Part shown: positions 1-64,000 of the stretch, in pieces
Position numbering within the stretch: position 1 is the stretch's first letter
Layout of the letters: each line of letters begins with the position of its first letter
Assembly: GCA_029262835.1 (NCBI GenBank)
Contig: JAJCYQ010000013.1
Location: forward strand, 1 to 64,000
Source of the DNA: Bacteroidota bacterium
GTDB lineage: Bacteria; Bacteroidota; Rhodothermia; Rhodothermales; UBA10348
Direction: 5' to 3'
Length of the DNA: 64,000 bases
The notes under the pieces: generated by a model
What the model saw: only the letters and a program-made list of their open reading frames with translations
What the model was told of the DNA's origin: nothing
The model's database searches: none
Made by a program: the position numbers and the translations under genes

Positions 1-1196
1 TGGGGTTCCTTATTTCCCTGCTCGGGGGGGGGGGGCCCCCCCCGGCCCCCCCGCCCCGCCTCCTGGTAATACGCCGCCAGCGACTCGGGCATGCCTACAT
101 GCACCACGACGCGTACGTCGGGTTTATCTATTCCCATCCCGAATGCATTGGTGGCCACCATGATGCGAACGTCGGCCCGCATCCAAAAACGTTGGCTCTG
201 GGCGCGCTCGCCGGGGCGCATGCCTCCGTGATATTTTGAAACGGTATAGCCGGCGAGCGCGAGACGCTCTGTCCACCGCTCAACCCCGCGCCGCGTACTG
301 TCGTAAATGATGGCGGCACCCGGTACGGCGCGTAGAATAGACTGAAGGCGCACGAGCGGCTCGGGCTCATCGAACACCGAATAGATCAGGTTGGGACGGT
401 TGGCCGATCCACTGATCCGGACGGGTCGGACAAGGCCAAGGGATCGCACCATGTCCCGCTGCACGCGGGGCGTCGCTGTAGCGGTGAGCGCGAGGAGCGG
501 TACCACCGGCAGGTACTCGCGTCGAAATGCCCCGACGCTCCTGTACGACGGCCGGAACGACAGGCCCCACTCGCTCACGCAGTGCGCCTCGTCTGCTACC
601 ATGAGCCTGACGTCAAGACGCCCCATCAACCTCAGAAATGCTCGGGAACCGAGGCGCTCCGGAGCGACGAATAGAAAGAAGGGCTGCTCGGTCCGCGCCA
701 GACGGAGCACCGACTGGTACATGATGGGCGCCACCTGGCCAACAAAACCTACGGCCGGGATGCCGCGGCCCACGAGCCCCGCCACCTGGTCCTCAATGAG
801 CGCCGTAAGTGGCGAAACAACCAGCGTCACACCGCCACGGATCAAGCCGGGCAACTGATAGCAAACAGATTTCCCTGTGCCTGTCGCCAGAAGGGCCAGG
901 ACATCACGGCCTGCCGCGCCAGCCGAGACCACAGGCTCCTGTCCCGGCCGGAACGCTTCGTACTTCCAGTACTGGCGCAGCAAGCGGAGTGCTATGGTTT
1001 GGCTCGGGTCTACAGCACGGCGTGCCGCCACACGCCCGGCCGCCACACGCCCAGCCGCCACTCGCCCGGCCGCCACGTGCCCAGCCGCAACACGTCCGGC
1101 CGCCGCACCAGCAGCGCCTCTCGCCGCATCAATCCGGGCCGCACATGCGCGCCAAAAACGCCGATACCTTTTGTACCACTTCCTCTGCCACTTCAT
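1..1196 (-). CDS. recQ: ATP-dependent DNA helicase RecQ (partial; runs off the left edge)
   Basis: Frame read by hand on the - strand: ...WKYEAFRPGQE..DVLALLATGTGKSVCYQLPGLIRGGVTLVVSPLTALIEDQV...MVADEAHCVSEWG.FRPSY...LALTATATPRVQRD...ATNAFGMGIDKPDVRVVVHVGMPESLAAYYQE. Absent from the ORF track because there is no stop inside the window. ATG at 1196 is a possible start, overlapping the aroK 3' end; the start is uncertain. Confidence 0.9.
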   Translation of the reverse strand, partial: MKWQRKWYKRYRRFWRACAARIDAARGAAGAAAGRVAAGHVAAGRVAAGRVAAGRVAARRAVDPSQTIALRLLRQYWKYEAFRPGQEPVVSAGAAGRDVLALLATGTGKSVCYQLPGLIRGGVTLVVSPLTALIEDQVAGLVGRGIPAVGFVGQVAPIMYQSVLRLARTEQPFFLFVAPERLGSRAFLRLMGRLDVRLMVADEAHCVSEWGLSFRPSYRSVGAFRREYLPVVPLLALTATATPRVQRDMVRSLGLVRPVRISGSANRPNLIYSVFDEPEPLVRLQSILRAVPGAAIIYDSTRRGVERWTERLALAGYTVSKYHGGMRPGERAQSQRFWMRADVRIMVATNAFGMGIDKPDVRVVVHVGMPESLAAYYQEAGRGGRGGPPPPEQGNKEP

Positions 1197-1692
1197 CGGG
1201 CTCCCGGTTTCCTGTGTGCACGGTGACATGCGCCTGCCCGTACACGGGGCGCCTCTCAACGAGAAGCTGCTCCACGCGGGCGCGCAGCGCACCATCTTTC
1301 AACATCGTACCATCAGGACCCAAAAGGAGCGGCCGCGTACCCTCCCGGCGCGATAATCGCTCGCAAAGCACATCGACGGGCGTTTCAAGCGCTACCAGAA
1401 TTCCATTCCTGAGACACCATGCCAGGTTTTCGGTCCTCATGACGGTCCCGCCCCCCAGCGACACTACAAGATGTTCGCTGATCCCCGTGCGAAGCAGCGC
1501 CTCACGCTCAGCGCGCCGGAATGAATCTTCACCGAGCACATCGAAAATGGCCGGAATGGACATTCCTTCGGTATCTACGATGGCCGCATCCAGATCAAGG
1601 CACGTCCAGCCCAGCAGACGCGCCACCCTGGGTGCTATGCACGACTTGCCCGAGCCCATGAAGCCCGTCAGGAATACACGTGGGGTTGGCAT
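1129..1692 (-). CDS. aroK: shikimate kinase
   Basis: MPTPRVFLTGFMGSGKS P-loop, LDLDAAI, LGGGTV motifs; 187 aa. Confidence 0.92.
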   Translation of the reverse strand: MPTPRVFLTGFMGSGKSCIAPRVARLLGWTCLDLDAAIVDTEGMSIPAIFDVLGEDSFRRAEREALLRTGISEHLVVSLGGGTVMRTENLAWCLRNGILVALETPVDVLCERLSRREGTRPLLLGPDGTMLKDGALRARVEQLLVERRPVYGQAHVTVHTGNREPDEVAEEVVQKVSAFLARMCGPD

Positions 1693-1751
1693 GGAAATGC
1701 GTTAACTTGGCTCAAACTCTGGCTTACACTTTCGGCTTGTACCGAAGCCCA

Positions 1752-2543
1752 ATGTACGCAATGCCGACCTACAGACTCACATTGGAATACGAAGGAACCG
1801 ACTGGTACGGTTGGCAAATCCAACCAGACCGACCAACGATCCAACAGGCAATCCAGGACGCACTGGCGACCATTCTGCGCCTGGACGACGTTCTGGTCGT
1901 AGGATCGGGCCGGACCGATGCCGGCGTCCACGCCACCGGACAGGTTGCCCATGTAGCACTACAGCAGTCAATTGACCCGTTTCGGCTCCGGGGAGCACTG
2001 AACGGCGTGCTCCCGCCTACCATCGTAGTCCGTGACCTCGCCCCGGCCCCTGATGACTTTCATGCCCGCTACAGCGCCCGAGCCCGCCGCTACGAGTATG
2101 TCCTCACCGCCGAGCCCGTCGCTCTCGCCAGGCGCCACGTCTGGTACGTACGGCCTGCTCCCGACGTCTCGCTCATGAAGCAGGCCGCCGAGGACCTTCT
2201 CGGCGCGCACGATTTCACGTCCTTCTGCCGCACGCAGACAGAGACCCCAAACCGGATATGCACGGTCACTGAAGCCGCTTTTACAAGCGCCCCCCGATCC
2301 GGACTCACCTTGTTCTCGATAGAAGCCGACCGCTTCCTTCACGGCATGGTCCGTTCCATCGTCGGTACGCTGGTTGATATCGGTCAGGGCCGCCGCCCGC
2401 TTCGTGCCATCCCAAGTATCCTGGCCGAGCGCGACCGACGGGTCGCAAGCCGCTCGGCCCCGGCGCGCGGACTGACGCTCGTCTCCGTCAAGTACGCCAA
2501 TGATCCGCCCGATGCGTGGAGCAAGACGCCGACACGTCGGTAG
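1752..2543 (+). CDS. truA: tRNA pseudouridine(38-40) synthase TruA
   Basis: YRLTLEYEGTDWYGWQ.QP..PTIQ, GSGRTDAGVHATGQVAH catalytic Asp motif; ATG at 1752 (or 1761) is more plausible than the 1680 ORF start. Confidence 0.93.
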   Translation: MYAMPTYRLTLEYEGTDWYGWQIQPDRPTIQQAIQDALATILRLDDVLVVGSGRTDAGVHATGQVAHVALQQSIDPFRLRGALNGVLPPTIVVRDLAPAPDDFHARYSARARRYEYVLTAEPVALARRHVWYVRPAPDVSLMKQAAEDLLGAHDFTSFCRTQTETPNRICTVTEAAFTSAPRSGLTLFSIEADRFLHGMVRSIVGTLVDIGQGRRPLRAIPSILAERDRRVASRSAPARGLTLVSVKYANDPPDAWSKTPTRR

Positions 2544-2571
2544 AAGCCGGACGTATCAGCATCCTATCATC

Positions 2572-3912
2572 ATGCGACACATAGTGACTCCGTTCATACT
2601 CATCCTATCGCTCATTCTGGGCGCCTGCGATGGCGACGGTACCGATCCCGCTTCGCCAGCTCCGGTCGTCCGCGTCATTGCTCCGGACTTGTCCATCGCC
2701 ATGGTCGATCCTACCGTGACGATCACGCTCACCGTTGAGTCCGACAGGAATGTCACCGGTGTTCAGATCGGGAACGTGTCCATGGTCCGTAGCGAGAATT
2801 TCGAATCTGCGTGGGTAGGCACAGTCAGCCTGAGGGGTGGGCTCAATTCATTCACCGTGGAACCGTTTCTTGATGGTGAGCCTGGTGCCAGATCGACTTT
2901 GACTGTACTCCAGGCGAGTGCAGAAATTGTCGAAACGTCGGACGTTCTCATGCCGTATGCTACCGGCGGCCATACCATGACCACCTTGCCAGACGACCAG
3001 ATCGTGATGCTGGGTGGATCCTTTGGTGCTGGCGGCATTGCCCTACCCGACGTGCATGTCCGCACACCTGGAGCCCGGTTTTTTTCTCCGCGACGGCCGG
3101 GCTTCCTTGAAGCACGTGCCGGTCACTCCTCCACGCTACTGCCCAACAATGAAATCCTGCTACTCGGTGGGGGTACCAGTGGAAACGTGACGGGCGTAGG
3201 AGAGCTCGTAGAGCACGTAGAGATTGTGAACGCCGAGACAGGTGCCCGTCAAATTCCTTTCGTTGGTGCTCCGATAAGACGGATGTATCACAGCAGTTGG
3301 GCATTCGTAGACGGGGCCAGTACCTTTGTTACCCTCTTCGGCGGCCGAGGGGACGTACAGTACGTTCCGACTCCGCTGCTTGACATCAGAAGCGACGTCC
3401 GAACCTTCGAGCTCCTGAATGACACCCTCTTCGCGCGCACTGAATCAATTGGCGAACAGATCGAACCCATGGCAGGACACGTCACGGTCCCGATAGACGA
3501 TGCCCCACAGGGACAACACAGGCGCTTCCTGACCCACGGGTTTCGAATCGGCGACGTGCTTACTGGAAGAACAATGATATTTGATCTGGAACCCGGTCAG
3601 AATCCTGTTGTGGAGTCTGCACCATCTCCAGCGAGCGACAGACTGCGTGCCGCAGGAGTGCATATCCCCGGTTTGGGTGCCGCCCTCTTCGGGGGACGCT
3701 CGTCAGATGGCGCGCTGGTTCCAGGTCTTGATGTATATGTCACAGAGGCTGATCAGTTTTTCAGTATTCCTGTCATTGGAGATACCACCCTGGTGCATCG
3801 TTTCGGACACCATGCGACACTGCTTTCCGATGGCCGGATCTATCTTTCCGGAGGGTTTGACGAGGAAAATGCCCCACTTTTTGACTCTGAGTTCCTGCAA
3901 ATCACTTTTTAG
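2572..3912 (+). CDS. lipoprotein with kelch-like repeats
   Basis: Signal peptide with lipobox (LILSLILGAC) and repeated GGHTMTTLPDDQIVMLGG / AGHSSTLLPNNEILLLGG / FGHHATLLSDGRIYLSGG motifs. Confidence 0.7.
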   Translation: MRHIVTPFILILSLILGACDGDGTDPASPAPVVRVIAPDLSIAMVDPTVTITLTVESDRNVTGVQIGNVSMVRSENFESAWVGTVSLRGGLNSFTVEPFLDGEPGARSTLTVLQASAEIVETSDVLMPYATGGHTMTTLPDDQIVMLGGSFGAGGIALPDVHVRTPGARFFSPRRPGFLEARAGHSSTLLPNNEILLLGGGTSGNVTGVGELVEHVEIVNAETGARQIPFVGAPIRRMYHSSWAFVDGASTFVTLFGGRGDVQYVPTPLLDIRSDVRTFELLNDTLFARTESIGEQIEPMAGHVTVPIDDAPQGQHRRFLTHGFRIGDVLTGRTMIFDLEPGQNPVVESAPSPASDRLRAAGVHIPGLGAALFGGRSSDGALVPGLDVYVTEADQFFSIPVIGDTTLVHRFGHHATLLSDGRIYLSGGFDEENAPLFDSEFLQITF

Positions 3913-3923
3913 TATCCAACCGA

Positions 3924-5183
3924 ATGAATCCCGTCACACTGGCTGTTTCGTCTGAAACAGCCCACCTCAGTCAGGTCATCGTCCACACGCCCGGTGCTGA
4001 AATGGACCTCGTCTCACCGGCCAACCGCGAGGAGCTGCTCTTCGAGGATATCCTTTTCGTGAGTCATGCCCGCAAGGAGCACGAGCTCATGTGCCGCGTG
4101 TTTGACAAGGTGGTCGGACGCGACGGAGCCGTCATCCAGATTTCGACCCTGCTCCGGGAGGCGCTCGACGACCCAGACGCCCGGGAACGTTTTGTCGACG
4201 AGTTGTGCCGCGTTTCGCCCGGCCGAAACCTCCAGGCCTATGCCAGTGAGCTCAAACAGCTGCCTCCCCAGGAGCTGTGCCACTTTGCGCTGACAGGTGA
4301 GAGTCCGCTGCCCGTCAACGCATTGCCCCTCCCCAACCTGCTCTTCATGCGGGATCTGGCGGCGGTGGTAGGCGACCACATCGTCCTCAGCCACGCCGCA
4401 ACGTCTGCGCGGGCCCGGGAAAGCGTCATCATGCACGTGGTGGTGCATTATCACCCGGCGTTCTCCGCGTGGCGCAACAACATCATCACGCTTCCTCCCG
4501 GTCTCACGTTCGAGGGGGGCGACCTGCTCGTCGCCTCCGAGGACACAGTCCTCATAGGAAGCTCCGAACGGACATCTCTCGGAGCTGTCATGGCGGTTGC
4601 TCGGCAACTTTTCGAGCGCACCTCCATCACGGATGTCGTTATGGTCAACCTCCCCAAGGAGCGCTCGTGCATGCATCTCGATACGGTGTTCACCTTCGCA
4701 TCTCCCGATGAGTGCGTGTCCTTTCCTCCACTCATTGACCGCCAGGGGCAGCACAACATCCTCCACATCCGGCCTGGCAGCGACGAACAGGGATTTGCCT
4801 GCCTCATCCGTGACAGTCTGCACGAGGCGCTTGAGCACTCGCTCGGCCGCAATATTACTTTTGCTCCCTGTGGCGGGCACAACCCCCTCAACCAGCAGCG
4901 GGAGCAGTGGACGGACGGAGCCAACCTGTTTTCGATTGCCCCGGGCGTGGTCATCGGATATGAACGAAATGCACGCACATTCGACGAACTGGCGTCGCTC
5001 GGGTACCGCGTCGTCACCGCGCAGGGCTTCCTGTCCTACTACGAGGAGAGCACATTCAAAGCCAACGAAAAAATTGCCATCAAGTTGGACGGACACGAGT
5101 TGTCCCGCGGACGGGGTGGACCACGTTGCATGACGCTGCCACTTTCGCGTACGCTTCAAGCACAGGGCGCAGAACAGCCGTGA
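3924..5183 (+). CDS. arcA: arginine deiminase
   Basis: HTPGAEMDLVSP, LLFEDILF, LPNLLFMRD, FEGGDLL, catalytic CMTLPLSR near the C-terminus. Confidence 0.92.
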   Translation: MNPVTLAVSSETAHLSQVIVHTPGAEMDLVSPANREELLFEDILFVSHARKEHELMCRVFDKVVGRDGAVIQISTLLREALDDPDARERFVDELCRVSPGRNLQAYASELKQLPPQELCHFALTGESPLPVNALPLPNLLFMRDLAAVVGDHIVLSHAATSARARESVIMHVVVHYHPAFSAWRNNIITLPPGLTFEGGDLLVASEDTVLIGSSERTSLGAVMAVARQLFERTSITDVVMVNLPKERSCMHLDTVFTFASPDECVSFPPLIDRQGQHNILHIRPGSDEQGFACLIRDSLHEALEHSLGRNITFAPCGGHNPLNQQREQWTDGANLFSIAPGVVIGYERNARTFDELASLGYRVVTAQGFLSYYEESTFKANEKIAIKLDGHELSRGRGGPRCMTLPLSRTLQAQGAEQP

Positions 5184-5197
5184 GCCTGGAGTCCCTC

Positions 5198-5659
5198 ATG
5201 TCGCCCCACCGTAGGTGGATGCAGGTTGCCCTTCGCGAGGCTCAACGGGCCTATGATGCGGGAGATGTACCCGTTGGGGCCGTCGTTGTACGCGGAGAGC
5301 ATATTCTGGGACGCGGCCACAACCAGGTGGAGCGCCTGTCCGATCCGACCGCCCATGCCGAAATCCTGGCTATAACCGCCGCGTGTGCCACGACGGGAGA
5401 AAAATGGCTGCCCGACGCTACGCTCTATGTTACACTTGAGCCGTGCGCGATGTGCGCTGGCGCATCGGTCCTGGCCCGTGTCGAGCGCATTGTGTTCGGC
5501 GCCATGGATGCAAAGGCTGGCGCCGTGTCGACACTCTACAACATCCCACAGGATACGCGACTCAACCACTACGTGGATGTCCTCGCCGGTGTTGAAGAGG
5601 AGGCCTGTGCGTCACTTTTGAAAACATTTTTCAGAAAGCAGCGCGCTCACGAATCATGA
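5198..5659 (+). CDS. tadA: tRNA-specific adenosine deaminase
   Basis: MQVALREAQRAYDAGDVPVGAVVV, HAEILAI, PCAMCAGA Zn/catalytic motifs; start trimmed from the 5126 ORF start. Confidence 0.93.
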   Translation: MSPHRRWMQVALREAQRAYDAGDVPVGAVVVRGEHILGRGHNQVERLSDPTAHAEILAITAACATTGEKWLPDATLYVTLEPCAMCAGASVLARVERIVFGAMDAKAGAVSTLYNIPQDTRLNHYVDVLAGVEEEACASLLKTFFRKQRAHES

Positions 5660-6621
5660 TGGGCGATACGTACGACACGATCATCGTAGGAGCAGGACCC
5701 GTCGGGCTGGCCGCGGCGGTGGAGCTCAAGCGCATAGGACACCGCGTGCTCGTTGTAGACAAGGGCGGCCTCGTTCAGTCGCTGATTGACTACCCCACGA
5801 ATATGGAGTTTTTCTCCACACCAGATCTGCTGGAAATTGGAGGGTACCCGTTTGCAACGCGCAATTACAAGCCCCGCCGCGAGGAAGCCATCGACTACTA
5901 CCGCCGTGTGGCGTTCCGGGAGGAGCTCTCCCTCGCTCTTTACGAGACGGCGCGCGAGCTGGGAGGCGAGAGGAATGCGTTTGCTCTTACGACCGACAAA
6001 CGCACCATCGCGTGCCGCCATGTCGTGCTGGCGGTCGGTTTTTTTGACATTCCGAACAGACTGGGTGTGCCTGGTGGCGACCTTGGGAAGGTTGTCCACT
6101 ACTACAAGGAGCCCTATGCATACACGGGCCAGGATGTCCTTGTCGTCGGGGCCAAAAACTCGGCCGCCAAGGCCGCTCTCGACTGTCTCCGGAACGGCGC
6201 CCGCGTCAGCATGGTTGTTCGCAGCGCCGATATCGGTGAATCTGTCAAGTACTGGATCCGGCCGGATTTGAAGAACCGGATCGCAGAAGGTGCTATCCGT
6301 GCGTGGTTCAACGCCGAAGTTGAGCGAATAGGACAGGACACGGTCACGATTCGCACGCCAGTGGGCCCCGTCGACATACCTAACGACATCGTGCTGGCCA
6401 TGACGGGGTACCGGCCCGACTTTGACCTGCTGGACCGCTTCGGCGTCACCTTCAAAGACGATACCACGCGTACACCCATCTTCGACAGCACTACGATGGA
6501 AACAGAGCGAGGTGGCCTTTTTCTCGCCGGTACGGTATGTGGCGGCCTGAATACCAGTCGGTGGTTCATTGAGAACGGACGATTCCACGCCGAGGCCATT
6601 GCACGCTACCTTTCAGATTGA
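5656..6621 (+). CDS. ypdA: YpdA family putative bacillithiol disulfide reductase
   Basis: DTIIVGAGPVGLAAAVELKR..., DYPTNMEFFSTPDLLEIGGYPF characteristic block; C-terminal FLAGTVCGGLNTSRWFIENGRFHA. Confidence 0.88.
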   Translation: MMGDTYDTIIVGAGPVGLAAAVELKRIGHRVLVVDKGGLVQSLIDYPTNMEFFSTPDLLEIGGYPFATRNYKPRREEAIDYYRRVAFREELSLALYETARELGGERNAFALTTDKRTIACRHVVLAVGFFDIPNRLGVPGGDLGKVVHYYKEPYAYTGQDVLVVGAKNSAAKAALDCLRNGARVSMVVRSADIGESVKYWIRPDLKNRIAEGAIRAWFNAEVERIGQDTVTIRTPVGPVDIPNDIVLAMTGYRPDFDLLDRFGVTFKDDTTRTPIFDSTTMETERGGLFLAGTVCGGLNTSRWFIENGRFHAEAIARYLSD

Positions 6622-6641
6622 CGCCGTGTGGACAGAACCTG

Positions 6642-8840
6642 CTATTCTAATGCCGATAGAATCTGACGCGATGTCTCATCGTCGGGCGTCAGTTCGAGCG
6701 TCCGGAGAGCCTGCGTTCGCGCTGCGGCGAAGTCGCCAGCCCTGAAGAGAGCGAGGGCATATTTTGACGACGTAGCCGAAGCAGCCGGGCGCGCCGCATA
6801 GGCCCGACCCAGATATTCGACCGCCTGACGCTCATTGTCTTCGTTCAGGTGGAACGTTCCGAGGTTGTCGAGCGCCTCGTAGCTCTCGGGATCGATCGAC
6901 ACGCCTTGCTCGAACAACTCCCGAGCGGCCTCTGACTCTCCACGCATGGCATGAACAAGCCCCAGGTTTGATATCGCCGGTACGTATCTCGGGTCCAGGG
7001 AGAGCGCCTGCCGCAGCCATGCCTCCGCTTCCGCGTCGTTCCCGGCGCGAATGTATGCCGTGCCCAGATTATAGCGCGCCAGCATATTGAACGGCTCTTC
7101 GGCGGCGGCGCGCCTGTACTGTGCCATGGCCAGCGTCATATCGCCCTGTGACTCGAGGAATCGACCATAGTTGATATGGATATCTGCCAGTTTGGGCTGG
7201 ATACTCAGCGCCTGCTCATAGAGTTGGCCTGTTACATCTGACTTCACACCCAGCTGTTCGTACGACTGTGCCAGGGCGTTCAACCTTTCCGCAACGCTCG
7301 GATCTGCGCGCACGGCCTCTTCGAGCGGCTCCACCGACCGATCGTAGTCGCCAAGCAACTGGAGAGCAAATCCCTGCAGAAACAATGCTTCATCTGACAC
7401 GCGTGCCTCGCGGGCGGCTTCGTCAATAAGTGCAATCCCCTCACGTAGCAACTCCTCGTCTCCTTCCTGGCGCCCCAATGTAATAGTCGCCATCCCCTGG
7501 TACATTTTCCCTTCCCGGCTGTTGGTATCACGCTCATAATAGGGCGCAAGTGTTCCTGTGCCCTGGGAACGGATAGGCTGAAGAGCGTCGTCCCGGCCCA
7601 CAACGCGGATCCAGTGGTCCGTGAACGTAGAATGCGGCGCCTCCTCGACATCAGCTTCCGGCATGTGACAGTCCACACAGTTGGCCGTCACGCTGTGCGT
7701 GGTCAGGGCCGGTGTGCCCTCGAACCGTGCCTCCAGGTCGGCCGCACCGTGACAGTCCATACACGTCGCATTGAAATAGGCGTCTCCCTGATCCCGGAAT
7801 CCCTCGTGCGGATCATGACACGTCGTACAAAGCAGGGGCTCTGGTGTATTGAGTGTCTCTATGAAACAGGCACTACGTTTCATTCTGTCCGCATGCGAGA
7901 TCACCTCGACAGATCCGGCCACCTCTTCCTTGTGCGTACTGAATAGGGCGATGTACGCATCGAGCCGCTGGGATGGCCTGAAATCGTACGCCGTACGTCC
8001 TTCCCTCAATATCGAAACGTCGGCGCTGAGGTGACATTGTTGACATACATCAAGCTGCCGATCCACATCGAGGTGTGCCGGGTTGACGATCGTTGCATCC
8101 ATCTCTTCAGATGGCTCCTGGGATATCAGTCGTTCCTCTACATGCACGGCTCCGGCACCGTGGCAGCGCTCACATCCTATTCCAAAGGGCACCGAATCAT
8201 AGGCACCATTTGTCTGCGCGACCGGATCAGGATAGGAATTGTGACACGTCATGCACCGATCGGCGATTTTCCGATCGAAACGACTATTACCCTCCTCGTA
8301 TCCGGGCGAGAAATCCCACCGATTCGCATTCGTGTACCAGGTAACCGGAAGTTGATAGAACCACCCATTTTCTTCGGTGATATACGTTCGCGCAATCGTT
8401 CCAGAGCCTACCACATATTCCATCTTACGCACGAGACTGTGAGTTTCTTGTCCCTCGGCATCCAGAAGAAACTCCTCCATGTAGTACGCTCCGTTCTCTT
8501 CGAACGTCCGGTACCGGTAACCACTCGTACTGTCCACGATCGTCTGACTTCCAAATTCCTCTACCGCTGATTCAGGTGTCAATTCATAGAAAGAGTGCGC
8601 CATTCCGTGATCCTGAAACCCGGTATACTGATCTTCATGGCACTGAAAGCAGGCCGCGTCACCAACGAACTCTACCGACTCGGTGAGATTGCGAAATTGC
8701 GAATCAGCGGCGGAGGTATCGCTCACTGGCCCGCCTTCCACCCCGTCCTGCCTGGTGACGCACCCGTTAAGCAGAAACAGATGCAGAACCAGGATAACAA
8801 ATCCTCGAATACCTGGGAATATTGAGCGCATGGCATTCAT
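6642..8840 (-). CDS. multiheme c-type cytochrome with C-terminal TPR repeats, lipoprotein
   Basis: Seven CXXCH motifs (CFQCH, CMTCH, CERCH, CQQCH, CTTCH, CMDCH, CVDCH); lipobox LFLLNGC; C-terminal TPR-like repeats (YNLGTAYIRAGNDAEAEAWLRQALSLDP...). Confidence 0.85.
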   Translation of the reverse strand: MNAMRSIFPGIRGFVILVLHLFLLNGCVTRQDGVEGGPVSDTSAADSQFRNLTESVEFVGDAACFQCHEDQYTGFQDHGMAHSFYELTPESAVEEFGSQTIVDSTSGYRYRTFEENGAYYMEEFLLDAEGQETHSLVRKMEYVVGSGTIARTYITEENGWFYQLPVTWYTNANRWDFSPGYEEGNSRFDRKIADRCMTCHNSYPDPVAQTNGAYDSVPFGIGCERCHGAGAVHVEERLISQEPSEEMDATIVNPAHLDVDRQLDVCQQCHLSADVSILREGRTAYDFRPSQRLDAYIALFSTHKEEVAGSVEVISHADRMKRSACFIETLNTPEPLLCTTCHDPHEGFRDQGDAYFNATCMDCHGAADLEARFEGTPALTTHSVTANCVDCHMPEADVEEAPHSTFTDHWIRVVGRDDALQPIRSQGTGTLAPYYERDTNSREGKMYQGMATITLGRQEGDEELLREGIALIDEAAREARVSDEALFLQGFALQLLGDYDRSVEPLEEAVRADPSVAERLNALAQSYEQLGVKSDVTGQLYEQALSIQPKLADIHINYGRFLESQGDMTLAMAQYRRAAAEEPFNMLARYNLGTAYIRAGNDAEAEAWLRQALSLDPRYVPAISNLGLVHAMRGESEAARELFEQGVSIDPESYEALDNLGTFHLNEDNERQAVEYLGRAYAARPAASATSSKYALALFRAGDFAAARTQALRTLELTPDDETSRQILSALE

Positions 8841-8846
8841 ATAAAC

Positions 8847-8890
8847 AAAAAGCGGGGTGGATCTACTCGATCCACCCCGCTTTCGTTTCC
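8847..8890 (-). terminator. Rho-independent terminator downstream of the PorV-like gene
   Basis: AGCGGGGTGGAT ... ATCCACCCCGCT perfect stem; on the - strand followed by TTTTTGTTTAT. Confidence 0.85.
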
Positions 8891-8906
8891 TGTTGTAGCG
8901 GACTGC

Positions 8907-9950
8907 CTACAGACTGATCGCCGCCGTGAACATGTTCACATTGTCGAAGAAGTCGGTAGAGCGGAACGCATAGTCAAACTGGACATGCGAGCCCTGCAGG
9001 TTCAGATCAATACCGGCACCAAAGTTGCCGCCACTGAAGAACGTCAAGTCGGTATCGCTGACAAGATCTACACCACCACGGATGTAAAGAACATCAAGCA
9101 GACCCAACTGCAGGCCGCCGCTGAACTGGTCCTGATCGAACGAATTCGAACGGAAGTTACCCAGTACGGTGACAATCGCTGCGTCGTTTACCTGTCGGGC
9201 GTAGGATACACCTACGTTCAGCAGGGACGGAAGCTCGACACCTTCGCTCTCAAGCAGTACCGTATTCGCCGTAGCGTTCGGTGGCTGGTTGGGAAGCTGT
9301 GCGCGGCGGTTGAGACCTACGCCATCGTACTCGATGTCTGACCCAACATTCTTGAGCGCAATGCCAAGGCGAAGGCCTGTCTCGCCGACAACGTATGTCA
9401 TGCCTGCATCGAAGGCTACGGCCGTCGCGGACACATCATCAATGCTTTCATTGATGACCTTGGCCGTGAAGCCCGCCGAAATGCGGTCAGTGAACATACG
9501 GGCGTAGGTCAGTCCTGCCGTCACGAACGACGCATCGAACGTAACAGATGTGATCTCCGGCTGCGATTCCGTCTGAAGCGGAATATCACCGAAGTCCCAT
9601 GCACTCACCATGAACGCCAGGTTATTGGCGCCAAAACTCTGGGCAATCCCAAAGTAGTTGACGTCAATATCGGCAACATAGTCCATGTGACTGAAAATCG
9701 CGGCCGTGCCGTTATTTACCGTCAATCCGGCCGGGTTGGCATAAATGGCATCCAGGCCATTCATACCGACCATTCCAGCCGTCATGGAAGCACCAAGCGA
9801 TGCGCTTCGTGCCGTAAGTGGAACGAGCAACTGCGAAGCACCTGCGGTTCCACGGCGATTGTCATCGCCGGCTTTAGCGTCCATTGCGTCCAGCCCGATC
9901 AATGCAATGATCAGAAAGGCGCTCAGGACTATTCTGGACATGTTAGTCAT
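8907..9950 (-). CDS. PorV/PorQ family outer-membrane protein
   Basis: Signal peptide MTNMSRIVLSAFLIIALIGL; AGASQLLVPLTARSASLGASMTAGMVGMNGLDAIYANPAGL block typical of PorV/PorQ; SD AAGGAGGA just upstream of ATG 9950. Confidence 0.8.
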   Translation of the reverse strand: MTNMSRIVLSAFLIIALIGLDAMDAKAGDDNRRGTAGASQLLVPLTARSASLGASMTAGMVGMNGLDAIYANPAGLTVNNGTAAIFSHMDYVADIDVNYFGIAQSFGANNLAFMVSAWDFGDIPLQTESQPEITSVTFDASFVTAGLTYARMFTDRISAGFTAKVINESIDDVSATAVAFDAGMTYVVGETGLRLGIALKNVGSDIEYDGVGLNRRAQLPNQPPNATANTVLLESEGVELPSLLNVGVSYARQVNDAAIVTVLGNFRSNSFDQDQFSGGLQLGLLDVLYIRGGVDLVSDTDLTFFSGGNFGAGIDLNLQGSHVQFDYAFRSTDFFDNVNMFTAAISL

Positions 9951-10007
9951 ATCACTGTTCCTCCTTGTAGTCTGTGTGTAATTATCAATAGTCATGTTAA
10001 CCTCAAC

Positions 10008-13000
10008 CTAGAATGTGTTGAGCTGGACACGCTTCTTGATAACAGCAAACTTGAGCACCTTTTCACCCAGATCGGTCTCGATATGGATGAGGTACATGCC
10101 GCTCGCAATAGGCAGATTGTCTTCAGTTGACAGATCCCACGGGAAGAAGTTGGCAGGGCTGTTCTTCTCCAGCGTGTTGATCAGTGTACCGTTGAGCGTG
10201 AAGATCCGGATGGTTGCCTGGTTTGGCAGGTTCGTGAACCTGACCTGGTCGGTCAACTGGGAGACTTCATACGCTGACGCGCCTTTGTACGGGTTCGGCA
10301 CAATACCAATCTCGTCAAGCGCAGCAACCTGCTCTTCTTCGCTCTTGGCACGTGAACCGAGACCATCGGTCGAGAACGAGAACGTATCGCCCGGCTGGTT
10401 CGGCTTCGTGGTCAGGAGCCGGAAAACAGAACCGGTCTCAGGGATATCCTGATTGTAACCGGTCTGACTTGGCGTCGTGGCATCCCATGCCTGGGGTGCA
10501 GCGCATGCGCCAGCATCACCACCATTCCAGTTGAAGAACACGGTACGCCCCATGATCTCCGCGCCCCACGCTGATCCGGCGCCATCGCCCGTAGCAAGCA
10601 CTTCGGCCTCCCACGCGTCATAACCTGACTCACCAGGAGTCAAGTCAGACGGCAGGTGCCAATACGTCGCATCGAGTTCAGGATCGTCTGGATTACTCGA
10701 ACCGGAGTGGTCAAAGCACTGAATCCCATATCCGTCTCCGTCCCAGTCAATGGTCCATGGAATAAGGCGGACATCATCACTTGCATCGTCCGGGGTGCTG
10801 ATACCAACGCGCCACAGTTCAAAGGGCACCTTGATCACGCTACCATCCGTAAACGCATTCCAGGCGTAACCGCCTTCTGCTGTAAAACGCATTTCGAAGT
10901 CAAACGGAACAATGTTCGACCAGCCATTGGCGCGTCCTGTTACAGACCGAGCAATGAACGCACTGTATGAACCGCGCGATCCATTGTCGAACGTATGGAA
11001 GAACCAGCGACCTTCGCCAGCCTGCTGCTCAGCGCCTGCCCGCGGCGTGGCACCGGGGAAGCCCTGGAAGTCGGCGGCTGCACCTACGTCAGGCACAATC
11101 GGACCCGCTGCGTTGGCAACAGCCCGGAAGCCCAGGAAGTCGTCAGGAGCACCAGCGATGTTGATCGAGAGACCATCCACCTGGACGATATCGTCGCCGA
11201 TTGGAAGGTTCTTGCCAAGGGCGGCAGCGGCCGTCGCTCCATCAAACACCTTCTGACCGGTCGTTGTGTTTACGACATCATAAGCCAACACTTCGGCTGA
11301 GGACGACTTCAGGAGCCGCTCAGGCGTAGCATCGTTGATGCGGTCGTTCTCACCAACCACGTCGCCGCGCTTCGCCGACGTACCGGTGTCTGTCGTAAAG
11401 AACTCCAGGCGGTAGGAGTCTCCGGTAACACTTGCCGGGTTGAACACGTTGACCGTCGCATTGCCGTTACCGACATTCTCGCCACGCGTGGTTTCAATGT
11501 CAACGCCCGTCGACTGGCGAGCCAGTGCTTCGGCGTCATCCGAAACAACAATATCCGGACGACTTGGCGTGACAGAGATACGGGTAGTGGGGCTCTTGAT
11601 CACCTTCGCACCCGACGTTGCATTGTAGGCATAAGCCTCCACGCCAAACTCAACGGTTGTATAGTTGGTCAGGTTGTCAATGCGAATGGAGTGCTGAATG
11701 CCACTGTCCGATCCGTCAGCCGTAATGAACGTCAGCTCGGCGCCTTCAATGACGCGCGTAATGCCGTTCACACGGTCGAAGGTTGCAATGATTTCTCCAG
11801 CGCCGTCTCCGGTGGAGGCGAAACGGAAGACATTGTAGCCTTCAAATACGTAATCACGGTCGGCAACGTCTGGCGACAGGAGCGGATCAATTTCCACATA
11901 CTGGTCCAGGAAGTTGTTGTCCGTCGGGTTGTAACCCCACTCGAGAATAACGCCTCCATCAAGTTCGGTGGCCGTCACGCGCGGAGCTGCCGGTGGCGCT
12001 GCTACCTGGAACCCACTGTCGAACACAATCTGGGCAATAGCATCGTCTTCCTTCATCTGTGTGACCGAGTTCAGGTGGTCATCACCGAACGATGTCACAA
12101 GACCAAAGACGATTTCCTGCTCATCACCCGGCTGGATGGTGAACGGACCAGAAGCCATCACGAAGCGGCGGTCGGCGGGTACAATTGCCGTTCCCTGACC
12201 GTCGGAGTTGATTTCCGACCAGAACTCTTCGCGTTCCGGATCTCCAGGGAACATGAAGCTCGTAGGAATGGTCGAGAAATCACGTCCATTTCCACCGAGT
12301 GTGAAACGCTGCCCATCTTTCCAACGGCCTCGCATGTAGTTGTAGAAGTCCGGGCCCGTCTGCGGGTCACCGAGCACACCACCGCCGTTATTGTAAAAGG
12401 CAAAAGCCGTCATCTTCAAACGCTCACCTTCCTCGTCAACCTCTCCGTCCTCATCGTCATCGAGGCCATTCGAGTCAACGAGCGGGCCCTGGAAGAAGTC
12501 ATATCCAGATGCCGGAACGTTCGTGCCGTAATGGTCATCGTCGTTCTCGTCAGCATTGTAGACGAATCCAAGACCAAGTGTGGTATCTGAACCCACGTAG
12601 TCATCGTCGAAGTTGCCGAGGTCGGGGTCCGAGAAGATTCCAAAATAGGATTCCTCAAGCGGCACCGATCCGCTGTAGAACATACGGAACTTGTAGAACG
12701 TCGTGTTTCCAAGAGCACCAGCGCTGTTGAAAGCGAAAGCCGTCCCGTGTACTTCAAGACCGACGGGCGGCGTATCCGTGTTGTTGTGCTGGTTACCCAT
12801 GTCGTTCATAATCCACCAGATCATCTGGTCACCCAGGATCTGTGGACGCTCGCCAGCAGCCAGGTTGATCTTGCGATCTACACGGCTGGACAGGGGCTGG
12901 TCCAGGAGGTCGATAAGTTCACCGTTCGCATCAAGCGTAGGCGCACCAAGACCCGTTGGCCAGTCACTGAGATCCGGGGTCGCCGGAGCACCGCCATTGA

Positions 13001-13406
13001 ATGCAACGACGTCCTCCTTGGACACTTTCCACAGGCGGTCCCACGGGGAGCAGTCGGACGGCGATGTTCCATCATCGCTCAGAGGGCCTGCCCAGTACTC
13101 CCATGGGCCGTACGTTGTGGCGGCTGCACGAAGCTGGCCTGCCACCGTGCCACCCAGCCAGATACCCGACGCAAAGATGGTATTCTCACCACCTCCCTTC
13201 GGGATTTCGTAGACGGGGTTACCACCGTTCCAAACAATGCCTCCGTTGTTGAGGACTTTGGCCCGGACATTGTTGATGTCCAGGAACGCTTCTGCCGTGG
13301 ACGCTTCGCAGTTCCCGACCGTCTGGGCACGCGCTGACGTGCTGACCAGTCCGAGCGCGACCGCCGCGACAAGAAGGCTGATATTTCTGAAATATTGCAT
13401 AGTCAT
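10008..13406 (-). CDS. large secreted protein with C-terminal T9SS/FlgD-like sorting domain
   Basis: N-terminal signal peptide; C-terminus NPYKGASAYE...RFTNLPNQATIRIFTLNGTLINTLEKN...WDLSTEDNLPIASGMYLIHIET...KFAVIK resembles type A sorting domains. Confidence 0.75.
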   Translation of the reverse strand: MTMQYFRNISLLVAAVALGLVSTSARAQTVGNCEASTAEAFLDINNVRAKVLNNGGIVWNGGNPVYEIPKGGGENTIFASGIWLGGTVAGQLRAAATTYGPWEYWAGPLSDDGTSPSDCSPWDRLWKVSKEDVVAFNGGAPATPDLSDWPTGLGAPTLDANGELIDLLDQPLSSRVDRKINLAAGERPQILGDQMIWWIMNDMGNQHNNTDTPPVGLEVHGTAFAFNSAGALGNTTFYKFRMFYSGSVPLEESYFGIFSDPDLGNFDDDYVGSDTTLGLGFVYNADENDDDHYGTNVPASGYDFFQGPLVDSNGLDDDEDGEVDEEGERLKMTAFAFYNNGGGVLGDPQTGPDFYNYMRGRWKDGQRFTLGGNGRDFSTIPTSFMFPGDPEREEFWSEINSDGQGTAIVPADRRFVMASGPFTIQPGDEQEIVFGLVTSFGDDHLNSVTQMKEDDAIAQIVFDSGFQVAAPPAAPRVTATELDGGVILEWGYNPTDNNFLDQYVEIDPLLSPDVADRDYVFEGYNVFRFASTGDGAGEIIATFDRVNGITRVIEGAELTFITADGSDSGIQHSIRIDNLTNYTTVEFGVEAYAYNATSGAKVIKSPTTRISVTPSRPDIVVSDDAEALARQSTGVDIETTRGENVGNGNATVNVFNPASVTGDSYRLEFFTTDTGTSAKRGDVVGENDRINDATPERLLKSSSAEVLAYDVVNTTTGQKVFDGATAAAALGKNLPIGDDIVQVDGLSINIAGAPDDFLGFRAVANAAGPIVPDVGAAADFQGFPGATPRAGAEQQAGEGRWFFHTFDNGSRGSYSAFIARSVTGRANGWSNIVPFDFEMRFTAEGGYAWNAFTDGSVIKVPFELWRVGISTPDDASDDVRLIPWTIDWDGDGYGIQCFDHSGSSNPDDPELDATYWHLPSDLTPGESGYDAWEAEVLATGDGAGSAWGAEIMGRTVFFNWNGGDAGACAAPQAWDATTPSQTGYNQDIPETGSVFRLLTTKPNQPGDTFSFSTDGLGSRAKSEEEQVAALDEIGIVPNPYKGASAYEVSQLTDQVRFTNLPNQATIRIFTLNGTLINTLEKNSPANFFPWDLSTEDNLPIASGMYLIHIETDLGEKVLKFAVIKKRVQLNTF

Positions 13407-13504
13407 CCTTTTATGATAATTGGATTTCTGCTGGTGTCTGAACTGTCAGGGCATCAGAGTGGACGGGCTGTGCACCCGCCCACTCTGCGCTCTGTACAGC
13501 AGGA

Positions 13505-16500
13505 TCAGAAGTCCAGACGGACGCCGACACGTGTCAGACGCGGAATTCCGAAATTACCAAGTGTTCTGTTACGGTGACGATAGAGCTCTTCAGCTGCTGG
13601 GATATTGCCAGCGAGGAACGCCTGTCCACCCTGGGTGGCCAGGAATCCGTCATCATCGGCAAGACCCGTGAAGCGCCATACACCGAACTCGTTGTCTTCG
13701 TCGAGCAGGTTCTGTACCCACACGAAGGCTGACAGCGTTGAGCGATCGCCAACGGCGAACTTGCGATCAACCCGAAGGTCAATACGCGTCGTCCAAGGCG
13801 TACGAGCGGAGTTGATGGCGCCCTTGGGCTGCGCAGCTTTCGACTCGATGACGCTGAACGGCTCAACCACCGGCGTGTACGGGAGACCCGAACCGAGCTT
13901 GATGAGCACGTTGGCACCGAAGTTTTCGAGCAGCTTCGTTCCTCCAACCGTCGGCCCCTGACCCTTTCCGAGACGGTAGTCCAGGGAAAGGTTCATGTTG
14001 TGACGCTGGTCGAAGTCGAGCGGCGAAATGAAGTTCGGTGGCGTCTCGTTGATCCACACAATCGTCGACGTCGTGGTCGAGCTGGAGCCCGTACCCTGTG
14101 CAAATGACAGCGTGTAGTTCGCGTTCACCGAGATGTTACGCGTCCGGCGAAGATCAAAATCAAACTCCAGCCCCTTGACCGTACCGAAGTCACGATTCAC
14201 AAACGACGAAGACGCCGTCGGGAATGTGGTCGGCTGGTCTTCAAGCTGGATCAGGTTTTCGATCTGGCGGAAGAAACCGGAAATGGTCAGCGCGCTGCGC
14301 GTCGAGAGACGCTGGCGGAAGCCGAGCTCGTATTCCGTTGTCTCTTCTGGCTCCAACGCATTGTTGTTCTTGCGACCCGTGGTCGAAGACAACACTTCCA
14401 TCGAACTGAACGAGTTCGTCGACGGACGCTGGGCCACCTTGCCGTAGCGGGCGAAGAAGAGCGCCTGGTCTGTTACCGGGAACGAAACACCAATACGCGG
14501 CATGACCGTAACCTGGGGATCGTAGTCCGTGAAGACCTCCTCGGTTACGACATTGCTCTTCGTGTTTGGCGAAGCGCCGGTCAGAACGACCTGTGCCGCC
14601 TGGACGCCCTCTCCATTTGCATTGAAGAAATTGCCCTCCAGATCGCGGAAACCAACAACGGACTGATCGCTTCCGAAATAGACAACGAAGTCATCTCCAA
14701 TCTGGCTGTTGGTCAGCCCGGCTTCGCCGGCCCGAACAACAGGAAGACGCGTGAAGCGGTCAACGTACGTGCGCGTGTTGTTGTCGAACACGTCAACGCG
14801 CAGACCGAGGTTCAGGACGATGTCCCGGAATTCGATCTTGTCCTGCACATAACCACCATAGTAGATGGGTTCGTGCGGCTCGACGTTATATGCAGCGTCG
14901 CCGAACTCGTCCGTGAGGTCATTCACGAATGCGTCCAGGTTTTCGTCGTCCACTTCCTCCGTCCCACGGAAGTTGTAGCCGAAGAAATCAACGCGACTCT
15001 CAAGCTGACTCCACGTAAGCTCTTCATAGCGGGAAACACCGGCCTGTCCAGTCGCCAGGCTTTCCGGTCCATCTGCGTCCGCCACAAAACGTGACAGGCT
15101 TGTGCCGCGCACATTGTGCTGCCGGTTCGTACGCTTCTCGAACTCTCCACCGAACTCAATCTGGTGGATACCGACCTGCGTCGTGGCCATGGCGTTGACA
15201 CGGATCTGATTGTTCTTGAAGCGGAACAGGCTGTTGGAAGGCCCACGCCCCCCAACATTGGTCACGAGGTTCCCAACTTCTTCCGTTGTCGGGAAGCTGC
15301 CGTCATCCCAGCGGTTGCTGAACGTAGGAATCTGAACCGTGAAGTCATTACCATCGGCATCCTGACGCGTTTCTGTCGTGAACGCGGTGTTCTTGAAACC
15401 ACGAAGCGTAGCCCACTGGTCAGCTTCGATATCACCGTAGGAGAGAATATCGGAGAAGCTGTCACCGAAGCGTGGGTCATAATTGCGCCCGCGGCGATCG
15501 CTCCAGTCCACCTGCAACTGGTAGAACGTCGAGTTCGACAGGTAATGCGTCCATGTCGTAAAGAACTGCCAGTCGCGACGGTCCTGCTGGTCGATGTCCT
15601 CGTTGGGTGCAAAGATCGATGACCGTGATGTTCCGAGGAACTGGTTCTCCGAATCCACGAGGCGACCACCTACACGGAGGCGCACATTCTCAATCAGATT
15701 GAACGTCAGGTTCGTGTTGATGGCAAGGCGCTCGAAACCGTTGTTCTGGCGCTTGTCAACCAAGCGGAGATCATCCGTGCTTACGAAGTTCGCGGTATTG
15801 ACGAGTTCCGGATTCGAAATCACGACACCGTCAGGAGCGTTGACCGTTGTTCCGTCTGTAAAACCGATCACGCCACCAACGGGGGTAACATTGCCGTTGT
15901 CATCCACGTACTGGGATGCGATGGAGGCGCCGTCACCGAGTGTCGCAGGAACGGGAATGTTGACGGAGTTACCATCGGCATCCACGCCACCAAATGACAT
16001 CGGATTGGCCTGGATCTGCTGCAGGACACTGTCTTCAAGACGAAGCTGTCCGACCGCCCGCGGGCTCGAATCCGTCTGGTCCGTGTACTCGACGGCCACG
16101 AAGAAGTTGGCCTTCTCGCCGGCTACGGGACCACCAATGGCCATGGAGGCCAGGTTGTACCCGAAATCGTCGAGCGCTTCCGAGGTAACGCCCTCGAACG
16201 AGCCGAAGAATTTCGGCGAACCGGACTTCGTGGTGATGTTGATGACACCGGACATGGCGTCGCCGTAGCGCGCGGACATGTTACCGATCATCATTTCCTG
16301 CTCCTGGATGGCCGACTGGGGAAGTGCTGCCGTACCGACAACCTTCACGCCGTCGATAAAGAAGACGACTTCAGCGCCACGACCACCGCGGATGTTCAGC
16401 GTGTTCGAGCCTTCCTGGCTCACAACACCGGCCTGGACAGATGCCACGGCCTGAACGCCACGCACGGGCAGGTTTACAATTTCTTCCGCTGATTTGATTT

Positions 16501-16891
16501 TCGGAACACCAATGGCATCCCGCTGAATCATCGGACGTTCGTACTCCACGACGATACCCTCCAACTCGACACCAGCGCTGAGCGAGAAGTCAATATCCTG
16601 GGCGGTGTAACCCGAGGACACTTCCACGCCGCTGATGACGGATGAAGAGTAACCGACGAATGAAGCCTGTACGTCATAGGTTCCTACCGGAACACCGATG
16701 ATGAAGTAATTGCCATCGGCGTCGGTAATCGTACCCAACTGCGTGCCTACGAGAGCGACACTGGCACCCGGCAACGGATCTCCAGTGTCTCCATCGAGCA
16801 CCGTTCCTTCGATCTTACCCGTGTTCTGGGCAAAAACGAGGGCCGGCGCTGCAAGCAGCATGAGTACTACCATGCCCCATTTACGTAACAT
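13505..16891 (-). CDS. TonB-dependent receptor with N-terminal carboxypeptidase-regulatory-like domain
   Basis: GKIEGTVLDGDTGDPLPGASVALVGTQLGTITDADGNYFIIGVPVGTYDVQASFVGY; plug domain (NTLNIRGGRGAEVVFFIDGVKV); terminates in Phe (RVGVRLDF); strong SD AGGAGG upstream. Confidence 0.9.
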   Translation of the reverse strand: MLRKWGMVVLMLLAAPALVFAQNTGKIEGTVLDGDTGDPLPGASVALVGTQLGTITDADGNYFIIGVPVGTYDVQASFVGYSSSVISGVEVSSGYTAQDIDFSLSAGVELEGIVVEYERPMIQRDAIGVPKIKSAEEIVNLPVRGVQAVASVQAGVVSQEGSNTLNIRGGRGAEVVFFIDGVKVVGTAALPQSAIQEQEMMIGNMSARYGDAMSGVINITTKSGSPKFFGSFEGVTSEALDDFGYNLASMAIGGPVAGEKANFFVAVEYTDQTDSSPRAVGQLRLEDSVLQQIQANPMSFGGVDADGNSVNIPVPATLGDGASIASQYVDDNGNVTPVGGVIGFTDGTTVNAPDGVVISNPELVNTANFVSTDDLRLVDKRQNNGFERLAINTNLTFNLIENVRLRVGGRLVDSENQFLGTSRSSIFAPNEDIDQQDRRDWQFFTTWTHYLSNSTFYQLQVDWSDRRGRNYDPRFGDSFSDILSYGDIEADQWATLRGFKNTAFTTETRQDADGNDFTVQIPTFSNRWDDGSFPTTEEVGNLVTNVGGRGPSNSLFRFKNNQIRVNAMATTQVGIHQIEFGGEFEKRTNRQHNVRGTSLSRFVADADGPESLATGQAGVSRYEELTWSQLESRVDFFGYNFRGTEEVDDENLDAFVNDLTDEFGDAAYNVEPHEPIYYGGYVQDKIEFRDIVLNLGLRVDVFDNNTRTYVDRFTRLPVVRAGEAGLTNSQIGDDFVVYFGSDQSVVGFRDLEGNFFNANGEGVQAAQVVLTGASPNTKSNVVTEEVFTDYDPQVTVMPRIGVSFPVTDQALFFARYGKVAQRPSTNSFSSMEVLSSTTGRKNNNALEPEETTEYELGFRQRLSTRSALTISGFFRQIENLIQLEDQPTTFPTASSSFVNRDFGTVKGLEFDFDLRRTRNISVNANYTLSFAQGTGSSSTTTSTIVWINETPPNFISPLDFDQRHNMNLSLDYRLGKGQGPTVGGTKLLENFGANVLIKLGSGLPYTPVVEPFSVIESKAAQPKGAINSARTPWTTRIDLRVDRKFAVGDRSTLSAFVWVQNLLDEDNEFGVWRFTGLADDDGFLATQGGQAFLAGNIPAAEELYRHRNRTLGNFGIPRLTRVGVRLDF

Positions 16892-16893
16892 AA

Positions 16894-16908
16894 GCTACCT
16901 CCTCTTGT
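16894..16908 (-). promoter_or_regulatory. Shine-Dalgarno of the TonB receptor gene
   Basis: - strand AAGAGGAGGTAGCTTATG. Confidence 0.7.
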
Positions 16909-17340
16909 GATATGATGTGTGGCTGATAGTCATGCACCAGGCGGTGCAATCTTTTTCGTGCCAAACGGCAATGCCCAGACGGACACTGCCGCGACGCACG
17001 AGTTTTCGGGGACAGAGACACGGGTCTCCCAGTCAATCCATTTGGTGTTCAAGCTTTCCACTTCTGAAATCGCTGACATCCTCTGACACGTTCCAACAGG
17101 AACAGTCCCGGCCCATTTCATGAGCGGAGACTGATTTCAGGTTTTGCTTGAAAGGTGGGGTTGGAAATGCTGTAGCAGATGCCCAAATGCGTGATTGTGA
17201 TTGGTTGAACAGGTCGCTGTCTTCGTTCTGGTAGGGAATATAGAGGGCTTTGAACCCTTTGTCAAGGCAATATGAACAGGGTATTTCGTTTTGCATGCAC
17301 GAAATCGTCCCCACCCCGCTCGGTCAGCACGAGGTATGCC

Positions 17341-17952
17341 TTATAATATATGCGGTCGGACGTGAACCTCAACCCAGTCCCACATGTCGCTCCGCCCGCG
17401 GCCATCCTCCGAGCTCGTGAGCACGATCGGGAGCTCCATGCCCAGGCCCTCCACGTATTTCCTGGTGCGATGCACCGCATGCTGCCGCCCGTTACCCGAC
17501 AGCTTGTCCGCTTTGGTGAGCGCTACGACATGCGCTGCTGGACTCTCTTTCATGAGCAGCAGCATATCGCGATCGAGCGCGGTGGGCGCGTGCCGGGAAT
17601 CAATGAGTTGGAAAACGAGACGCAGCTCGGCGCGTTCGGTCACGTAGCGCCCTATGGTCCGGCGCCAGGCGTCGCGCTCGGTACGGGAGAATTTGGCGTA
17701 CCCAAAACCGGGCAGATCGACGACATGATATGCCCCATCTACCAGGTAGAAGTTGATTTCCCGGGTTTTACCCGGCGAGCCGGATACACGGGCCACACTG
17801 CGCCTGCCCAGAAAGCAGTTGATGAGCGAACTCTTGCCCACGTTGGAACGCCCCACGAACGCCACTTCGGGCACGCCGCCAACCGGCATGTGCGCGAACC
17901 GCGTAGCTCCTTTGACAAATTCAACGTTTGGCGTGGGGGCGCGGGACTCCAA
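17341..17952 (-). CDS. engB: ribosome biogenesis GTP-binding protein EngB/YsxC
   Basis: PEVAFVGRSNVGKSSLIN, TREINFYLVDG, VDLPGFGYAK, LTKADKLS. Confidence 0.92.
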   Translation of the reverse strand: MESRAPTPNVEFVKGATRFAHMPVGGVPEVAFVGRSNVGKSSLINCFLGRRSVARVSGSPGKTREINFYLVDGAYHVVDLPGFGYAKFSRTERDAWRRTIGRYVTERAELRLVFQLIDSRHAPTALDRDMLLLMKESPAAHVVALTKADKLSGNGRQHAVHRTRKYVEGLGMELPIVLTSSEDGRGRSDMWDWVEVHVRPHIL

Positions 17953-17954
17953 GA

Positions 17955-18821
17955 CTACAACGTCTGCTTCACCGTCTCCCCGATCGCGGCCGGGTTGAGT
18001 ACGATGGTCGCGCCCGCTTCTTCCAGTGCGGCGAATTTATCCTCGGCGGTTCCCTTGCCTCCGGAAATAATGGCGCCTGCGTGGCCCATGCGGCGCCCGG
18101 GAGGAGCCGTCCGGCCAGCAATGAACCCGAAGACCGGCTTCGTCATGTGATCTTTGATGAATTCAGCCGCCTCTTCCTCGGCCGTCCCGCCAATTTCACC
18201 GATCATCACGACCGCGTCCGTCGCGTCGTCCTCCTGGAAAAGTCGAAGGATGTCCACGAACCGGGAGCCGATCACCGGATCTCCCCCAATACCGACGGCC
18301 GTGGACTGACCCAGTCCCTGACGCGTGAGCTGATCGACCGCTTCATACGTCAACGTGCCCGATCGCGACACGACGCCCACGCGGCCTGGACTGAAAATCA
18401 TGGCGGGCATGATGCCCACCTTGGCCTCACCCGGCGTAAGCAGGCCCGGACAGTTCGGTCCAACAAGATGCGCACCCACCTTCTTCACATAATGGTAGAC
18501 CGGAACCATGTCCCGCGGCGGAATGCCTTCTGTAATGCATACGATCACCTTGATGCCGGCTTCAGCCGCCTCCAGAATGGCATCCGCCGCAAACGGCGGC
18601 GGCACGAAGATGACAGATGTATTGGCACCCTCGTGCTTCACGGCATCGGCCACGGTGTCGAATACCGGACGGTCCAGGTGGCGCTGCCCGCCTTTGCCGG
18701 GCGTCACACCCGCAACAAGGGGGGTGCCGTACTCAATCATCTGCTCAGCGTGGAAAGAACCTTCTTTGCCGGTGAACCCCTGCACAACCAGGCGGGTCGA
18801 ACGGTCTACGAGAATACTCAT
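17955..18821 (-). CDS. sucD: succinate-CoA ligase subunit alpha
   Basis: [59 protein letters not shown]. Confidence 0.94.
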
Positions 18822-18878
18822 GTCAGAATAAAAAATGTTTGGATGGATGCGCCCGGGACGCGTCAGTGCTGGGATGCG

Positions 18879-19151
18879 TCAGTGCTGGGACGGGGATTCC
18901 TGCCGGGTCGGTGATTCCTGCTGGGAACTACCCGGTTCGCGCGGCGCCGAGTGGGGCGCCTGCCGGGGCGGATCGATCCTGTTGGAAGAATCGTCGACAT
19001 TGAACTCGTTGGATATTTCCCGCGTGGCGGATTTGAATTCCTTGATACCCTTTCCCAGCCCGCGTGCTATTTCCGGAATGCGCTTGGCGCCGAAAATGAG
19101 GAGGATGGCGAGGAATATCAGGACCAGTTCGAAGGGGCCCAGGCTTCCCAT
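18879..19151 (-). CDS. tatA: Sec-independent translocase TatA/TatE
   Basis: ELVLIFLAILLIFGAKRIPEIARGLGKGIKEFK. Confidence 0.9.
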   Translation of the reverse strand: MGSLGPFELVLIFLAILLIFGAKRIPEIARGLGKGIKEFKSATREISNEFNVDDSSNRIDPPRQAPHSAPREPGSSQQESPTRQESPSQH

Positions 19152-19237
19152 GACGATGTCCGATTGTGGTGTGAATGGTTACCGGCAGAGAACCACACGC
19201 GGCGACGGCTGTTCCACGAAGGTAAAAAGTGTATTCC

Positions 19238-20281
19238 ATGACCCTCGATTCCATCCGCTCCTGGCCCAAGGCCGAGCTCCATTCCCATCTTGACGGAGCC
19301 ATGCGGCTCGAAACCATGCTGGATCTGGCGCAAAGCCAGGGGAAAATGTCCCTGCTGCCCGCCGACTCCGTGGATGGACTGCGCGAGGTGCTGCTCGGCG
19401 TGGACACGTCGGAGAGCCTCGCCGAATACCTGGCCTGGTTCAGGTACACCATCGGTCTCATGCAGGATGCGGAGTCCCTGCGGCGCGTGTCCTATGAAAT
19501 GGCCGAAGATTTTGCGCGCGAAAATGTGCGCTACCTGGAAGTCCGGTTCGGGCCCGTGCTGCATACGGAGGAGGGACTGACACTTGAAAATGTGCTCGAT
19601 GCCGTTCTCGACGGACTCCGCGCGGCCGAAAGCGACTTTGGCATCCGGACGGGCGTCATCGTATGCGCGCTCCGCGACCGGTACATGGAGGCGTCCGTTC
19701 GGCAGGCCCAGGCGGCTGTGTCCTATGTCCACCGGGGCGTCGTCGGGTTCGACCTCGCCGGAGGCGAGGCGGGGAATCCGGCAAAGCAGCATCTCGAAGC
19801 CTTCTATATTGCCCGCAACCATCTGCTCGGCTTGACCGTCCACGCGGGCGAGTCCTGGGGCCCGGAATCCATTCGGCAGGCACTTTTCTACTGCGGCGCA
19901 CACCGGATTGGTCATGGCATAACCATGGTCCAGGACCCGGAGCTGCTGGAGTATGCCGCGCTGCACCGCATCCCCCTGGAAATCTGCCCGACGAGCAATG
20001 TCCAGACGCACGTTGTGCCGTCCTACGAAGCGCATCCACTCGCGACGCTCATGCGCGCGGGCGTGCCCGTCTCCATCAATACGGACAGTAGACTCTTCAG
20101 CCACACGTCGACGTCCGAGGAGCTTCACCTGGCCCACACGCGGTGCGGTTTGACCGAAACAGAGACGAAAGAGGTCGCCCTCGCGGCATTCGGACATGCG
20201 TTCCTCCGGCACGATGAGCGCGAAGAGCTTGAGGCATCTGCCCGGCGGGACCTGGACGTACTGGAGGGCGCCAGCGCGTGA
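19238..20281 (+). CDS. add: adenosine deaminase
   Basis: PKAELHSHLDGAMR, GFDLAGGE, VHAGESWG, RIGHGI, EICPTSNVQT, SINTDSR. Confidence 0.9.
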   Translation: MTLDSIRSWPKAELHSHLDGAMRLETMLDLAQSQGKMSLLPADSVDGLREVLLGVDTSESLAEYLAWFRYTIGLMQDAESLRRVSYEMAEDFARENVRYLEVRFGPVLHTEEGLTLENVLDAVLDGLRAAESDFGIRTGVIVCALRDRYMEASVRQAQAAVSYVHRGVVGFDLAGGEAGNPAKQHLEAFYIARNHLLGLTVHAGESWGPESIRQALFYCGAHRIGHGITMVQDPELLEYAALHRIPLEICPTSNVQTHVVPSYEAHPLATLMRAGVPVSINTDSRLFSHTSTSEELHLAHTRCGLTETETKEVALAAFGHAFLRHDEREELEASARRDLDVLEGASA

Positions 20282-21588
20282 ACGCCGACAACCCCATGAC
20301 TACGAGGAGCAAGACCGCCGACATCATCGTCGAACGCGCTACGAGCCTCGCCGGAACCATCGTTCCTCCGGCGGACAAATCCATTGCCCACCGCGCGGCC
20401 ATGCTCTCGGCGCTGGCACCAGGCACGTCGCGCATTGTGAACTGGCCCCGGTCGGCCGACCCGGCGTCCACGCTGGCCTGCCTCAAGCAGCTCGGCGTGC
20501 GAACGGGCGAAGAGGACGGGGTGCTTCTCGTTCACGGGGGAGAACTGCATGCGCCCGCCCTGCCGCTCGACTGCGGGAATTCCGGGACCACCATGCGCCT
20601 TCTCTCGGGCATTCTCGCGGGCCAGGACTTCGAGGCGACACTCATTGGCGATGCCTCGCTCACGCCGCGCCCCATGAAACGGATCATGGACCCACTCGGC
20701 GAGATGGGAGCCCGGATTACGAGCACGGAAGGACACGCGCCGCTCCGGGTCGCTGGTAACCCGGCGCTCACCGGGATCACGTACCGACTGCCGGTCGCCA
20801 GCGCCCAGGTCAAATCGGCCATCCTGCTGGCCGGCCTCTTCGCCAGCGGGCACACGACCGTCATTGAAACCACGCCGTCGAGGGATCATACCGAGCGCAT
20901 GCTTGGACTCCCGACACTCGAGGTCGGCGGAGAACGTCACATTTCGTCGTCCGCAGCCGACCGCCCAAAACCGGGCATCTGGTCCATTCCTGGAGATTTT
21001 TCGGCGGCCGCTTTCTTCCTGGTAGCCGCATCCATTGTTCCGGACTCCTCCCTGCGGCTGACCGGCGTTGGGCTGAACCCGTCCCGGACAGCGCTACTCG
21101 ACATGCTCCGCGCCATGGGCGCTGCCATCGAAATCCGCAACGAGCGCACTGTCGGAGGAGAGACGCTGGCCGACCTCACGGTCACCAGCCAGAGCCTCTC
21201 GAGCATCCAGGTTTCGGGCGGCGTCGTGGCCAACGCGATCGACGAACTGCCCATTCTGTGCGTAGCCTGCGCGGCGGCAGCGGGCACGTCTGAAATCCGT
21301 GGCGCGAACGAGCTGCGGCACAAGGAGACCGACCGGATCGCCGCCATGACACGTGGACTGCGCGCGCTCGGCGCCGACATCTCAGAGCACGAGGACGGAT
21401 GGACCATCCGCGGCGGCGCGCCGCTCACGGGCGGGCACGTGGACAGCTGCCACGACCACCGCATTGCCATGGCGCTCGGCGTGGCCGCGCTCACGGCCTC
21501 CGAGCCGGTCCACATTCACGGGGCGGATATCGCGGCCGTCTCCTATCCCGGATTCTGGGACGAACTGGCTCGCGTGGCGGGACGCTGA
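20278..21588 (+). CDS. aroA: 3-phosphoshikimate 1-carboxyvinyltransferase (EPSP synthase)
   Basis: PADKSIAHRAAMLSALA, DCGNSGTTMRLLSGIL, LRHKETDRI, DHRIAMALGV. Confidence 0.95.
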   Translation: MNADNPMTTRSKTADIIVERATSLAGTIVPPADKSIAHRAAMLSALAPGTSRIVNWPRSADPASTLACLKQLGVRTGEEDGVLLVHGGELHAPALPLDCGNSGTTMRLLSGILAGQDFEATLIGDASLTPRPMKRIMDPLGEMGARITSTEGHAPLRVAGNPALTGITYRLPVASAQVKSAILLAGLFASGHTTVIETTPSRDHTERMLGLPTLEVGGERHISSSAADRPKPGIWSIPGDFSAAAFFLVAASIVPDSSLRLTGVGLNPSRTALLDMLRAMGAAIEIRNERTVGGETLADLTVTSQSLSSIQVSGGVVANAIDELPILCVACAAAAGTSEIRGANELRHKETDRIAAMTRGLRALGADISEHEDGWTIRGGAPLTGGHVDSCHDHRIAMALGVAALTASEPVHIHGADIAAVSYPGFWDELARVAGR

Positions 21589-21645
21589 CCGGAGCGCTCG
21601 CGTGGCGTGACGCTGAACGAGCCCCGGGCGCGTCAACACGCCCAC

Positions 21646-21978
21646 TCAGGCCGGTACCCAGAGGTGCTGGCGGAGGTCGACGCATCCATCATCATTGAAC
21701 GCAACGCCTTCCGAGCGCAGGCGCTCTTCCATGACGAAGGGGCCCTCGAAGGCGTGCCGGCCCGTAAGCGCGCCGTTGCGGTTCACGACGCGGTGACACG
21801 GCAGGCCTGTGCCGGCGGCCTGGTTCATGGCCCACCCGACCGTTCGGGCGGAGCGCTTAGCGCCCAGGTACGCCGCAATGTGCCCGTAGGTGGTGACCCG
21901 TCCCGCAGGAATCCGGGCCACCACCTCGTACACACGGTCGAAAAAATCATCTGCCGCCGCCATCGCAGTGCGGGTCAT
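21646..21978 (-). CDS. MGMT family (alkyltransferase-like) protein
   Basis: VARIPAGRVTTYGHIAAYLG..RSARTVGWAMN....LPCHRVVNRNG; DNA-binding/active-site domain only, Cys retained (PCHRV). Confidence 0.85.
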   Translation of the reverse strand: MTRTAMAAADDFFDRVYEVVARIPAGRVTTYGHIAAYLGAKRSARTVGWAMNQAAGTGLPCHRVVNRNGALTGRHAFEGPFVMEERLRSEGVAFNDDGCVDLRQHLWVPA

Positions 21979-21996
21979 GTCATGATGTGCGGGTCG

Positions 21997-22830
21997 CTAC
22001 TGGTTGCCCAGAATAATCGGCAGTCCGTCTGATCCGCCAATCACAACCACTTTCGCATTTGGCGAATTGGCCAGCTGCTGCGTCGCCTCGACGCCCTTGA
22101 ACTTCAGGAAGCGGTCCGAGAGGCTTTCGGTGATAATACGCTGATATTCGGCCTGCCCCGTCGCCTCAATTTCCTTGCGCTGCGCTTCGAGGCGCTCCTT
22201 TTCGAGCGTGAACTGGTAGCGTTCGGCCTCCTGCTCTTCCTTCAGCTTGTTTTCGATGGCACCCCGGATCTGGTCGGGAAGCGAAATATCACGGATCAGA
22301 ACAGCCTCGAGCGCCACCGATTCGCCCGCCACAGCATCGCGGACGCGCTCGAAGATTTCCTGCTGCAGTTCCTGCCGGCGCGTGGAATAGAGCTCTTCCG
22401 GCGTGAACTGGCCGACCACTTCACGCACTGCCGAGCGGAGTTCGGGCTGTACGAGCTTGCGGTAGTAGTCCGTGCCGTAGGTCACATGCAGGTCAGGCAG
22501 TTCCTCGGCGTTCGGGCGCCAGCGAACCGATGCATCCATTCCGATCGAGAGCCCGTTCGAGGACAGCGCGTTGATATCTTCAAGCTGTTCCTGCATGCGC
22601 ACGTCATACCGGATCAGATTCACCCAGGGCGCATGGATCTGCAGGCCCTCGCCGTATATTTTTCCAAGATCCGTACCGCCGAATACGCTGTATTTGACGG
22701 CGCCCTCGCCAGATCCGATGGTCGTCGTCATGCACCCGCCGGCAAGCGTAATAACCATCAGGATTACAAAAGCAAAAATTCCGAGCCGGGCCGCGGCCCG
22801 GGAAACATTGGGGTATTGATTGGCAGCCAT
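21997..22830 (-). CDS. prohibitin/SPFH-domain membrane protein
   Basis: MAANQYPNVSRAAARLGIFAFVILMVITLAGG; SPFH-like region (VRWRPNAEELPDLHVTYGTDYYRKLVQPELRSAVREVVGQFTPEELYSTRR); C-terminal coiled coil; start trimmed from the 499-aa ORF. Confidence 0.85.
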   Translation of the reverse strand: MAANQYPNVSRAAARLGIFAFVILMVITLAGGCMTTTIGSGEGAVKYSVFGGTDLGKIYGEGLQIHAPWVNLIRYDVRMQEQLEDINALSSNGLSIGMDASVRWRPNAEELPDLHVTYGTDYYRKLVQPELRSAVREVVGQFTPEELYSTRRQELQQEIFERVRDAVAGESVALEAVLIRDISLPDQIRGAIENKLKEEQEAERYQFTLEKERLEAQRKEIEATGQAEYQRIITESLSDRFLKFKGVEATQQLANSPNAKVVVIGGSDGLPIILGNQ

Positions 22831-22948
22831 TTCTTCGTAGTGGGTTTGTGTCGAGAGACTCTCGACCTGTGAAGTATATTCCCCTCTACGATACATCCCG
22901 CCAACTGTTGCCGTGCCTACGCGCGGCCCCCTCCCAGCGCTCTGCTTC

Positions 22949-23911
22949 ATGCCGACTTCCCTGAACATGGTCCACCGGACGCTCGAGGCCAGCCTGGGTC
23001 CGGGCAGAATCCGGGTCGATGCGCCGCTCGCGCCGCATACCACGTTCCAAATTGGTGGTCCGGCCCGGCTGATGGTTGAGCCGACGACGACGCGTGAACT
23101 CGTGTCGGCGCTCCGCATTGTGCGTGAAGAGGGCGCACGGCATTTCCTGCTCGGACTCGGCGCGAATATTCTGGTTGGAGACGGCGGGTTTGACGGCGTT
23201 GTGATCCGCAACACCGTGCGCGATTTCGAGATGGACGACGCGGGCATGCTCCGCGCGGCGGGTGGCGCCATCGTGTGGCCCGATATCATAGAGCACACGA
23301 CGCGCGCCGGCTGGTCGGGGTTTGAGCACTTCGCCGGCATTCCATCGACCATCGGAGGCGCCCTCTGGCAGAACCTGCATTTCCTCTCCCCCGCCCCGGC
23401 GCGGGAGCGGACCATGTTCCTGGACGAAATCGTGGTTTCCGCCCGGCTTCTCGGCGCTGACGGCGTCGTCCGGGAAGTGGGCCGCGAGTGGTTCAACTTT
23501 GGATATGACTATTCCACGCTCCATGATACAGACGACATCGTGCTGGAAGCGTGGTTTCAGTTGACCGCAGCCGAGCCCGGCGTCGTACAGCGTATTATTA
23601 CCGAGAATCTCGCCTGGCGCGCCGAGCGTCACCCCCCGCTTGGCTCAGAGCCCAGCGCAGGTAGCATTTTCCAGAAAATAGACGGCATTGGTGCTGGCCG
23701 CCTGATTGACCAGTGTGGGCTCAAGGGCACGCGAATTGGCGGCGCTGAGATCACGCACCGCCACGCCAATATCATGATCAATCGGGGGGATGCCTCGGCC
23801 CGCGACGTGCGCCAACTGATTGCGCTCGTGCAGGAGCGCGTTGCTGGCGATACGGGGCACCATCTCGTACCCGAAATCATGTTCGTGGGCGAATTCGGCG
23901 ACCTCTCATGA
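22949..23911 (+). CDS. murB: UDP-N-acetylenolpyruvoylglucosamine reductase MurB
   Basis: HTTFQIGGPARLMVEP, FLLGLGANILVGDGGFDGVVI, AGIPSTIGGAL, AGSIFQK, NRGDASARDV. Confidence 0.9.
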   Translation: MPTSLNMVHRTLEASLGPGRIRVDAPLAPHTTFQIGGPARLMVEPTTTRELVSALRIVREEGARHFLLGLGANILVGDGGFDGVVIRNTVRDFEMDDAGMLRAAGGAIVWPDIIEHTTRAGWSGFEHFAGIPSTIGGALWQNLHFLSPAPARERTMFLDEIVVSARLLGADGVVREVGREWFNFGYDYSTLHDTDDIVLEAWFQLTAAEPGVVQRIITENLAWRAERHPPLGSEPSAGSIFQKIDGIGAGRLIDQCGLKGTRIGGAEITHRHANIMINRGDASARDVRQLIALVQERVAGDTGHHLVPEIMFVGEFGDLS

Positions 23912-24612
23912 CGACGCGTGCGCACAGATCGTCGGCCGTGGCTGACTGGCTGCACGGAGCGCGGGCCGTGCTCATGAAGGAGCTGCGCCTCGAGTGGCGC
24001 AGCCGCCACGCCATCAACCTGCTCCTCATGTTTGTGCTGAGTTCGCTGCTGCTCGTCGTGTTTGCCCTCGGCTCGGATCCCGCAGAACCACCGCTGCAGG
24101 CCGCACTCCTGTGGATTGTGATTGTTTTTTCGGCGGCCGTAGGACTCGGGCGCTCGTTCCTGGCAGAAGAAGAGCAGGGCACGATGCTGCTGCTGCAGGT
24201 GAACGTACCAGGCAGCCAGGTGCTGGCCGGAAAACTGGCGTTCAATGTGCTCCTTATTGCGAGTGTAATCGGAGTCTCGGTCCTCGCGTTCATGGGGCTT
24301 TTGGGCATGCAGGTGCATCATGGGGGCCTGCTCGTGGCCACGCTCGGACTTGGCACGCTCGGACTCGCGGGCGCGACGACGCTTCTCGGCGCGCTGATTG
24401 CCAAGGCATCGGCCCGCGGTCCGCTCCTTCCCGTGCTCCTTTTTCCCATGCTCTCTCCCCTCTTCCTGTCGGCGGTCCGTGCCACGCGAGCTGCCCTCGG
24501 CGAAGGCGCCACATGGGCGGGATCGGCTTCCGAACTGACCGCCCTCGTCGGATTTGCCGGCGCCGTGAACACAGCCGCGTTTCTGTTGTTCGAGTACGTC
24601 TGGACCGACTGA
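23908..24612 (+). CDS. ccmB: heme exporter protein CcmB
   Basis: VLMKELRLEWRSRHAINLLLMFVLSSLLLVVFALG; GRSFLAEEEQGTMLLL; six TM-like segments; linked to ccmC/E. Confidence 0.85.
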   Translation: MTTRAHRSSAVADWLHGARAVLMKELRLEWRSRHAINLLLMFVLSSLLLVVFALGSDPAEPPLQAALLWIVIVFSAAVGLGRSFLAEEEQGTMLLLQVNVPGSQVLAGKLAFNVLLIASVIGVSVLAFMGLLGMQVHHGGLLVATLGLGTLGLAGATTLLGALIAKASARGPLLPVLLFPMLSPLFLSAVRATRAALGEGATWAGSASELTALVGFAGAVNTAAFLLFEYVWTD

Positions 24613-24667
24613 CACGAGCCGACGAACACCAGCCGCTTGCGCCATCACACTTCGCTACCCACCCCAC

Positions 24668-25354
24668 ATGAACCGCCGCTACACCATAATCCGGAACGTG
24701 GTTTTTGCCTGGATGACGCTCATGATCCTGGCGGCCTTCCTGCTCAATATTCCGCGGATAAACATCCTCGAGCACACGGCCCGAAACCTCTATTTCCACG
24801 TGCCCATGTGGTTTACCATGATGGCGGCCGTCCTGGTATCGGCGTGGCACTCGGTGCGGCACCTTCAGACCGGTAGCGTCGAAAGCGACATCCGCGCGCT
24901 GCAGTCGGCCCGCGTGGCGACGCTTTTTGGCCTCCTGGGACTGGCAACGGGTATTCTGTGGTCCAAATTCACCTGGTATGTGGGTACGGACGTGTGGTGG
25001 AACTTCGACCCCCGTCAGACCATGGCGGCCGTACAACTGCTCATTTACGGCGCCTACTTCGTACTTCGATCCTCGTTCGACGAACCCGTACGGCGCGGCC
25101 GGATTGCCGCCGTCTACAACCTGTTCGCCATGGTTACCGTGCCGTTCCTGCTCTATATCCTGCCCCGGCAACAGGCCAGCCTGCATCCGGGCGCCGACGG
25201 CAATCCGGCCTTTGACGAAATCACGCACCCCGTCATGCGGTTTGTCTTCTATCCGGCCGTTGTCGGATTCATTGGCCTCTTCTGGGTGCTGTACACGCAG
25301 CGCGTCCGCATGGCGCGTATCCAAAACCGGCTGACCGCCAATCCAGAGCTGTGA
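24668..25354 (+). CDS. ccmC: heme exporter/cytochrome c biogenesis protein CcmC (CcsA family)
   Basis: YFHVPMWFTMM, WSKFTWYVGTDVWWNFDPRQTMAAVQLLIYGAYFVLR (WWxxDxR-like). Confidence 0.88.
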   Translation: MNRRYTIIRNVVFAWMTLMILAAFLLNIPRINILEHTARNLYFHVPMWFTMMAAVLVSAWHSVRHLQTGSVESDIRALQSARVATLFGLLGLATGILWSKFTWYVGTDVWWNFDPRQTMAAVQLLIYGAYFVLRSSFDEPVRRGRIAAVYNLFAMVTVPFLLYILPRQQASLHPGADGNPAFDEITHPVMRFVFYPAVVGFIGLFWVLYTQRVRMARIQNRLTANPEL

Positions 25355-25743
25355 CCATGATGTATGCTACACGATTTCCCGTTTCCTTCATCCTGGCGCT
25401 TGTGCTCTCGGCGGCGTTGGGGACGCCAACTGCCCGTGCGCAGGCCATCGACACGGCTGCCGCGGCGTACACCGAAGGTACTCTGAGCGCCCAGGACAGC
25501 CAGGCCAGCCCAGACCCAAAGGAAGGCATTGCGACGGGTTTTGACAGCATCTGGACGGGATCGAACATTCCTACGCAGCCACCTTCGGGCCTGGAGCGGG
25601 TCATGCTGAGCGATGACAAGATCCTCGTCGTACTCGGCGTCGTGCTCATCATATGGTTCGGCATCATGGCGCTGATTCTGCGAAACGACCGGCGCATTGG
25701 GCAGTTGGAAACGGAACTTGAGAACCACCGCTCGGACTTCTGA
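25351..25743 (+). CDS. CcmD-like small membrane protein with signal peptide and extended N-terminus
   Basis: Position between ccmC and ccmE; C-terminal single TM + charged tail ILVVLGVVLIIWFGIMALILRNDRRIGQLETELENH. Confidence 0.6.
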   Translation: MTMMYATRFPVSFILALVLSAALGTPTARAQAIDTAAAAYTEGTLSAQDSQASPDPKEGIATGFDSIWTGSNIPTQPPSGLERVMLSDDKILVVLGVVLIIWFGIMALILRNDRRIGQLETELENHRSDF

Positions 25744-25746
25744 ACC

Positions 25747-26139
25747 ATGAACAAGAAAAAAATCTTCGGCTTCGTCCTCATCATCGGCTTTTCATCGCTG
25801 CTGCTTCTGAATTTCGGCAGCCAGGTCGGTGGGTATATGAACTTCGAGCAGGCCGAATCGGCCGGTGCCTCGGCCCACGTGGTGGGCATGTGGGTGGAGC
25901 CTGAAACGTTCCGCTACAATGCGGCCGACAACATCTTTTCGTTTCGCATGAAGGACGATGCCGGCAACGTCCGGACCGTCCATTACGCCAACCCCAAGCC
26001 CGCCAACTTTGAGGATGCCGAACAGGTCGTAATCGAAGGCAAGCCGGGCACTGATGGCGTCTTCGTAGCCGACAACATCATCGTGAAGTGCCCCTCGAAG
26101 TACAACGACCAGCGCTCACTGCAGCAGGCGCAGAGCTGA
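25747..26139 (+). CDS. ccmE: cytochrome c maturation protein CcmE (CxxxY variant)
   Basis: N-terminal TM; VVGMWVEPETFRYNAADNIFSFRMKDDAGNVRTVHYANPKPANFEDAEQVVIEGKP...FVADNIIVKCPSKYND. Confidence 0.85.
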   Translation: MNKKKIFGFVLIIGFSSLLLLNFGSQVGGYMNFEQAESAGASAHVVGMWVEPETFRYNAADNIFSFRMKDDAGNVRTVHYANPKPANFEDAEQVVIEGKPGTDGVFVADNIIVKCPSKYNDQRSLQQAQS

Positions 26140-26169
26140 TATATCTATGATATATTAATGATATATCAG
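26136..26169. repeat. AT-rich inverted repeat between convergent ccmE and mgtE
   Basis: CTGATATATC...GATATATCAG perfect 10-bp arms, with a further GATATATT in the centre. Confidence 0.7.
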
Positions 26170-26189
26170 GCGCCAGGCACCGCGCCATA

Positions 26190-27581
26190 TCACAGGTAGA
26201 GCCACGTCGCGAGCAGGAAAAAGATCAGGATTCCGAGGATGTCGTTGCTGGCCGTGATGAATGGCCCGGTGGCAAGCGCCGGATCAATATCGAACCGGTC
26301 CAGCAGCAACGGTACCGAAGCGCCGATCGTTGTGGCTATCGTCACCACAATGAGCAGTGCGAGCGCCGCTGTCATGGCCAGTCGCACAACATTGGTGCTG
26401 TCGATGGGCGTTACCGCCGAGAGCGCCAGTACGGCCAGCGCCAGCAGGACCGATGCCGCGAATCCATTGACGAGCGCCACACCCATCTCCTTCAGGATGC
26501 GGCTGCTGAAGTCGGACGCCCAGACGGTCCCTGACGCAAGTCCCTGCACCGCGACCGATGAACTCTGGATGCCCGCGTTTCCGGCCGTTGCCATGACGAT
26601 CGGAATGAAGCTGGCGAGCACGGTCGCCTCGACCAGCGCCGCCTCGAAATACAGAATCACGGTTGCCGCAAACGCCGAGCCCAGCATTCCCGTGAGCAGC
26701 CATGGCAGACGCCCGCGCACAATGCGGAGTACCGAGTCCGTAGATTCCTCGCCAACACCGAGACCCGACATCCGCTGCATGTCCTCCTCGGCCTCTTCCC
26801 GGATGACATCCACAATGTCATCGATCGTAATGCGGCCCACCAGCTTGCCGTCGTGGTCCACGACCGGAAGGGAGACCAGGTCGTAGCGTTCCATGAGACG
26901 CGCCACATCTTCCTGGTCCACGCTCGTATTCACCGATATCACGTCGGGGTCCATGATATCCCGAACACGGATATGTGCCGGAGAAAGCAGCAGCCGCTTG
27001 AGCGACACAATTCCGACGAGCTTTTCGTGGTCATCGACCACGAAAATGGCGTACACGAACTCCACGTTTTCCGCATTGCGACGGACTTCTTCGGTGGCTT
27101 CGTCGACCGTTGCCGTTTCATGCACAAAAACGAGCTCGGTCGCCATGCGGCCACCCGCCGTCTCTTCGTCATACCCCAGCAGCTCCTGCACGTCGGCCGC
27201 ATACTCGAGACCTGGAATGACCTGGTCGGCCAGATGCTGCGGCAGGTCGGCGAGCACGTCCACGGCATCGTCCGTGTCAAGCTCGTCGAGCATGCTGGTA
27301 ATACGCTCGTGCGGCGTGTCCTCAAGCAGATCCGCCCGGTATTCGTCGTCGAGTTCGGCGAGCACGTCGCCCGCATCCTCATCCGGCAGCCAATGGAACA
27401 GGATCGATGCCGCGTCCTTGTCCATGTGCATGAGCACATCGGCCAGATCGGCCGGATGCAGGTCCCGGGCAATATTGAGCACCATCCCGCGCTCCTCGGC
27501 GTCCACGAGAGCCTCCATGTTGTCCAGGAGCTCCGCATCGACCTCGAGCCGGGTAGGCGTATTCTGTTCGGGCTGTTCCAT
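26190..27581 (-). CDS. mgtE: magnesium transporter MgtE
   Basis: N-domain HPADLADVLMHMD, tandem CBS, TM domain TAGNAGIQSSSVAVQGLASG, ASNDILGILIFF. Confidence 0.95.
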   Translation of the reverse strand: MEQPEQNTPTRLEVDAELLDNMEALVDAEERGMVLNIARDLHPADLADVLMHMDKDAASILFHWLPDEDAGDVLAELDDEYRADLLEDTPHERITSMLDELDTDDAVDVLADLPQHLADQVIPGLEYAADVQELLGYDEETAGGRMATELVFVHETATVDEATEEVRRNAENVEFVYAIFVVDDHEKLVGIVSLKRLLLSPAHIRVRDIMDPDVISVNTSVDQEDVARLMERYDLVSLPVVDHDGKLVGRITIDDIVDVIREEAEEDMQRMSGLGVGEESTDSVLRIVRGRLPWLLTGMLGSAFAATVILYFEAALVEATVLASFIPIVMATAGNAGIQSSSVAVQGLASGTVWASDFSSRILKEMGVALVNGFAASVLLALAVLALSAVTPIDSTNVVRLAMTAALALLIVVTIATTIGASVPLLLDRFDIDPALATGPFITASNDILGILIFFLLATWLYL

Positions 27582-27632
27582 GGACGTGTTTGGGAGATCA
27601 GGCGTGCGCCAGATGGCGGCGGCGGTGCGGGG

Positions 27633-28421
27633 TTAGCGGGCCTCGGAAATATACCCTGTCAGCTCGACAAAGTCGTGCGGCGAGAGCTCTTCGGCGCGCA
27701 CGCCGCGCCACTTCTCGGGAATACCGCTCCCATCTTCTCCGGACAGCTGGCTGAGGCTGTTCCGGAGCGTTTTCCGTCGCTGATTGAACGCCGTCCGCAC
27801 AACAAGCCGCACCCGCTCGGCCTCTTCGAGCGAGAGAGCGTCTTCGCGCGGCACAAGACGCACGACCGCGCTCCGGACATCGGGTTTCGGATGGAACACG
27901 TTGCGCGACACCGGAAACAGGATCTCCGCGTTGCACAGCAGCTGGACGGCCACCGAGAGAATGCCGTAGGCTTTCGTACGGGGCTCGGCGATGAGTCGGG
28001 CAGCCACCTCGTACTGCATCATGATAACAGCTTCGGCGAGGACACCCGCGGCCGCCGCATCGAGCAGGGAAAAAAGGATGGGCGAGGTGATATAGTAGGG
28101 CAGGTTCCCGATGACAGCCACCGGAGCGCCCATCTGGCGCGCCAGTGCGGGCCAGTCGGCGTCGAGTACGTCTCCCAGGGTAATATCCAGGTCGGGCCAC
28201 TCGGCACGAAGCACGTCGGCTGCGCGCGGATCGACCTCGATGACGCTGAGCTTCTCAAACCGCTCCCGCAATATTCCAGTCAGCGCGCCCGTTCCGGGGC
28301 CGATCTCAATGACAGGGCTATGTGGCTCGGCGCGTAGCCCCGCCACAATACGGCGCGCCGTGTTTGGATCGCGCAGGAAATTCTGGCCGAGGTGTTTCTT
28401 GGGCGCGAGTGGAGTGGCCAT
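27633..28421 (-). CDS. rsmA: 16S rRNA (adenine(1518)-N(6)/adenine(1519)-N(6))-dimethyltransferase
   Basis: KKHLGQNFLRDPNTARRIV, VIEIGPGTGALT, VIGNLPYYITSPILF. Confidence 0.95.
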   Translation of the reverse strand: MATPLAPKKHLGQNFLRDPNTARRIVAGLRAEPHSPVIEIGPGTGALTGILRERFEKLSVIEVDPRAADVLRAEWPDLDITLGDVLDADWPALARQMGAPVAVIGNLPYYITSPILFSLLDAAAAGVLAEAVIMMQYEVAARLIAEPRTKAYGILSVAVQLLCNAEILFPVSRNVFHPKPDVRSAVVRLVPREDALSLEEAERVRLVVRTAFNQRRKTLRNSLSQLSGEDGSGIPEKWRGVRAEELSPHDFVELTGYISEAR

Positions 28422-28525
28422 GGGCAGAACGAGATGGTGAGATGCGGGGCGGAGAGCGGGTTTTGGGGCCGGGAGGTTCGCGGGTCGGGTTGGGATGTTG
28501 GACCTGGAGCGTAGTTCTCGGTTGT

Positions 28526-29764
28526 TTATTCGGATAGATACGTGCGGGCGCGGTCATGCGATCCTTCGCGGTCGGGCCAGTCCAGTACGCGCTCCCACGC
28601 GACGCGCGCCTCGTCCAGGTGTCCGAGGTGGCGCTGCGCGATGCCCAGCCGGAGCATGGCGTGTGCCCGGAAGAACGATACGTGCTCGAAGCCTGACTCC
28701 GCGTCCACAGCGTGCTCGAACGCTGCTGCGGCGCCCGCCCAGTCGCCGCCCCGCAGCGCCAGGCGGCCAAGGTAGTAGTAGGCCACCGCCGCGACGGGCG
28801 GTGGGGCGGAAGCGATGGGCACCGGGGCGGGCGCCGCAACAGGAACGTCAGGACGGGCTGGCGCCGCCCCGAACTCCGTGTTTTCGCCCCTCGCAGCGAC
28901 CACCCGCGAGAACATGTCCCGGGCCACCTCCCAATCGGCCCAGCGGAAGGCCACGCGTCCTCGCAGCATCAGAAAAAGAGGGTTTTCGGGGTAGCGCTCC
29001 ACGAGCCAATTGGTCCAGTACACCGCCTCCTCGCCATTGGGCTCGTAGAAGGCGTGGATCTGCACGAGAAACCACGCCGCCTCGATCTTCACGAAGCGCC
29101 CCTCGTTCGCTACGCGCTCCAGCAGGCGAAGGCCCCGCTCGCGGTCGCCGTCCGGAAAAAACCACATGAAGGGCCGCACGAGCGGGTATTTTTCCGGAAT
29201 CACGTCCGCAAAGTAGAGGTACACCCCGTCCCCGAAAACGAGATCGGCGTTCGTGCTGTCGTAGGCCGCCAACTCGAACAGGTCGCCAATAGCGCGCCGC
29301 CCCGAACGTGACGCCTTCCACCACGCCCCGCGGTCACTGTACAGGCGGCCGCGGAAGCCGTGCGCCGCGGCGCGAAAAAATCGGGCATCGAACGCGCGCC
29401 CGGGCACCCCTTCGCTGCGCCTGCCAAGAGCCTTTGCCCGCTCCTCGGTCCGGTCCATGGCGGCCAGAAATGCCGCGTCATGCTTCGTGTCCTCTACCGT
29501 CAGGCCAGGCAGTATACGCCACCAGAGCGAGAGGCCCTCGAGGAACGGCGACACCGGATGGTCCGGGTAGCGCGCGCCGATGAGCGAAAAAACCGAATCG
29601 GCCGCCGCAAGGTCATACCGATAGAGATTGCCCAGCGCCCGCTCGGCGTGCTCCGTGAGCCAGGGATCGGCAAGGATGGAGCCCTCCAGCGCATCGACTC
29701 CCGGGGTGCGGGCCTCCTGCGCACCCGCCAGCGACGGACTGTGGATGCTCCAGGCGCTGAGCAT
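28526..29764 (-). CDS. TPR-like repeat protein, probably exported
   Basis: Signal-like N-terminus (MLSAWSIHSPSLAGAQEA), helical TPR-like segments (YYYLGRLALRGGDWAGAAAAFEHAV); Pro/Ala-rich linker; start uncertain because the longer ORF overlaps bioY. Confidence 0.65.
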   Translation of the reverse strand: MLSAWSIHSPSLAGAQEARTPGVDALEGSILADPWLTEHAERALGNLYRYDLAAADSVFSLIGARYPDHPVSPFLEGLSLWWRILPGLTVEDTKHDAAFLAAMDRTEERAKALGRRSEGVPGRAFDARFFRAAAHGFRGRLYSDRGAWWKASRSGRRAIGDLFELAAYDSTNADLVFGDGVYLYFADVIPEKYPLVRPFMWFFPDGDRERGLRLLERVANEGRFVKIEAAWFLVQIHAFYEPNGEEAVYWTNWLVERYPENPLFLMLRGRVAFRWADWEVARDMFSRVVAARGENTEFGAAPARPDVPVAAPAPVPIASAPPPVAAVAYYYLGRLALRGGDWAGAAAAFEHAVDAESGFEHVSFFRAHAMLRLGIAQRHLGHLDEARVAWERVLDWPDREGSHDRARTYLSE

Positions 29765-29796
29765 CCACCAGAAAAAAACCTGTGTCGAAAGGTGCC

Positions 29797-30390
29797 TCAG
29801 GACGGACGGCGTCCCAGGTGACGCGCGCCCGAGTAGAGCAGACCGACACACAGGATCTTGGCCAGATCGACCGGAATGAACCGCAGCCAGCCCTTGTCGA
29901 TCGACTCCATCCATGTGGCGTGGCCAGCGGCGTAGTGCAGCCACGTGACGCCCAGCGAGAAGAGTATGATGGATGCGACGCCAAGCGACAGCATACTGCC
30001 CGTCAACGAATTCCAGCGCGTGGAGAGCGCCCCGGCGGCGGCAGCCGACAGCGGATAGGCAAGCAGGTAGCCGGCCGATACGGCGCTCATCAGGTAAGCC
30101 GGGCCGAAGCCGTCACCGGCGAAGACCGGGAGGAACATGCCGATCGCGATATAGAGGCCCTGCGCGAGCACGCCGTTGCGCCATCCGAGAAACAGCCCGC
30201 TGCCGTAGACGGCCAGCGTCTGCAGCGAGAACGGAACTTCCCAGAGGTAGATCCGGAACTGGGCGCCGAGCGCCGTAAGCAGCGCAAATCCAACCACAGC
30301 AACGAGTTGCGTGCTCGCCGATGCCGTGCTGGAGCGCAGATCATCGATGGTCGAGTGGGTCCGGGAGTGGAGACGGAGTGCTGCGGTCAT
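29797..30390 (-). CDS. bioY: biotin transporter BioY
   Basis: GAQFRIYLWEVPFSLQTLAVYGSGLFLGWRNGVLAQGLYIAIGMFLPVFAGDGFGPAYLM...GYLLAYPL. Confidence 0.9.
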   Translation of the reverse strand: MTAALRLHSRTHSTIDDLRSSTASASTQLVAVVGFALLTALGAQFRIYLWEVPFSLQTLAVYGSGLFLGWRNGVLAQGLYIAIGMFLPVFAGDGFGPAYLMSAVSAGYLLAYPLSAAAAGALSTRWNSLTGSMLSLGVASIILFSLGVTWLHYAAGHATWMESIDKGWLRFIPVDLAKILCVGLLYSGARHLGRRPS

Positions 30391-30453
30391 GGTATTTGGA
30401 TGCTTGGTTGAGGGAAGATAACAACCGCGCGTGTTCATCGCTCGCAATTGGAC

Positions 30454-33400
30454 TTACCGATCATAATTGAGGCTGGCGGCGAGCCACTTTTCCATGTCGG
30501 CGGGCGGCGTGCCCTTACGGCGGGCATAATCGTGCACCTGGTCGCGGCCCAAAAGGCCCACATTGAAATAGGCCGCCTCCGGGTGCGCAAAGCAGATGGC
30601 GCTGACGGACGATGCCGGGTGCATGGCAAGGCTCTCCGTGAGACTGATGCCGGTGCGGGCCTCGGCGTCCAGGAGACGCCATATGGTGGGCTTCTCGGTG
30701 TGATCGGGCTGCGCCGGGTAGCCGGGCGCCGGGCGAATACCCGCGTAGCGCTCGGCGACGAGGTCGTCATTTCCGAGTTTGGGACCGGTTTCATAGCCCC
30801 AGGCCTCACGCCGGATGTGTTCGTGCAGATATTCGGCGTAGGCCTCGGCCAGGCGGTCCGATACGGCCTTGAGCATGATGGACCGGTAGTCGTCATGGTC
30901 GGCCTCGGCTTTGGCCGCTTTTTCGTCCGTGCCGTGACCCGCCGTGACGGCGAACAGGGCGATATATCCGTCCTCGTCCGGCACGAAATCGGCGAGCGCC
31001 CGGTTGGCGTGGCCCTTCCCTTTCTGCGCCTGCTGGCGAAGCGTGTGCAGGCGGGCCAGTTCGTGCGGGGCGTCCTGCGTAGGGGCGTCCTTGGGCGGGG
31101 CATCCCCGATCACGATGTCGTCACCGTCGCGGCGGGCCGGAAAGAGGCCATAGACGGCCGCCAGGTTCGTACTGCCGGCCGCCTCGAATTCATCCAGAAT
31201 AGCTTCCGCGTCGGCGAGCAGGCGCCTGGCCTCCTCGCCCTTGTCAGCGTCATCCAGAATGGATGGATACTTGCCTTTCATTTCCCAGGTCTGGAAGAAA
31301 GGGGTCCAGTCAATGTAGGGGCGCAGTACGCCTACCGTTACGCCTTCCGGTTGGAACACGCCGAGCTGCTTCGGCCGCGGGTTCGTTTCGGCATGGAACG
31401 CGAGTTCGAGCCGGTTGGCACGGGCTTCTTCAAGGGACAGGTACACCGTCTTCTGACGCCGCGAAGCGTGGCGCTCGCGCAGCGCGCTGTATTTGGAGCG
31501 AATGTCGGAGGCAAATCCCTTCTTTTCCGCATCCGAGAGCAGGCTGCCGACGACCGGCACGCTGCGCGAAGCATCGAGCACGTGTACGACCGGGCCGCTG
31601 TAGGCCTCGTCAATGCGCACGGCGGTGTGCATCTCGCTTGTCGTGGCGCCCCCGATGAGAAGCGGAATTCTCATGCCGCGGCGCTCCATTTCGGCGGCCA
31701 CGTGCACCATTTCGTCGAGCGACGGCGTGATGAGGCCGCTCAGTCCAATCGCTTCCACGTCGTGTTCTTCGGCGCTTCGAAGGATGTCCTCGGCAGGTAC
31801 CATGACGCCCAGGTCAATAACCTCGTAGTTGTTGCAACCAAGCACGACGCCGACGATGTTCTTCCCGATGTCGTGCACATCGCCCTTTACGGTGGCCATC
31901 AGCACGCGGTCGCGGCGGCGCGTGGTTCCCGCTGCGGCGTTCTCGGCTTCGATGTAGGGAATGAGCCACGCCACAGCCTTTTTCATGACGCGCGCACTCT
32001 TCACCACCTGGGGCAGAAACATCTTCCCTGCGCCGAACAGATCACCGACGCGGCCCATGCCCGCCATGAGGGGTCCTTCGATCACCTCCAGCGCCGAGCC
32101 CAGTTTCTGCCGGGCTTCCTCGGCGTCGGTCTCTGCAAATTCCACGATACCCTTCACGAGGGCATGTTCCAGTCGCTTTTCGACCGGATCGTCGCGCCAG
32201 GCGAGAGATGGGCCAGTGGCCTCCCTCCCCGCCCCGGAAAACCGGTCGGCGAGCGTAACCAAACGTTCGGTGGCATCGTCATGGCGGTCAAAGATCACAT
32301 CTTCGACGGCTTTCAGCAGCTCCGGATCAATTTCCTCGTACACCTCAATCTGGCCCGCATTCACGATGCCCATATCCATGCCAGCCTGGATGGCATGATA
32401 CAGAAACGACGTGTGCATGGCTTCGCGCACCCGGTCGTTTCCGCGGAACGAGAAAGACAGGTTGCTCACGCCTCCCGACACCCGCGTGCCCGGCAGCTCC
32501 TCTTTGATCCAGCGCGTCGCTTCCAGAAAGTCGATCGCGTAGCGGCGGTGCTCCTCAATGCCGGTAGCGACAGCAAAAATGTTGGGATCGAAAATGATGT
32601 CTTCCGGCGGGAAGCCGACCTCCTGCGTGAGCAGTTCATAGGCGCGGCGGAGGATGGTTTTGCGCCGCTCGAGCGTGGCCGCCTGCCCCTCCTCATCGAA
32701 CGCCATGACAATGACCGCGGCCCCGTAGCTGCGGGCCAGTCGGGCCTGCCGCAGGAATTCATCGGACCCCTCTTTGAGGCTGATCGAGTTCACGATGCAC
32801 TTGCCCTGGGCGCACTTCAGGCCCGCTTCAATCACGTCCCATTTCGAGGAATCGATGACAAAGGGGACGCGGGCAATATCGGGCTCGGCGGCGAGGAGCA
32901 GCAGGAAGCGCCGCATGGCCTCCTCGCTGTCGAGCATGCCCTCATCCATATTGATGTCAATCATCTGCGCGCCCGCTTCAACCTGCTGCAGAGCGACCGA
33001 TACGGCCTCCTCGTAGTCATCGGCTTCAATGAGCCGGGCAAAACGGCGACTACCGGTTACATTCGTGCGCTCGCCGATATTCACGAAATTGAGATCCTCT
33101 CGGAACACGAGCGGCTCAAGTCCGGACACGCGAAGGGTCGGCTCGGGGCGCGCCGGGACGCGCGGGGGGCGGCCCTTGACGGCATCCGCCATGGCGCGGA
33201 TATGCGTCGGCGTCGTGCCACAGCACCCTCCAACGATGTTCAACCACCCGTTGGCCGCGTAGGAGGCCACCTGCTCGGCCATGTAGGCGGCCGACTCGTC
33301 ATACTCTCCGAACTCGTTGGGGAGACCCGCATTCGGGTAAAGGCTCGTGTGTACATGGGCCGTCTGCGAGAGGGTCTCCAGATACGGACGCATCTGGGCC

Positions 33401-34146
33401 GATCCGAGGGCGCAGTTGAGCCCGACCGAAAGCAGTTCGGGGCAGTGCGCAATCGAAATCCAGAAGGCCTCGGTCGACTGCCCCGACAGCGTGCGGCCGC
33501 TCTGGTCCACGATCGTGCCGGAAATCATTACGGGAAGCCGGACTCCGCGCTCGCGGTAGGCGGTTTCTATGGCAAAAATGGCCGCCTTGGCGTTCAGCGT
33601 GTCGAAAATGGTCTCGATCAGCAGCAGGTCGACGCCCCCATCCAGAAGGCCTTGGATCTGCTCGAGATAGGCGGCCGAGAGCTGGTCGAATGTGGCGGCC
33701 CTGTAGCCGGGATCGGTCACGTCGGGCGAGAGCGAAAGGGCGATGTTGGTCGGACCCATGCTTCCGGCGACGAACCGGGGCTTGTGGGCAGACCACTTGT
33801 CGGCCGCGGCGCGGGCGGCCCGCGCCGCGGCCGCATTCATTTCGCGGGCATGCGCCTCCAGGCCATAATCGGCCTGCGAGATGGCATTCGCGCTGAACGT
33901 ATTCGTCTCAATGATGTCGGCCCCCGCCTCCAGATAGCGCTCATGCAGCGACTGGATGAGGTCGGGCTGCGTCCACGCGAGCAGATCATTGTTGCCCGCG
34001 AGGGACGTCGCGTGGTCCTTGAACAGGTCTCCCCGGAAGTCCTCTTCGGTTGGTTTTTCCTGTTGGATGAGCGTACCCATGGCCCCATCCAAAACGAGGA
34101 TGCGTTCCTTGAGGGCGCGGAGCAGAAGATCGGTGCGGGGTGTCAT
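30454..34146 (-). CDS. metH: cobalamin-dependent methionine synthase (full length)
   Basis: [59 protein letters not shown], activation domain at the C-terminus; 1230 aa. Confidence 0.97.
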
Positions 34147-34159
34147 GCGTGGTCGGCGG

Positions 34160-34954
34160 TCAGGTCAGCAGAAAGGACAGCACGGCCTTGGAGAACGCAT
34201 CGGGCGCCTCGGCGTGGACCCAGTGCCCAACGCCGGGCAGGGTCTCCAGCCGGGCTTCTGGAAACTGGGTCTTGATGCGCGGCATATCGGACGCATCCAC
34301 ATAACCCGATGCGCCGCCCGCGATGAAAAGTGCCGGTCGCATGCACGGGGCGCCGTCGCCGGGGCTGGAAAGCGCTCCCCGGATGTGGTCGTAGGCCGCG
34401 GTAATAGCTGGTAGATTCATTTTCCAGCGATACGAGTCGCCGTCGCGGTCCAGGTTCTTCATCAGGAACTGCCTGACAGCGGCCGACGGAATGTGCGCGG
34501 CAAGCGCCTTATCAATGTCGGCGCGGTCCGTGAACGCCGATGGATCCACAGCGCCGAGCGCCTTGAGAATGCCAGCGTGGTCCGGCGCGTAGGCTTTGGG
34601 GGCGATATCGGCCACAACGAGGCGGTCAACGCGGGACTCGTTTTCGAGGGCCAGCGTCATGGCCACTTTGCCGCCCATCGAGTGGCCCAGAATGTGCGCC
34701 CGCTCGATCTCCATACGGTCCATGAGCTTGACAACATCGTCCGCCATGGCCGCATACGTCATCTCGTCGCTGTGCGGGGAGCGTCCATGATTGCGCAAAT
34801 CGACCGCGATGGTCCGGAAATGCCTGGAAAATACGTTGCGGGACAGCGTACGCCAGTTTCCACTGGCACCGAGAAGGCCATGCAGGATAATGAGATCCGC
34901 CGACGGGCGATCCGGGTCCGTGCTGCGCTCACTGATCTGGGCAAAGAGTTTCAT
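34160..34954 (-). CDS. alpha/beta hydrolase (YbfF-like esterase)
   Basis: [67 protein letters not shown]. Confidence 0.85.
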
Positions 34955-35031
34955 GCGCGAGCGTACGCGCGAAGCCGCGGCCCGTTCTGCCCAGGCGGCC
35001 CGTCGAGCGACAGCGTTTCAACGACGACGCG

Positions 35032-35205
35032 TCAGCGCGAGCACTTTCCGGATTTCATGAGCCAGATGCCGGCCGCAATGAGCAGGATAATGGTCAGCGC
35101 GCCCGGCTGGAAAAACGAGAAGGACACGATTTTCATTCCGCCCTTGAGCGCGAGCACGAGCGCGATCAGTGCCACCAGCACCAATATTTTCTGTGAATCT
35201 TTCAT
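35032..35205 (-). CDS. small membrane protein (57 aa)
   Basis: Hand-read frame below the ORF-track cutoff: MKDSQKILVLVALIALVLALKGGMKIVSFSFFQPGALTIILLIAAGIWLMKSGKCSR*; two hydrophobic segments. Confidence 0.55.
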   Translation of the reverse strand: MKDSQKILVLVALIALVLALKGGMKIVSFSFFQPGALTIILLIAAGIWLMKSGKCSR

Positions 35206-35214
35206 GGGGCGCGT

Positions 35215-37989
35215 CTACGGATGGCCTCTCCGATGGTTGCGGCCGGCCCATGCCACGAGTTCCGCCTCCGTCCACTTCATGCGGCCCTCGGGCAGCGCGG
35301 GCTCCTCGTACATGGCATCGGGAATCATGTAGCCAGGCAGCGAGGCACGCAAACGCTTGCGGAGATCAGCAGCCCTTTCCGGGCGTGCATCATGAACGGC
35401 GCGCCCGGTCTGGATGAATGCCACCGGGCGGAATCCGAACTCCGGGTGCGGAATACCCACCACGCGCGCGCGCTCCACCTCCGGCAGCGCCACGAGCGCC
35501 TGCTCAATGACGGCCGGATCTATGTTCTCGCCGCCAGAAATGAATACCCGGTCCAGGCGCCCGGTCACCACGACCCGGCCTTCGTCATCCAGATATCCGG
35601 CGTCGGAGGTCGTGAGGGCGTCGTGGGCGCGGGCTGCCCACGGCGAGTGCACCTCGAGGCGCATCCCCGCGCCGCTGCAGGCAGCCTCCGGGCCCTGGTC
35701 CAGCAGCTCCGAGCCTTGGCTCGGCAGCTCCGGGCCTTGGTCCGGCAGCTCCGGGCCTTGGTTCGGCAGCTCCGGGCCTTGGTCCGGCGGCTTGGGACTC
35801 GAGGATGCCTTCTGGTCAGGCGGAACCTGACGCACGCGGATGCCTGGAAGGGGCCGTCCGGCGTGGACGCGATCGCAGGCGCGCACGTCGTCCTCTGTCC
35901 ACACGTCGCTGCAGGAGATCATGGAACCAGCCTCCGTCATGCCCCACGTGGTCCGGACGGGAATTCCGGCGCGTACGGCCCGCTCCAGCAGGGGGAGCGG
36001 AACAGGGCCACCTCCGACGAGCACGCAGCGCAGCGCGCCCGCGTGACGCGAGAACAATGACGAGGCGGATGCTGCGGTCGGAGCAGAGCCTGGCGGCGCC
36101 AACACGCGGTCGAGCTGCGTTGGCACGAGCGAATGGTGCGTGGCAACGAACGAGGGATGCGTGGTCGCGAGCGAAGTCCCCGATTCCACGACGACACGTC
36201 CCCCAGCTACCGCGCACCGGACCGGAATGGAGAGCCCGCCGACGTGCCACGGGGGCAGCGACCAGGCCCAGGCATCCGACGACGTGAAATCCGTCCGCTC
36301 GTTCACGGCAGCGGCGTGCCCCAGCATGCGTGCCCAGTCGATTGTGACAATGCTCGGCGCGCCCGTAGACCCGGACGTGGCGACCAGCACGGCTCCTCCC
36401 GCCCGCATGTGCCCCGTAATGAAGGGCGCATGTGCAAGCGCCGTGTTTTTGTAGGCGTGCCCGGCGGTGTCGGGTGAATGCTTGGCGGTATCAGGTGAAT
36501 GCTCAGTGGTGTCGGGTAGATGCTCGGCCGCATTGCCCACCCATACGGCGCCGGCGCTGGCTACCAGTTCGTCGCGTGCAGAGTCGGGGAGGCGGCTGCT
36601 GACTGGAAGCAGGTGCCGCCCGAGGCGCATGACGGCAAAAAGCACGGCAAGAAACGTGGCGGTGCGATCGGCGGGGACGGCGATGGCTGCACGGGCTGGA
36701 AAATCCTGTCGGGCAAGGTGTGTTGTAATTGCCGAGACACGCGCATGCAGATCGCCATACGTGATGGCTTCATGCGTGTCGTTGATGCCAGGAATGAGCA
36801 TGGCCGTACGGCGCGGATAGCAGGAGGCCATGAACGCTACGGGGCAAACGGCCGGTACGGGGCACATGGCCGAGACGGAATGTGCGGACGCGACCGGCCA
36901 TGTGGGCATTGTCATCTGATGCGGCATGAGAGGCTCGGTCCCGAAACCCGCAGCCTCGTCTGGCCACAGCCTGGCAATGGTCTTGAGGCCAGCCATACCG
37001 ACGCCCGATTCCCAGGCCGACGACCAGACCACACGGCGCCGCGATACCCGTGCCGCTTCAAGCGTATCCAGAACCTCGGTCAGGCCGCCGTGCAATGAGG
37101 GCTTGATGACCCAGACGTCCGCCCAGTGCGCTTCACCGAGCGCCCAGCCAGCCTCGCGCAGCGATTCATCGGCCGCGAGCGCTATCGGTGGCTCGGCCTC
37201 AAGGGCGGCGGCAAGGTCGGCAGGCGGCGGCTCGCCGGCCGGCAGGGGTTCTTCTATGAAATCGATGGCGCGCCGGTCCTCGCCAAGGCTCTCGAGCAGG
37301 CGCAAAAGGCCGGCCGGCGAGCCGCCGCGATTGGCATCGAGCCGGATCCGGATGCCTGGCTGCGCTGCCACAAGACGCCTGATGCGCGCCGCCTCCCCTT
37401 CGCCCCGTCCTATTTTCAGTTTCACGACGTGGGGGTTCCGGGCGCCGTTGGCTCCGGCAGGCGGAGCGGCAGAGAGCGGAGCGGTCGAGGCGTCGGAGGA
37501 CGAAACGGTCGAGGCGTCGGAGAGCGGCGCATCTCCCCGCAGGACAAGCCCGGCAACAGGCACCTCCACGTCCGGCCGTGCGCCGAGCCATGTGCCCAGT
37601 GCCTGACCAGCCTCGCGTGCGGCGAGTTTGGCCAGCAGCAGTTCTACGCCCCATCGCAGGGAAGGGGCATCCGGGAATGCGCTCCGGCTGCGCGGGAGGT
37701 CGCCGGGGGTCGCCGGCAGATCTTCCGCCTGCTTTCGAAGCCAATCGAGGGCCGCAGGGAGGAGCGCGCACACGTGCTCCATGGTGTCCATTCCATAGCC
37801 ATCGAGCGGCGCCACCTCGGCCCAGAGGGTGTTTTCAGCATTCATCAGGACCGGGCGGGCAACGAGATCGCGCGGCCCGGCGCTCTCGGGCAGGACACAT
37901 GCGCACAGATAGGCACCTTCCCGCACCCAGGATCCCATGTCGATTCCCCAGGTCCAGGCGGAAAACTGGATGTATTCGGCGCGGTGCAT
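35215..37989 (-). CDS. menC/menE: fused o-succinylbenzoate synthase (MenC) - o-succinylbenzoate-CoA ligase (MenE)
   Basis: N-half enolase-superfamily motifs VVKLKIGRG, RLDANRG, DFIEEPLP, ADES; C-half AMP-forming ligase motifs VATSGSTGAPSIV, TWGMTEAGSMIS, DAGYLDDEGRVVVTGRLDRVFISGGENIDP; last in the men operon. Confidence 0.88.
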   Translation of the reverse strand: MHRAEYIQFSAWTWGIDMGSWVREGAYLCACVLPESAGPRDLVARPVLMNAENTLWAEVAPLDGYGMDTMEHVCALLPAALDWLRKQAEDLPATPGDLPRSRSAFPDAPSLRWGVELLLAKLAAREAGQALGTWLGARPDVEVPVAGLVLRGDAPLSDASTVSSSDASTAPLSAAPPAGANGARNPHVVKLKIGRGEGEAARIRRLVAAQPGIRIRLDANRGGSPAGLLRLLESLGEDRRAIDFIEEPLPAGEPPPADLAAALEAEPPIALAADESLREAGWALGEAHWADVWVIKPSLHGGLTEVLDTLEAARVSRRRVVWSSAWESGVGMAGLKTIARLWPDEAAGFGTEPLMPHQMTMPTWPVASAHSVSAMCPVPAVCPVAFMASCYPRRTAMLIPGINDTHEAITYGDLHARVSAITTHLARQDFPARAAIAVPADRTATFLAVLFAVMRLGRHLLPVSSRLPDSARDELVASAGAVWVGNAAEHLPDTTEHSPDTAKHSPDTAGHAYKNTALAHAPFITGHMRAGGAVLVATSGSTGAPSIVTIDWARMLGHAAAVNERTDFTSSDAWAWSLPPWHVGGLSIPVRCAVAGGRVVVESGTSLATTHPSFVATHHSLVPTQLDRVLAPPGSAPTAASASSLFSRHAGALRCVLVGGGPVPLPLLERAVRAGIPVRTTWGMTEAGSMISCSDVWTEDDVRACDRVHAGRPLPGIRVRQVPPDQKASSSPKPPDQGPELPNQGPELPDQGPELPSQGSELLDQGPEAACSGAGMRLEVHSPWAARAHDALTTSDAGYLDDEGRVVVTGRLDRVFISGGENIDPAVIEQALVALPEVERARVVGIPHPEFGFRPVAFIQTGRAVHDARPERAADLRKRLRASLPGYMIPDAMYEEPALPEGRMKWTEAELVAWAGRNHRRGHP
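35686..35790. repeat. 5 x 21-bp tandem repeat inside menC/menE
   Basis: CTCCGGGCCTTGGTCCGGCAG units; protein (LPDQGPE)n. Confidence 0.95.
36466..36528. repeat. 3 x 21-bp tandem repeat inside menC/menE
   Basis: GGTGTCGGGTGAATGCTTGGC / GGTATCAGGTGAATGCTCAGT / GGTGTCGGGTAGATGCTCGGC; protein PDTTEHS-PDTAKHS-PDTAGHA. Confidence 0.9.
37481..37528. repeat. 2 x 24-bp tandem repeat inside the MenC half
   Basis: CGGTCGAGGCGTCGGAG... repeated at 24-bp spacing; protein SDASTVSSSDASTAPLS. Confidence 0.75.
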
Positions 37990-38007
37990 ATGCGTATCAG
38001 TCGCCCC

Positions 38008-38883
38008 TCATGCCAGATACCCCACAGAGAACAACAGGCAGTACGCGACGAGCAGCCCGGCCGTGCGGCCGAGCAGCGGGTTGAGTGATCGGGGCGTGGC
38101 AGGGTCTGCTCCGCGCAGCAGCCGCCAGGGAGCCGAGGCCAGCGGGGCGGCCGCGAGCGTGAGGAGGACGAGCGGAGGCGCGGCGCCAGAGAGCACCAAC
38201 AGGATGGGCACCAGGAAGGCGCCCGCCAGGCACAGGCCATAGAGGCGAATGCCGCGCTCGCGACCGAGGCGCACTACGAGCGTCCGCTTGCCCGCCGCGC
38301 GGTCCTCGGCCACATCGCGGATATTGTTGACGAGCAGAATGGCCATGGACAGCAGCCCGGGGCCGAGTCCCGCCACAGCAGCGACCGGTGAAAACGTGAG
38401 CGCCTGCACGAAATGCGTTCCGGCAACGGCAACCGGACCAAAAAAAACGAGTACGAACAGGTCGGCAATGCCGAGATAAGCCAGCGAACGCGTGCCGCCC
38501 GTATAGGCCAGCGCGCTGGCAATCGACGCAGCGCCGACGACGACGATGGGCCATCCTCCCCGCCACATGAGCCAGGCGCCGAAGGCGACAGCCGCGGCGA
38601 GCGCCACGTACACGGCGCGCCGCATGGCCGTGGGCGTAATCAGGCCCGCCGCTACCAGTCGCCGTGGACCCAGCCGGTCCGGCCCATCGGCTCCTTTCTC
38701 AAAGTCCGCCACGTCATTGTGGAAGTTGGTCGCCACCTGGATGCTCATGGCAGCCAGCAGCGCCAGAAGAGCGCTCAGCGCGTGAAACGCTCCATCACCG
38801 TATGCCATGGCCGACCCCAACAATACAGGTGCTGCAGCGGCCGGAAGCGTCTTCGGGCGCGCTGCCTCCACGTAGCGCATCAT
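38008..38883 (-). CDS. menA: 1,4-dihydroxy-2-naphthoate prenyltransferase MenA
   Basis: MMRYVEAARPKTLPAAAAPVLLGSA, NFHNDVADFEKGAD, NNIRDVAEDRAAGKRTLVVRLG. Confidence 0.93.
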   Translation of the reverse strand: MMRYVEAARPKTLPAAAAPVLLGSAMAYGDGAFHALSALLALLAAMSIQVATNFHNDVADFEKGADGPDRLGPRRLVAAGLITPTAMRRAVYVALAAAVAFGAWLMWRGGWPIVVVGAASIASALAYTGGTRSLAYLGIADLFVLVFFGPVAVAGTHFVQALTFSPVAAVAGLGPGLLSMAILLVNNIRDVAEDRAAGKRTLVVRLGRERGIRLYGLCLAGAFLVPILLVLSGAAPPLVLLTLAAAPLASAPWRLLRGADPATPRSLNPLLGRTAGLLVAYCLLFSVGYLA

Positions 38884-38885
38884 GC

Positions 38886-39710
38886 TCACGGCCGGTACGG
38901 AAACTTTGAAAAGTCCGGGTCGCGCTTTTCCTGGAAGGCGTTGCGTCCTTCCTGGCCCTCTTCGGTCTGGTAAAACAGGAGCGTGGCGTTGCCGGCGAGT
39001 TCCTGCAGCCCGGCCTGCCCGTCGCAGTCCGCATTCAATCCGGCCTTCAGACAGCGGATGGCCATCTGCGAGTTGGCCAGGATTTCGCGGCACCACTGGA
39101 TGGTCTCCTCCTCCAGCTTGTCGAATGGAACGACGGTGTTGACGAGCCCCATTTGGAGCGCCTGCTCGGCGTCGTATGGGCGGCACAGGAACCAGATTTC
39201 ACGGGCCTTTTTCTGTCCCACGATGCGGGCCAGGTAGCTGGCCCCATACCCGCCGTCGAACGATCCGACGCGGGGACCGGTCTGCATGAACCGGGCATTT
39301 TCGGCAGCGATGGTCAGATCGCACATGACGTGCAGCACATGCCCCCCTCCCACGGCCCACCCGGCGACCATGGCACTGACCGGCTTTGGGCACGTACGGA
39401 TTTCGCGCTGGAAATCGAGCACGTTGAGCCGCATGACGCCCGTTCCTTCCTCGACGTAGCCGGAATCGCCCCGGATTTTCTGGTCGCCACCCGAGCAGAA
39501 GGCGTCGGGGCCCTCGCCCGTCAGGATGATGACGCCGATATGATGGTCGTCTCGGGCATCCTGGAGCGCCTGCCGCATTTCCGATACCGTTTTGGGACGG
39601 AATGCGTTACGGACGTGCGGCCTGTTAATGGTAATTTTGGCGATGCCCTCGGCTTTTTCAAACCGGATATCTTCCCACGTACCGACGGGGTTCCACTGGA
39701 CTGTTGACAT
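38886..39710 (-). CDS. menB: 1,4-dihydroxy-2-naphthoyl-CoA synthase
   Basis: [64 protein letters not shown]. Confidence 0.96.
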
Positions 39711-39713
39711 GAC

Positions 39714-40613
39714 TCAGGAAAGGCAGGTTGTAACGAATTGTTGGAGTGCCAGAAGATACGTGTCCGGCTGGTCCCTGTGAACGGTATGACCAGCATCGGG
39801 TACGTTCACATGGCGCAACCCGGGGCAGCGCCCTGCGAGTCGCTGTCCGACGCGCGTGTAGCGCTCATCGTCGGCGCCGGACACGTACCAGGCGCGGGGG
39901 CCGAAGCGCGCGCATACCGGCCACATGTCCGGCTGTGTAGACAGGGAAAACGCGCGAAGGGCAGCGGCAAGAGGCTCCGCGTGGGGGCCAGCGTCAGGGG
40001 CAAGTTTCTGCGCAATCCGGTCCTCCATGTCGCGCGGCGGCTGTCCATTCTGCTGGAAGACCGGCTGCCGGTACCACGCCTCGAGGAATGCGCGGAATTC
40101 CGCCTTCGTCCCCGCCTCCTGGAGCCGACGGGCGACATCCGTGTCGTGTCGCGCGCGAACGCGCCGCTCGGCGCCATCGACGAGGCCCGGGTGAGCAGAC
40201 TCCAGAAACAGGCCGTGCACGGCAGACGGATGCTGGTGGGCCATGGCGAGCGCCACGCGCCCTCCCAGGGAATAACCGGCGACCAGGACGCGAGGAAGCG
40301 GCGCCGTTTGCGCCGCAGCCTGCGCGGCACTGCGCGGCCCGTGTTGCAAAACACCACGCACGTCATTGTGCGAAGCGCTCCAGACTGCGTTCTGCACCGC
40401 GTCCCACACAAACGAGGCCGCGTAAGCAAGCGAAATCGGAGGGACATGCACCGCGGATCCGTGACCCGGTAAATCCGGCAGCAGCACACGAAGACCTGCC
40501 TGCCGGGCAACAGCCCGCGCGGGCCCCTCCAGATCCCGGCCGCACCCCATGAAACCGTGCAGCATGACGAGTATCGGCGCCTGGTCGTCGGCCCCTCCGG
40601 GAGCGCATGTCAT
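39714..40613 (-). CDS. menH: 2-succinyl-6-hydroxy-2,4-cyclohexadiene-1-carboxylate synthase-like alpha/beta hydrolase
   Basis: MLHGFMGCGRDL, DLPGHG, VAGYSLGGRVALAMA, between menD and menB. Confidence 0.85.
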   Translation of the reverse strand: MTCAPGGADDQAPILVMLHGFMGCGRDLEGPARAVARQAGLRVLLPDLPGHGSAVHVPPISLAYAASFVWDAVQNAVWSASHNDVRGVLQHGPRSAAQAAAQTAPLPRVLVAGYSLGGRVALAMAHQHPSAVHGLFLESAHPGLVDGAERRVRARHDTDVARRLQEAGTKAEFRAFLEAWYRQPVFQQNGQPPRDMEDRIAQKLAPDAGPHAEPLAAALRAFSLSTQPDMWPVCARFGPRAWYVSGADDERYTRVGQRLAGRCPGLRHVNVPDAGHTVHRDQPDTYLLALQQFVTTCLS

Positions 40614-42466
40614 GTCAGAGGAACGGCCGCTCGGAGCGCGCGGGTCACGCTCGCCAGCAGTTGTTTCTGCCGGTCAATGGTTGTTTCGCGCTGCGTGCGC
40701 ACCTCAACAAGAATACCGCCGTCGGCTGCCATGCCGCGCCGAACGGCCTCGGCGACACCAGACAGGGACGCCGGAGCTTCGTACGAGAGGCCGAACATGT
40801 CCGCTGCTGCGCGGAACGAGAAGCCGTGCGGGGTTGCAAAGAGGGGCGTGAAGACGTCTTCGGCGGCGGCTACCGGAAGCCAGGAGAAAATGCCGCCGCC
40901 GTCGTTGTTGAGCACGACGATGGTCACATTGCGCGCCGCGGCCAGCGCGTTCAGGTCGTGGAGCAACGTAAGATCGCCCAGGAGGAGCACCGCGCGCGAC
41001 CCTGCCGCCTGCGCCGCGCCGATGGCTGTAGAGACCTGCCCGTCAATGCCGGACGCCCCGCGGTTGACAACAACCGCTTGCCTGGCGGGCATGGGTCCGG
41101 CAAAGGTATCGGCATGGCGGATGGGGAGACTGTTGCCAAGCACGAGAGGCTGGCGCGTCTCGCCCATGGCGTCAATCACGGTTCGCACGCAGGCCTGCTC
41201 GGTGAGTGGGGCGTGACCGGACGACGTGTCGCCGTGCGGCGCATCCAGAAGACCAGCAATGTGCTCCCGCGCCGCACGTTCAAGCGCGGCCCAGCGCGCC
41301 GCCCAGGACATATCGGCGGGTACGCGGAATGCAGGGGCCTCTTCAGCCAAGGCGGCCAGGAGCGTATGCGGAGACGCCGTGAATCGATGGGTCACGAGGT
41401 GTCCGGGGTCAATGCGCTGCGCGGCGTCATCGACGACCACGACGGCGCCCGGCCGGGTGGCTTCCAGGAACTGTTGCCAACGTTTCGACACGGGCGGGCG
41501 GCCGAGTTGCACGACCATGTCGGGCGCGAGCGCCGACCAGCGGTCCCTGTCGTGCAATATGGCATCGTAGTGGATCACCGGCGTACCGACGGCGCCCAGG
41601 TCAAGGGTGCGGTACTGGGAGGCGATATCGGCGAGCACGGGCCAGGCGGCAGGCGCCTGGTCCTCCTTCTGCGACTCCTTCTGCGACTCCTTCTGCGACT
41701 CCGCGCGCAGCTCGACGCGCCCATATACCGGCATGCGGCCCAGCAGCAGCAGTGGGCGGCGGCTGGCAGCGAGCAGCCCTTTGAGCACTTCCATGTTGGT
41801 GCCAGCGGCCGCACGACCGGTGGCGGCATCGGCGACGCTATCCGGCGAAACGAGCGTCGTCCACGGAGAAGAACCAGCCCGCCAGGCGGCCAGGGCGTCC
41901 GGCGCATCGGGCGGCGGCCGCTCAGCGTCACCATCAAAAAGCGGCTCGCGGAACATGCAGTTCAGGTGCACAGGGCCGTCGGCGCTGCGCCGAACCGCTT
42001 CAGCGACGGTCGTCAGCACAAAAGACGGCGCAATGGCGCGCGTGGGTACCGGCATGTCGAAAGACCAGACGACGTCCTCGCCGAAAATCCTGACCTGCCG
42101 GATGGTCTGGTTCGCCGACGTATCGCGCAGCTCTGGGGGGCGGTCGGCCGTGAGGAGGATCATGGGCAGGCGTTCGAGCCGGGCTTCGACCGCCGCCGGG
42201 TGCCCATTGGCGAGAGCCGTACCGGACGTCGTCAGCCACGCGGCAGCGCGCCCCGTCATGCGGGCGTGCCCAAGAGCCATGAACGCCGATCCCCGCTCGT
42301 CAAAATGCATATGCACGGTGGCGCGGGAATTACGACCCGCCGCGACAACAATCGGCGTGGAGCGGGATCCGGGAGATGCGAAGAATGTCGTCACACCGTG
42401 GCGCACGAGCTCCTCTACGAGCAGCCCCGCCCACATTTGCCCGATACCGTCTGATTCAGGTCGCAT
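40610..42466 (-). CDS. menD: SEPHCHC synthase MenD
   Basis: VEELVRHGVTTFFASPGSRSTPIVVAA, DERGSAFMALGHARMTG, TADRPPELRDTSANQTIRQ, NRGASGIDGQVSTAIG; start at MRPES. Confidence 0.95.
   Translation of the reverse strand: MRPESDGIGQMWAGLLVEELVRHGVTTFFASPGSRSTPIVVAAGRNSRATVHMHFDERGSAFMALGHARMTGRAAAWLTTSGTALANGHPAAVEARLERLPMILLTADRPPELRDTSANQTIRQVRIFGEDVVWSFDMPVPTRAIAPSFVLTTVAEAVRRSADGPVHLNCMFREPLFDGDAERPPPDAPDALAAWRAGSSPWTTLVSPDSVADAATGRAAAGTNMEVLKGLLAASRRPLLLLGRMPVYGRVELRAESQKESQKESQKEDQAPAAWPVLADIASQYRTLDLGAVGTPVIHYDAILHDRDRWSALAPDMVVQLGRPPVSKRWQQFLEATRPGAVVVVDDAAQRIDPGHLVTHRFTASPHTLLAALAEEAPAFRVPADMSWAARWAALERAAREHIAGLLDAPHGDTSSGHAPLTEQACVRTVIDAMGETRQPLVLGNSLPIRHADTFAGPMPARQAVVVNRGASGIDGQVSTAIGAAQAAGSRAVLLLGDLTLLHDLNALAAARNVTIVVLNNDGGGIFSWLPVAAAEDVFTPLFATPHGFSFRAAADMFGLSYEAPASLSGVAEAVRRGMAADGGILVEVRTQRETTIDRQKQLLASVTRALRAAVPLT
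41663..41702. repeat. 12-bp tandem repeat (3.3 copies) inside menD
   Basis: (CTCCTTCTGCGA)3; protein ESQKESQKESQKEDQ. Confidence 0.95.
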
Positions 42467-43727
42467 CGCGGACCGATACCCCAAGGATCCGTGTAAAATC
42501 TGTGATTTTCTGTTCGATCTCGAGCCATTCGGCACCAGGCTCGGACCCATCTACAATACCTGCCCCGGAAAACAGGGTGAGTTGGCGTCCTTCCACCACC
42601 CCGCAGCGCAGGGCCACGGCAAATTCTGCAGAATCACGGCCAATCCAGCCGATGGGTCCCGCATACCAACCCCGGTCAAAGTCTTCGAGGCTGTCAATAA
42701 TATCGAGGGCATCGGCCGTCGGTGCGCCCCCCACAGCGGGTGTCGGGTGCAGCGAGCGCAGCAGATCCAGGTCTGAAACGCCCGGGCGGAGCGTGCCGGA
42801 GAGCCTCGAACAGAGGTGCCTACCGCCGGCCAGCCGCATCTCGGATGCGACCTCATCGACCGTGACATCTTCGCAATGGGATGCCAGCACGGCCCGGATA
42901 TACTCCCGCACGAACGCGTGCTCGCGCTGGTCCTTTTCACTCGCCAGGAGGGACTCCCGGTAGGCTTCGTCATCCTGGAAGGTGGTTCCCCGCGGCCGGG
43001 TACCGGCTACGGCTTCGGAAAACACCTCCCGGCCACGGCGGAAGAACAGCCGCTCGGGCGATGCGCCCATGAAGACGGCACCACTCGGCGATTCGACCAG
43101 GTAGTGGAAACAGTTTGGCGTGGAGTGCTGCAGCGTGGAGAGCAGCGAGGCGGCCTGGAGGTTCGCGGCAAATTGCACGTCAACCCGGCGGGCGAGCACG
43201 ACTTTCTGCAATATTTCCTGCGAAAAGGCGTCGAGCGACCATTTGATCTGCGTTTTCCAGCCTTCAAAGCCCGGGTTGTCGCTTCGGGACCGCGGCAGCG
43301 GAACCGATTCAAACGGGTCCGGGTCGGGCAGCACAATTTCGTCGACTTCGCGCAGCACCTCACGAAGGTCCTCACCGTCCTCGGGCAGCACCAGATTGCA
43401 GCACAGCAGCGTCTTGTGTCCTCTGCGATGCCATTCGAAGCGCGGCAGCACGAAGCGGTAGGCCGGAAACTCGAACCAGTCTGAGAGGCCATGCCGCGCC
43501 GCGTTGAAGCGCATGCCCCCATGAAACCGGAGTGCAGCACCCGGCCGGTGCAGGATGTTGTCCAGATCGCGCTCCACGCGGGACCAGTCCGGCATGCTCT
43601 CTCCTTCCACAACCATGGCCTCTCCGGTCATGGCCATCATGTCGTCGGCATGCCGGCCCCGCCAGTACATGCGAGGGCCCTGCTGGACATTCAGCCAGGC
43701 CAGTGGGTCGATGGATGGCACAGGCAC
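42456..43727 (-). CDS. menF: isochorismate synthase
   Basis: QKVVLARRVDV, SGAVFMGASPERLF, AVAGTRPRG, RLSGTLRPGVSDLDLLRSLHPTPAVGGAPT, RGWYAGPIGW; true start possibly upstream. Confidence 0.92.
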   Translation of the reverse strand: MPVPSIDPLAWLNVQQGPRMYWRGRHADDMMAMTGEAMVVEGESMPDWSRVERDLDNILHRPGAALRFHGGMRFNAARHGLSDWFEFPAYRFVLPRFEWHRRGHKTLLCCNLVLPEDGEDLREVLREVDEIVLPDPDPFESVPLPRSRSDNPGFEGWKTQIKWSLDAFSQEILQKVVLARRVDVQFAANLQAASLLSTLQHSTPNCFHYLVESPSGAVFMGASPERLFFRRGREVFSEAVAGTRPRGTTFQDDEAYRESLLASEKDQREHAFVREYIRAVLASHCEDVTVDEVASEMRLAGGRHLCSRLSGTLRPGVSDLDLLRSLHPTPAVGGAPTADALDIIDSLEDFDRGWYAGPIGWIGRDSAEFAVALRCGVVEGRQLTLFSGAGIVDGSEPGAEWLEIEQKITDFTRILGVSVRDAT

Positions 43728-43977
43728 TTCAACCCGTACCAGACGTTTTTCGCCTGGATCAAAGGCCTCATACTGCCTTTTGATGGCATGCTTGAGGCGG
43801 GTCGTGATGTCCGTAATATCGATCAGCGGCGATTCTATGAGGACGCCTCCGGAAGGATGGTGAACCTGTTGCGGCGCAATATACGAGTATCGGTGCGGTT
43901 CGATTCAACTCGGAGTGCATCGTTACGGAATCCATCGAAAACTCCGACCGCGGATTGTATCAGAGGCGTACCAGCGG

Positions 43978-44610
43978 TCACCGATCGCTTCCTGCCCGTC
44001 CGGATTTTCTGTAATTCCAGATGCGAAGCATGGAGGCCTCCATATCGGCGACCTCGTCCGTGTACGTTCCCTGCTGGAGGGCGTAGCGGATGATCAGATT
44101 GCGCAACGTGCGGTCGGGCGCTGGCAGGGTTCGCTTCATGCCGGGGGCCCGCCGGGCCAGTGGCCGCACCAGGGCGTCGACGACACCCCATCGCAGCAGA
44201 ATGAACCCTGCCAGCCCGGCGCCTGTGGCGCCGAGGCGCCCGTCTGCAGCCAGAAAGCTGAGCACGCCCACATAGGCCAATCCCTGGACGATGGGCTTCG
44301 ACAAATGCACAGCCAGACGGGCGCCGCCCGGCCGCACGAGGCCCGGCCCGAAGATGGCCAGAAACAGGTAGACGGCCAATGCCCCGAGCACAGCCTGCGC
44401 GGCCGAGGATGTGACCAGGAATACAAGCAGCATCCAGACGGCGGCGTGGGCCGGAAACCGCGCCCACGCGGAGGCTTCCCGAAGCAGGCGTTCCAGGCCC
44501 ATGCGCTCCACAACCTCCGGAGAAAACGCGTTCAGCAGTTCGTCGGTCGTGTGGAACCAGACACCTTCGGCCGTGAAAATGCCATGGGGCATGGAAACAT
44601 GATAGGCCAT
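43978..44610 (-). CDS. hypothetical integral membrane protein
   Basis: 210 aa, several hydrophobic helices, Met start; consistent with the surrounding - strand gene string. Confidence 0.6.
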   Translation of the reverse strand: MAYHVSMPHGIFTAEGVWFHTTDELLNAFSPEVVERMGLERLLREASAWARFPAHAAVWMLLVFLVTSSAAQAVLGALAVYLFLAIFGPGLVRPGGARLAVHLSKPIVQGLAYVGVLSFLAADGRLGATGAGLAGFILLRWGVVDALVRPLARRAPGMKRTLPAPDRTLRNLIIRYALQQGTYTDEVADMEASMLRIWNYRKSGRAGSDR

Positions 44611-44618
44611 GGTCAGAA

Positions 44619-45551
44619 TTATTCGTCAGCCAGAACGTCGTAATACCGCAGGCTGGACGGCGCCCACCGGGGTTGCAGCACGTAGAGATATGGCGGTGTG
44701 CGTAGCGACGGAAAAACCATCCCCGAATTGTCGTCGCGCATGGCCGCCCACGGCACTTCAAGAAACAGGTCCTCCGATTCCTGTGCAAGGTCAAACTGGG
44801 AAAGCGGAATCTGGTACGTCAGCTCGACCCGCGACGGATCGAGCGATACCTGCCTGCCTGGCGGCATTCCGGTCACGCGGACATCGACCATGCGGACCGC
44901 CTGCGTGAATTCCTGTACGTCCGCGAAGTAGGCGACTTCACGCGTATCGAACGAAACGAGTCCGGTCAGCGAGTCCTGCAGCGGAATCATGGTCGTAACG
45001 GAATCGTCCACACCGCCCAGTGTACGACGCTCTGTGGGCCACGAACGGATATCTCCAAGAATGGAACGGGCGCCAACCAGTGTCACTGAATCTGGTCGGA
45101 TCCGGATCGGCGGAATGACCCGGTGCCCGGATTTCAGCTGCAATTCCACGCGTGGCTGCACACGCACCCGTTTCCACTCTGTCGGCCCCGTCGTGATGTC
45201 CACCGTCCGAGGCGAAACCGACTGCAGCACCACATTCCCGAGCGCCTCCCGCGCCGCCGCCTGTACATCGAGAGCCCCGCCGTTCACGCGAAAGGAGATG
45301 CGCGGTGGGTTATAATAGTATCTGAGAAGCTGGACACCCTCTCCCACGACCTGGACCTGGACCTCCTGGGGAGGCAGTGAGGTGAGGGCCATGCCATCCG
45401 GAACATCGGTCACCTCCGTCGGCAGGTTCAGTACCCGTGTGTACGTTTCCTGGAGCGAAAAAATGAACCAAAACAGGCAGGAGGTCAGTATACACAGCGT
45501 TATGACCCACCCGCGGTAGCGGTCATCGTGATCGCGCCCAACGCCCTTCAC
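44619..45551 (-). CDS. YbbR-like (CdaR family) protein
   Basis: N-terminal TM followed by YbbR-like repeats ([80 protein letters not shown]). Confidence 0.7.
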
Positions 45552-45997
45552 AACGAGAGTACCTTGAGGAGTTGCTCTTTGTTGGCACGGGCTATTTCAC
45601 GACCCTGAATAGGGAGGTTTTGCCGCGTACGGGCGAGCGCCCGCAGTTCGCGTACCGTCATGGACTCCAGGTCCGTGGATGAGCCATCCCGGCCGGTCTC
45701 ACCGCGACGTGCGCCACCAGATGACTGCATGCGCCGCGTCTGATCATCGGGACGCGCAATTACGTGGCTGGCCACCAGTTCGCCGACGCGTTCGGCCGCC
45801 GCCGCACCTGCATCCACAGAACTTCGAACAGCGGCTGTCTCACCCTCGACAATGACAGTCACGAGCGCGGCGACCGTCCGCTCCATGCGGACGAGTTGGA
45901 CGTCGGACGCCTTGCACATGGCGTCGGCCGCTTCAATCGCCGCCACCAGTCCACGCGTTTCGACAAACCCCGTTGCGGTATGCGCGGCGCTTGACAT
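45548..45997 (-). CDS. bacterial microcompartment (BMC) shell protein with C-terminal extension
   Basis: [74 protein letters not shown]; extension [37 protein letters not shown]. Confidence 0.88.
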
Positions 45998-46003
45998 GGA
46001 AAA

Positions 46004-46297
46004 TCAGTCGGACAGGCCCGACGGCAGAATGGCTTCCACGTCGCTGTGGGGCCGCGGAATGACATGGACGGAAATCAGTTCTCCCACCCGCTCAGCAGCC
46101 GCAGCGCCCGCGTCGGTAGCCGCCTTCACGGCCCCCACGTCTCCGCGGACCATGACCGTAACATAGCCACCACCAATTTTCTCCTTGCCCATGAGCTGAA
46201 CCTTGGCCGCCTTGACCATGGCGTCGGCCGCTTCGACCGCTCCGACAAGCCCCCGTGTTTCGATCATACCGAGGGCGATACCGTAATCTTCTGACAT
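46004..46297 (-). CDS. BMC-H type microcompartment shell protein
   Basis: [85 protein letters not shown]. Confidence 0.95.
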
Positions 46298-46367
46298 TGC
46301 GCGTGTGGATTGATTTGGGACCAATATACTGGATTCCACCTCAATATGAATGCAGGCTTCACGTTTG

Positions 46368-47441
46368 TCAACACCCCTGGCCCCCCTTTTCTGCGATCAG
46401 CCTCGAAATATGCCTGGAAGGGGTTTCGTCCGTGTCCCCTGCTCCGAATATCGGAATGGGGCCGTCCGGCATCGTTCTTACGGCGGCAAGTATGGCATGC
46501 CGGTCCGCGCCGACGATCTGATTCCAGCCCCCCGTTGTGGTCTCCGTCCACTCGGTTTCGTCGCGCAGCGTAATACAGCGCGTGCCCAGCCACAGGGCTT
46601 CTTTCTGAAGTCCCCCAGAATCGGTCAGCACACAGGCCGCCTCGCGCAAGAGCGTCAGCATGGCCAGATACGGCAGGGGTGCCATCACCTCCACATTGTC
46701 TGGAATATCCACATCGGCGAGCCGGACGCGCGTTCTCGGGTGCAGCGGCAGCAGGACGGGCATATCCAGTCGCCCAAACGCATCGAAAATAGCGGCCAGA
46801 CGGTGTGCGTCGTCCGTGTTCTCTGCCCGGTGAACTGTAGCGAGCGCAAAGCGGCCCGCCTCGTGCCGGGTCAAAGAGATCAACGGGCGCCTCGTGGCGG
46901 CTCGATCCGCAAACGTGCGTGTCGCATCCAGCATGACATCGCCCGTCATATGCACGCCGTCCGCCCGACCCTCCGCCTGCAGGTGCTCCGCGGCCGTCCG
47001 GGTGGGACAGAAACACAAATCGCTCAGCCTGTCGGTCACAATGCGGTTGATCTCCTCCGGCATGCGGCGATTGAACGACCTGAGCCCTGCCTCGACGTGG
47101 TCGACCGGGACATGCAACTTGGCCGCCACGAGCGCCGCAGCCAACGTCGAGTTCGTGTCGCCATAGACGACGACGCGCTCGGGTCGCAGATCGAGCAGCG
47201 CCTCTTCGAGGGCCGACATCATGCCAGCTGTCTGCTGCGCGTGGCTTCCCGATCCAATGCCAAGATTACGCTCGGGAGCCGGAATGCCGAGTTCCTCGAA
47301 GAAAACGGCACTCATATCGTCATCGTAGTGCTGCCCGGTATGTAACAGGTGCTCCTTGACGCCGCACGCCTCAAGAGCATGGCTGACCACCGCCGCCTTT
47401 ACGAATTGAGGGCGTGCGCCCACCACAGAACAGATCGTCAT
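46368..47441 (-). CDS. wecB: UDP-N-acetylglucosamine 2-epimerase (non-hydrolysing)
   Basis: [66 protein letters not shown]. Confidence 0.94.
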
Positions 47442-48772
47442 GATGTATGCATCGGATTTGAATGGTCAACTATGTGATTGAGCAGCGTGGCCACATGACC
47501 TGTCTGGCTGCGCCGTGACCAGGCGCTGGCGTCCGTACGCGTAGCCCCACCGACCAGCGATCCGGCCCGCCAGGCGGACATGTGGTGCAGGAGACAGGCG
47601 CGGATGCCTTCGTCGTCTTCGTAGGCGTACACGCGCCCTGCGCCGCTTTGCCGCAGCACCCGGTCGGCTTCTCCTCCCGGTTCACCGAGTCCCAGGACAG
47701 GCCGGCCGCTCGCGACGTACTCGTAGATCTTGCCCGTTACGATGCCGGCGGCCTGCTCAACCCGGTTGATGGGCAGAAGCAGCAGCGACGCGCCCTTCAT
47801 GTACGCGATGGCTTCTTCGTGCGGCACGTAGGCGTGCTGCACGACACGGCTACCGAGGCTGCGGCGGACGATGTCGTCGTAAATACCCCTGTCCACGTTG
47901 CCCACCAGCAGGACGCGGACATCCTTGAACAGGTCAGGCTCAGCGCAGAGGACGTCCCACAGCGGCGTCGGATTGCGGGCAGGTCCGAGGTTTCCGGTGT
48001 GCACGATACTGAACCCCGGGAGCGTCATCGGGGCGGCGCGCTCCATATCGTCCGGGTCGAATCCGTTCGGTATGATTTCGTAGGGTAGATGCGTCCGTCT
48101 CGCCATCCAGGACGCCACGTCCCTTGACACGGTCACCCGGGTCGATGCCGCCTCGAGCGTACGCTGCGCGAGGATGGACTCCACGTCGCGAGCCATCACG
48201 CCCGCTGGAAGATCCGCCATGTAGGACATGTCCGGCCAGGCATCCCGCAGATCGGCCAGCCAGGGAAGCGAGAAGCGCGCCTTCAGGGCGCGGCCGACGA
48301 GGTGGGCGCTGTGAGGAGGACCACTGGTCAGGACGGCGTCTACCGGCTGCGTCCGCTGAAGACGCATGGCAGCCGCGAGCGCAAACGGGACCCAACCGAC
48401 TCGGGCATCGGGCAGAAAGATATTGGCCCGCACCCAGCGCGCAATCCGTTCCCTCAGACCGGGCACCCGGTCCCGCGCCAGAAATCCGGTACCCACGGCA
48501 TCTTTGCGACGCACGCCCAGGAAGCGGGCATACGTGGCGTAGGGGTCCCACGATCGCGTTCTTATGACCGTTACCCCCTGCGGCACATCGCGTGCGAGCT
48601 CTTCATCCAGATCCGGCCAGGCAGCCCAGCGCTCGCCAACGGTCAACACTACCGGCTCCCAGCCCAACGCGCGCAGGTACTTGCAGAATTTCAGTGTGCG
48701 CTGCACGCCGGATCCGCCCGACGGCGGCCAGTAGTAGGTAATGAGCAGCACGCGCCTTCGAGGAGCACTCAT
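47438..48772 (-). CDS. glycosyltransferase family 4-like protein
   Basis: MSAPRRRVLLITYYWPPSGGSGVQRTLKFCKYLRALGWEPVVLTV; IPNGFDPDD; IVTGKIYEYVASGRPVLGLGEPGGEADRVL. Confidence 0.85.
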   Translation of the reverse strand: MSAPRRRVLLITYYWPPSGGSGVQRTLKFCKYLRALGWEPVVLTVGERWAAWPDLDEELARDVPQGVTVIRTRSWDPYATYARFLGVRRKDAVGTGFLARDRVPGLRERIARWVRANIFLPDARVGWVPFALAAAMRLQRTQPVDAVLTSGPPHSAHLVGRALKARFSLPWLADLRDAWPDMSYMADLPAGVMARDVESILAQRTLEAASTRVTVSRDVASWMARRTHLPYEIIPNGFDPDDMERAAPMTLPGFSIVHTGNLGPARNPTPLWDVLCAEPDLFKDVRVLLVGNVDRGIYDDIVRRSLGSRVVQHAYVPHEEAIAYMKGASLLLLPINRVEQAAGIVTGKIYEYVASGRPVLGLGEPGGEADRVLRQSGAGRVYAYEDDEGIRACLLHHMSAWRAGSLVGGATRTDASAWSRRSQTGHVATLLNHIVDHSNPMHTS

Positions 48773-51279
48773 GACGGCGTCTGCAGCCGGCGCCACATGC
48801 GCACAACAAGCACAGCCAGCAGCCAGGCGTAGACCAGCAGCGCCGCAAGACCCGTGATCCACGTCCCTGCCCGGTGCGAGACCGGCTCAAAACGCAGCTC
48901 AAGCGTATGCGCTCCGGCTGGCACGACGACGCCCCGCAGGAAATAATTGGTCTGCAGAATGTCTACCGGTTCGCCGTCGAGGTGCGCCGTCCAGCCTTCG
49001 GGATAGAATATCTCGCTGATTACGAAGAGCCGCTCCCGGTCGGTTTCGACCTCGAACGCCATTTCCTGACCATTCTGCCACGCCGTGAGCGCGGCCCCGT
49101 GTACCCCGGGCCTTCCTGTGACGCGCTCGGCAACACCTTCGCTCTCTCCAAACAATACCGCCTCGCGCTCCGGATCAAACCCGGGAGCCTTCAGGCGGTC
49201 CCAGATGCCCAATGCATCGGGCGCGGTGCGCACCGAATCCACAAACCACCCGCGCGCGCCCTCCCAGGGCGCCTCGAACACGGAAGCTCCGGCCGCATCG
49301 TCCTGGAACGCCAACTCCCATCCGGGAAGCCCCCGGTCGGCCACCATGTAGCGCACGTCGAGCAGACGCAATGTGGTGGCGTTCACGCTGCGACGATCGT
49401 CCGTAAAGAGCAGATGATCCAACACGTCCTGGTAGACCCGGAGCTTGGCGCCCGTATAACCGCCGAGCGATTCATGGAAGTACGACGGGCGGGCGTTCTG
49501 GGACGGATCGCGGCCGTACTCGAGCGAGAACACGCGGAAGGCGCCCTCTCCCCCCTGTTCGGCGCGCCGCTCCAGAAGCCATGCGTCGAATGCGTGTCGC
49601 GTAATACCGTCTTCCACACTGCGCACAGGAACCAGTGCGTCCTCGTTCAGATACTGCCGGCCCATACTGCCCAGGTCCAGCGCGGCCAGCAGGACAAGCC
49701 CCATCGCAAGCATCCATCCGGAAATCATGCCCCGGTAAAGGAGCCAGAAGAGCAGCGCGGCCACCAGCAGGACGACGACTGTGCGCAGCGCATCGCGGGA
49801 GAACAATGCTGTTCGGGCCTCATGACGACGAGCCATTTCCTGCTCAATGACCTGGATGACCTGCGGCTCGGAGCCGCGCACTTCCGGGTATTGGGACTGG
49901 ACCTGCCGCAGGATCTGGTCGCGCTCACCGGGCTTTTCGAAGGAGAGGAAAGACGGCCCGAAAACAGCCAGAATGCCCGCCAGAAGGAGCATTCCAGCCG
50001 CCACGCGGGCCGGGCGCCAGGCGGAAAGCCGGGCTGTGACCGCACTTCTGGATACATGCGCCAATCCGATTCCAGCCATCAGGCTGGCATAGAGCGCCAT
50101 CGCGCTCAACCACGTTTCCGGAACCCGGAACGCAGAGAACAGGGGGAAATAATCGAACATGATCCGATTCAGCGCCGAAAAATGTTCACCGAGCGAGAAC
50201 AGGATCATCAATGCGATGGCCACGCCGAGCGGCGCCACGTCACGAGATGTCCGCCGAGCCGAAACGAGGGCGGTCAGGGCCAGGAGAATGGTCAGCGCGC
50301 CCAGATAGTGGGGGCCGGCCGTAAAAATCTTGGGGCCCCAGTACGTTGCTCCCGATCCGCCGTGGGAGCGGGCTACCAGCAGCGTCAGCAGCTCACCGAC
50401 CCCCTGACTCCACGCCATGGCATAGGACCACGCCATCCCGCCCGGTGTGCCTCCAGAGGCCACACCCCGAATGGTATGCGGCGTGAATTCGGCGTGCGAC
50501 AGATAGGGCTGCGCCACCATGGCCAGGCCAAGCAGCGCGCCGGCGAACAGATATATGTTCATGCCAAGGAAGGCACGCGTTTCCCCCTGCCGCACAGACC
50601 GGATGGCCTCAAACAGCCACCAGATGCCTGCACCGAAGACAACGTAATAGGTAATCTGCACGTGTCCCGCCCGCAGGTTGACGGCGACAGCCACGGCAAA
50701 CAGAAGCGCCGACACCCAGCGTGGGTTTCGCATGAGATGATAGAAGGCGGCGAGCAGCCACGGCGCCCAGGCCAGAGCAATGAACTTGGAGTTGTGGCCG
50801 GCAATGAGAATGACCGGCATATACGTTGTCAGTCCAAACGCCACGGCCGAAAACACGGCCGCCAGAGGCCTCCTCGTCACCAGGTAAGCCAGCACATACA
50901 TGCCCGAAAACAGCAGGAACAGGTGGGATGCCGGCCAGAACCACGGACGCACCAGGCGCATGACATCATCGGCCTGCGGAATGCTGAGTTCCGGCGATAC
51001 CATGTAGGCAGGCATGCCGGAGAAGGCATGACCGGCCCACAGGCCAGGATTCCCCGTTTCGGCTTCATAGTCCATGACGGACTGTGCCATACCCAGCCAG
51101 TTCACCGTGTCGCTGGCCAGCAACCGCTTCCCGCTGAAGTGGGCAGGCGCCAGGAAGGCAATCGCGACGAGGAGCAGAAAGCCGAGACATACGGCGTGCT
51201 GCCGGCTCGTGCCGAGCTTCTGCCACCACGTTGGATCCGGGTGGACGCTTCTACCGCCTTTGATTTTTTTTGGACTCAT
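48769..51279 (-). CDS. YfhO family integral membrane protein
   Basis: Multiple TM helices, SVMDYEAETGNPGLWAGHAFSGMPAYM, C-terminal periplasmic domain ending EIFYPEGWTAHLDGEPVDILQTNYFLRGVVVPAGAHTLELRFEP. Confidence 0.85.
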   Translation of the reverse strand: MSPKKIKGGRSVHPDPTWWQKLGTSRQHAVCLGFLLLVAIAFLAPAHFSGKRLLASDTVNWLGMAQSVMDYEAETGNPGLWAGHAFSGMPAYMVSPELSIPQADDVMRLVRPWFWPASHLFLLFSGMYVLAYLVTRRPLAAVFSAVAFGLTTYMPVILIAGHNSKFIALAWAPWLLAAFYHLMRNPRWVSALLFAVAVAVNLRAGHVQITYYVVFGAGIWWLFEAIRSVRQGETRAFLGMNIYLFAGALLGLAMVAQPYLSHAEFTPHTIRGVASGGTPGGMAWSYAMAWSQGVGELLTLLVARSHGGSGATYWGPKIFTAGPHYLGALTILLALTALVSARRTSRDVAPLGVAIALMILFSLGEHFSALNRIMFDYFPLFSAFRVPETWLSAMALYASLMAGIGLAHVSRSAVTARLSAWRPARVAAGMLLLAGILAVFGPSFLSFEKPGERDQILRQVQSQYPEVRGSEPQVIQVIEQEMARRHEARTALFSRDALRTVVVLLVAALLFWLLYRGMISGWMLAMGLVLLAALDLGSMGRQYLNEDALVPVRSVEDGITRHAFDAWLLERRAEQGGEGAFRVFSLEYGRDPSQNARPSYFHESLGGYTGAKLRVYQDVLDHLLFTDDRRSVNATTLRLLDVRYMVADRGLPGWELAFQDDAAGASVFEAPWEGARGWFVDSVRTAPDALGIWDRLKAPGFDPEREAVLFGESEGVAERVTGRPGVHGAALTAWQNGQEMAFEVETDRERLFVISEIFYPEGWTAHLDGEPVDILQTNYFLRGVVVPAGAHTLELRFEPVSHRAGTWITGLAALLVYAWLLAVLVVRMWRRLQTPS

Positions 51280-51519
51280 TGGAATAGTATATGCGGACCA
51301 CACGACCGCCGGTGACACGCATCGTTGACACGCATGTTCGACGCATTTCTGCGCCTCAATCTACGGGGCACCCGTTCCGCATTCCACCAGGCTGGCGCTT
51401 CGCGCGGTAGACGATTGCCAAATTCTGTGGACGCCGAAATGCCTTTTCCAAGTTGCGGCCGTCATATACTTTACTTCCACACATTGGGATTCCGCTCACG
51501 TTTCGGCTCTGACATATCC

Positions 51520-52134
51520 ATGCGTTACTTGATACCTGTTTTTTTCGCACTGCTGCTCAGCGGCACCATGACCGCCGACGCTCAGTGGCGCGCGCAACTC
51601 CATATCGGCCTGGCCGGGTCCAGTTTTCGCGGCGATATCGAATCGGATAAATCGCCCATCTACCGACTTTCGGGAGGCGGTGGCCTGCAGTTCCAGTCGC
51701 CCACCGGTTTTGTTTTCGAGCCGGGTGTACTCTACGTCCAGAAAGGAGCGCAGCTGGACGGCGAGCTGGACGGCATTCCGATCGAAGCCACCTCCGAGAT
51801 CACCTACGTGGAAATTCCTCTCCTGGTCGGCTACCGGTGGCGCAAAATCGGAAGCATCCGGCCCAAGTTGCTGATTGGCCCCACGACGTCTTTCCGGCTC
51901 GAGTCGAGTATCAGCTTCCAGGCCCTTGGGGGCTCCCTGGAGCAGGAAGAGGACGATGAGAGTGTTCAGGAACGGGATACCTCGCTCATGGTCGTCCTGG
52001 CCGGAGAGACCACGGTAGGTGGAGAAACGTTGGTAGGTGGCATTCGCAGCTCGACCGGTCTCACGAACATCCGCTCCACGAATCCCGAACTCTACAATAC
52101 ATCGATAGGGCTCTACTTCGGGATTATTTTCTAA
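51520..52134 (+). CDS. outer-membrane beta-barrel protein
   Basis: Signal peptide MRYLIPVFFALLLSGTMTADAQ; alternating beta-strand pattern; GGGLQFQSPTGFVFEPGVLYVQKGA. Confidence 0.75.
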   Translation: MRYLIPVFFALLLSGTMTADAQWRAQLHIGLAGSSFRGDIESDKSPIYRLSGGGGLQFQSPTGFVFEPGVLYVQKGAQLDGELDGIPIEATSEITYVEIPLLVGYRWRKIGSIRPKLLIGPTTSFRLESSISFQALGGSLEQEEDDESVQERDTSLMVVLAGETTVGGETLVGGIRSSTGLTNIRSTNPELYNTSIGLYFGIIF

Positions 52135-52874
52135 GAGCTCCTGGAAGCCCGTGCCGCGGCCTTTACGAGCGCGGTCGCTACGCGCAGGCCCGTCTTCCCG
52201 GGCTCGGCGGTCGCCGTGAACTCGAACACCACATGGCCCGCAAATCCTTCGGCGATCTTTTCACGAAGGAACCCGGTCCACACGTCGCTGAGGTCCGACT
52301 CGTCAGGTGGCTTCGTGAAGGAGGCAGAGCACCGGATCATCCCGACCTGGGACATATCGCCTTGCAGTGCGGGCTCGGTAAGTGACGTCACGGCCGCCCG
52401 TTTCAGACGTTTGGAACCTGTCCGCGCGACAAGGTCCGCCACCTGCCCTTCCACGCCTGTATCCAGGACAAGAAACTCTACACCAGGCGCTAACCGGGCC
52501 AGGCGAAGGGCCTCCTCGTAGGGCGCCGTCGGCAACGTGCCCGACGTTTCCAGCCCCTCCAGAAGGATGGCGCGCGCCGAAATCTGCGTGCAGAATCGGA
52601 CGACGTCCGGAAGTTGCTGCAGGTCATTCATCCACACCGACCGCTCATCGGCACGTGCAGTAAAGAAGCCGGGGTCGACGGCGATTACGTCCAGTTCGCC
52701 GTCATGGACCCGTCGCCTGACGGCAGCCACATTCACGTCTGGAACACGCTCCCCGTGGCGTCCCAGCGTGCGCAGTTCCACGCCGTCGACGCCCCATAGC
52801 CCGGCGTAATGAACAATTCGTCCCAGGTCGGACGTCATCAGGGCGGGTTGCCAGCAGACAGACAGGTGCATCAT
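52131..52874 (-). CDS. sugar phosphate isomerase/epimerase-like TIM-barrel protein
   Basis: LGRIVHYAGLWGVDGVELRTLGRHG...; AP-endonuclease-2-like barrel pattern. Confidence 0.55.
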   Translation of the reverse strand: MMHLSVCWQPALMTSDLGRIVHYAGLWGVDGVELRTLGRHGERVPDVNVAAVRRRVHDGELDVIAVDPGFFTARADERSVWMNDLQQLPDVVRFCTQISARAILLEGLETSGTLPTAPYEEALRLARLAPGVEFLVLDTGVEGQVADLVARTGSKRLKRAAVTSLTEPALQGDMSQVGMIRCSASFTKPPDESDLSDVWTGFLREKIAEGFAGHVVFEFTATAEPGKTGLRVATALVKAAARASRSS

Positions 52875-52881
52875 GGTAGCT

Positions 52882-53961
52882 TTAGGGGCTGTTCATGGAT
52901 CCGAAGGATGTTATCCAGGATAGCGTGCGCTCCAGAAGTTGCGCGGCCTGATCCTGGGCCGCTTCAGAAGAGCCGGCCTCCACTACGTCGATGGGTCCCA
53001 GACGATCCCAGCAGCCAGGTCTCGAACCAACGTGCAGTACACCCGTCACGGCCGGGCGCGAGAAAGGCAGGTGCCGCATGAGCCAGCTGGGCCCCTGGCA
53101 GGCCTCTTCGGTACCTGAATAGGCCGCAAAATACATACTCATTGGCACCGGCCGTCGCTCCAGGCGCAGCGTCTGCACGCGACGTGCTGCCTCAAGGAAG
53201 GCGGCGAGGGCCGCGTTCCCGCTTTCAATGCCGCTTTCGAGCACATCCATGCGCACAAGGACGACAAGCAGGGAATCGCGCATTCGCGGCTCAGCGCCTG
53301 CGTACAACCCACCTACCAGGTGGCCGGTGACCACGTCTTCACGTGCCAGAACCGTGGCGCGCAGCGTTGTAGGCCGCGTCTGAAGCCGCTCAAATACGGG
53401 CCATACCCGCTTGTCCAGTACAAGCCGGATCCCTTCCTCTCCCGGATCGAAAATGGCAGGCGCTGCGGCTGTCGTATCGAGTCGCAAAGCGCTGCGGGCG
53501 GCCGCGAGCGGCGTCCTCCCCGGCAGAATACGTACATCCACGTGGCCTGTCGACGAGCGGGGGTGCACGCTGAAGTCGCGTCCCAACTGGTACCGGGTCG
53601 TGTCCGCACCGAGATGCCACAGGTGCGCTTCCGTCAGAAGGTGCTTTCGAACGGGATACGTCTGTTCATAGCCTCCCATGACCACCGGCTGGAGATCGAA
53701 GCGTGAAAAGTGCCCCGCGATATAGCTCGCGACCAGTCGCGCGCCCTCTGAAGCCGTTTCGCGGCGAGCAAGTTCGTCAGATCGAAGAGCCCGAAGATGG
53801 CCCACGAGAGATCGGGACGCAGTTTGCCCGGTTGGCAGCGTGGCGGCGACGTCAGTCTGCGTGCGTTCTGATGTGCTGCACGCAGCAACGAGCCCGGCTC
53901 CGAGCACGAGACAGAGCACCAGACATCGGCTGTTTTGAAACGTGTAATTGACAAGGCGCAT
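52882..53961 (-). CDS. lipoprotein resembling a degenerate M28-family peptidase
   Basis: Lipobox GLVAAC; RSDELARRETASEGARLVASYIAGHFSRFDLQPVVMGGYEQTYPV and MYFAAYSGTEEACQGPSWLM match M28 architecture; expected GAxDNASG motif not conserved. Confidence 0.5.
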   Translation of the reverse strand: MRLVNYTFQNSRCLVLCLVLGAGLVAACSTSERTQTDVAATLPTGQTASRSLVGHLRALRSDELARRETASEGARLVASYIAGHFSRFDLQPVVMGGYEQTYPVRKHLLTEAHLWHLGADTTRYQLGRDFSVHPRSSTGHVDVRILPGRTPLAAARSALRLDTTAAAPAIFDPGEEGIRLVLDKRVWPVFERLQTRPTTLRATVLAREDVVTGHLVGGLYAGAEPRMRDSLLVVLVRMDVLESGIESGNAALAAFLEAARRVQTLRLERRPVPMSMYFAAYSGTEEACQGPSWLMRHLPFSRPAVTGVLHVGSRPGCWDRLGPIDVVEAGSSEAAQDQAAQLLERTLSWITSFGSMNSP

Positions 53962-53982
53962 ACCCCAAGGTACGGCCCGGAC

Positions 53983-55344
53983 TCAGTTTCGGGAGCCTTC
54001 GCCCATCTTTCCCTTGTCCACTTTCTGTTCGACACCCTCGTTGAAACGCCTCAGGGCATCTTCAACGGAGCGGCGTCGTTCTTCGAGCAGGTTGTCCGCA
54101 TTCATGCGGGCCATGCGGGTCCGTATGGGATCGACCAGACGCACCTGGATGGCAATTACGAGTTCTTTCTGTGTGATCTGCTTCTGGGACTTACCGAACA
54201 CGTACTTCAGTCCAAAGAACCAACCCGGAAGATCCTTCAGGATCGGAACACCGCTACGCGATATCGTCTCATCAGTGCTGTAAAGACCACCAATAATGGT
54301 CTGTTCGCCATCCAGAAGTACTACCTGTGTCGTCGCCTTGCTACGGTCAATAATGGCACCGGCTGCCGACGGACGGCTTCCCGACTTTTCCACCTCGACA
54401 TCGAGGTGTATAAAGTCCATGACTGGTGACCCCAGGGTGTCGGCCAGCGCTTCCTGGATCAATGTCGGCGTGACGTTTACGATAATACCCGTCTTGAAGA
54501 GCTCTGTGACCGTGTTGCCCGAGAAATCGCGGATCTGAATAGGCACATCCGAGCCAATCTGCAGATCCCCTTCCACGCCACTCTGCACCGTAACCGATGG
54601 ATTGGCTACCGTCTCGCCGATTCCCTCTGCCTCAGCGACGCGGAACAGCCGGTTCAGATCGGAAAAGTTGATCTGATCGGGTGTTTCCAGCACATCGTCG
54701 AAACTCGAAAACAGCTCTTTGGTCTTCAGCGATACGCTCAGGCTGTTCTCCGAGCCTTCTCCGCCCCCACCGCCGCCACCGGTTGCGGCCGCGTTGGCAC
54801 CCGTGCTGCCAAGAATGACGCTCCAGTCAATACCCGACTGCTTTGCCTTCGTATGATTCACCTCGAAGAGGATGGCATTGATCTCGATCTGCCGCGTATC
54901 GAGGCCCGCCAGTTCACTTACGACGAGGGTTTCCGATCGCTGGGGGCCGGCATCGGCCAGGAGCGATTCATTACCCCTGATGGGAGCATCCTGCGGCGCT
55001 TCGCTGACCAGGAAATAGCGCTCCGTCTCACGAAAGACCATGCCATTCTGCTGCAGGACGAGTTCCAGCGCGTCCATGAAATGCATGCCGGAAATGGACA
55101 ATCCGATCGGATTTGTCCGACTCTCGGTGTCGATCACTTCCTTGCCTGTTGCCCGCTTGAAAATGGGGTTCAGGAACTCGATAAAAGTGTCGAACGGTGT
55201 AGACGGCAGGAACGAGACCAGATGCTCGGGCGGAATGTAGGTGCGAATCTGACGCTGGGCAACATCCTGCGCCACGGCAGGAGTTGGGGCCGTCGCGACC
55301 ATGGCGGCGAGGAGGATCAGAAGGTATGCGGCGGTTTTTCTCAT
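53983..55344 (-). CDS. secretin (PilQ/GspD-like)
   Basis: Signal peptide; INAILFEVNHTKAKQSGIDWS; VANPSVTVQSGVEGDLQIGSDVPIQ; TGIIVNVTPTLI; LLDGEQTIIGGLYSTDETISRSGVPILKDLPGWFFGLKYVFG. Confidence 0.9.
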   Translation of the reverse strand: MRKTAAYLLILLAAMVATAPTPAVAQDVAQRQIRTYIPPEHLVSFLPSTPFDTFIEFLNPIFKRATGKEVIDTESRTNPIGLSISGMHFMDALELVLQQNGMVFRETERYFLVSEAPQDAPIRGNESLLADAGPQRSETLVVSELAGLDTRQIEINAILFEVNHTKAKQSGIDWSVILGSTGANAAATGGGGGGGEGSENSLSVSLKTKELFSSFDDVLETPDQINFSDLNRLFRVAEAEGIGETVANPSVTVQSGVEGDLQIGSDVPIQIRDFSGNTVTELFKTGIIVNVTPTLIQEALADTLGSPVMDFIHLDVEVEKSGSRPSAAGAIIDRSKATTQVVLLDGEQTIIGGLYSTDETISRSGVPILKDLPGWFFGLKYVFGKSQKQITQKELVIAIQVRLVDPIRTRMARMNADNLLEERRRSVEDALRRFNEGVEQKVDKGKMGEGSRN

Positions 55345-55351
55345 GAGGGGC

Positions 55352-56266
55352 TCACTGTTTCCGTGATGGTGCCAGACGGACCGGACCAACGGCCTGACGG
55401 TAGCTGGCGCCCGTATCCAACATCAATTCAATTTCGTCGGCAATGCCGCCCCTGTTGAGGCGGACCATTACCCGTCCTTCTCTTGGATCGACAGAAATCA
55501 GCGTTCCTAAATAGACTTTATCTCCAGGCTCGAGGCCGACGTACTCTTCGTTCCAGAGGAAAACCGCCTTGCCACCCGCGATCATGGCCAATTCAGCCCG
55601 CTCCACATCTACCAGGTCGTCCGTATTTGGTGGCAGCTCGCTCAGAATGAGGGGTGTGAATGGGTTATCTGACAGCGAAGGAGACGGGTACCAGTCGGCC
55701 GGAATTGCCGGGAGACTTTCTCGATCATCGGCGCTCATTCCTGCTGAACCACCGTAGTAGGCTGTGAGATCGAAGGAAAAGTCCACCATCGATGCGGAGC
55801 CCGCGTCCAGATCCAGATTGTCAACCCGGTAGAGGACGCGTGCATTTTCAATGGTCCAGATCAGGCTGTACAGATCGGTCCACGCAGCCTTGCCCGTCAG
55901 TTCAAACTCGTACCGATTGAAAAAATCGCCTTCCGTGTGACCATCAAACGTAATATCAAACGGGGAGAAGCCGGTGCGGGTGTGCTCGTTGAGGAAACGA
56001 ACCACATCTTCCGAGGAGAGGCTTTTGGGAACCGTCTTGTATCGGGCTTTCCAACGCGTCATGGCTTCTCCCGCGAGCGACTCCGAGACAGATACATCAC
56101 TCATGAGCGCGTCCATTTCGGCGGCTTTCAAGCGGGCCACTTCCTCCGCCTTTTCGAGGCGCTCCATTTCAGCCGGCTGCCGTACGAGCGTCATATACGC
56201 ACCGCCACCGGCCGCTACCAGCCAGCAGAATCCCAGAATCAGAATATTTTGAACAAGGTTGGACAT
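55352..56266 (-). CDS. PilO-like/PilP-like fusion (inner-membrane alignment complex)
   Basis: N-terminal TM + coiled coil + ferredoxin-like region (FDGHTEGDFFNRYEFELTGKAAWTDLYSLIWTIENARVLYRVDNLDLD); C-terminal beta domain (VFLWNEEYVGLEPGDKVYLGTLISVDPREGRVMVRLNRGG) as in PilP/GspC. Confidence 0.65.
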   Translation of the reverse strand: MSNLVQNILILGFCWLVAAGGGAYMTLVRQPAEMERLEKAEEVARLKAAEMDALMSDVSVSESLAGEAMTRWKARYKTVPKSLSSEDVVRFLNEHTRTGFSPFDITFDGHTEGDFFNRYEFELTGKAAWTDLYSLIWTIENARVLYRVDNLDLDAGSASMVDFSFDLTAYYGGSAGMSADDRESLPAIPADWYPSPSLSDNPFTPLILSELPPNTDDLVDVERAELAMIAGGKAVFLWNEEYVGLEPGDKVYLGTLISVDPREGRVMVRLNRGGIADEIELMLDTGASYRQAVGPVRLAPSRKQ

Positions 56267-56276
56267 GTGTGCGGTA

Positions 56277-58103
56277 TCAGGACCCGTTTGTCATGGTATC
56301 GACCGTGGGCATGCCAGATATAAGCCCGTTCTCCTTCCGGGTGTGCGAATCACTCGTTGCCGCCTCCTCTCTGACTTTTTGCCGAAGTAATTCCGCCGCC
56401 TCGGGGAGCTTCAGTTCGAGGCGTATGGACATTTCCCACTCATAGACGGGCCACTCACGAACGCTCGAAAACTCCACGCTTTCGATGATACCATCCAACT
56501 CGGTCGCAAGTGCCACGACCGCGTCGCGCGATACCGCCGTACCCGACAGATCAAGCCGCTCATCTCCAGAATCCTCCGACCAGTCCTCTATCCAGATGTC
56601 GGAGACCCGTGATGTAGCCGTAGACAGACGCTCCATCGTTCGGGACCAGCGATCGCTGCCTACCAACAGGGAATCGAGCACATCGAGCGCTTTTGTAAGG
56701 CCAACCGAACGTGACTGCAGGCTGTCAATGCGGTGCTCCAGTTGATCCAGATCCGCCTCAATCACTGAAGCCGGATAGGAGCCCAATTGGGATCGATAGG
56801 ATATTATGGCAGTCTGCTGTTCGAACCAGGTCGACACGAAAAACAGCGTGGAACCGAACAGGACCACGATCATGGCGGCAACAGGCCACGAGAAGGGTAA
56901 CTGGAATTGCGGTCCGGCGAGCTTGGAGTCCAGAAAGTTGACAGGGTGAAAGGCCGATTTGTACGGTTCCTCCGTGACCGTGCGAAGCGCAGCGGTAGCG
57001 GCCAGCAGAGTCTCCCGATCCAATGGGCGCGATATCTGCTCCCGCAGCACTGGAAGCAAGGTCCGTACCCGGGCAACCTGTGTTTCCGGGAAAAACTCCT
57101 CGAAGCTGTCTTCTAGCGTATCTTCTCGTTCGTCGCTGAAGAGCCAGATGCAGTCCACGTCTCCCCGGCCGAGTTCATCCTGCAGCAGCAGCACACGGCT
57201 GCAGATGGTTTCGGCTGGATCGAAAACGGTGACCGATCGAAGGTTTTCAACGTGCAGTAGCTCGTTGCCAATCATGAATACCACGATTGTATCGTCGGAG
57301 CCGACCCGGACAATCAACTTGGATGCCTCGGAGTCGTCTCCCGAGTTGGATGCTCCAACAAGTCCAGACAACAGGGTCACTTCAGAATCGACCAGAAGGA
57401 CGTTCGGAAAGCGCCTCTTCCTGTCACGGATGGCACGGAGTGTCGGGGTAACCGGCTCAAACGACTGGGCAAACACGGCCAGACGTGATCGCTCGGACCC
57501 GGGCGTAGAGACCATGGGCAGAAAAGCGGTCCTATCGCCTGCCATTCGGCCATGCTGCGTTTTGCGAAGCAGCTCAAGCAGGAGATCTTTGGATGGATTA
57601 CCTGATCGATCGACCGCTTTCCTTTTTTTTCTGCCCGTCGGGGCTCCGATATCATCTGGGACGTCGACCTGGACGGTATGGGTGTGCTCTGATCCAAGGG
57701 CAAAGGCCACACGCACATTTCCATAACCGGCCGCTTCGCACTCCGCCATGATTTCGAGGGCTTCGAGATCGAATGGTGTCGCGCCATGAGCTGGTACAGT
57801 GAAATCTGCCCCGCCCACGTCCGTGGCCTCTCCACCGTCATCTACGCTGAATTCCGATGCCAGAAAAAGGGAATTGTCCCGCGATTCGCCGTCGGTCAGC
57901 GTGAAAGAAAAGTCCGTGCCAGATTCGTCATTCAGTCCAGGAGAATCAATATCTGCCCCGGAGAAATGCCCTGACGTGCGGGAACGATGGAACGTACGCA
58001 CCAACTCGGGCCCGTCAGATGTATTGTGCAGGAGAACTGCTGCCACATCTGTGGCCGAAGCTGCATACCCGAGAATGTATTCCTGTGATTTCTTGAGCTT
58101 CAT
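56277..58103 (-). CDS. PilM-like/PilN-like fusion (GspL-like)
   Basis: N-terminal actin-like fold region (YILGYAASATDVAAVLL; NVLLVDSEVTLLSGLVG); central TM (WPVAAMIVVLFGSTLFFVSTWF); PilN-like C-terminus (RWSRTMERLSTATSRVSDIWIEDW..LDLSGTAVSRDAVVALATEL). Confidence 0.65.
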   Translation of the reverse strand: MKLKKSQEYILGYAASATDVAAVLLHNTSDGPELVRTFHRSRTSGHFSGADIDSPGLNDESGTDFSFTLTDGESRDNSLFLASEFSVDDGGEATDVGGADFTVPAHGATPFDLEALEIMAECEAAGYGNVRVAFALGSEHTHTVQVDVPDDIGAPTGRKKRKAVDRSGNPSKDLLLELLRKTQHGRMAGDRTAFLPMVSTPGSERSRLAVFAQSFEPVTPTLRAIRDRKRRFPNVLLVDSEVTLLSGLVGASNSGDDSEASKLIVRVGSDDTIVVFMIGNELLHVENLRSVTVFDPAETICSRVLLLQDELGRGDVDCIWLFSDEREDTLEDSFEEFFPETQVARVRTLLPVLREQISRPLDRETLLAATAALRTVTEEPYKSAFHPVNFLDSKLAGPQFQLPFSWPVAAMIVVLFGSTLFFVSTWFEQQTAIISYRSQLGSYPASVIEADLDQLEHRIDSLQSRSVGLTKALDVLDSLLVGSDRWSRTMERLSTATSRVSDIWIEDWSEDSGDERLDLSGTAVSRDAVVALATELDGIIESVEFSSVREWPVYEWEMSIRLELKLPEAAELLRQKVREEAATSDSHTRKENGLISGMPTVDTMTNGS

Positions 58104-58107
58104 GGTC

Positions 58108-59406
58108 CTATGCCAGTTTAGCAAGACGACGTTTATTGTTCGCGTACGCCATGGCTGTGTCGGGAGTGATATGGCCCTGCCGCATCAGGCGGAATAGATC
58201 CTGTTCCAGTGTAATCTGGCCCTGACTCCATCCCTCCCACATCATTTGATAGATCTCGCTCGTGTTTCCATTCTTTACTGCTGCGGTGGCCTGCGGGGTC
58301 ATCCACATTACTTCCTTCGCAAGTATTCTACCTCCGCCCCGCTTCGGGAGTAGTTTCTGGGAAACAATGCACCGAAGCACATCGCCCAGCCGTTGGCGCA
58401 CGCGGTCCTGCTCCTCGGTAGCATATTCTGCTATGATCCGATCAATGCTCTCCACGGCCGATGACGTGTGCAGCGTGGAAAAAACCTTGTGACCGGAGTC
58501 TGTGATTTCCATGGCCGCCGTTATGGTCTCTGGATCCCGCATCTCACCAATCACAACGATATCCGGGTCCTGCCGAAGAGCCTGTACAATACCATCTTTG
58601 AAGGTGGGCACATCCACACCGACCTCGCGATGACGGATCATGCATTTTTTGGATGCGTGCACATACTCAATCGGCTTCCCGATAATCACGACGTGACCAT
58701 CGGACGTCTCATTGTTCGCGTCTACAATGGCATCGAGCGTCGTGCTCTTACCTGATCCGGTTACACCCGTAATGAGCGTCAGGCCGTCTCGTACGTGATT
58801 GAACAGGAGGCCTTTTTCAATGACCGGATGGAATCCGATGGAACGAAGCGTGCGAAGGTCTTCCGAGACGGCGCGCATATTCAGGACGAGGTGACCCAGA
58901 TCCAGGTAGGCCGAGGCGCGAAACCTTCGTTTTTTCCTGCCTTCGTCCAGACTGATTTCATACGAGAAGTCAGCAGCGTGCCAGGATAGCAGACTTTCAA
59001 TACCGGATCGGGTCAGGAGGTTCAGGATCAGCAGCGCGCTTTCGTCGACCGTAAAGGTTCCAGGCTCGGGATCGGGCCTCTTGTGCCCATCAACGCGGAA
59101 CCAGATATACCCGTTGCTGCTGACGCCACCCATATCCATGTCCGAAGCATTCATTACCGCCATGCGCGTCAATTGGCGGTCAAGGAATGTCCTCAATGCG
59201 GCCCGGTCTTCCAATTCCATTTTTTTGATCTGCTCGACGTGGTATCGAATGCGTTCCTCTCCGAGCAATAATTCGGGCGTATTCGCAGCCAGTGCCTGCA
59301 CAACGGGCGGCAGCCCGTCGCCACGGGAACGTTCCGGCGTCGGTGACCACCCGGATCGAGAGGGTCCGCGCGTCGTTCTGGATGTATGCGTTATTGGTTG
59401 TTCCAC
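58108..59406 (-). CDS. PilT-like secretion/retraction ATPase
   Basis: Walker A GVTGSGKSTT, Asp box/Walker B DPDIVVIGEMRDPETITAAMEITDSGHKVFSTLHTSSAVESIDRII (PilT-like HTSSA). Confidence 0.88.
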   Translation of the reverse strand: MEQPITHTSRTTRGPSRSGWSPTPERSRGDGLPPVVQALAANTPELLLGEERIRYHVEQIKKMELEDRAALRTFLDRQLTRMAVMNASDMDMGGVSSNGYIWFRVDGHKRPDPEPGTFTVDESALLILNLLTRSGIESLLSWHAADFSYEISLDEGRKKRRFRASAYLDLGHLVLNMRAVSEDLRTLRSIGFHPVIEKGLLFNHVRDGLTLITGVTGSGKSTTLDAIVDANNETSDGHVVIIGKPIEYVHASKKCMIRHREVGVDVPTFKDGIVQALRQDPDIVVIGEMRDPETITAAMEITDSGHKVFSTLHTSSAVESIDRIIAEYATEEQDRVRQRLGDVLRCIVSQKLLPKRGGGRILAKEVMWMTPQATAAVKNGNTSEIYQMMWEGWSQGQITLEQDLFRLMRQGHITPDTAMAYANNKRRLAKLA

Positions 59407-59480
59407 GTGGATTGGCGGTTCCTGATTGTCATGACCTGGTTACTCAGGAGTATCGACAATGCGAATGGCGTCTTAAACCG

Positions 59481-59516
59481 AAAAGGGGGGCGCGCCAGTG
59501 GCGCGCCCCCCTTCTC
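59481..59516 (-). terminator. Rho-independent terminator downstream of the subtilisin gene
   Basis: GGGGGGCGCGCC AGT GGCGCGCCCCCC stem; followed on the - strand by TTTT. Confidence 0.8.
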
Positions 59517-59558
59517 ATGCATGAACCAACCACCGCGGTTGATATCAACCTGGCATCG

Positions 59559-60896
59559 CTACCAGGAGTCTCCGTCCTCTGATTCCACGCTCAGGTAGCG
59601 GTCTGTCGTACCGCTTGGGACCTTTCTGGCCCGGTTTTCCGCTCGGGATAGTACGGCACGTGTCACCTCAGCAGGCGAAGCCATGGGGTGGCGTGCGAGA
59701 TAGAGTACCGCGGCAGCCGTGACGTGGGCTGTCGACATGGATGTACCCGACATGACGTCCAGTCCGGCTCCGACACCGAGAGAAACCACATCTTCACCCG
59801 GTGCGATAATGTCCACCACCTTCCCGTAGTTGGAAAACCAGGTAAATGCCCGTTTCCGGTCGGTAGCACCCACCGTAATAACATCCGGGACGTGCGCTGG
59901 TGTGATGTTGGCCGCATCTACGGCCTCGTTTCCAGACGCCACAACCACGGTGATGCCAGCATCGAGAGCAGCCTGCACGGCGTCATCAAGGCCGGTTTGC
60001 GTATTACCCACGTTCTCGCCCAGGCTCAGATTCATGACCGCAGGTTTACGCGCATTATTGTGCTTCCATTCAATCACATATTCAATGGCGTTGATGACCA
60101 TGGCGTCGTCCGCTGTTCCAGCGTCCGTGAATACGCGCAGGTTGTGAATGCGCGCACCCGGCGCGATACCAACGGCTCCGTTGTTGTCATCCAGCGCCCC
60201 GATGATTCCAGCAATGTGCGTACCGTGACCATCGTTGTCTCTGGCCGTGCCGGATTCTGAAAAATCCACGTTCGACACCACATTCAGGTCTGGATGACTG
60301 ACGCCTGTATCGAGGACAAAAACATCGACATCCACCTCGCCCTGTCCATCGCCAGAAACTGTCCACGACTCTCGTCCGCCGACTTCATCTACAGACCATG
60401 GAATATGCTGACGCATGCGGGCCTTGCCGCCTCCGAATACCGGGGCTCTCATTCCGAAGACAGGCTCTACCCATGTAATCTCATCGTCACCCGACATCAG
60501 ATCCATGAGTTCCTGCAGGTGTTCTGTCGATGCCCAGATGGCAAACCCATGGAAAGCCTTGCTGAATTCGTAGCGATCAAGCACTTTGTAGCGATCCAGA
60601 ACCTTGTAGCGATCCAGAACCTTATAGCGATCGAGCACTTTGTAGCGATCCAGAACCTTCTGTGGATCAATGGAGAACATGACGGCTGTCAGCTCGCCAC
60701 TCTTGCCCATGGTGGTTACACCGCGGTCCAGAAGGTGAAGGTTGCGGACCTTTTCCACGGATTCCGACGCAGTGGCGGACTGGTCTGTGTTGGCCGTATC
60801 TACGACCTGATCTACGCATCCTGAGAAGAACAGCACGGCAACGAGCGAAAGTACAAACGTAACGCGCGACGGTGTTCGAGATGTTGAGACTGACAT
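59559..60896 (-). CDS. S8 subtilisin-family serine peptidase, lipoprotein
   Basis: Lipobox LFFSGC; catalytic DTGVSHPDL, GHGTHIAGI, GTSMSTAHV; tandem KVLDRY repeats in the propeptide region. Confidence 0.93.
   Translation of the reverse strand: MSVSTSRTPSRVTFVLSLVAVLFFSGCVDQVVDTANTDQSATASESVEKVRNLHLLDRGVTTMGKSGELTAVMFSIDPQKVLDRYKVLDRYKVLDRYKVLDRYKVLDRYEFSKAFHGFAIWASTEHLQELMDLMSGDDEITWVEPVFGMRAPVFGGGKARMRQHIPWSVDEVGGRESWTVSGDGQGEVDVDVFVLDTGVSHPDLNVVSNVDFSESGTARDNDGHGTHIAGIIGALDDNNGAVGIAPGARIHNLRVFTDAGTADDAMVINAIEYVIEWKHNNARKPAVMNLSLGENVGNTQTGLDDAVQAALDAGITVVVASGNEAVDAANITPAHVPDVITVGATDRKRAFTWFSNYGKVVDIIAPGEDVVSLGVGAGLDVMSGTSMSTAHVTAAAVLYLARHPMASPAEVTRAVLSRAENRARKVPSGTTDRYLSVESEDGDSW
60570..60659. 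repeat. 5 x 18-bp tandem repeat encoding (KVLDRY)5
   Basis: GTAGCGATCCAGAACCTT-type units, two synonymous classes. Confidence 0.98.
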
Positions 60897-61025
60897 GATC
60901 TTGAAGGGTTTGATTCAAGGGTTTGCATGCCGCACCAGATGACACGACATGATTGGGGTATCGGCAGCCTCGTCAGGCTCTTTAAATTGGGCGCCCTTTA
61001 ATCCGACCCAGGTACCCGTATTGAC

Positions 61026-61069
61026 ACAAAAAAGGGGTCGGCATAACGCCGACCCCTCAATTTTTTTTA
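61026..61069. terminator. bidirectional Rho-independent terminator
   Basis: AGGGGTCGGC ATAAC GCCGACCCCT stem with T8 on the + side and an A-rich (T on -) run on the other side. Confidence 0.88.
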
Positions 61070-61102
61070 TGGAATCCCAGAAGTGCCTGTCGCACAAGGG
61101 AA

Positions 61103-62647
61103 TTACTTCAGCGCACCTTCAACGGACCGCTGAACGACGACAGCATTCGCTCCGATATCCACCTGCTCCAGCAGCTCTCGCAGCGGGCGAAGAGCCGCCG
61201 TCGAGTACCTGATGTTCGTGTTGTCCCGCAGTGTGATGCGAAAAGCACCGCCTTCTTCCGTCTCCACATCCGCTTCGCACGCGCCTTCTGTATCACCGTG
61301 GCCGAGATGGGCCGGGAGCGCCGACGATCCAATGGTCAGCGTGTGGCGATTGGCCGGATTGCCAGGAGGAATGTGGCATACTTCGACAATGCTGTCTGGC
61401 GCACCGCCCTTGTCGGATTTCTTGCTCTTGCCAGACTTGTCGCTCTTGTCAGACTTGTCGCTCTTGTCCGACTTCTTGCTCTTGTCCGACTTCTTGCTCT
61501 TGGAGCTCTTGCAAGATTTCTTGCTCTTATCTGACTTGTCGCTTTTTGCAGACTTATCAGACTTTTTGCTCTTGTCCGACTTGTCACTCTTGTCCGACTT
61601 GTCGCTCTTGTCAGACTTGCCCGACTTCTTGCTCTTGTCAGACTTGTCGCTCTTGGCGGACTTGCCCGACTTCTTGCTCTTGTCCGACTTGTCCTCTACG
61701 CACTCTTCCTCGTCGCCTCCGTCATCATCGTCCGATCCGCCGTCAGATACATCAAGCGCCGATCGAAGTACGACCGAGCCATAGACGGCAGAGTCGTCTT
61801 CAAATGTGTGGATACCACCCTCGGCATTGTTGCCATAGACCATCCCGTACCACACGGAATTATCTTCAAATGTAATGTTTCCTGATGCATACAGGACGCC
61901 ATAACCGGAGAAATTCCCACTCAACTCAACGTTTCCGCGGATACGTAGCACTTTTGGTGATGCGATGCTGCCCAACGTACCGCTGCTGTAGGACGTACTT
62001 CCACTCACGTCCACGAGGGCGTCTCCAGAGTAATTCAATATGGCCGACTCCAATTCGTCAAGCGATGTCAGCGGATTGCCATTCACAATATCCAGCTCGC
62101 CCTCCGAGCCGACGACATTATCCCTGTCCGCTTCGGAAAGCGTTGTATTGAACGCCGACGTGTTAGTGACCAGTATACCGCGCACATGTGGCCCCACCGC
62201 ATTCGTACCATCAAGAGCAGCATCGACGCCCGAGACATAATAATTGTCGCGGAAGTCAAGGGAGGTCACTGGACCGTCGATCGTCATCGCGTCAAAGAGT
62301 CGCTGCCCCCCCTTCTCCATGGACCCGGAAATTCTGTACTTGAATCCGTCATACTTCCCGGTGGCGGTGATTACAACCTCTCCGCCAGCACCCGTGGAAG
62401 CAGAGACATCATATTTGGCATCCCGGTACTTGACGTTGGATTCGGAGTCACGATAGCCGTCAAAGTCCCTCTTGACCCGTCCTACGACTACGTTGAACGC
62501 GGACTGGGCCGCTTCCCGGGCCAATACCTGTCCCTCATAGTCGGCTTCGACCTGTTGCTGGTTCAGCAGTGTCTCGTCGCGCGAAATGTACATGGCCGAC
62601 GCCGCGAGCGTCGTTCCGAGTACGATCAGTAATACGGCCTTACCCAT
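61103..62647 (-). CDS. PilX-like pilus protein with DKS/KKS repeat tract and CHxPPGNP module
   Basis: N-terminal hydrophobic helix MGKAVLLIVLGTTLAASAMYIS; beta-rich region VLRIRGNVELSGNFSGYGVLYASGNITFEDNSVWYGMVYG; (DKS/KKS)n; VCHIPPGNPANRHTLTIGSSALPAHLGHGDTEGAC. Confidence 0.65.
   Translation of the reverse strand: MGKAVLLIVLGTTLAASAMYISRDETLLNQQQVEADYEGQVLAREAAQSAFNVVVGRVKRDFDGYRDSESNVKYRDAKYDVSASTGAGGEVVITATGKYDGFKYRISGSMEKGGQRLFDAMTIDGPVTSLDFRDNYYVSGVDAALDGTNAVGPHVRGILVTNTSAFNTTLSEADRDNVVGSEGELDIVNGNPLTSLDELESAILNYSGDALVDVSGSTSYSSGTLGSIASPKVLRIRGNVELSGNFSGYGVLYASGNITFEDNSVWYGMVYGNNAEGGIHTFEDDSAVYGSVVLRSALDVSDGGSDDDDGGDEEECVEDKSDKSKKSGKSAKSDKSDKSKKSGKSDKSDKSDKSDKSDKSKKSDKSAKSDKSDKSKKSCKSSKSKKSDKSKKSDKSDKSDKSDKSGKSKKSDKGGAPDSIVEVCHIPPGNPANRHTLTIGSSALPAHLGHGDTEGACEADVETEEGGAFRITLRDNTNIRYSTAALRPLRELLEQVDIGANAVVVQRSVEGALK
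61429..61695. repeat. 9-bp-periodic low-complexity repeat encoding DKS/KKS/GKS triplets
   Basis: TTGTCGCTC / TTCTTGCTC / TTGTCCGAC units. Confidence 0.95.
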
Positions 62648-62726
62648 TGTGGTACCTGAATGAAGTGCATGGTTTTCAGGAGGGGTATCGACCGGTCCCG
62701 AAGAACCTTAAGCCCACAGTGCAAAT

Positions 62727-63302
62727 TTAATTCTGCAATCCAATAGGGCGGATGGTAATTCCCCAATGCGACTGGAATACGCTCGATCCGTTGTCCTCTC
62801 CGAATGGATACACATTCACGAGCGTCGCCCGTACCAATCGTGCGCTTCCCGCCGAAAGTGTGACATTTCCGTCTGAATCGAGCATGTCAAGGGCAAAGAA
62901 GCGTACCCGCTCGCCCCCTCCACCTGCCCAGACGTCATTCTCGAACCGGTCCAGCGTATAGAGCTGAACGGAATCGCCACGGACAACGACCTTGTTGCCA
63001 GCCGACAGGCGATAGGTCACCTCCATGTCCGCCCCGCCGGCATCCTGTTTCCAGAACTCGAATACGGTGGTCAGTCCATCGGCATTCGTCTGCACGTCTG
63101 TGACGGTATCGGCGGTCCCGTTGCCGAGAGCAGCCAGATCCTCCTCAATCGAGACCCCTGTTTGCAGCGTGGACTGCTTGGATGCATAGGCTATCGTCTG
63201 CTCCACGGCCGAGCGCTGTGCCTGGAATTGCGTTGACAGCACGATGAGGATGACGGCCGAGCCGATCATGATGGCCGATATGTTGTCGAGGATGAGCTGC
63301 AT
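62727..63302 (-). CDS. pilin-like/pseudopilin-like protein
   Basis: N-terminal hydrophobic helix (ISAIMIGSAVILIVLSTQFQAQRSAVEQTIAYASKQ), beta-rich C-terminus; clustered with neighbours. Confidence 0.5.
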   Translation of the reverse strand: MQLILDNISAIMIGSAVILIVLSTQFQAQRSAVEQTIAYASKQSTLQTGVSIEEDLAALGNGTADTVTDVQTNADGLTTVFEFWKQDAGGADMEVTYRLSAGNKVVVRGDSVQLYTLDRFENDVWAGGGGERVRFFALDMLDSDGNVTLSAGSARLVRATLVNVYPFGEDNGSSVFQSHWGITIRPIGLQN

Positions 63303-63692
63303 TTATTCGGAGAAGATGCGGCTGTGAACGACAAGAGGCATGGTGAAATGATCGTTCGCGGCCGTGACCTCTACTTCCTGCTGTGAGGTGGGGACGCCGC
63401 TCGGGTCCCCGTCGTCGTCAACGTATTGCACGACGATGGTGAGCGTAAAGTCCTCGTTCAAGTCTCCTGCCGCGAAGGTCGCCACGATCGTGTCGCCGTC
63501 CAGGTCGTCCAGGTCATCGAAATCAGTCCCGACGGCAATTATCTCCATACGCTCAATCACGACCGCATTCGCCATGAGTTCGTACTCGGAATGCACCATC
63601 TGCTCGTATACGGCTGCTTTTGAGCCCATCTGATTGTAGGCGGCAATCGACGCGATCATCATCGCGAGGAAGGCCATCAAACTTTGTGGCAT
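63303..63692 (-). CDS. pilin-like/pseudopilin-like protein
   Basis: N-terminal hydrophobic helix (MPQSLMAFLAMMIASIAAYNQMGSKAAVYEQM), 1-bp from the next CDS. Confidence 0.5.
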   Translation of the reverse strand: MPQSLMAFLAMMIASIAAYNQMGSKAAVYEQMVHSEYELMANAVVIERMEIIAVGTDFDDLDDLDGDTIVATFAAGDLNEDFTLTIVVQYVDDDGDPSGVPTSQQEVEVTAANDHFTMPLVVHSRIFSE

Positions 63693-63734
63693 GAAAATGT
63701 CCGTGTTTCGGGAAGTTTTACGTATGTGTAATCG

Positions 63735-63905
63735 GTACAGGCAGAGAGTTTTTTAAATCCTCTGCTTAAATCCATGGTCCGTACATCCGATGATGTACAC
63801 AGTGTGAGCGGGTGAGGCCCGTATTTGAGGGGGTACGCACCTCACTCCAGCTTGCATTCGGTGGCCCCGTTCACGCGAAGCGTTGAACGGGGCCACTTTT
63901 TTTTG
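63735..63905 (+). ncRNA. candidate structured small RNA ending in an intrinsic terminator
   Basis: GCAGAG..CTCTGC, GTACATC CGAT GATGTAC, GTGAG..CTCAC hairpins followed by a strong terminator; no CDS found on + immediately upstream. Confidence 0.35.
63861..63904 (+). terminator. Rho-independent terminator
   Basis: GTGGCCCCGTTCA CGCGAAGCGT TGAACGGGGCCAC followed by T8. Confidence 0.88.
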
Positions 63906-64000
63906 TAGCCTGTGCGCCGCTGGCAGAGCCCGCATACGCTCCGCACGCCGAGCCGTCGGACACGGCGTACAATGCGCCCTTTCACACCGTTCCACTTCTC

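Follow-up and report, generated by a model that had tools for sequence, protein, structure and literature searches.

A T4aP-type machine with apparently leaderless pilins and mostly no recognisable prepilin peptidase in Rhodothermales and other bacterial groups

Can a type IV filament be built from pilins that are never processed? The question is raised by a gene cluster on the minus strand of the window, by which we mean the whole stretch of DNA analysed, the first 64 kb of contig C13 (80.5 kb) from a 3.45 Mb genome (97.6% complete, 103 contigs) whose closest relatives are Rhodothermales and unplaced Bacteroidota MAGs. An earlier note on this DNA had placed three pilin-like proteins, a PilT-like ATPase, PilM-N and PilO-P fusions and a secretin at 53983-63692, and our reading of the open reading frames gives the same genes in the same order; the list was right but left unmentioned an S8 subtilase (59559-60896) inside the cluster. 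In downstream order the genes are:

63303..63692, minus strand: p129, leaderless minor-pilin-like protein placed like PilV/GspI (furthest-upstream start)
62727..63302, minus strand: p191, leaderless minor-pilin-like protein placed like PilW/GspJ (start abuts the p129 stop)
61103..62647, minus strand: 514-aa leaderless PilX/GspK-like protein with a DKS-repeat stretch (family alignment A8)
59559..60896, minus strand: S8 subtilase (PF00082, 1.6e-41)
58108..59406, minus strand: PilT-like retraction ATPase (PF00437, 6.1e-34; TIGR01420; PDB matches)
56277..58124, minus strand: PilM-PilN fusion, 615 aa (profile and Pfam matches)
55352..56266, minus strand: PilO-PilP fusion, 304 aa (profile, AlphaFold and Foldseek)
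53983..55389, minus strand: secretin, PilQ-like (PF00263, 9.6e-26)

The start of PilM-N is likely the internal ATG at 58103, and that of the secretin the internal ATG at 55344, which would yield a protein of 453 aa carrying a signal peptide. The secretin gene is immediately followed by one for a probable lipoprotein (52882-53961), which has no Pfam match and whose place is kept across the family. The S8 subtilase, whose N-terminal hydrophobic segment ends in Cys, may also be a lipoprotein, and it carries five tandem VLDRY[KE] (VLDRY-type) repeats near its N-terminus; homologues within the cluster were seen in the window's family only (L055-L058, L060 and L065), and the subtilase stands outside the core system.

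We examined how far the cluster carries the parts of a T4aP machine. The ATPase at 58108-59406 has PilT as its top match, in agreement with the earlier note: it scores 304.5 bits on TIGR01420, just under the cut-off of 319.1, the family profile finds PilT structures as its best PDB matches (2ewv, E=1.8e-85), and the Walker motif residues are invariant in the family. For the alignment proteins, the note had allowed that the fusions might be misread domains or that a standard operon with non-fused homologues might be found; instead, PilM, PilN, PilO and PilP domains are all recovered, as two fusions, by profile, AlphaFold model and Foldseek. The PilM-PilN profile (46 members) matches PilN (3jc8, E=4.4e-13) over its C-terminal positions 379-528 and PilM (2ych, E=0.02) over its N-terminal positions 110-277, with Pfam PilN matched by 19 of the 46 members. 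The PilO-PilP profile (54 members) matches PilO (E=1.1e-5), and its AlphaFold model (pLDDT 87) consists of a TM/coiled helix (3-73), a ferredoxin-like domain (85-171), a linker and a beta domain (225-282), in which Foldseek recognises, on one chain, both PilO (3jc8_Oa, 5uvr) and the PilP domain (2y4y, prob 1.00, 1.7 Å over 68 columns). Both proteins stay single genes throughout the relatives, contiguous operons included, the one exception being a split PilM-N among the 73 loci that hold it. The secretin exceeds the cut-off of PF00263 and is the sole one that a genome search found in the source genome, which bears out its identification in the note; TIGR02515 (PilQ) is its best NCBIfam model at 81.7 bits, far under the cut-off of 284.

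The note had further described the system as compact, with no PilB or PilC and a PilT-like protein as its only ATPase, and had suggested looking for PilB, PilC and PilD to the right. The remainder of the contig, up to 78.0 of 80.5 kb, holds no recognisable pil genes, and the absence of PilB and PilC is true of the window but not of the genome. Searches with PF00437 and PF00482 found both on contig C46, preceded by two major pilins of 136-151 aa that start MGQQQLLLLV. This PilB scores 399.9 bits on TIGR02538, under its cut-off of 675.65, and exceeds that of PF00437; PilC exceeds the PF00482 cut-off and scores highest on the GspF model. Since PilB, PilC and the major pilins exist on C46, the machine is, as judged from its genes, complete and close to T4aP rather than reduced. 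The PilB (926 aa, L005:8024-10804) carries an MshEN domain (PF05157 over cut-off), possibly a c-di-GMP control point. A second PilB-like ATPase of 611 aa (L006:8288-10123, contig C74) stands alone, far from any platform or pilin gene.

Scanning the ATPase alignment against 84,980 species genomes yielded 80 loci, thus chosen by their PilT-like gene, from Rhodothermales (including Salinibacter, Salinivenus, Rhodothermus and Roseithermus), Balneolales, Ignavibacteria and Neomarinimicrobiota. The operon, both fusions included, is kept across these four major groups, so the synteny that the note had proposed to check is conserved and its attribution of the system to "this lineage" was too narrow. 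Where the upstream sequence is long enough, PilB shares the locus with the rest in most relatives, and the two halves are joined in L051, L053, L054, L062, L063 and 31 named loci; the order is pilin(s), PilC, PilB, three minor pilins (V-W-X), PilT, PilM-N, PilO-P and secretin, with PilC, PilB, PilT and PilM-N on one strand in 31 loci. The split into two halves is found in the window's own family. Between pilin and PilC, some relatives have a large membrane-protein gene (L051:3935-5449, L052:3243-4799, L054:944-2464), which in L051 matches the Wzy_C O-antigen ligase and might serve pilin glycosylation. Roseithermus sacchariphilus (CP030158; L078, L111) has two copies of the operon, the second with PilM-N as two ORFs. 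In a sample of 198 genomes drawn evenly from the phylum, all of them 90% complete or better, the leaderless major pilin occurs in 73.

The pilins themselves depart from the canonical type. With each ORF taken from its furthest-upstream ATG, GTG or TTG, the TM segment starts no more than 8 residues in for 42 of 44 major pilins, 53 of 62 p129, 55 of 60 p191 and 61 of 79 PilX-like proteins. In all four pilin-like families the protein starts directly with the membrane helix; leader and Gly-1 are missing, as is Glu5 in the major pilin, and no G-x4-E motif was found in any of them; the note's remark that the pilin N-termini lack G/xxxxE is true and general across the families, none of which has the class III leader, Gly-1 and Glu5 of T4aP pilins. 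By comparison, the canonical prepilins that lie next to A24 genes in sister genomes carry a GFSLTEL-type motif after a leader of at least 10 residues. The major pilin N-terminus, M-G-[QTSN]-Q-Q-L-L-L-[LI]-V-L, is shared across Rhodothermales, Balneolales, Ignavibacteria and Neomarinimicrobiota, with zero charge before the TM segment, Gly at residue 2 in 41 of 42 and in-frame stops at 1-30 codons before the first start; in the source genome, a strong ribosome site, AAAGGAGG, directly precedes ATG-GGT-CAG. The minor proteins p129 and p191 start MPQSLMAFLAMMIAS and MQLILDNISAIMIG, respectively. As the p191 ATG directly follows the p129 TAA in the same frame, no leader is encodable for p191. It has Asp at position 6 in 41 of 51 distinct homologues, near the position matching Glu5 of a mature pilin. 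The PilX-like protein starts MGKAVLLIVLG, with MG at 1-2 invariant in its alignment.

Whether these proteins are pilins was assessed by fold and family comparisons. The AlphaFold model of the major pilin (pLDDT 89) has a 53-residue N-terminal helix followed by a beta sheet, and Foldseek gives 7o5y as top pilin (TM 0.45, E=1.6), behind unrelated proteins; the pilin fold is thus supported by the shape of the model and not by a decisive fold match. Its profile aligns weakly (E 0.09-4) to three solved pilins, all in the same register, with profile position 9 at mature residue 6 and Glu5 falling on Leu8. Conservation is 0.77 over the N-terminal 25 columns vs 0.43 for the rest, as would suit an N-terminal helix that serves as the assembly interface. 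For the minor pilins no family was matched, and PDB profile searches gave nothing usable: p129 has no match in the PDB, and its assignment as a pilin draws on position, N-terminal helix and synteny, while p191 has no meaningful Pfam or PDB match. The PilX-like protein (61103-62647) contains a CHIPPGNP segment and an extended run of DKS/KKS repeats; its relatives range from ~340 to 840 aa, some matching DUF7305, Bactofilin or ice-binding-like adhesive domains, and it is possibly a tip or adhesive subunit.

Presence or absence of a prepilin peptidase was determined by profile searches of the genomes. The source genome has no credible match to PF01478 (best E=0.3), PF06750 (E=0.42) or PF07963, and the DNA behind the E=0.3 match reads as a P-type ATPase-like gene; the note's statement that no prepilin peptidase is present therefore extends from the window to the genome. 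The A24 peptidase is absent from 65 of the 73 near-complete genomes in which the phylum sample showed the leaderless pilin. Among 60 relatives, source genome included, 41 have a high-scoring PilT-like gene, and 36 of these have no A24 over cut-off; likewise, 29 of 31 named carrier genomes lack A24, the two exceptions being Neomarinimicrobiota in which the A24 gene neighbours one for a response regulator and no canonical prepilin was seen next to it (L146, L147). In the five A24-positive relatives (G003, G031, G034, G037, G045), all Rhodothermales, a separate canonical prepilin of GFSLTEL, GFTLPEL or GFSMTEL type adjoins the A24 gene (L041-L045). These pairs would belong to a further type IV filament or secretion system, of the conventional kind, and sharing of their peptidase was rejected as an explanation, the A24 sitting by its own prepilin. 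No conserved extra operon gene that could be a peptidase was found in the loci compared.

Taken together, the window probably holds the second half of a complete T4aP-type machine whose pilins need no prepilin peptidase, with PilB, PilC, PilT, PilM-N, PilO-P, the secretin and five leaderless pilin-like proteins, two of them major and three minor, as the parts recognised by sequence. We propose that the pilins are translated already "mature", as Met and a few residues followed by the membrane helix, so that PilD would be bypassed; methionine aminopeptidase probably takes off the Met when Gly, Pro, Ser or Ala follows it, the only trimming that appears likely. The helix would insert with its short N-terminus in the cytoplasm, and PilB and PilC would draw the subunits out of the membrane to build a helical filament, in which the conserved N-terminal helix provides the cohesion and no contact runs from Glu5 to the N-terminus. 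PilM-N and PilO-P would align the filament, which would leave by way of the secretin and be retracted by PilT; extension, retraction and exit are predicted from the likeness of motors, platform, alignment proteins and secretin to those of T4aP. The filament is likely used for attachment to surfaces, for motility or to take up DNA, its formation and function alike being predictions from the gene content. Counting against this reading, known pilins need their leader removed for assembly (PMC4471445, PMC8546353), the uncharged N-terminus here gives no obvious signal for membrane topology, and some family members lack the PilT-like gene.

Several other readings have to be weighed. The leaderless proteins could form only a short periplasmic piston, the pseudopilus of a T2SS-like secretion system, a reading favoured in that the Cytophaga "T2SS", likewise T4aP-derived, secretes proteins (PMC6668835, PMC5553014) and in that GspF is the top-scoring model for PilC of the source genome. 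We regard this as unlikely, because PilM-N and PilO-P match pilus proteins and not GspL/M/C, retraction ATPases are known from pili only (PMC4471445) and a PilT-like ATPase is in the operon at almost every locus seen, the 80 scanned loci having been picked by that gene; in addition, the five relatives examined have a Cytophaga-type canonical prepilin and A24 gene apart from the leaderless-pilin system. Some relatives without the PilT-like gene still carry a PilB-like ATPase.

It is also conceivable, but improbable, that leaders exist and were missed through wrong start codons, or are cut by some peptidase outside the A24 family. A minority of the minor-pilin ORFs do have longer upstream frames, p191 retains an acidic residue at position 6 and, to our knowledge, all described type IV pilins are processed. 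Against this stand the upstream in-frame stops and near-invariant Gly of the major pilins, the ribosome site of the source genome's pilin, the p191 ATG set directly after a stop, and an operon offering no conserved candidate for such a peptidase. The last reading, an ordinary T4aP whose prepilin peptidase is merely lost in draft assemblies, is very hard to credit: the source genome is indeed a draft, but A24 is missing as well from single-contig genomes (G028, G032, G036 and Roseithermus CP030158), so assembly gaps are not the general cause of its absence; the near-complete phylum genomes agree, and the pilins have no cleavage site in any case. The closed genomes refute this explanation. Unprocessed pilins in a complete machine thus remain our preferred reading.

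Reviews define type IV filaments by a class III leader and a dedicated peptidase (PMC4471445), and signal peptide removal is held to be essential (PMC8546353). We saw neither leaderless type IV pilins nor an absent prepilin peptidase described in the literature searched, largely outside subscription journals, and the leaderless, peptidase-free arrangement across several bacterial groups appears to be new. It seems reasonably likely, though with less assurance than the reading of the machine itself, that a class of never-processed type IV filaments, with no leader, peptidase or Glu5 contact, exists in Bacteroidota (Rhodothermales, Balneolales, Ignavibacteria) and Neomarinimicrobiota. If so, prepilin processing is not a universal requirement of type IV filaments: a widespread machine with all motors but no leader or peptidase would show that assembly can do without it, the filament would hold without the Glu5 contact thought essential, and the system would be a natural one for testing the roles of both leader and Glu5.

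The comparison with known systems places the machine close to T4aP, and the earlier suggestion of a distinct pilus or secretion system is upheld by the fused PilM-N and PilO-P, the leaderless pilins and the missing peptidase. With the T2SS (GspC-O) it has in common a secretin, an ATPase, a GspF-type platform and pseudopilin-like subunits, but it differs in its PilT-like ATPase, in alignment proteins that match those of pili, and in having neither GspO nor class III pseudopilin leaders. The Cytophaga "T2SS" comes from a related phylum, branches together with T4aP (PMC6668835), is T4aP-derived and has PilM/N/O/P-like proteins; in C. hutchinsonii (CHU_3191-3201) it includes a Peptidase_A24 gene, CHU_3197, and a recognised T2S-G, with no PilT mentioned (PMC5553014), whereas here there is a PilT-like gene and neither a canonical prepilin nor an adjacent A24. 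The ignavibacterium Melioribacter roseus, compared by its published description, is similar in having motors and secretin, pilT, pilQ, pilB and pilC being reported and pilA and pilD not found, a set its authors thought probably incomplete (PMC3534657); leaderless pilins, had they gone unrecognised there, would account for that report. The likeness to T4aP extends to homologous PilB, PilC, PilT, PilM, N, O and P domains and secretin, the M-N-O-P-Q order and the grouped minor pilins, whereas the fusions, the lack of PilD and pilins without leader, Gly-1 and, in the major pilin, Glu5 set it apart. As the machine parts of T4aP are found and the two defining features, leader and peptidase, are missing, the system is likely a variant that works like T4aP.

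Follow-up and report, generated by a model that had tools for sequence, protein, structure and literature searches.

Gene content of the locus

The window (the whole stretch of DNA analysed here, 64,000 nucleotides) comes from a Rhodothermales-type genome and carries a cassette of three pilin-like genes on its minus strand, as are all window features given below. The largest member encodes a PilX-like protein of 514 aa (61103-62647 with the stop codon), a reading frame confirmed at the coordinates of the earlier note and supported by orthologues and homologues. Two smaller pilin-like genes lie upstream. The first encodes a protein of 129 aa (63303-63692), placed by gene order as in locus L108 and matching a 161-aa protein marginally (E 0.011); the second encodes a protein of 191 aa (62727-63302) that resembles the 202-aa cassette protein of L108 (E 7e-4). 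Downstream, past a subtilase gene, come pilus-machinery genes: a PilT/PilU-family ATPase (58108-59406; T2SSE 6e-34, pilT_fam 304.5 bits vs a curated cut-off of 319.1), a PilN-like protein with a weak match (56277-58124; PilN E 0.024, below cut-off), a membrane-anchored protein in the PilO position with no family match (55352-56266) and a secretin (53983-55389; PF00263, 9.6e-26). The 514-aa protein is in this way co-encoded with other pilins and with type IV pilus machinery. The subtilase (PF00082, 59559-60896), which separates the PilX-like gene from that of the PilT-family ATPase, has about five VLDRYK repeats in tandem in its pro-region.

We divide the PilX-like protein into five parts. Residues 1-296 (61760-62647) form the scaffold, with an N-terminal membrane helix, a long helix and a beta-solenoid-like region, as delimited by homologues (DUF7305) and the structural model. 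An acidic stretch follows (residues 297-318, 61694-61759), and then a D/K/S tract of 95 aa (residues 319-413, 61409-61693; K39, S32, D18 and few others) with a net charge of +21. Next comes a CH...HxxHGD...C module in its CHIPPGNP form (residues 421-458, 61274-61387), predicted to fold as beta-beta-alpha; the module runs from V423 to C457, then EEGGAFRITLRDNTNIRYSTAALRPLRELL. The C-terminal scaffold segment (residues 465-514, 61106-61255) is kept in homologues with and without the insert. The protein has four cysteines: C316 in the acidic stretch just before the tract, C379 within the tract, and C424 and C457 in the module. The earlier note on this DNA had described the tract as a flexible charged stalk, which agrees with its lack of predicted structure. 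The same KKSDKS tract occurs in another protein of this genome (L035, G000:C33:801-3887), which has a beta-propeller, TSP3 repeats and a T9SS sorting domain.

The protein probably belongs to the PilX/GspK family, judging by context and distant similarity rather than by a direct family match. The sequence shows a hydrophobic N-terminal helix and, after it, a globular domain, with helices at 4-16 and 25-66 in a low-confidence model. Searches of Pfam and NCBIfam gave no pilin family match to the protein, and none significant to PilX or GspK; no prepilin peptidase motif was found in it (no N_methyl match), and the classical prepilin motif is absent from the whole window cassette, which lowers the case for a PilX/GspK-type protein. 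GspK-type and atypical pilins may differ in this motif. The PilX-like nature proposed in the earlier note is nevertheless upheld by the type IV pilus neighbours, by DUF7305 in scaffold homologues and by homology to another pilin cassette (below).

Among the matches listed, the nearest named relatives are L096, a 'Bacteroidota' MAG of the same genus, and L135, a Rhodothermales MAG of the same family. The orthologue in L096 keeps every part of the protein, including counterparts of all four cysteines. The dN/dS between the two comes to about 0.07 in the module and 0.03 in the C-terminal segment, against about 0.3 in the tract, the fastest-evolving part; these values are rough, given that synonymous sites are near saturation. 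Since this orthologue keeps every part, with low dN/dS in the module and the C-terminal segment, the combination of tract and module is not a product of chance. The module is present in all four genomes of the genus examined, one of which has only a contig-end fragment of the gene. The cysteine pair around the tract is also kept in a more distant relative (L038), so the stalk may be looped.

A variable insertion at one site of the scaffold

Scaffold homologues were found in 17 of 27 genomes of the family, and their alignment reveals a fixed insertion site between YGAVVLRS and the F.I...I.YS..AL segment. This site holds just 2, 4, 9, 13 or 18 residues in five homologues (L049, L045, L060 twice, and L061). 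Others carry an insert of about 170 aa or more, GGHFDVDVF...YHEHQYDD, which in L039, L041, L043 and L053 is accompanied by the module and mostly acidic tracts. The D/K/S tract together with the module is found at the site in the window protein, L037 and L038.

DUF7305 (PF23981) matches the insert-less homologue L061 above threshold (29.8 bits vs a cut-off of 27) and also matches the module-bearing PilX-like proteins of L126 and L138; weaker matches occur in L060 and in L045, where the match (260-331) spans the insertion site. The window protein itself, whose domain is interrupted by about 170 residues, has no DUF7305 match.

The insertion claimed in the earlier note thus holds at the sequence level, given homologues with 2-18 aa at the same site and others with other domains there. 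Separate terminal domains, the outcome named as contrary to it, are not what the relatives display: the C-terminal segment is shared with and without the insert, and insert-less homologues together with variable inserts at one fixed site give that alternative no support. Structure prediction, which had been suggested as a check, gave a confident module and a poor whole-protein model (mean pLDDT 43), in which the linker 300-417 is unstructured and the best scores fall on the module and the beta region; a fold search with this low-confidence whole-protein model returned only noise. A D/K/S stalk with the module, inserted into a PilX-like scaffold, is the arrangement supported by these comparisons.

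Conservation, fold and spread of the module

Conservation was counted in 136 distinct modules aligned by profile search. The first Cys is present in 135/135, the adjacent His in 135/136, the HxxH pair in 133/136 and 130/135, the Asp in 131/135 and the last Cys in 130/130. The C, H, HxxH, G, D, G and C positions are near-invariant (96-100%), as expected from the earlier proposal of a conserved Cys/His pattern in a recurrent secreted module, and all core residues (C-H, HxxH-G-D, G-x-C) are present in the window module. The 'HT' histidine is found in only 83 of the 136, and the same core is kept in 34 forms without PPG. Of the CHxPPGNP...HLxHGD motif first described, the CH...HxxHGD...C core was accordingly borne out, while the PPGNP loop and the 'HT' histidine are dispensable in these alignments. 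The forms include a short one, CHNGKT...HLDHGDTEGAC (L043), and a GDGQPG variant whose last Cys is further along (L024, L031).

AlphaFold, run on 97 module sequences, gave strand-strand-helix with a core pLDDT of about 93, a confidently predicted beta-beta-alpha core for this 36-residue mini-domain. Pfam, NCBIfam and PDB yielded nothing usable for the module alone, for its variants or for a 97-row profile. Full-text literature searches for the motif brought up no relevant paper, nor did those on DUF7305/DUF4900 and on Rhodothermota pili, and neither papers nor structures gave support for a bound metal.

The module most likely is a disulfide-closed mini-domain, through its two Cys, that perhaps binds metal: the near-invariant H, HxxH and D next to the Cys pair suggest a candidate metal site. 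C2H2-type zinc fingers share the strand-strand-helix order and the HxxH or HxxxH at the helix end. They differ in that the module's first ligand-like pair is an adjacent C-H in the first strand rather than CxxC, and in that the module is extracellular, with no sequence or fold match in PDB. The CxxC...HxxxH ligand pattern is not found in the module, which has HxxH (rarely HxxxH) at the helix end.

A single scan across species genomes of bacteria and archaea gave at least 387 module relatives. The best 80 of these include members of Bacteroidota, Gemmatimonadota, Myxococcota, Planctomycetota, Chloroflexota, Acidobacteriota, Fibrobacterota, Nitrospirota and proteobacteria, and, among archaea, Nitrosopumilus and others; many are MAGs, so that an individual taxon assignment could be mistaken. 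A survey by phylum detected the module in 34 of 396 genomes (E below 0.001). Recurrence in secreted proteins, as the earlier note had it, is well founded, although its restriction to Bacteroidota was too narrow, given the many phyla and the archaea. Phage records had no module, and plasmid records had three matches, all haloarchaeal.

A simple scan detected a hydrophobic N-terminal segment in 101 of 113 module ORFs, several of the rest being cut at locus ends. The carriers are very different proteins, including lipoproteins, pilins, tandem arrays and many non-pilus proteins; because of the last, the function of the module is not pilus-specific. Neighbours of the stand-alone secreted copies gave no clue to function. 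One lipoprotein (L103, L106, L118, L125, L149) has the module between a GW/NW turn and an [IL][YF][YF]TTFHN segment, which looks like another loop insertion.

The module in other pilin-type proteins

A similar three-gene cassette was found in Ignavibacteriota-type genomes (Melioribacteraceae and Ignavibacteriales by record titles). The N-terminus of its large protein resembles the window protein (E 3e-4), and the module lies near residue 100, between two strands. Module-less paralogues and orthologues, such as the neighbouring 411-aa copy in L108, skip just that stretch. In one related pilin of this type (L198) the module is decayed, with HxxH lost, and in two others (L199, L201) an unrelated stretch of similar length takes its place.

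Elsewhere, the module belongs to a PilX-like protein encoded last, behind prepilin-motif genes (L119, L126, L138), or to two adjoining prepilin-motif proteins near a PilB-type ATPase (L101); some module-bearing pilins sit in classical minor-pilin operons. Pilin-type proteins of about five lineages (that of the window's source, Ignavibacteriota and three further) have the module. Pilins account for 10 of 80 loci, a biased rate since the 80 are those nearest to the query profile among the at least 387. By these gene contexts the pilus link recurs, and the different positions of the module in pilins make it likely that the insertions were independent.

Function of the insert

We take the window protein for a genuine, conserved pilus protein into which a widespread and hitherto undescribed mini-domain has been inserted. 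Its scaffold is of a known kind; the novelty lies in the module and its recurrent use by pilins. In the T2SS, and probably in type IV pili as well, the pilus is capped by core minor pilins. The GspK/PilX core minor (pseudo)pilins resemble the window protein in being the largest of the minor pilin gene set and in having an N-terminal membrane helix, and the relative in L138 matches the GspK model; the window cassette differs from them in having neither a significant match nor the classical motif. GspK, like the window protein, has a big domain inserted into its globular part (PMC7248040), although the window insert is a charged stalk with a Cys/His mini-domain and not the GspK domain. In ComZ of Thermus thermophilus, also a minor pilin, a large extra domain is inserted in the beta sheet; GspK and ComZ are both placed at the tip, and the extra domain of ComZ contributes to binding DNA (PMC7248040). 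That domain differs from the window insert and is likened to it here by description and not by sequence. By analogy with GspK and ComZ, an inserted domain is compatible with a tip location.

We propose, with about an even chance of being right, that the window protein serves as a minor pilin of the PilX/GspK type in a type IV pilus, with an insert that displays a Cys-closed, probably metal-binding mini-domain at the pilus tip. The protein would carry its variable insert at one turn near the end of the beta domain, as a long flexible D/K/S stalk ending in the beta-beta-alpha mini-domain, which would be autonomous. Two Cys would probably close the mini-domain, and the H, HxxH and D side chains would make up a binding site whose likeliest ligand is a metal ion. 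The pilus tip is where such minor pilins are located, and from there the stalk would extend the mini-domain outward, so that it could touch extracellular surfaces or polymers. The absence of a pilin match in Pfam or NCBIfam for the protein, the poor whole-protein model and the many non-pilus carriers of the module weigh against this proposal. We infer the tip location, the disulfide, and the metal and ligand contacts, as we do the roles of the tract as flexible stalk and of the module as binding head.

The leading rival explanation is that the module might be a structural or docking plug, an interchangeable spacer or protein-protein piece that binds no metal and in which the conserved Cys, His and Asp do no more than hold a tiny disulfide fold together. 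The near-constant presence of both Cys fits a disulfide in secreted proteins, and the very different carriers and tandem arrays also speak for a plug; a pure spacer, however, would not need H, HxxH and D at 96-99% through large loop changes, and we consider a plug rather unlikely. The active part could instead be the lysine-rich tract, as a positive tip tail binding DNA or acidic polymers, with the module secondary. The net charge of the tract would suit this, competence pili do bind DNA via positively charged minor pilin residues (PMC12040237), and the inserted domain of ComZ sets a precedent (PMC7248040). However, where relatives have the module at this site, the tract is Asp-rich instead of D/K/S, and S. 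pneumoniae could be transformed without a lysine-rich PilX tail (PMC12040237), which together make a DNA-binding tract less likely. The tract is also the part that evolves fastest (by the rough dN/dS of about 0.3) and is common to the unrelated beta-propeller protein of the same genome, and we find this explanation distinctly improbable.

An export or sorting signal would be hardly credible. In Bacteroidota the module is often just before a C-terminal region like a T9SS sorting domain (L085, L090, L094), but it falls in the N-terminal, middle and C-terminal thirds of proteins (21, 28 and 35 of 84), and this varied position led us to reject the role; it occurs moreover in tandem, and its carriers include archaeal proteins, lipoproteins and pilins, which are exported by different routes.

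Returning to the binding-head proposal, a module that many bacteria and archaea carry in secreted proteins, and about five lineages in pilin-type proteins, suggests an undescribed surface-binding unit. Tentatively, and at somewhat less than an even chance, we extend this to an undescribed extracellular metal-binding beta-beta-alpha family, inserted repeatedly and independently into pilus-capping subunits as a ligand-binding unit of the tip. Since this widespread secreted module has no family entry in the libraries searched, a functional unit may have gone unread in many surface proteins. That it recurs in type IV pilus gene sets, among the large pilins, offers a direct handle on what such pili, which belong to mostly uncultured bacteria, bind.

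A CHATGS...H..H..GDIIPAP..GC variant is found in the same Chloroflexota proteins as the CHIP[PS]GN module (L129, L144), and a wider superfamily is possible on account of this sharing. One Bacteroidota protein (L156:8432-10141) has about a dozen modules in tandem.
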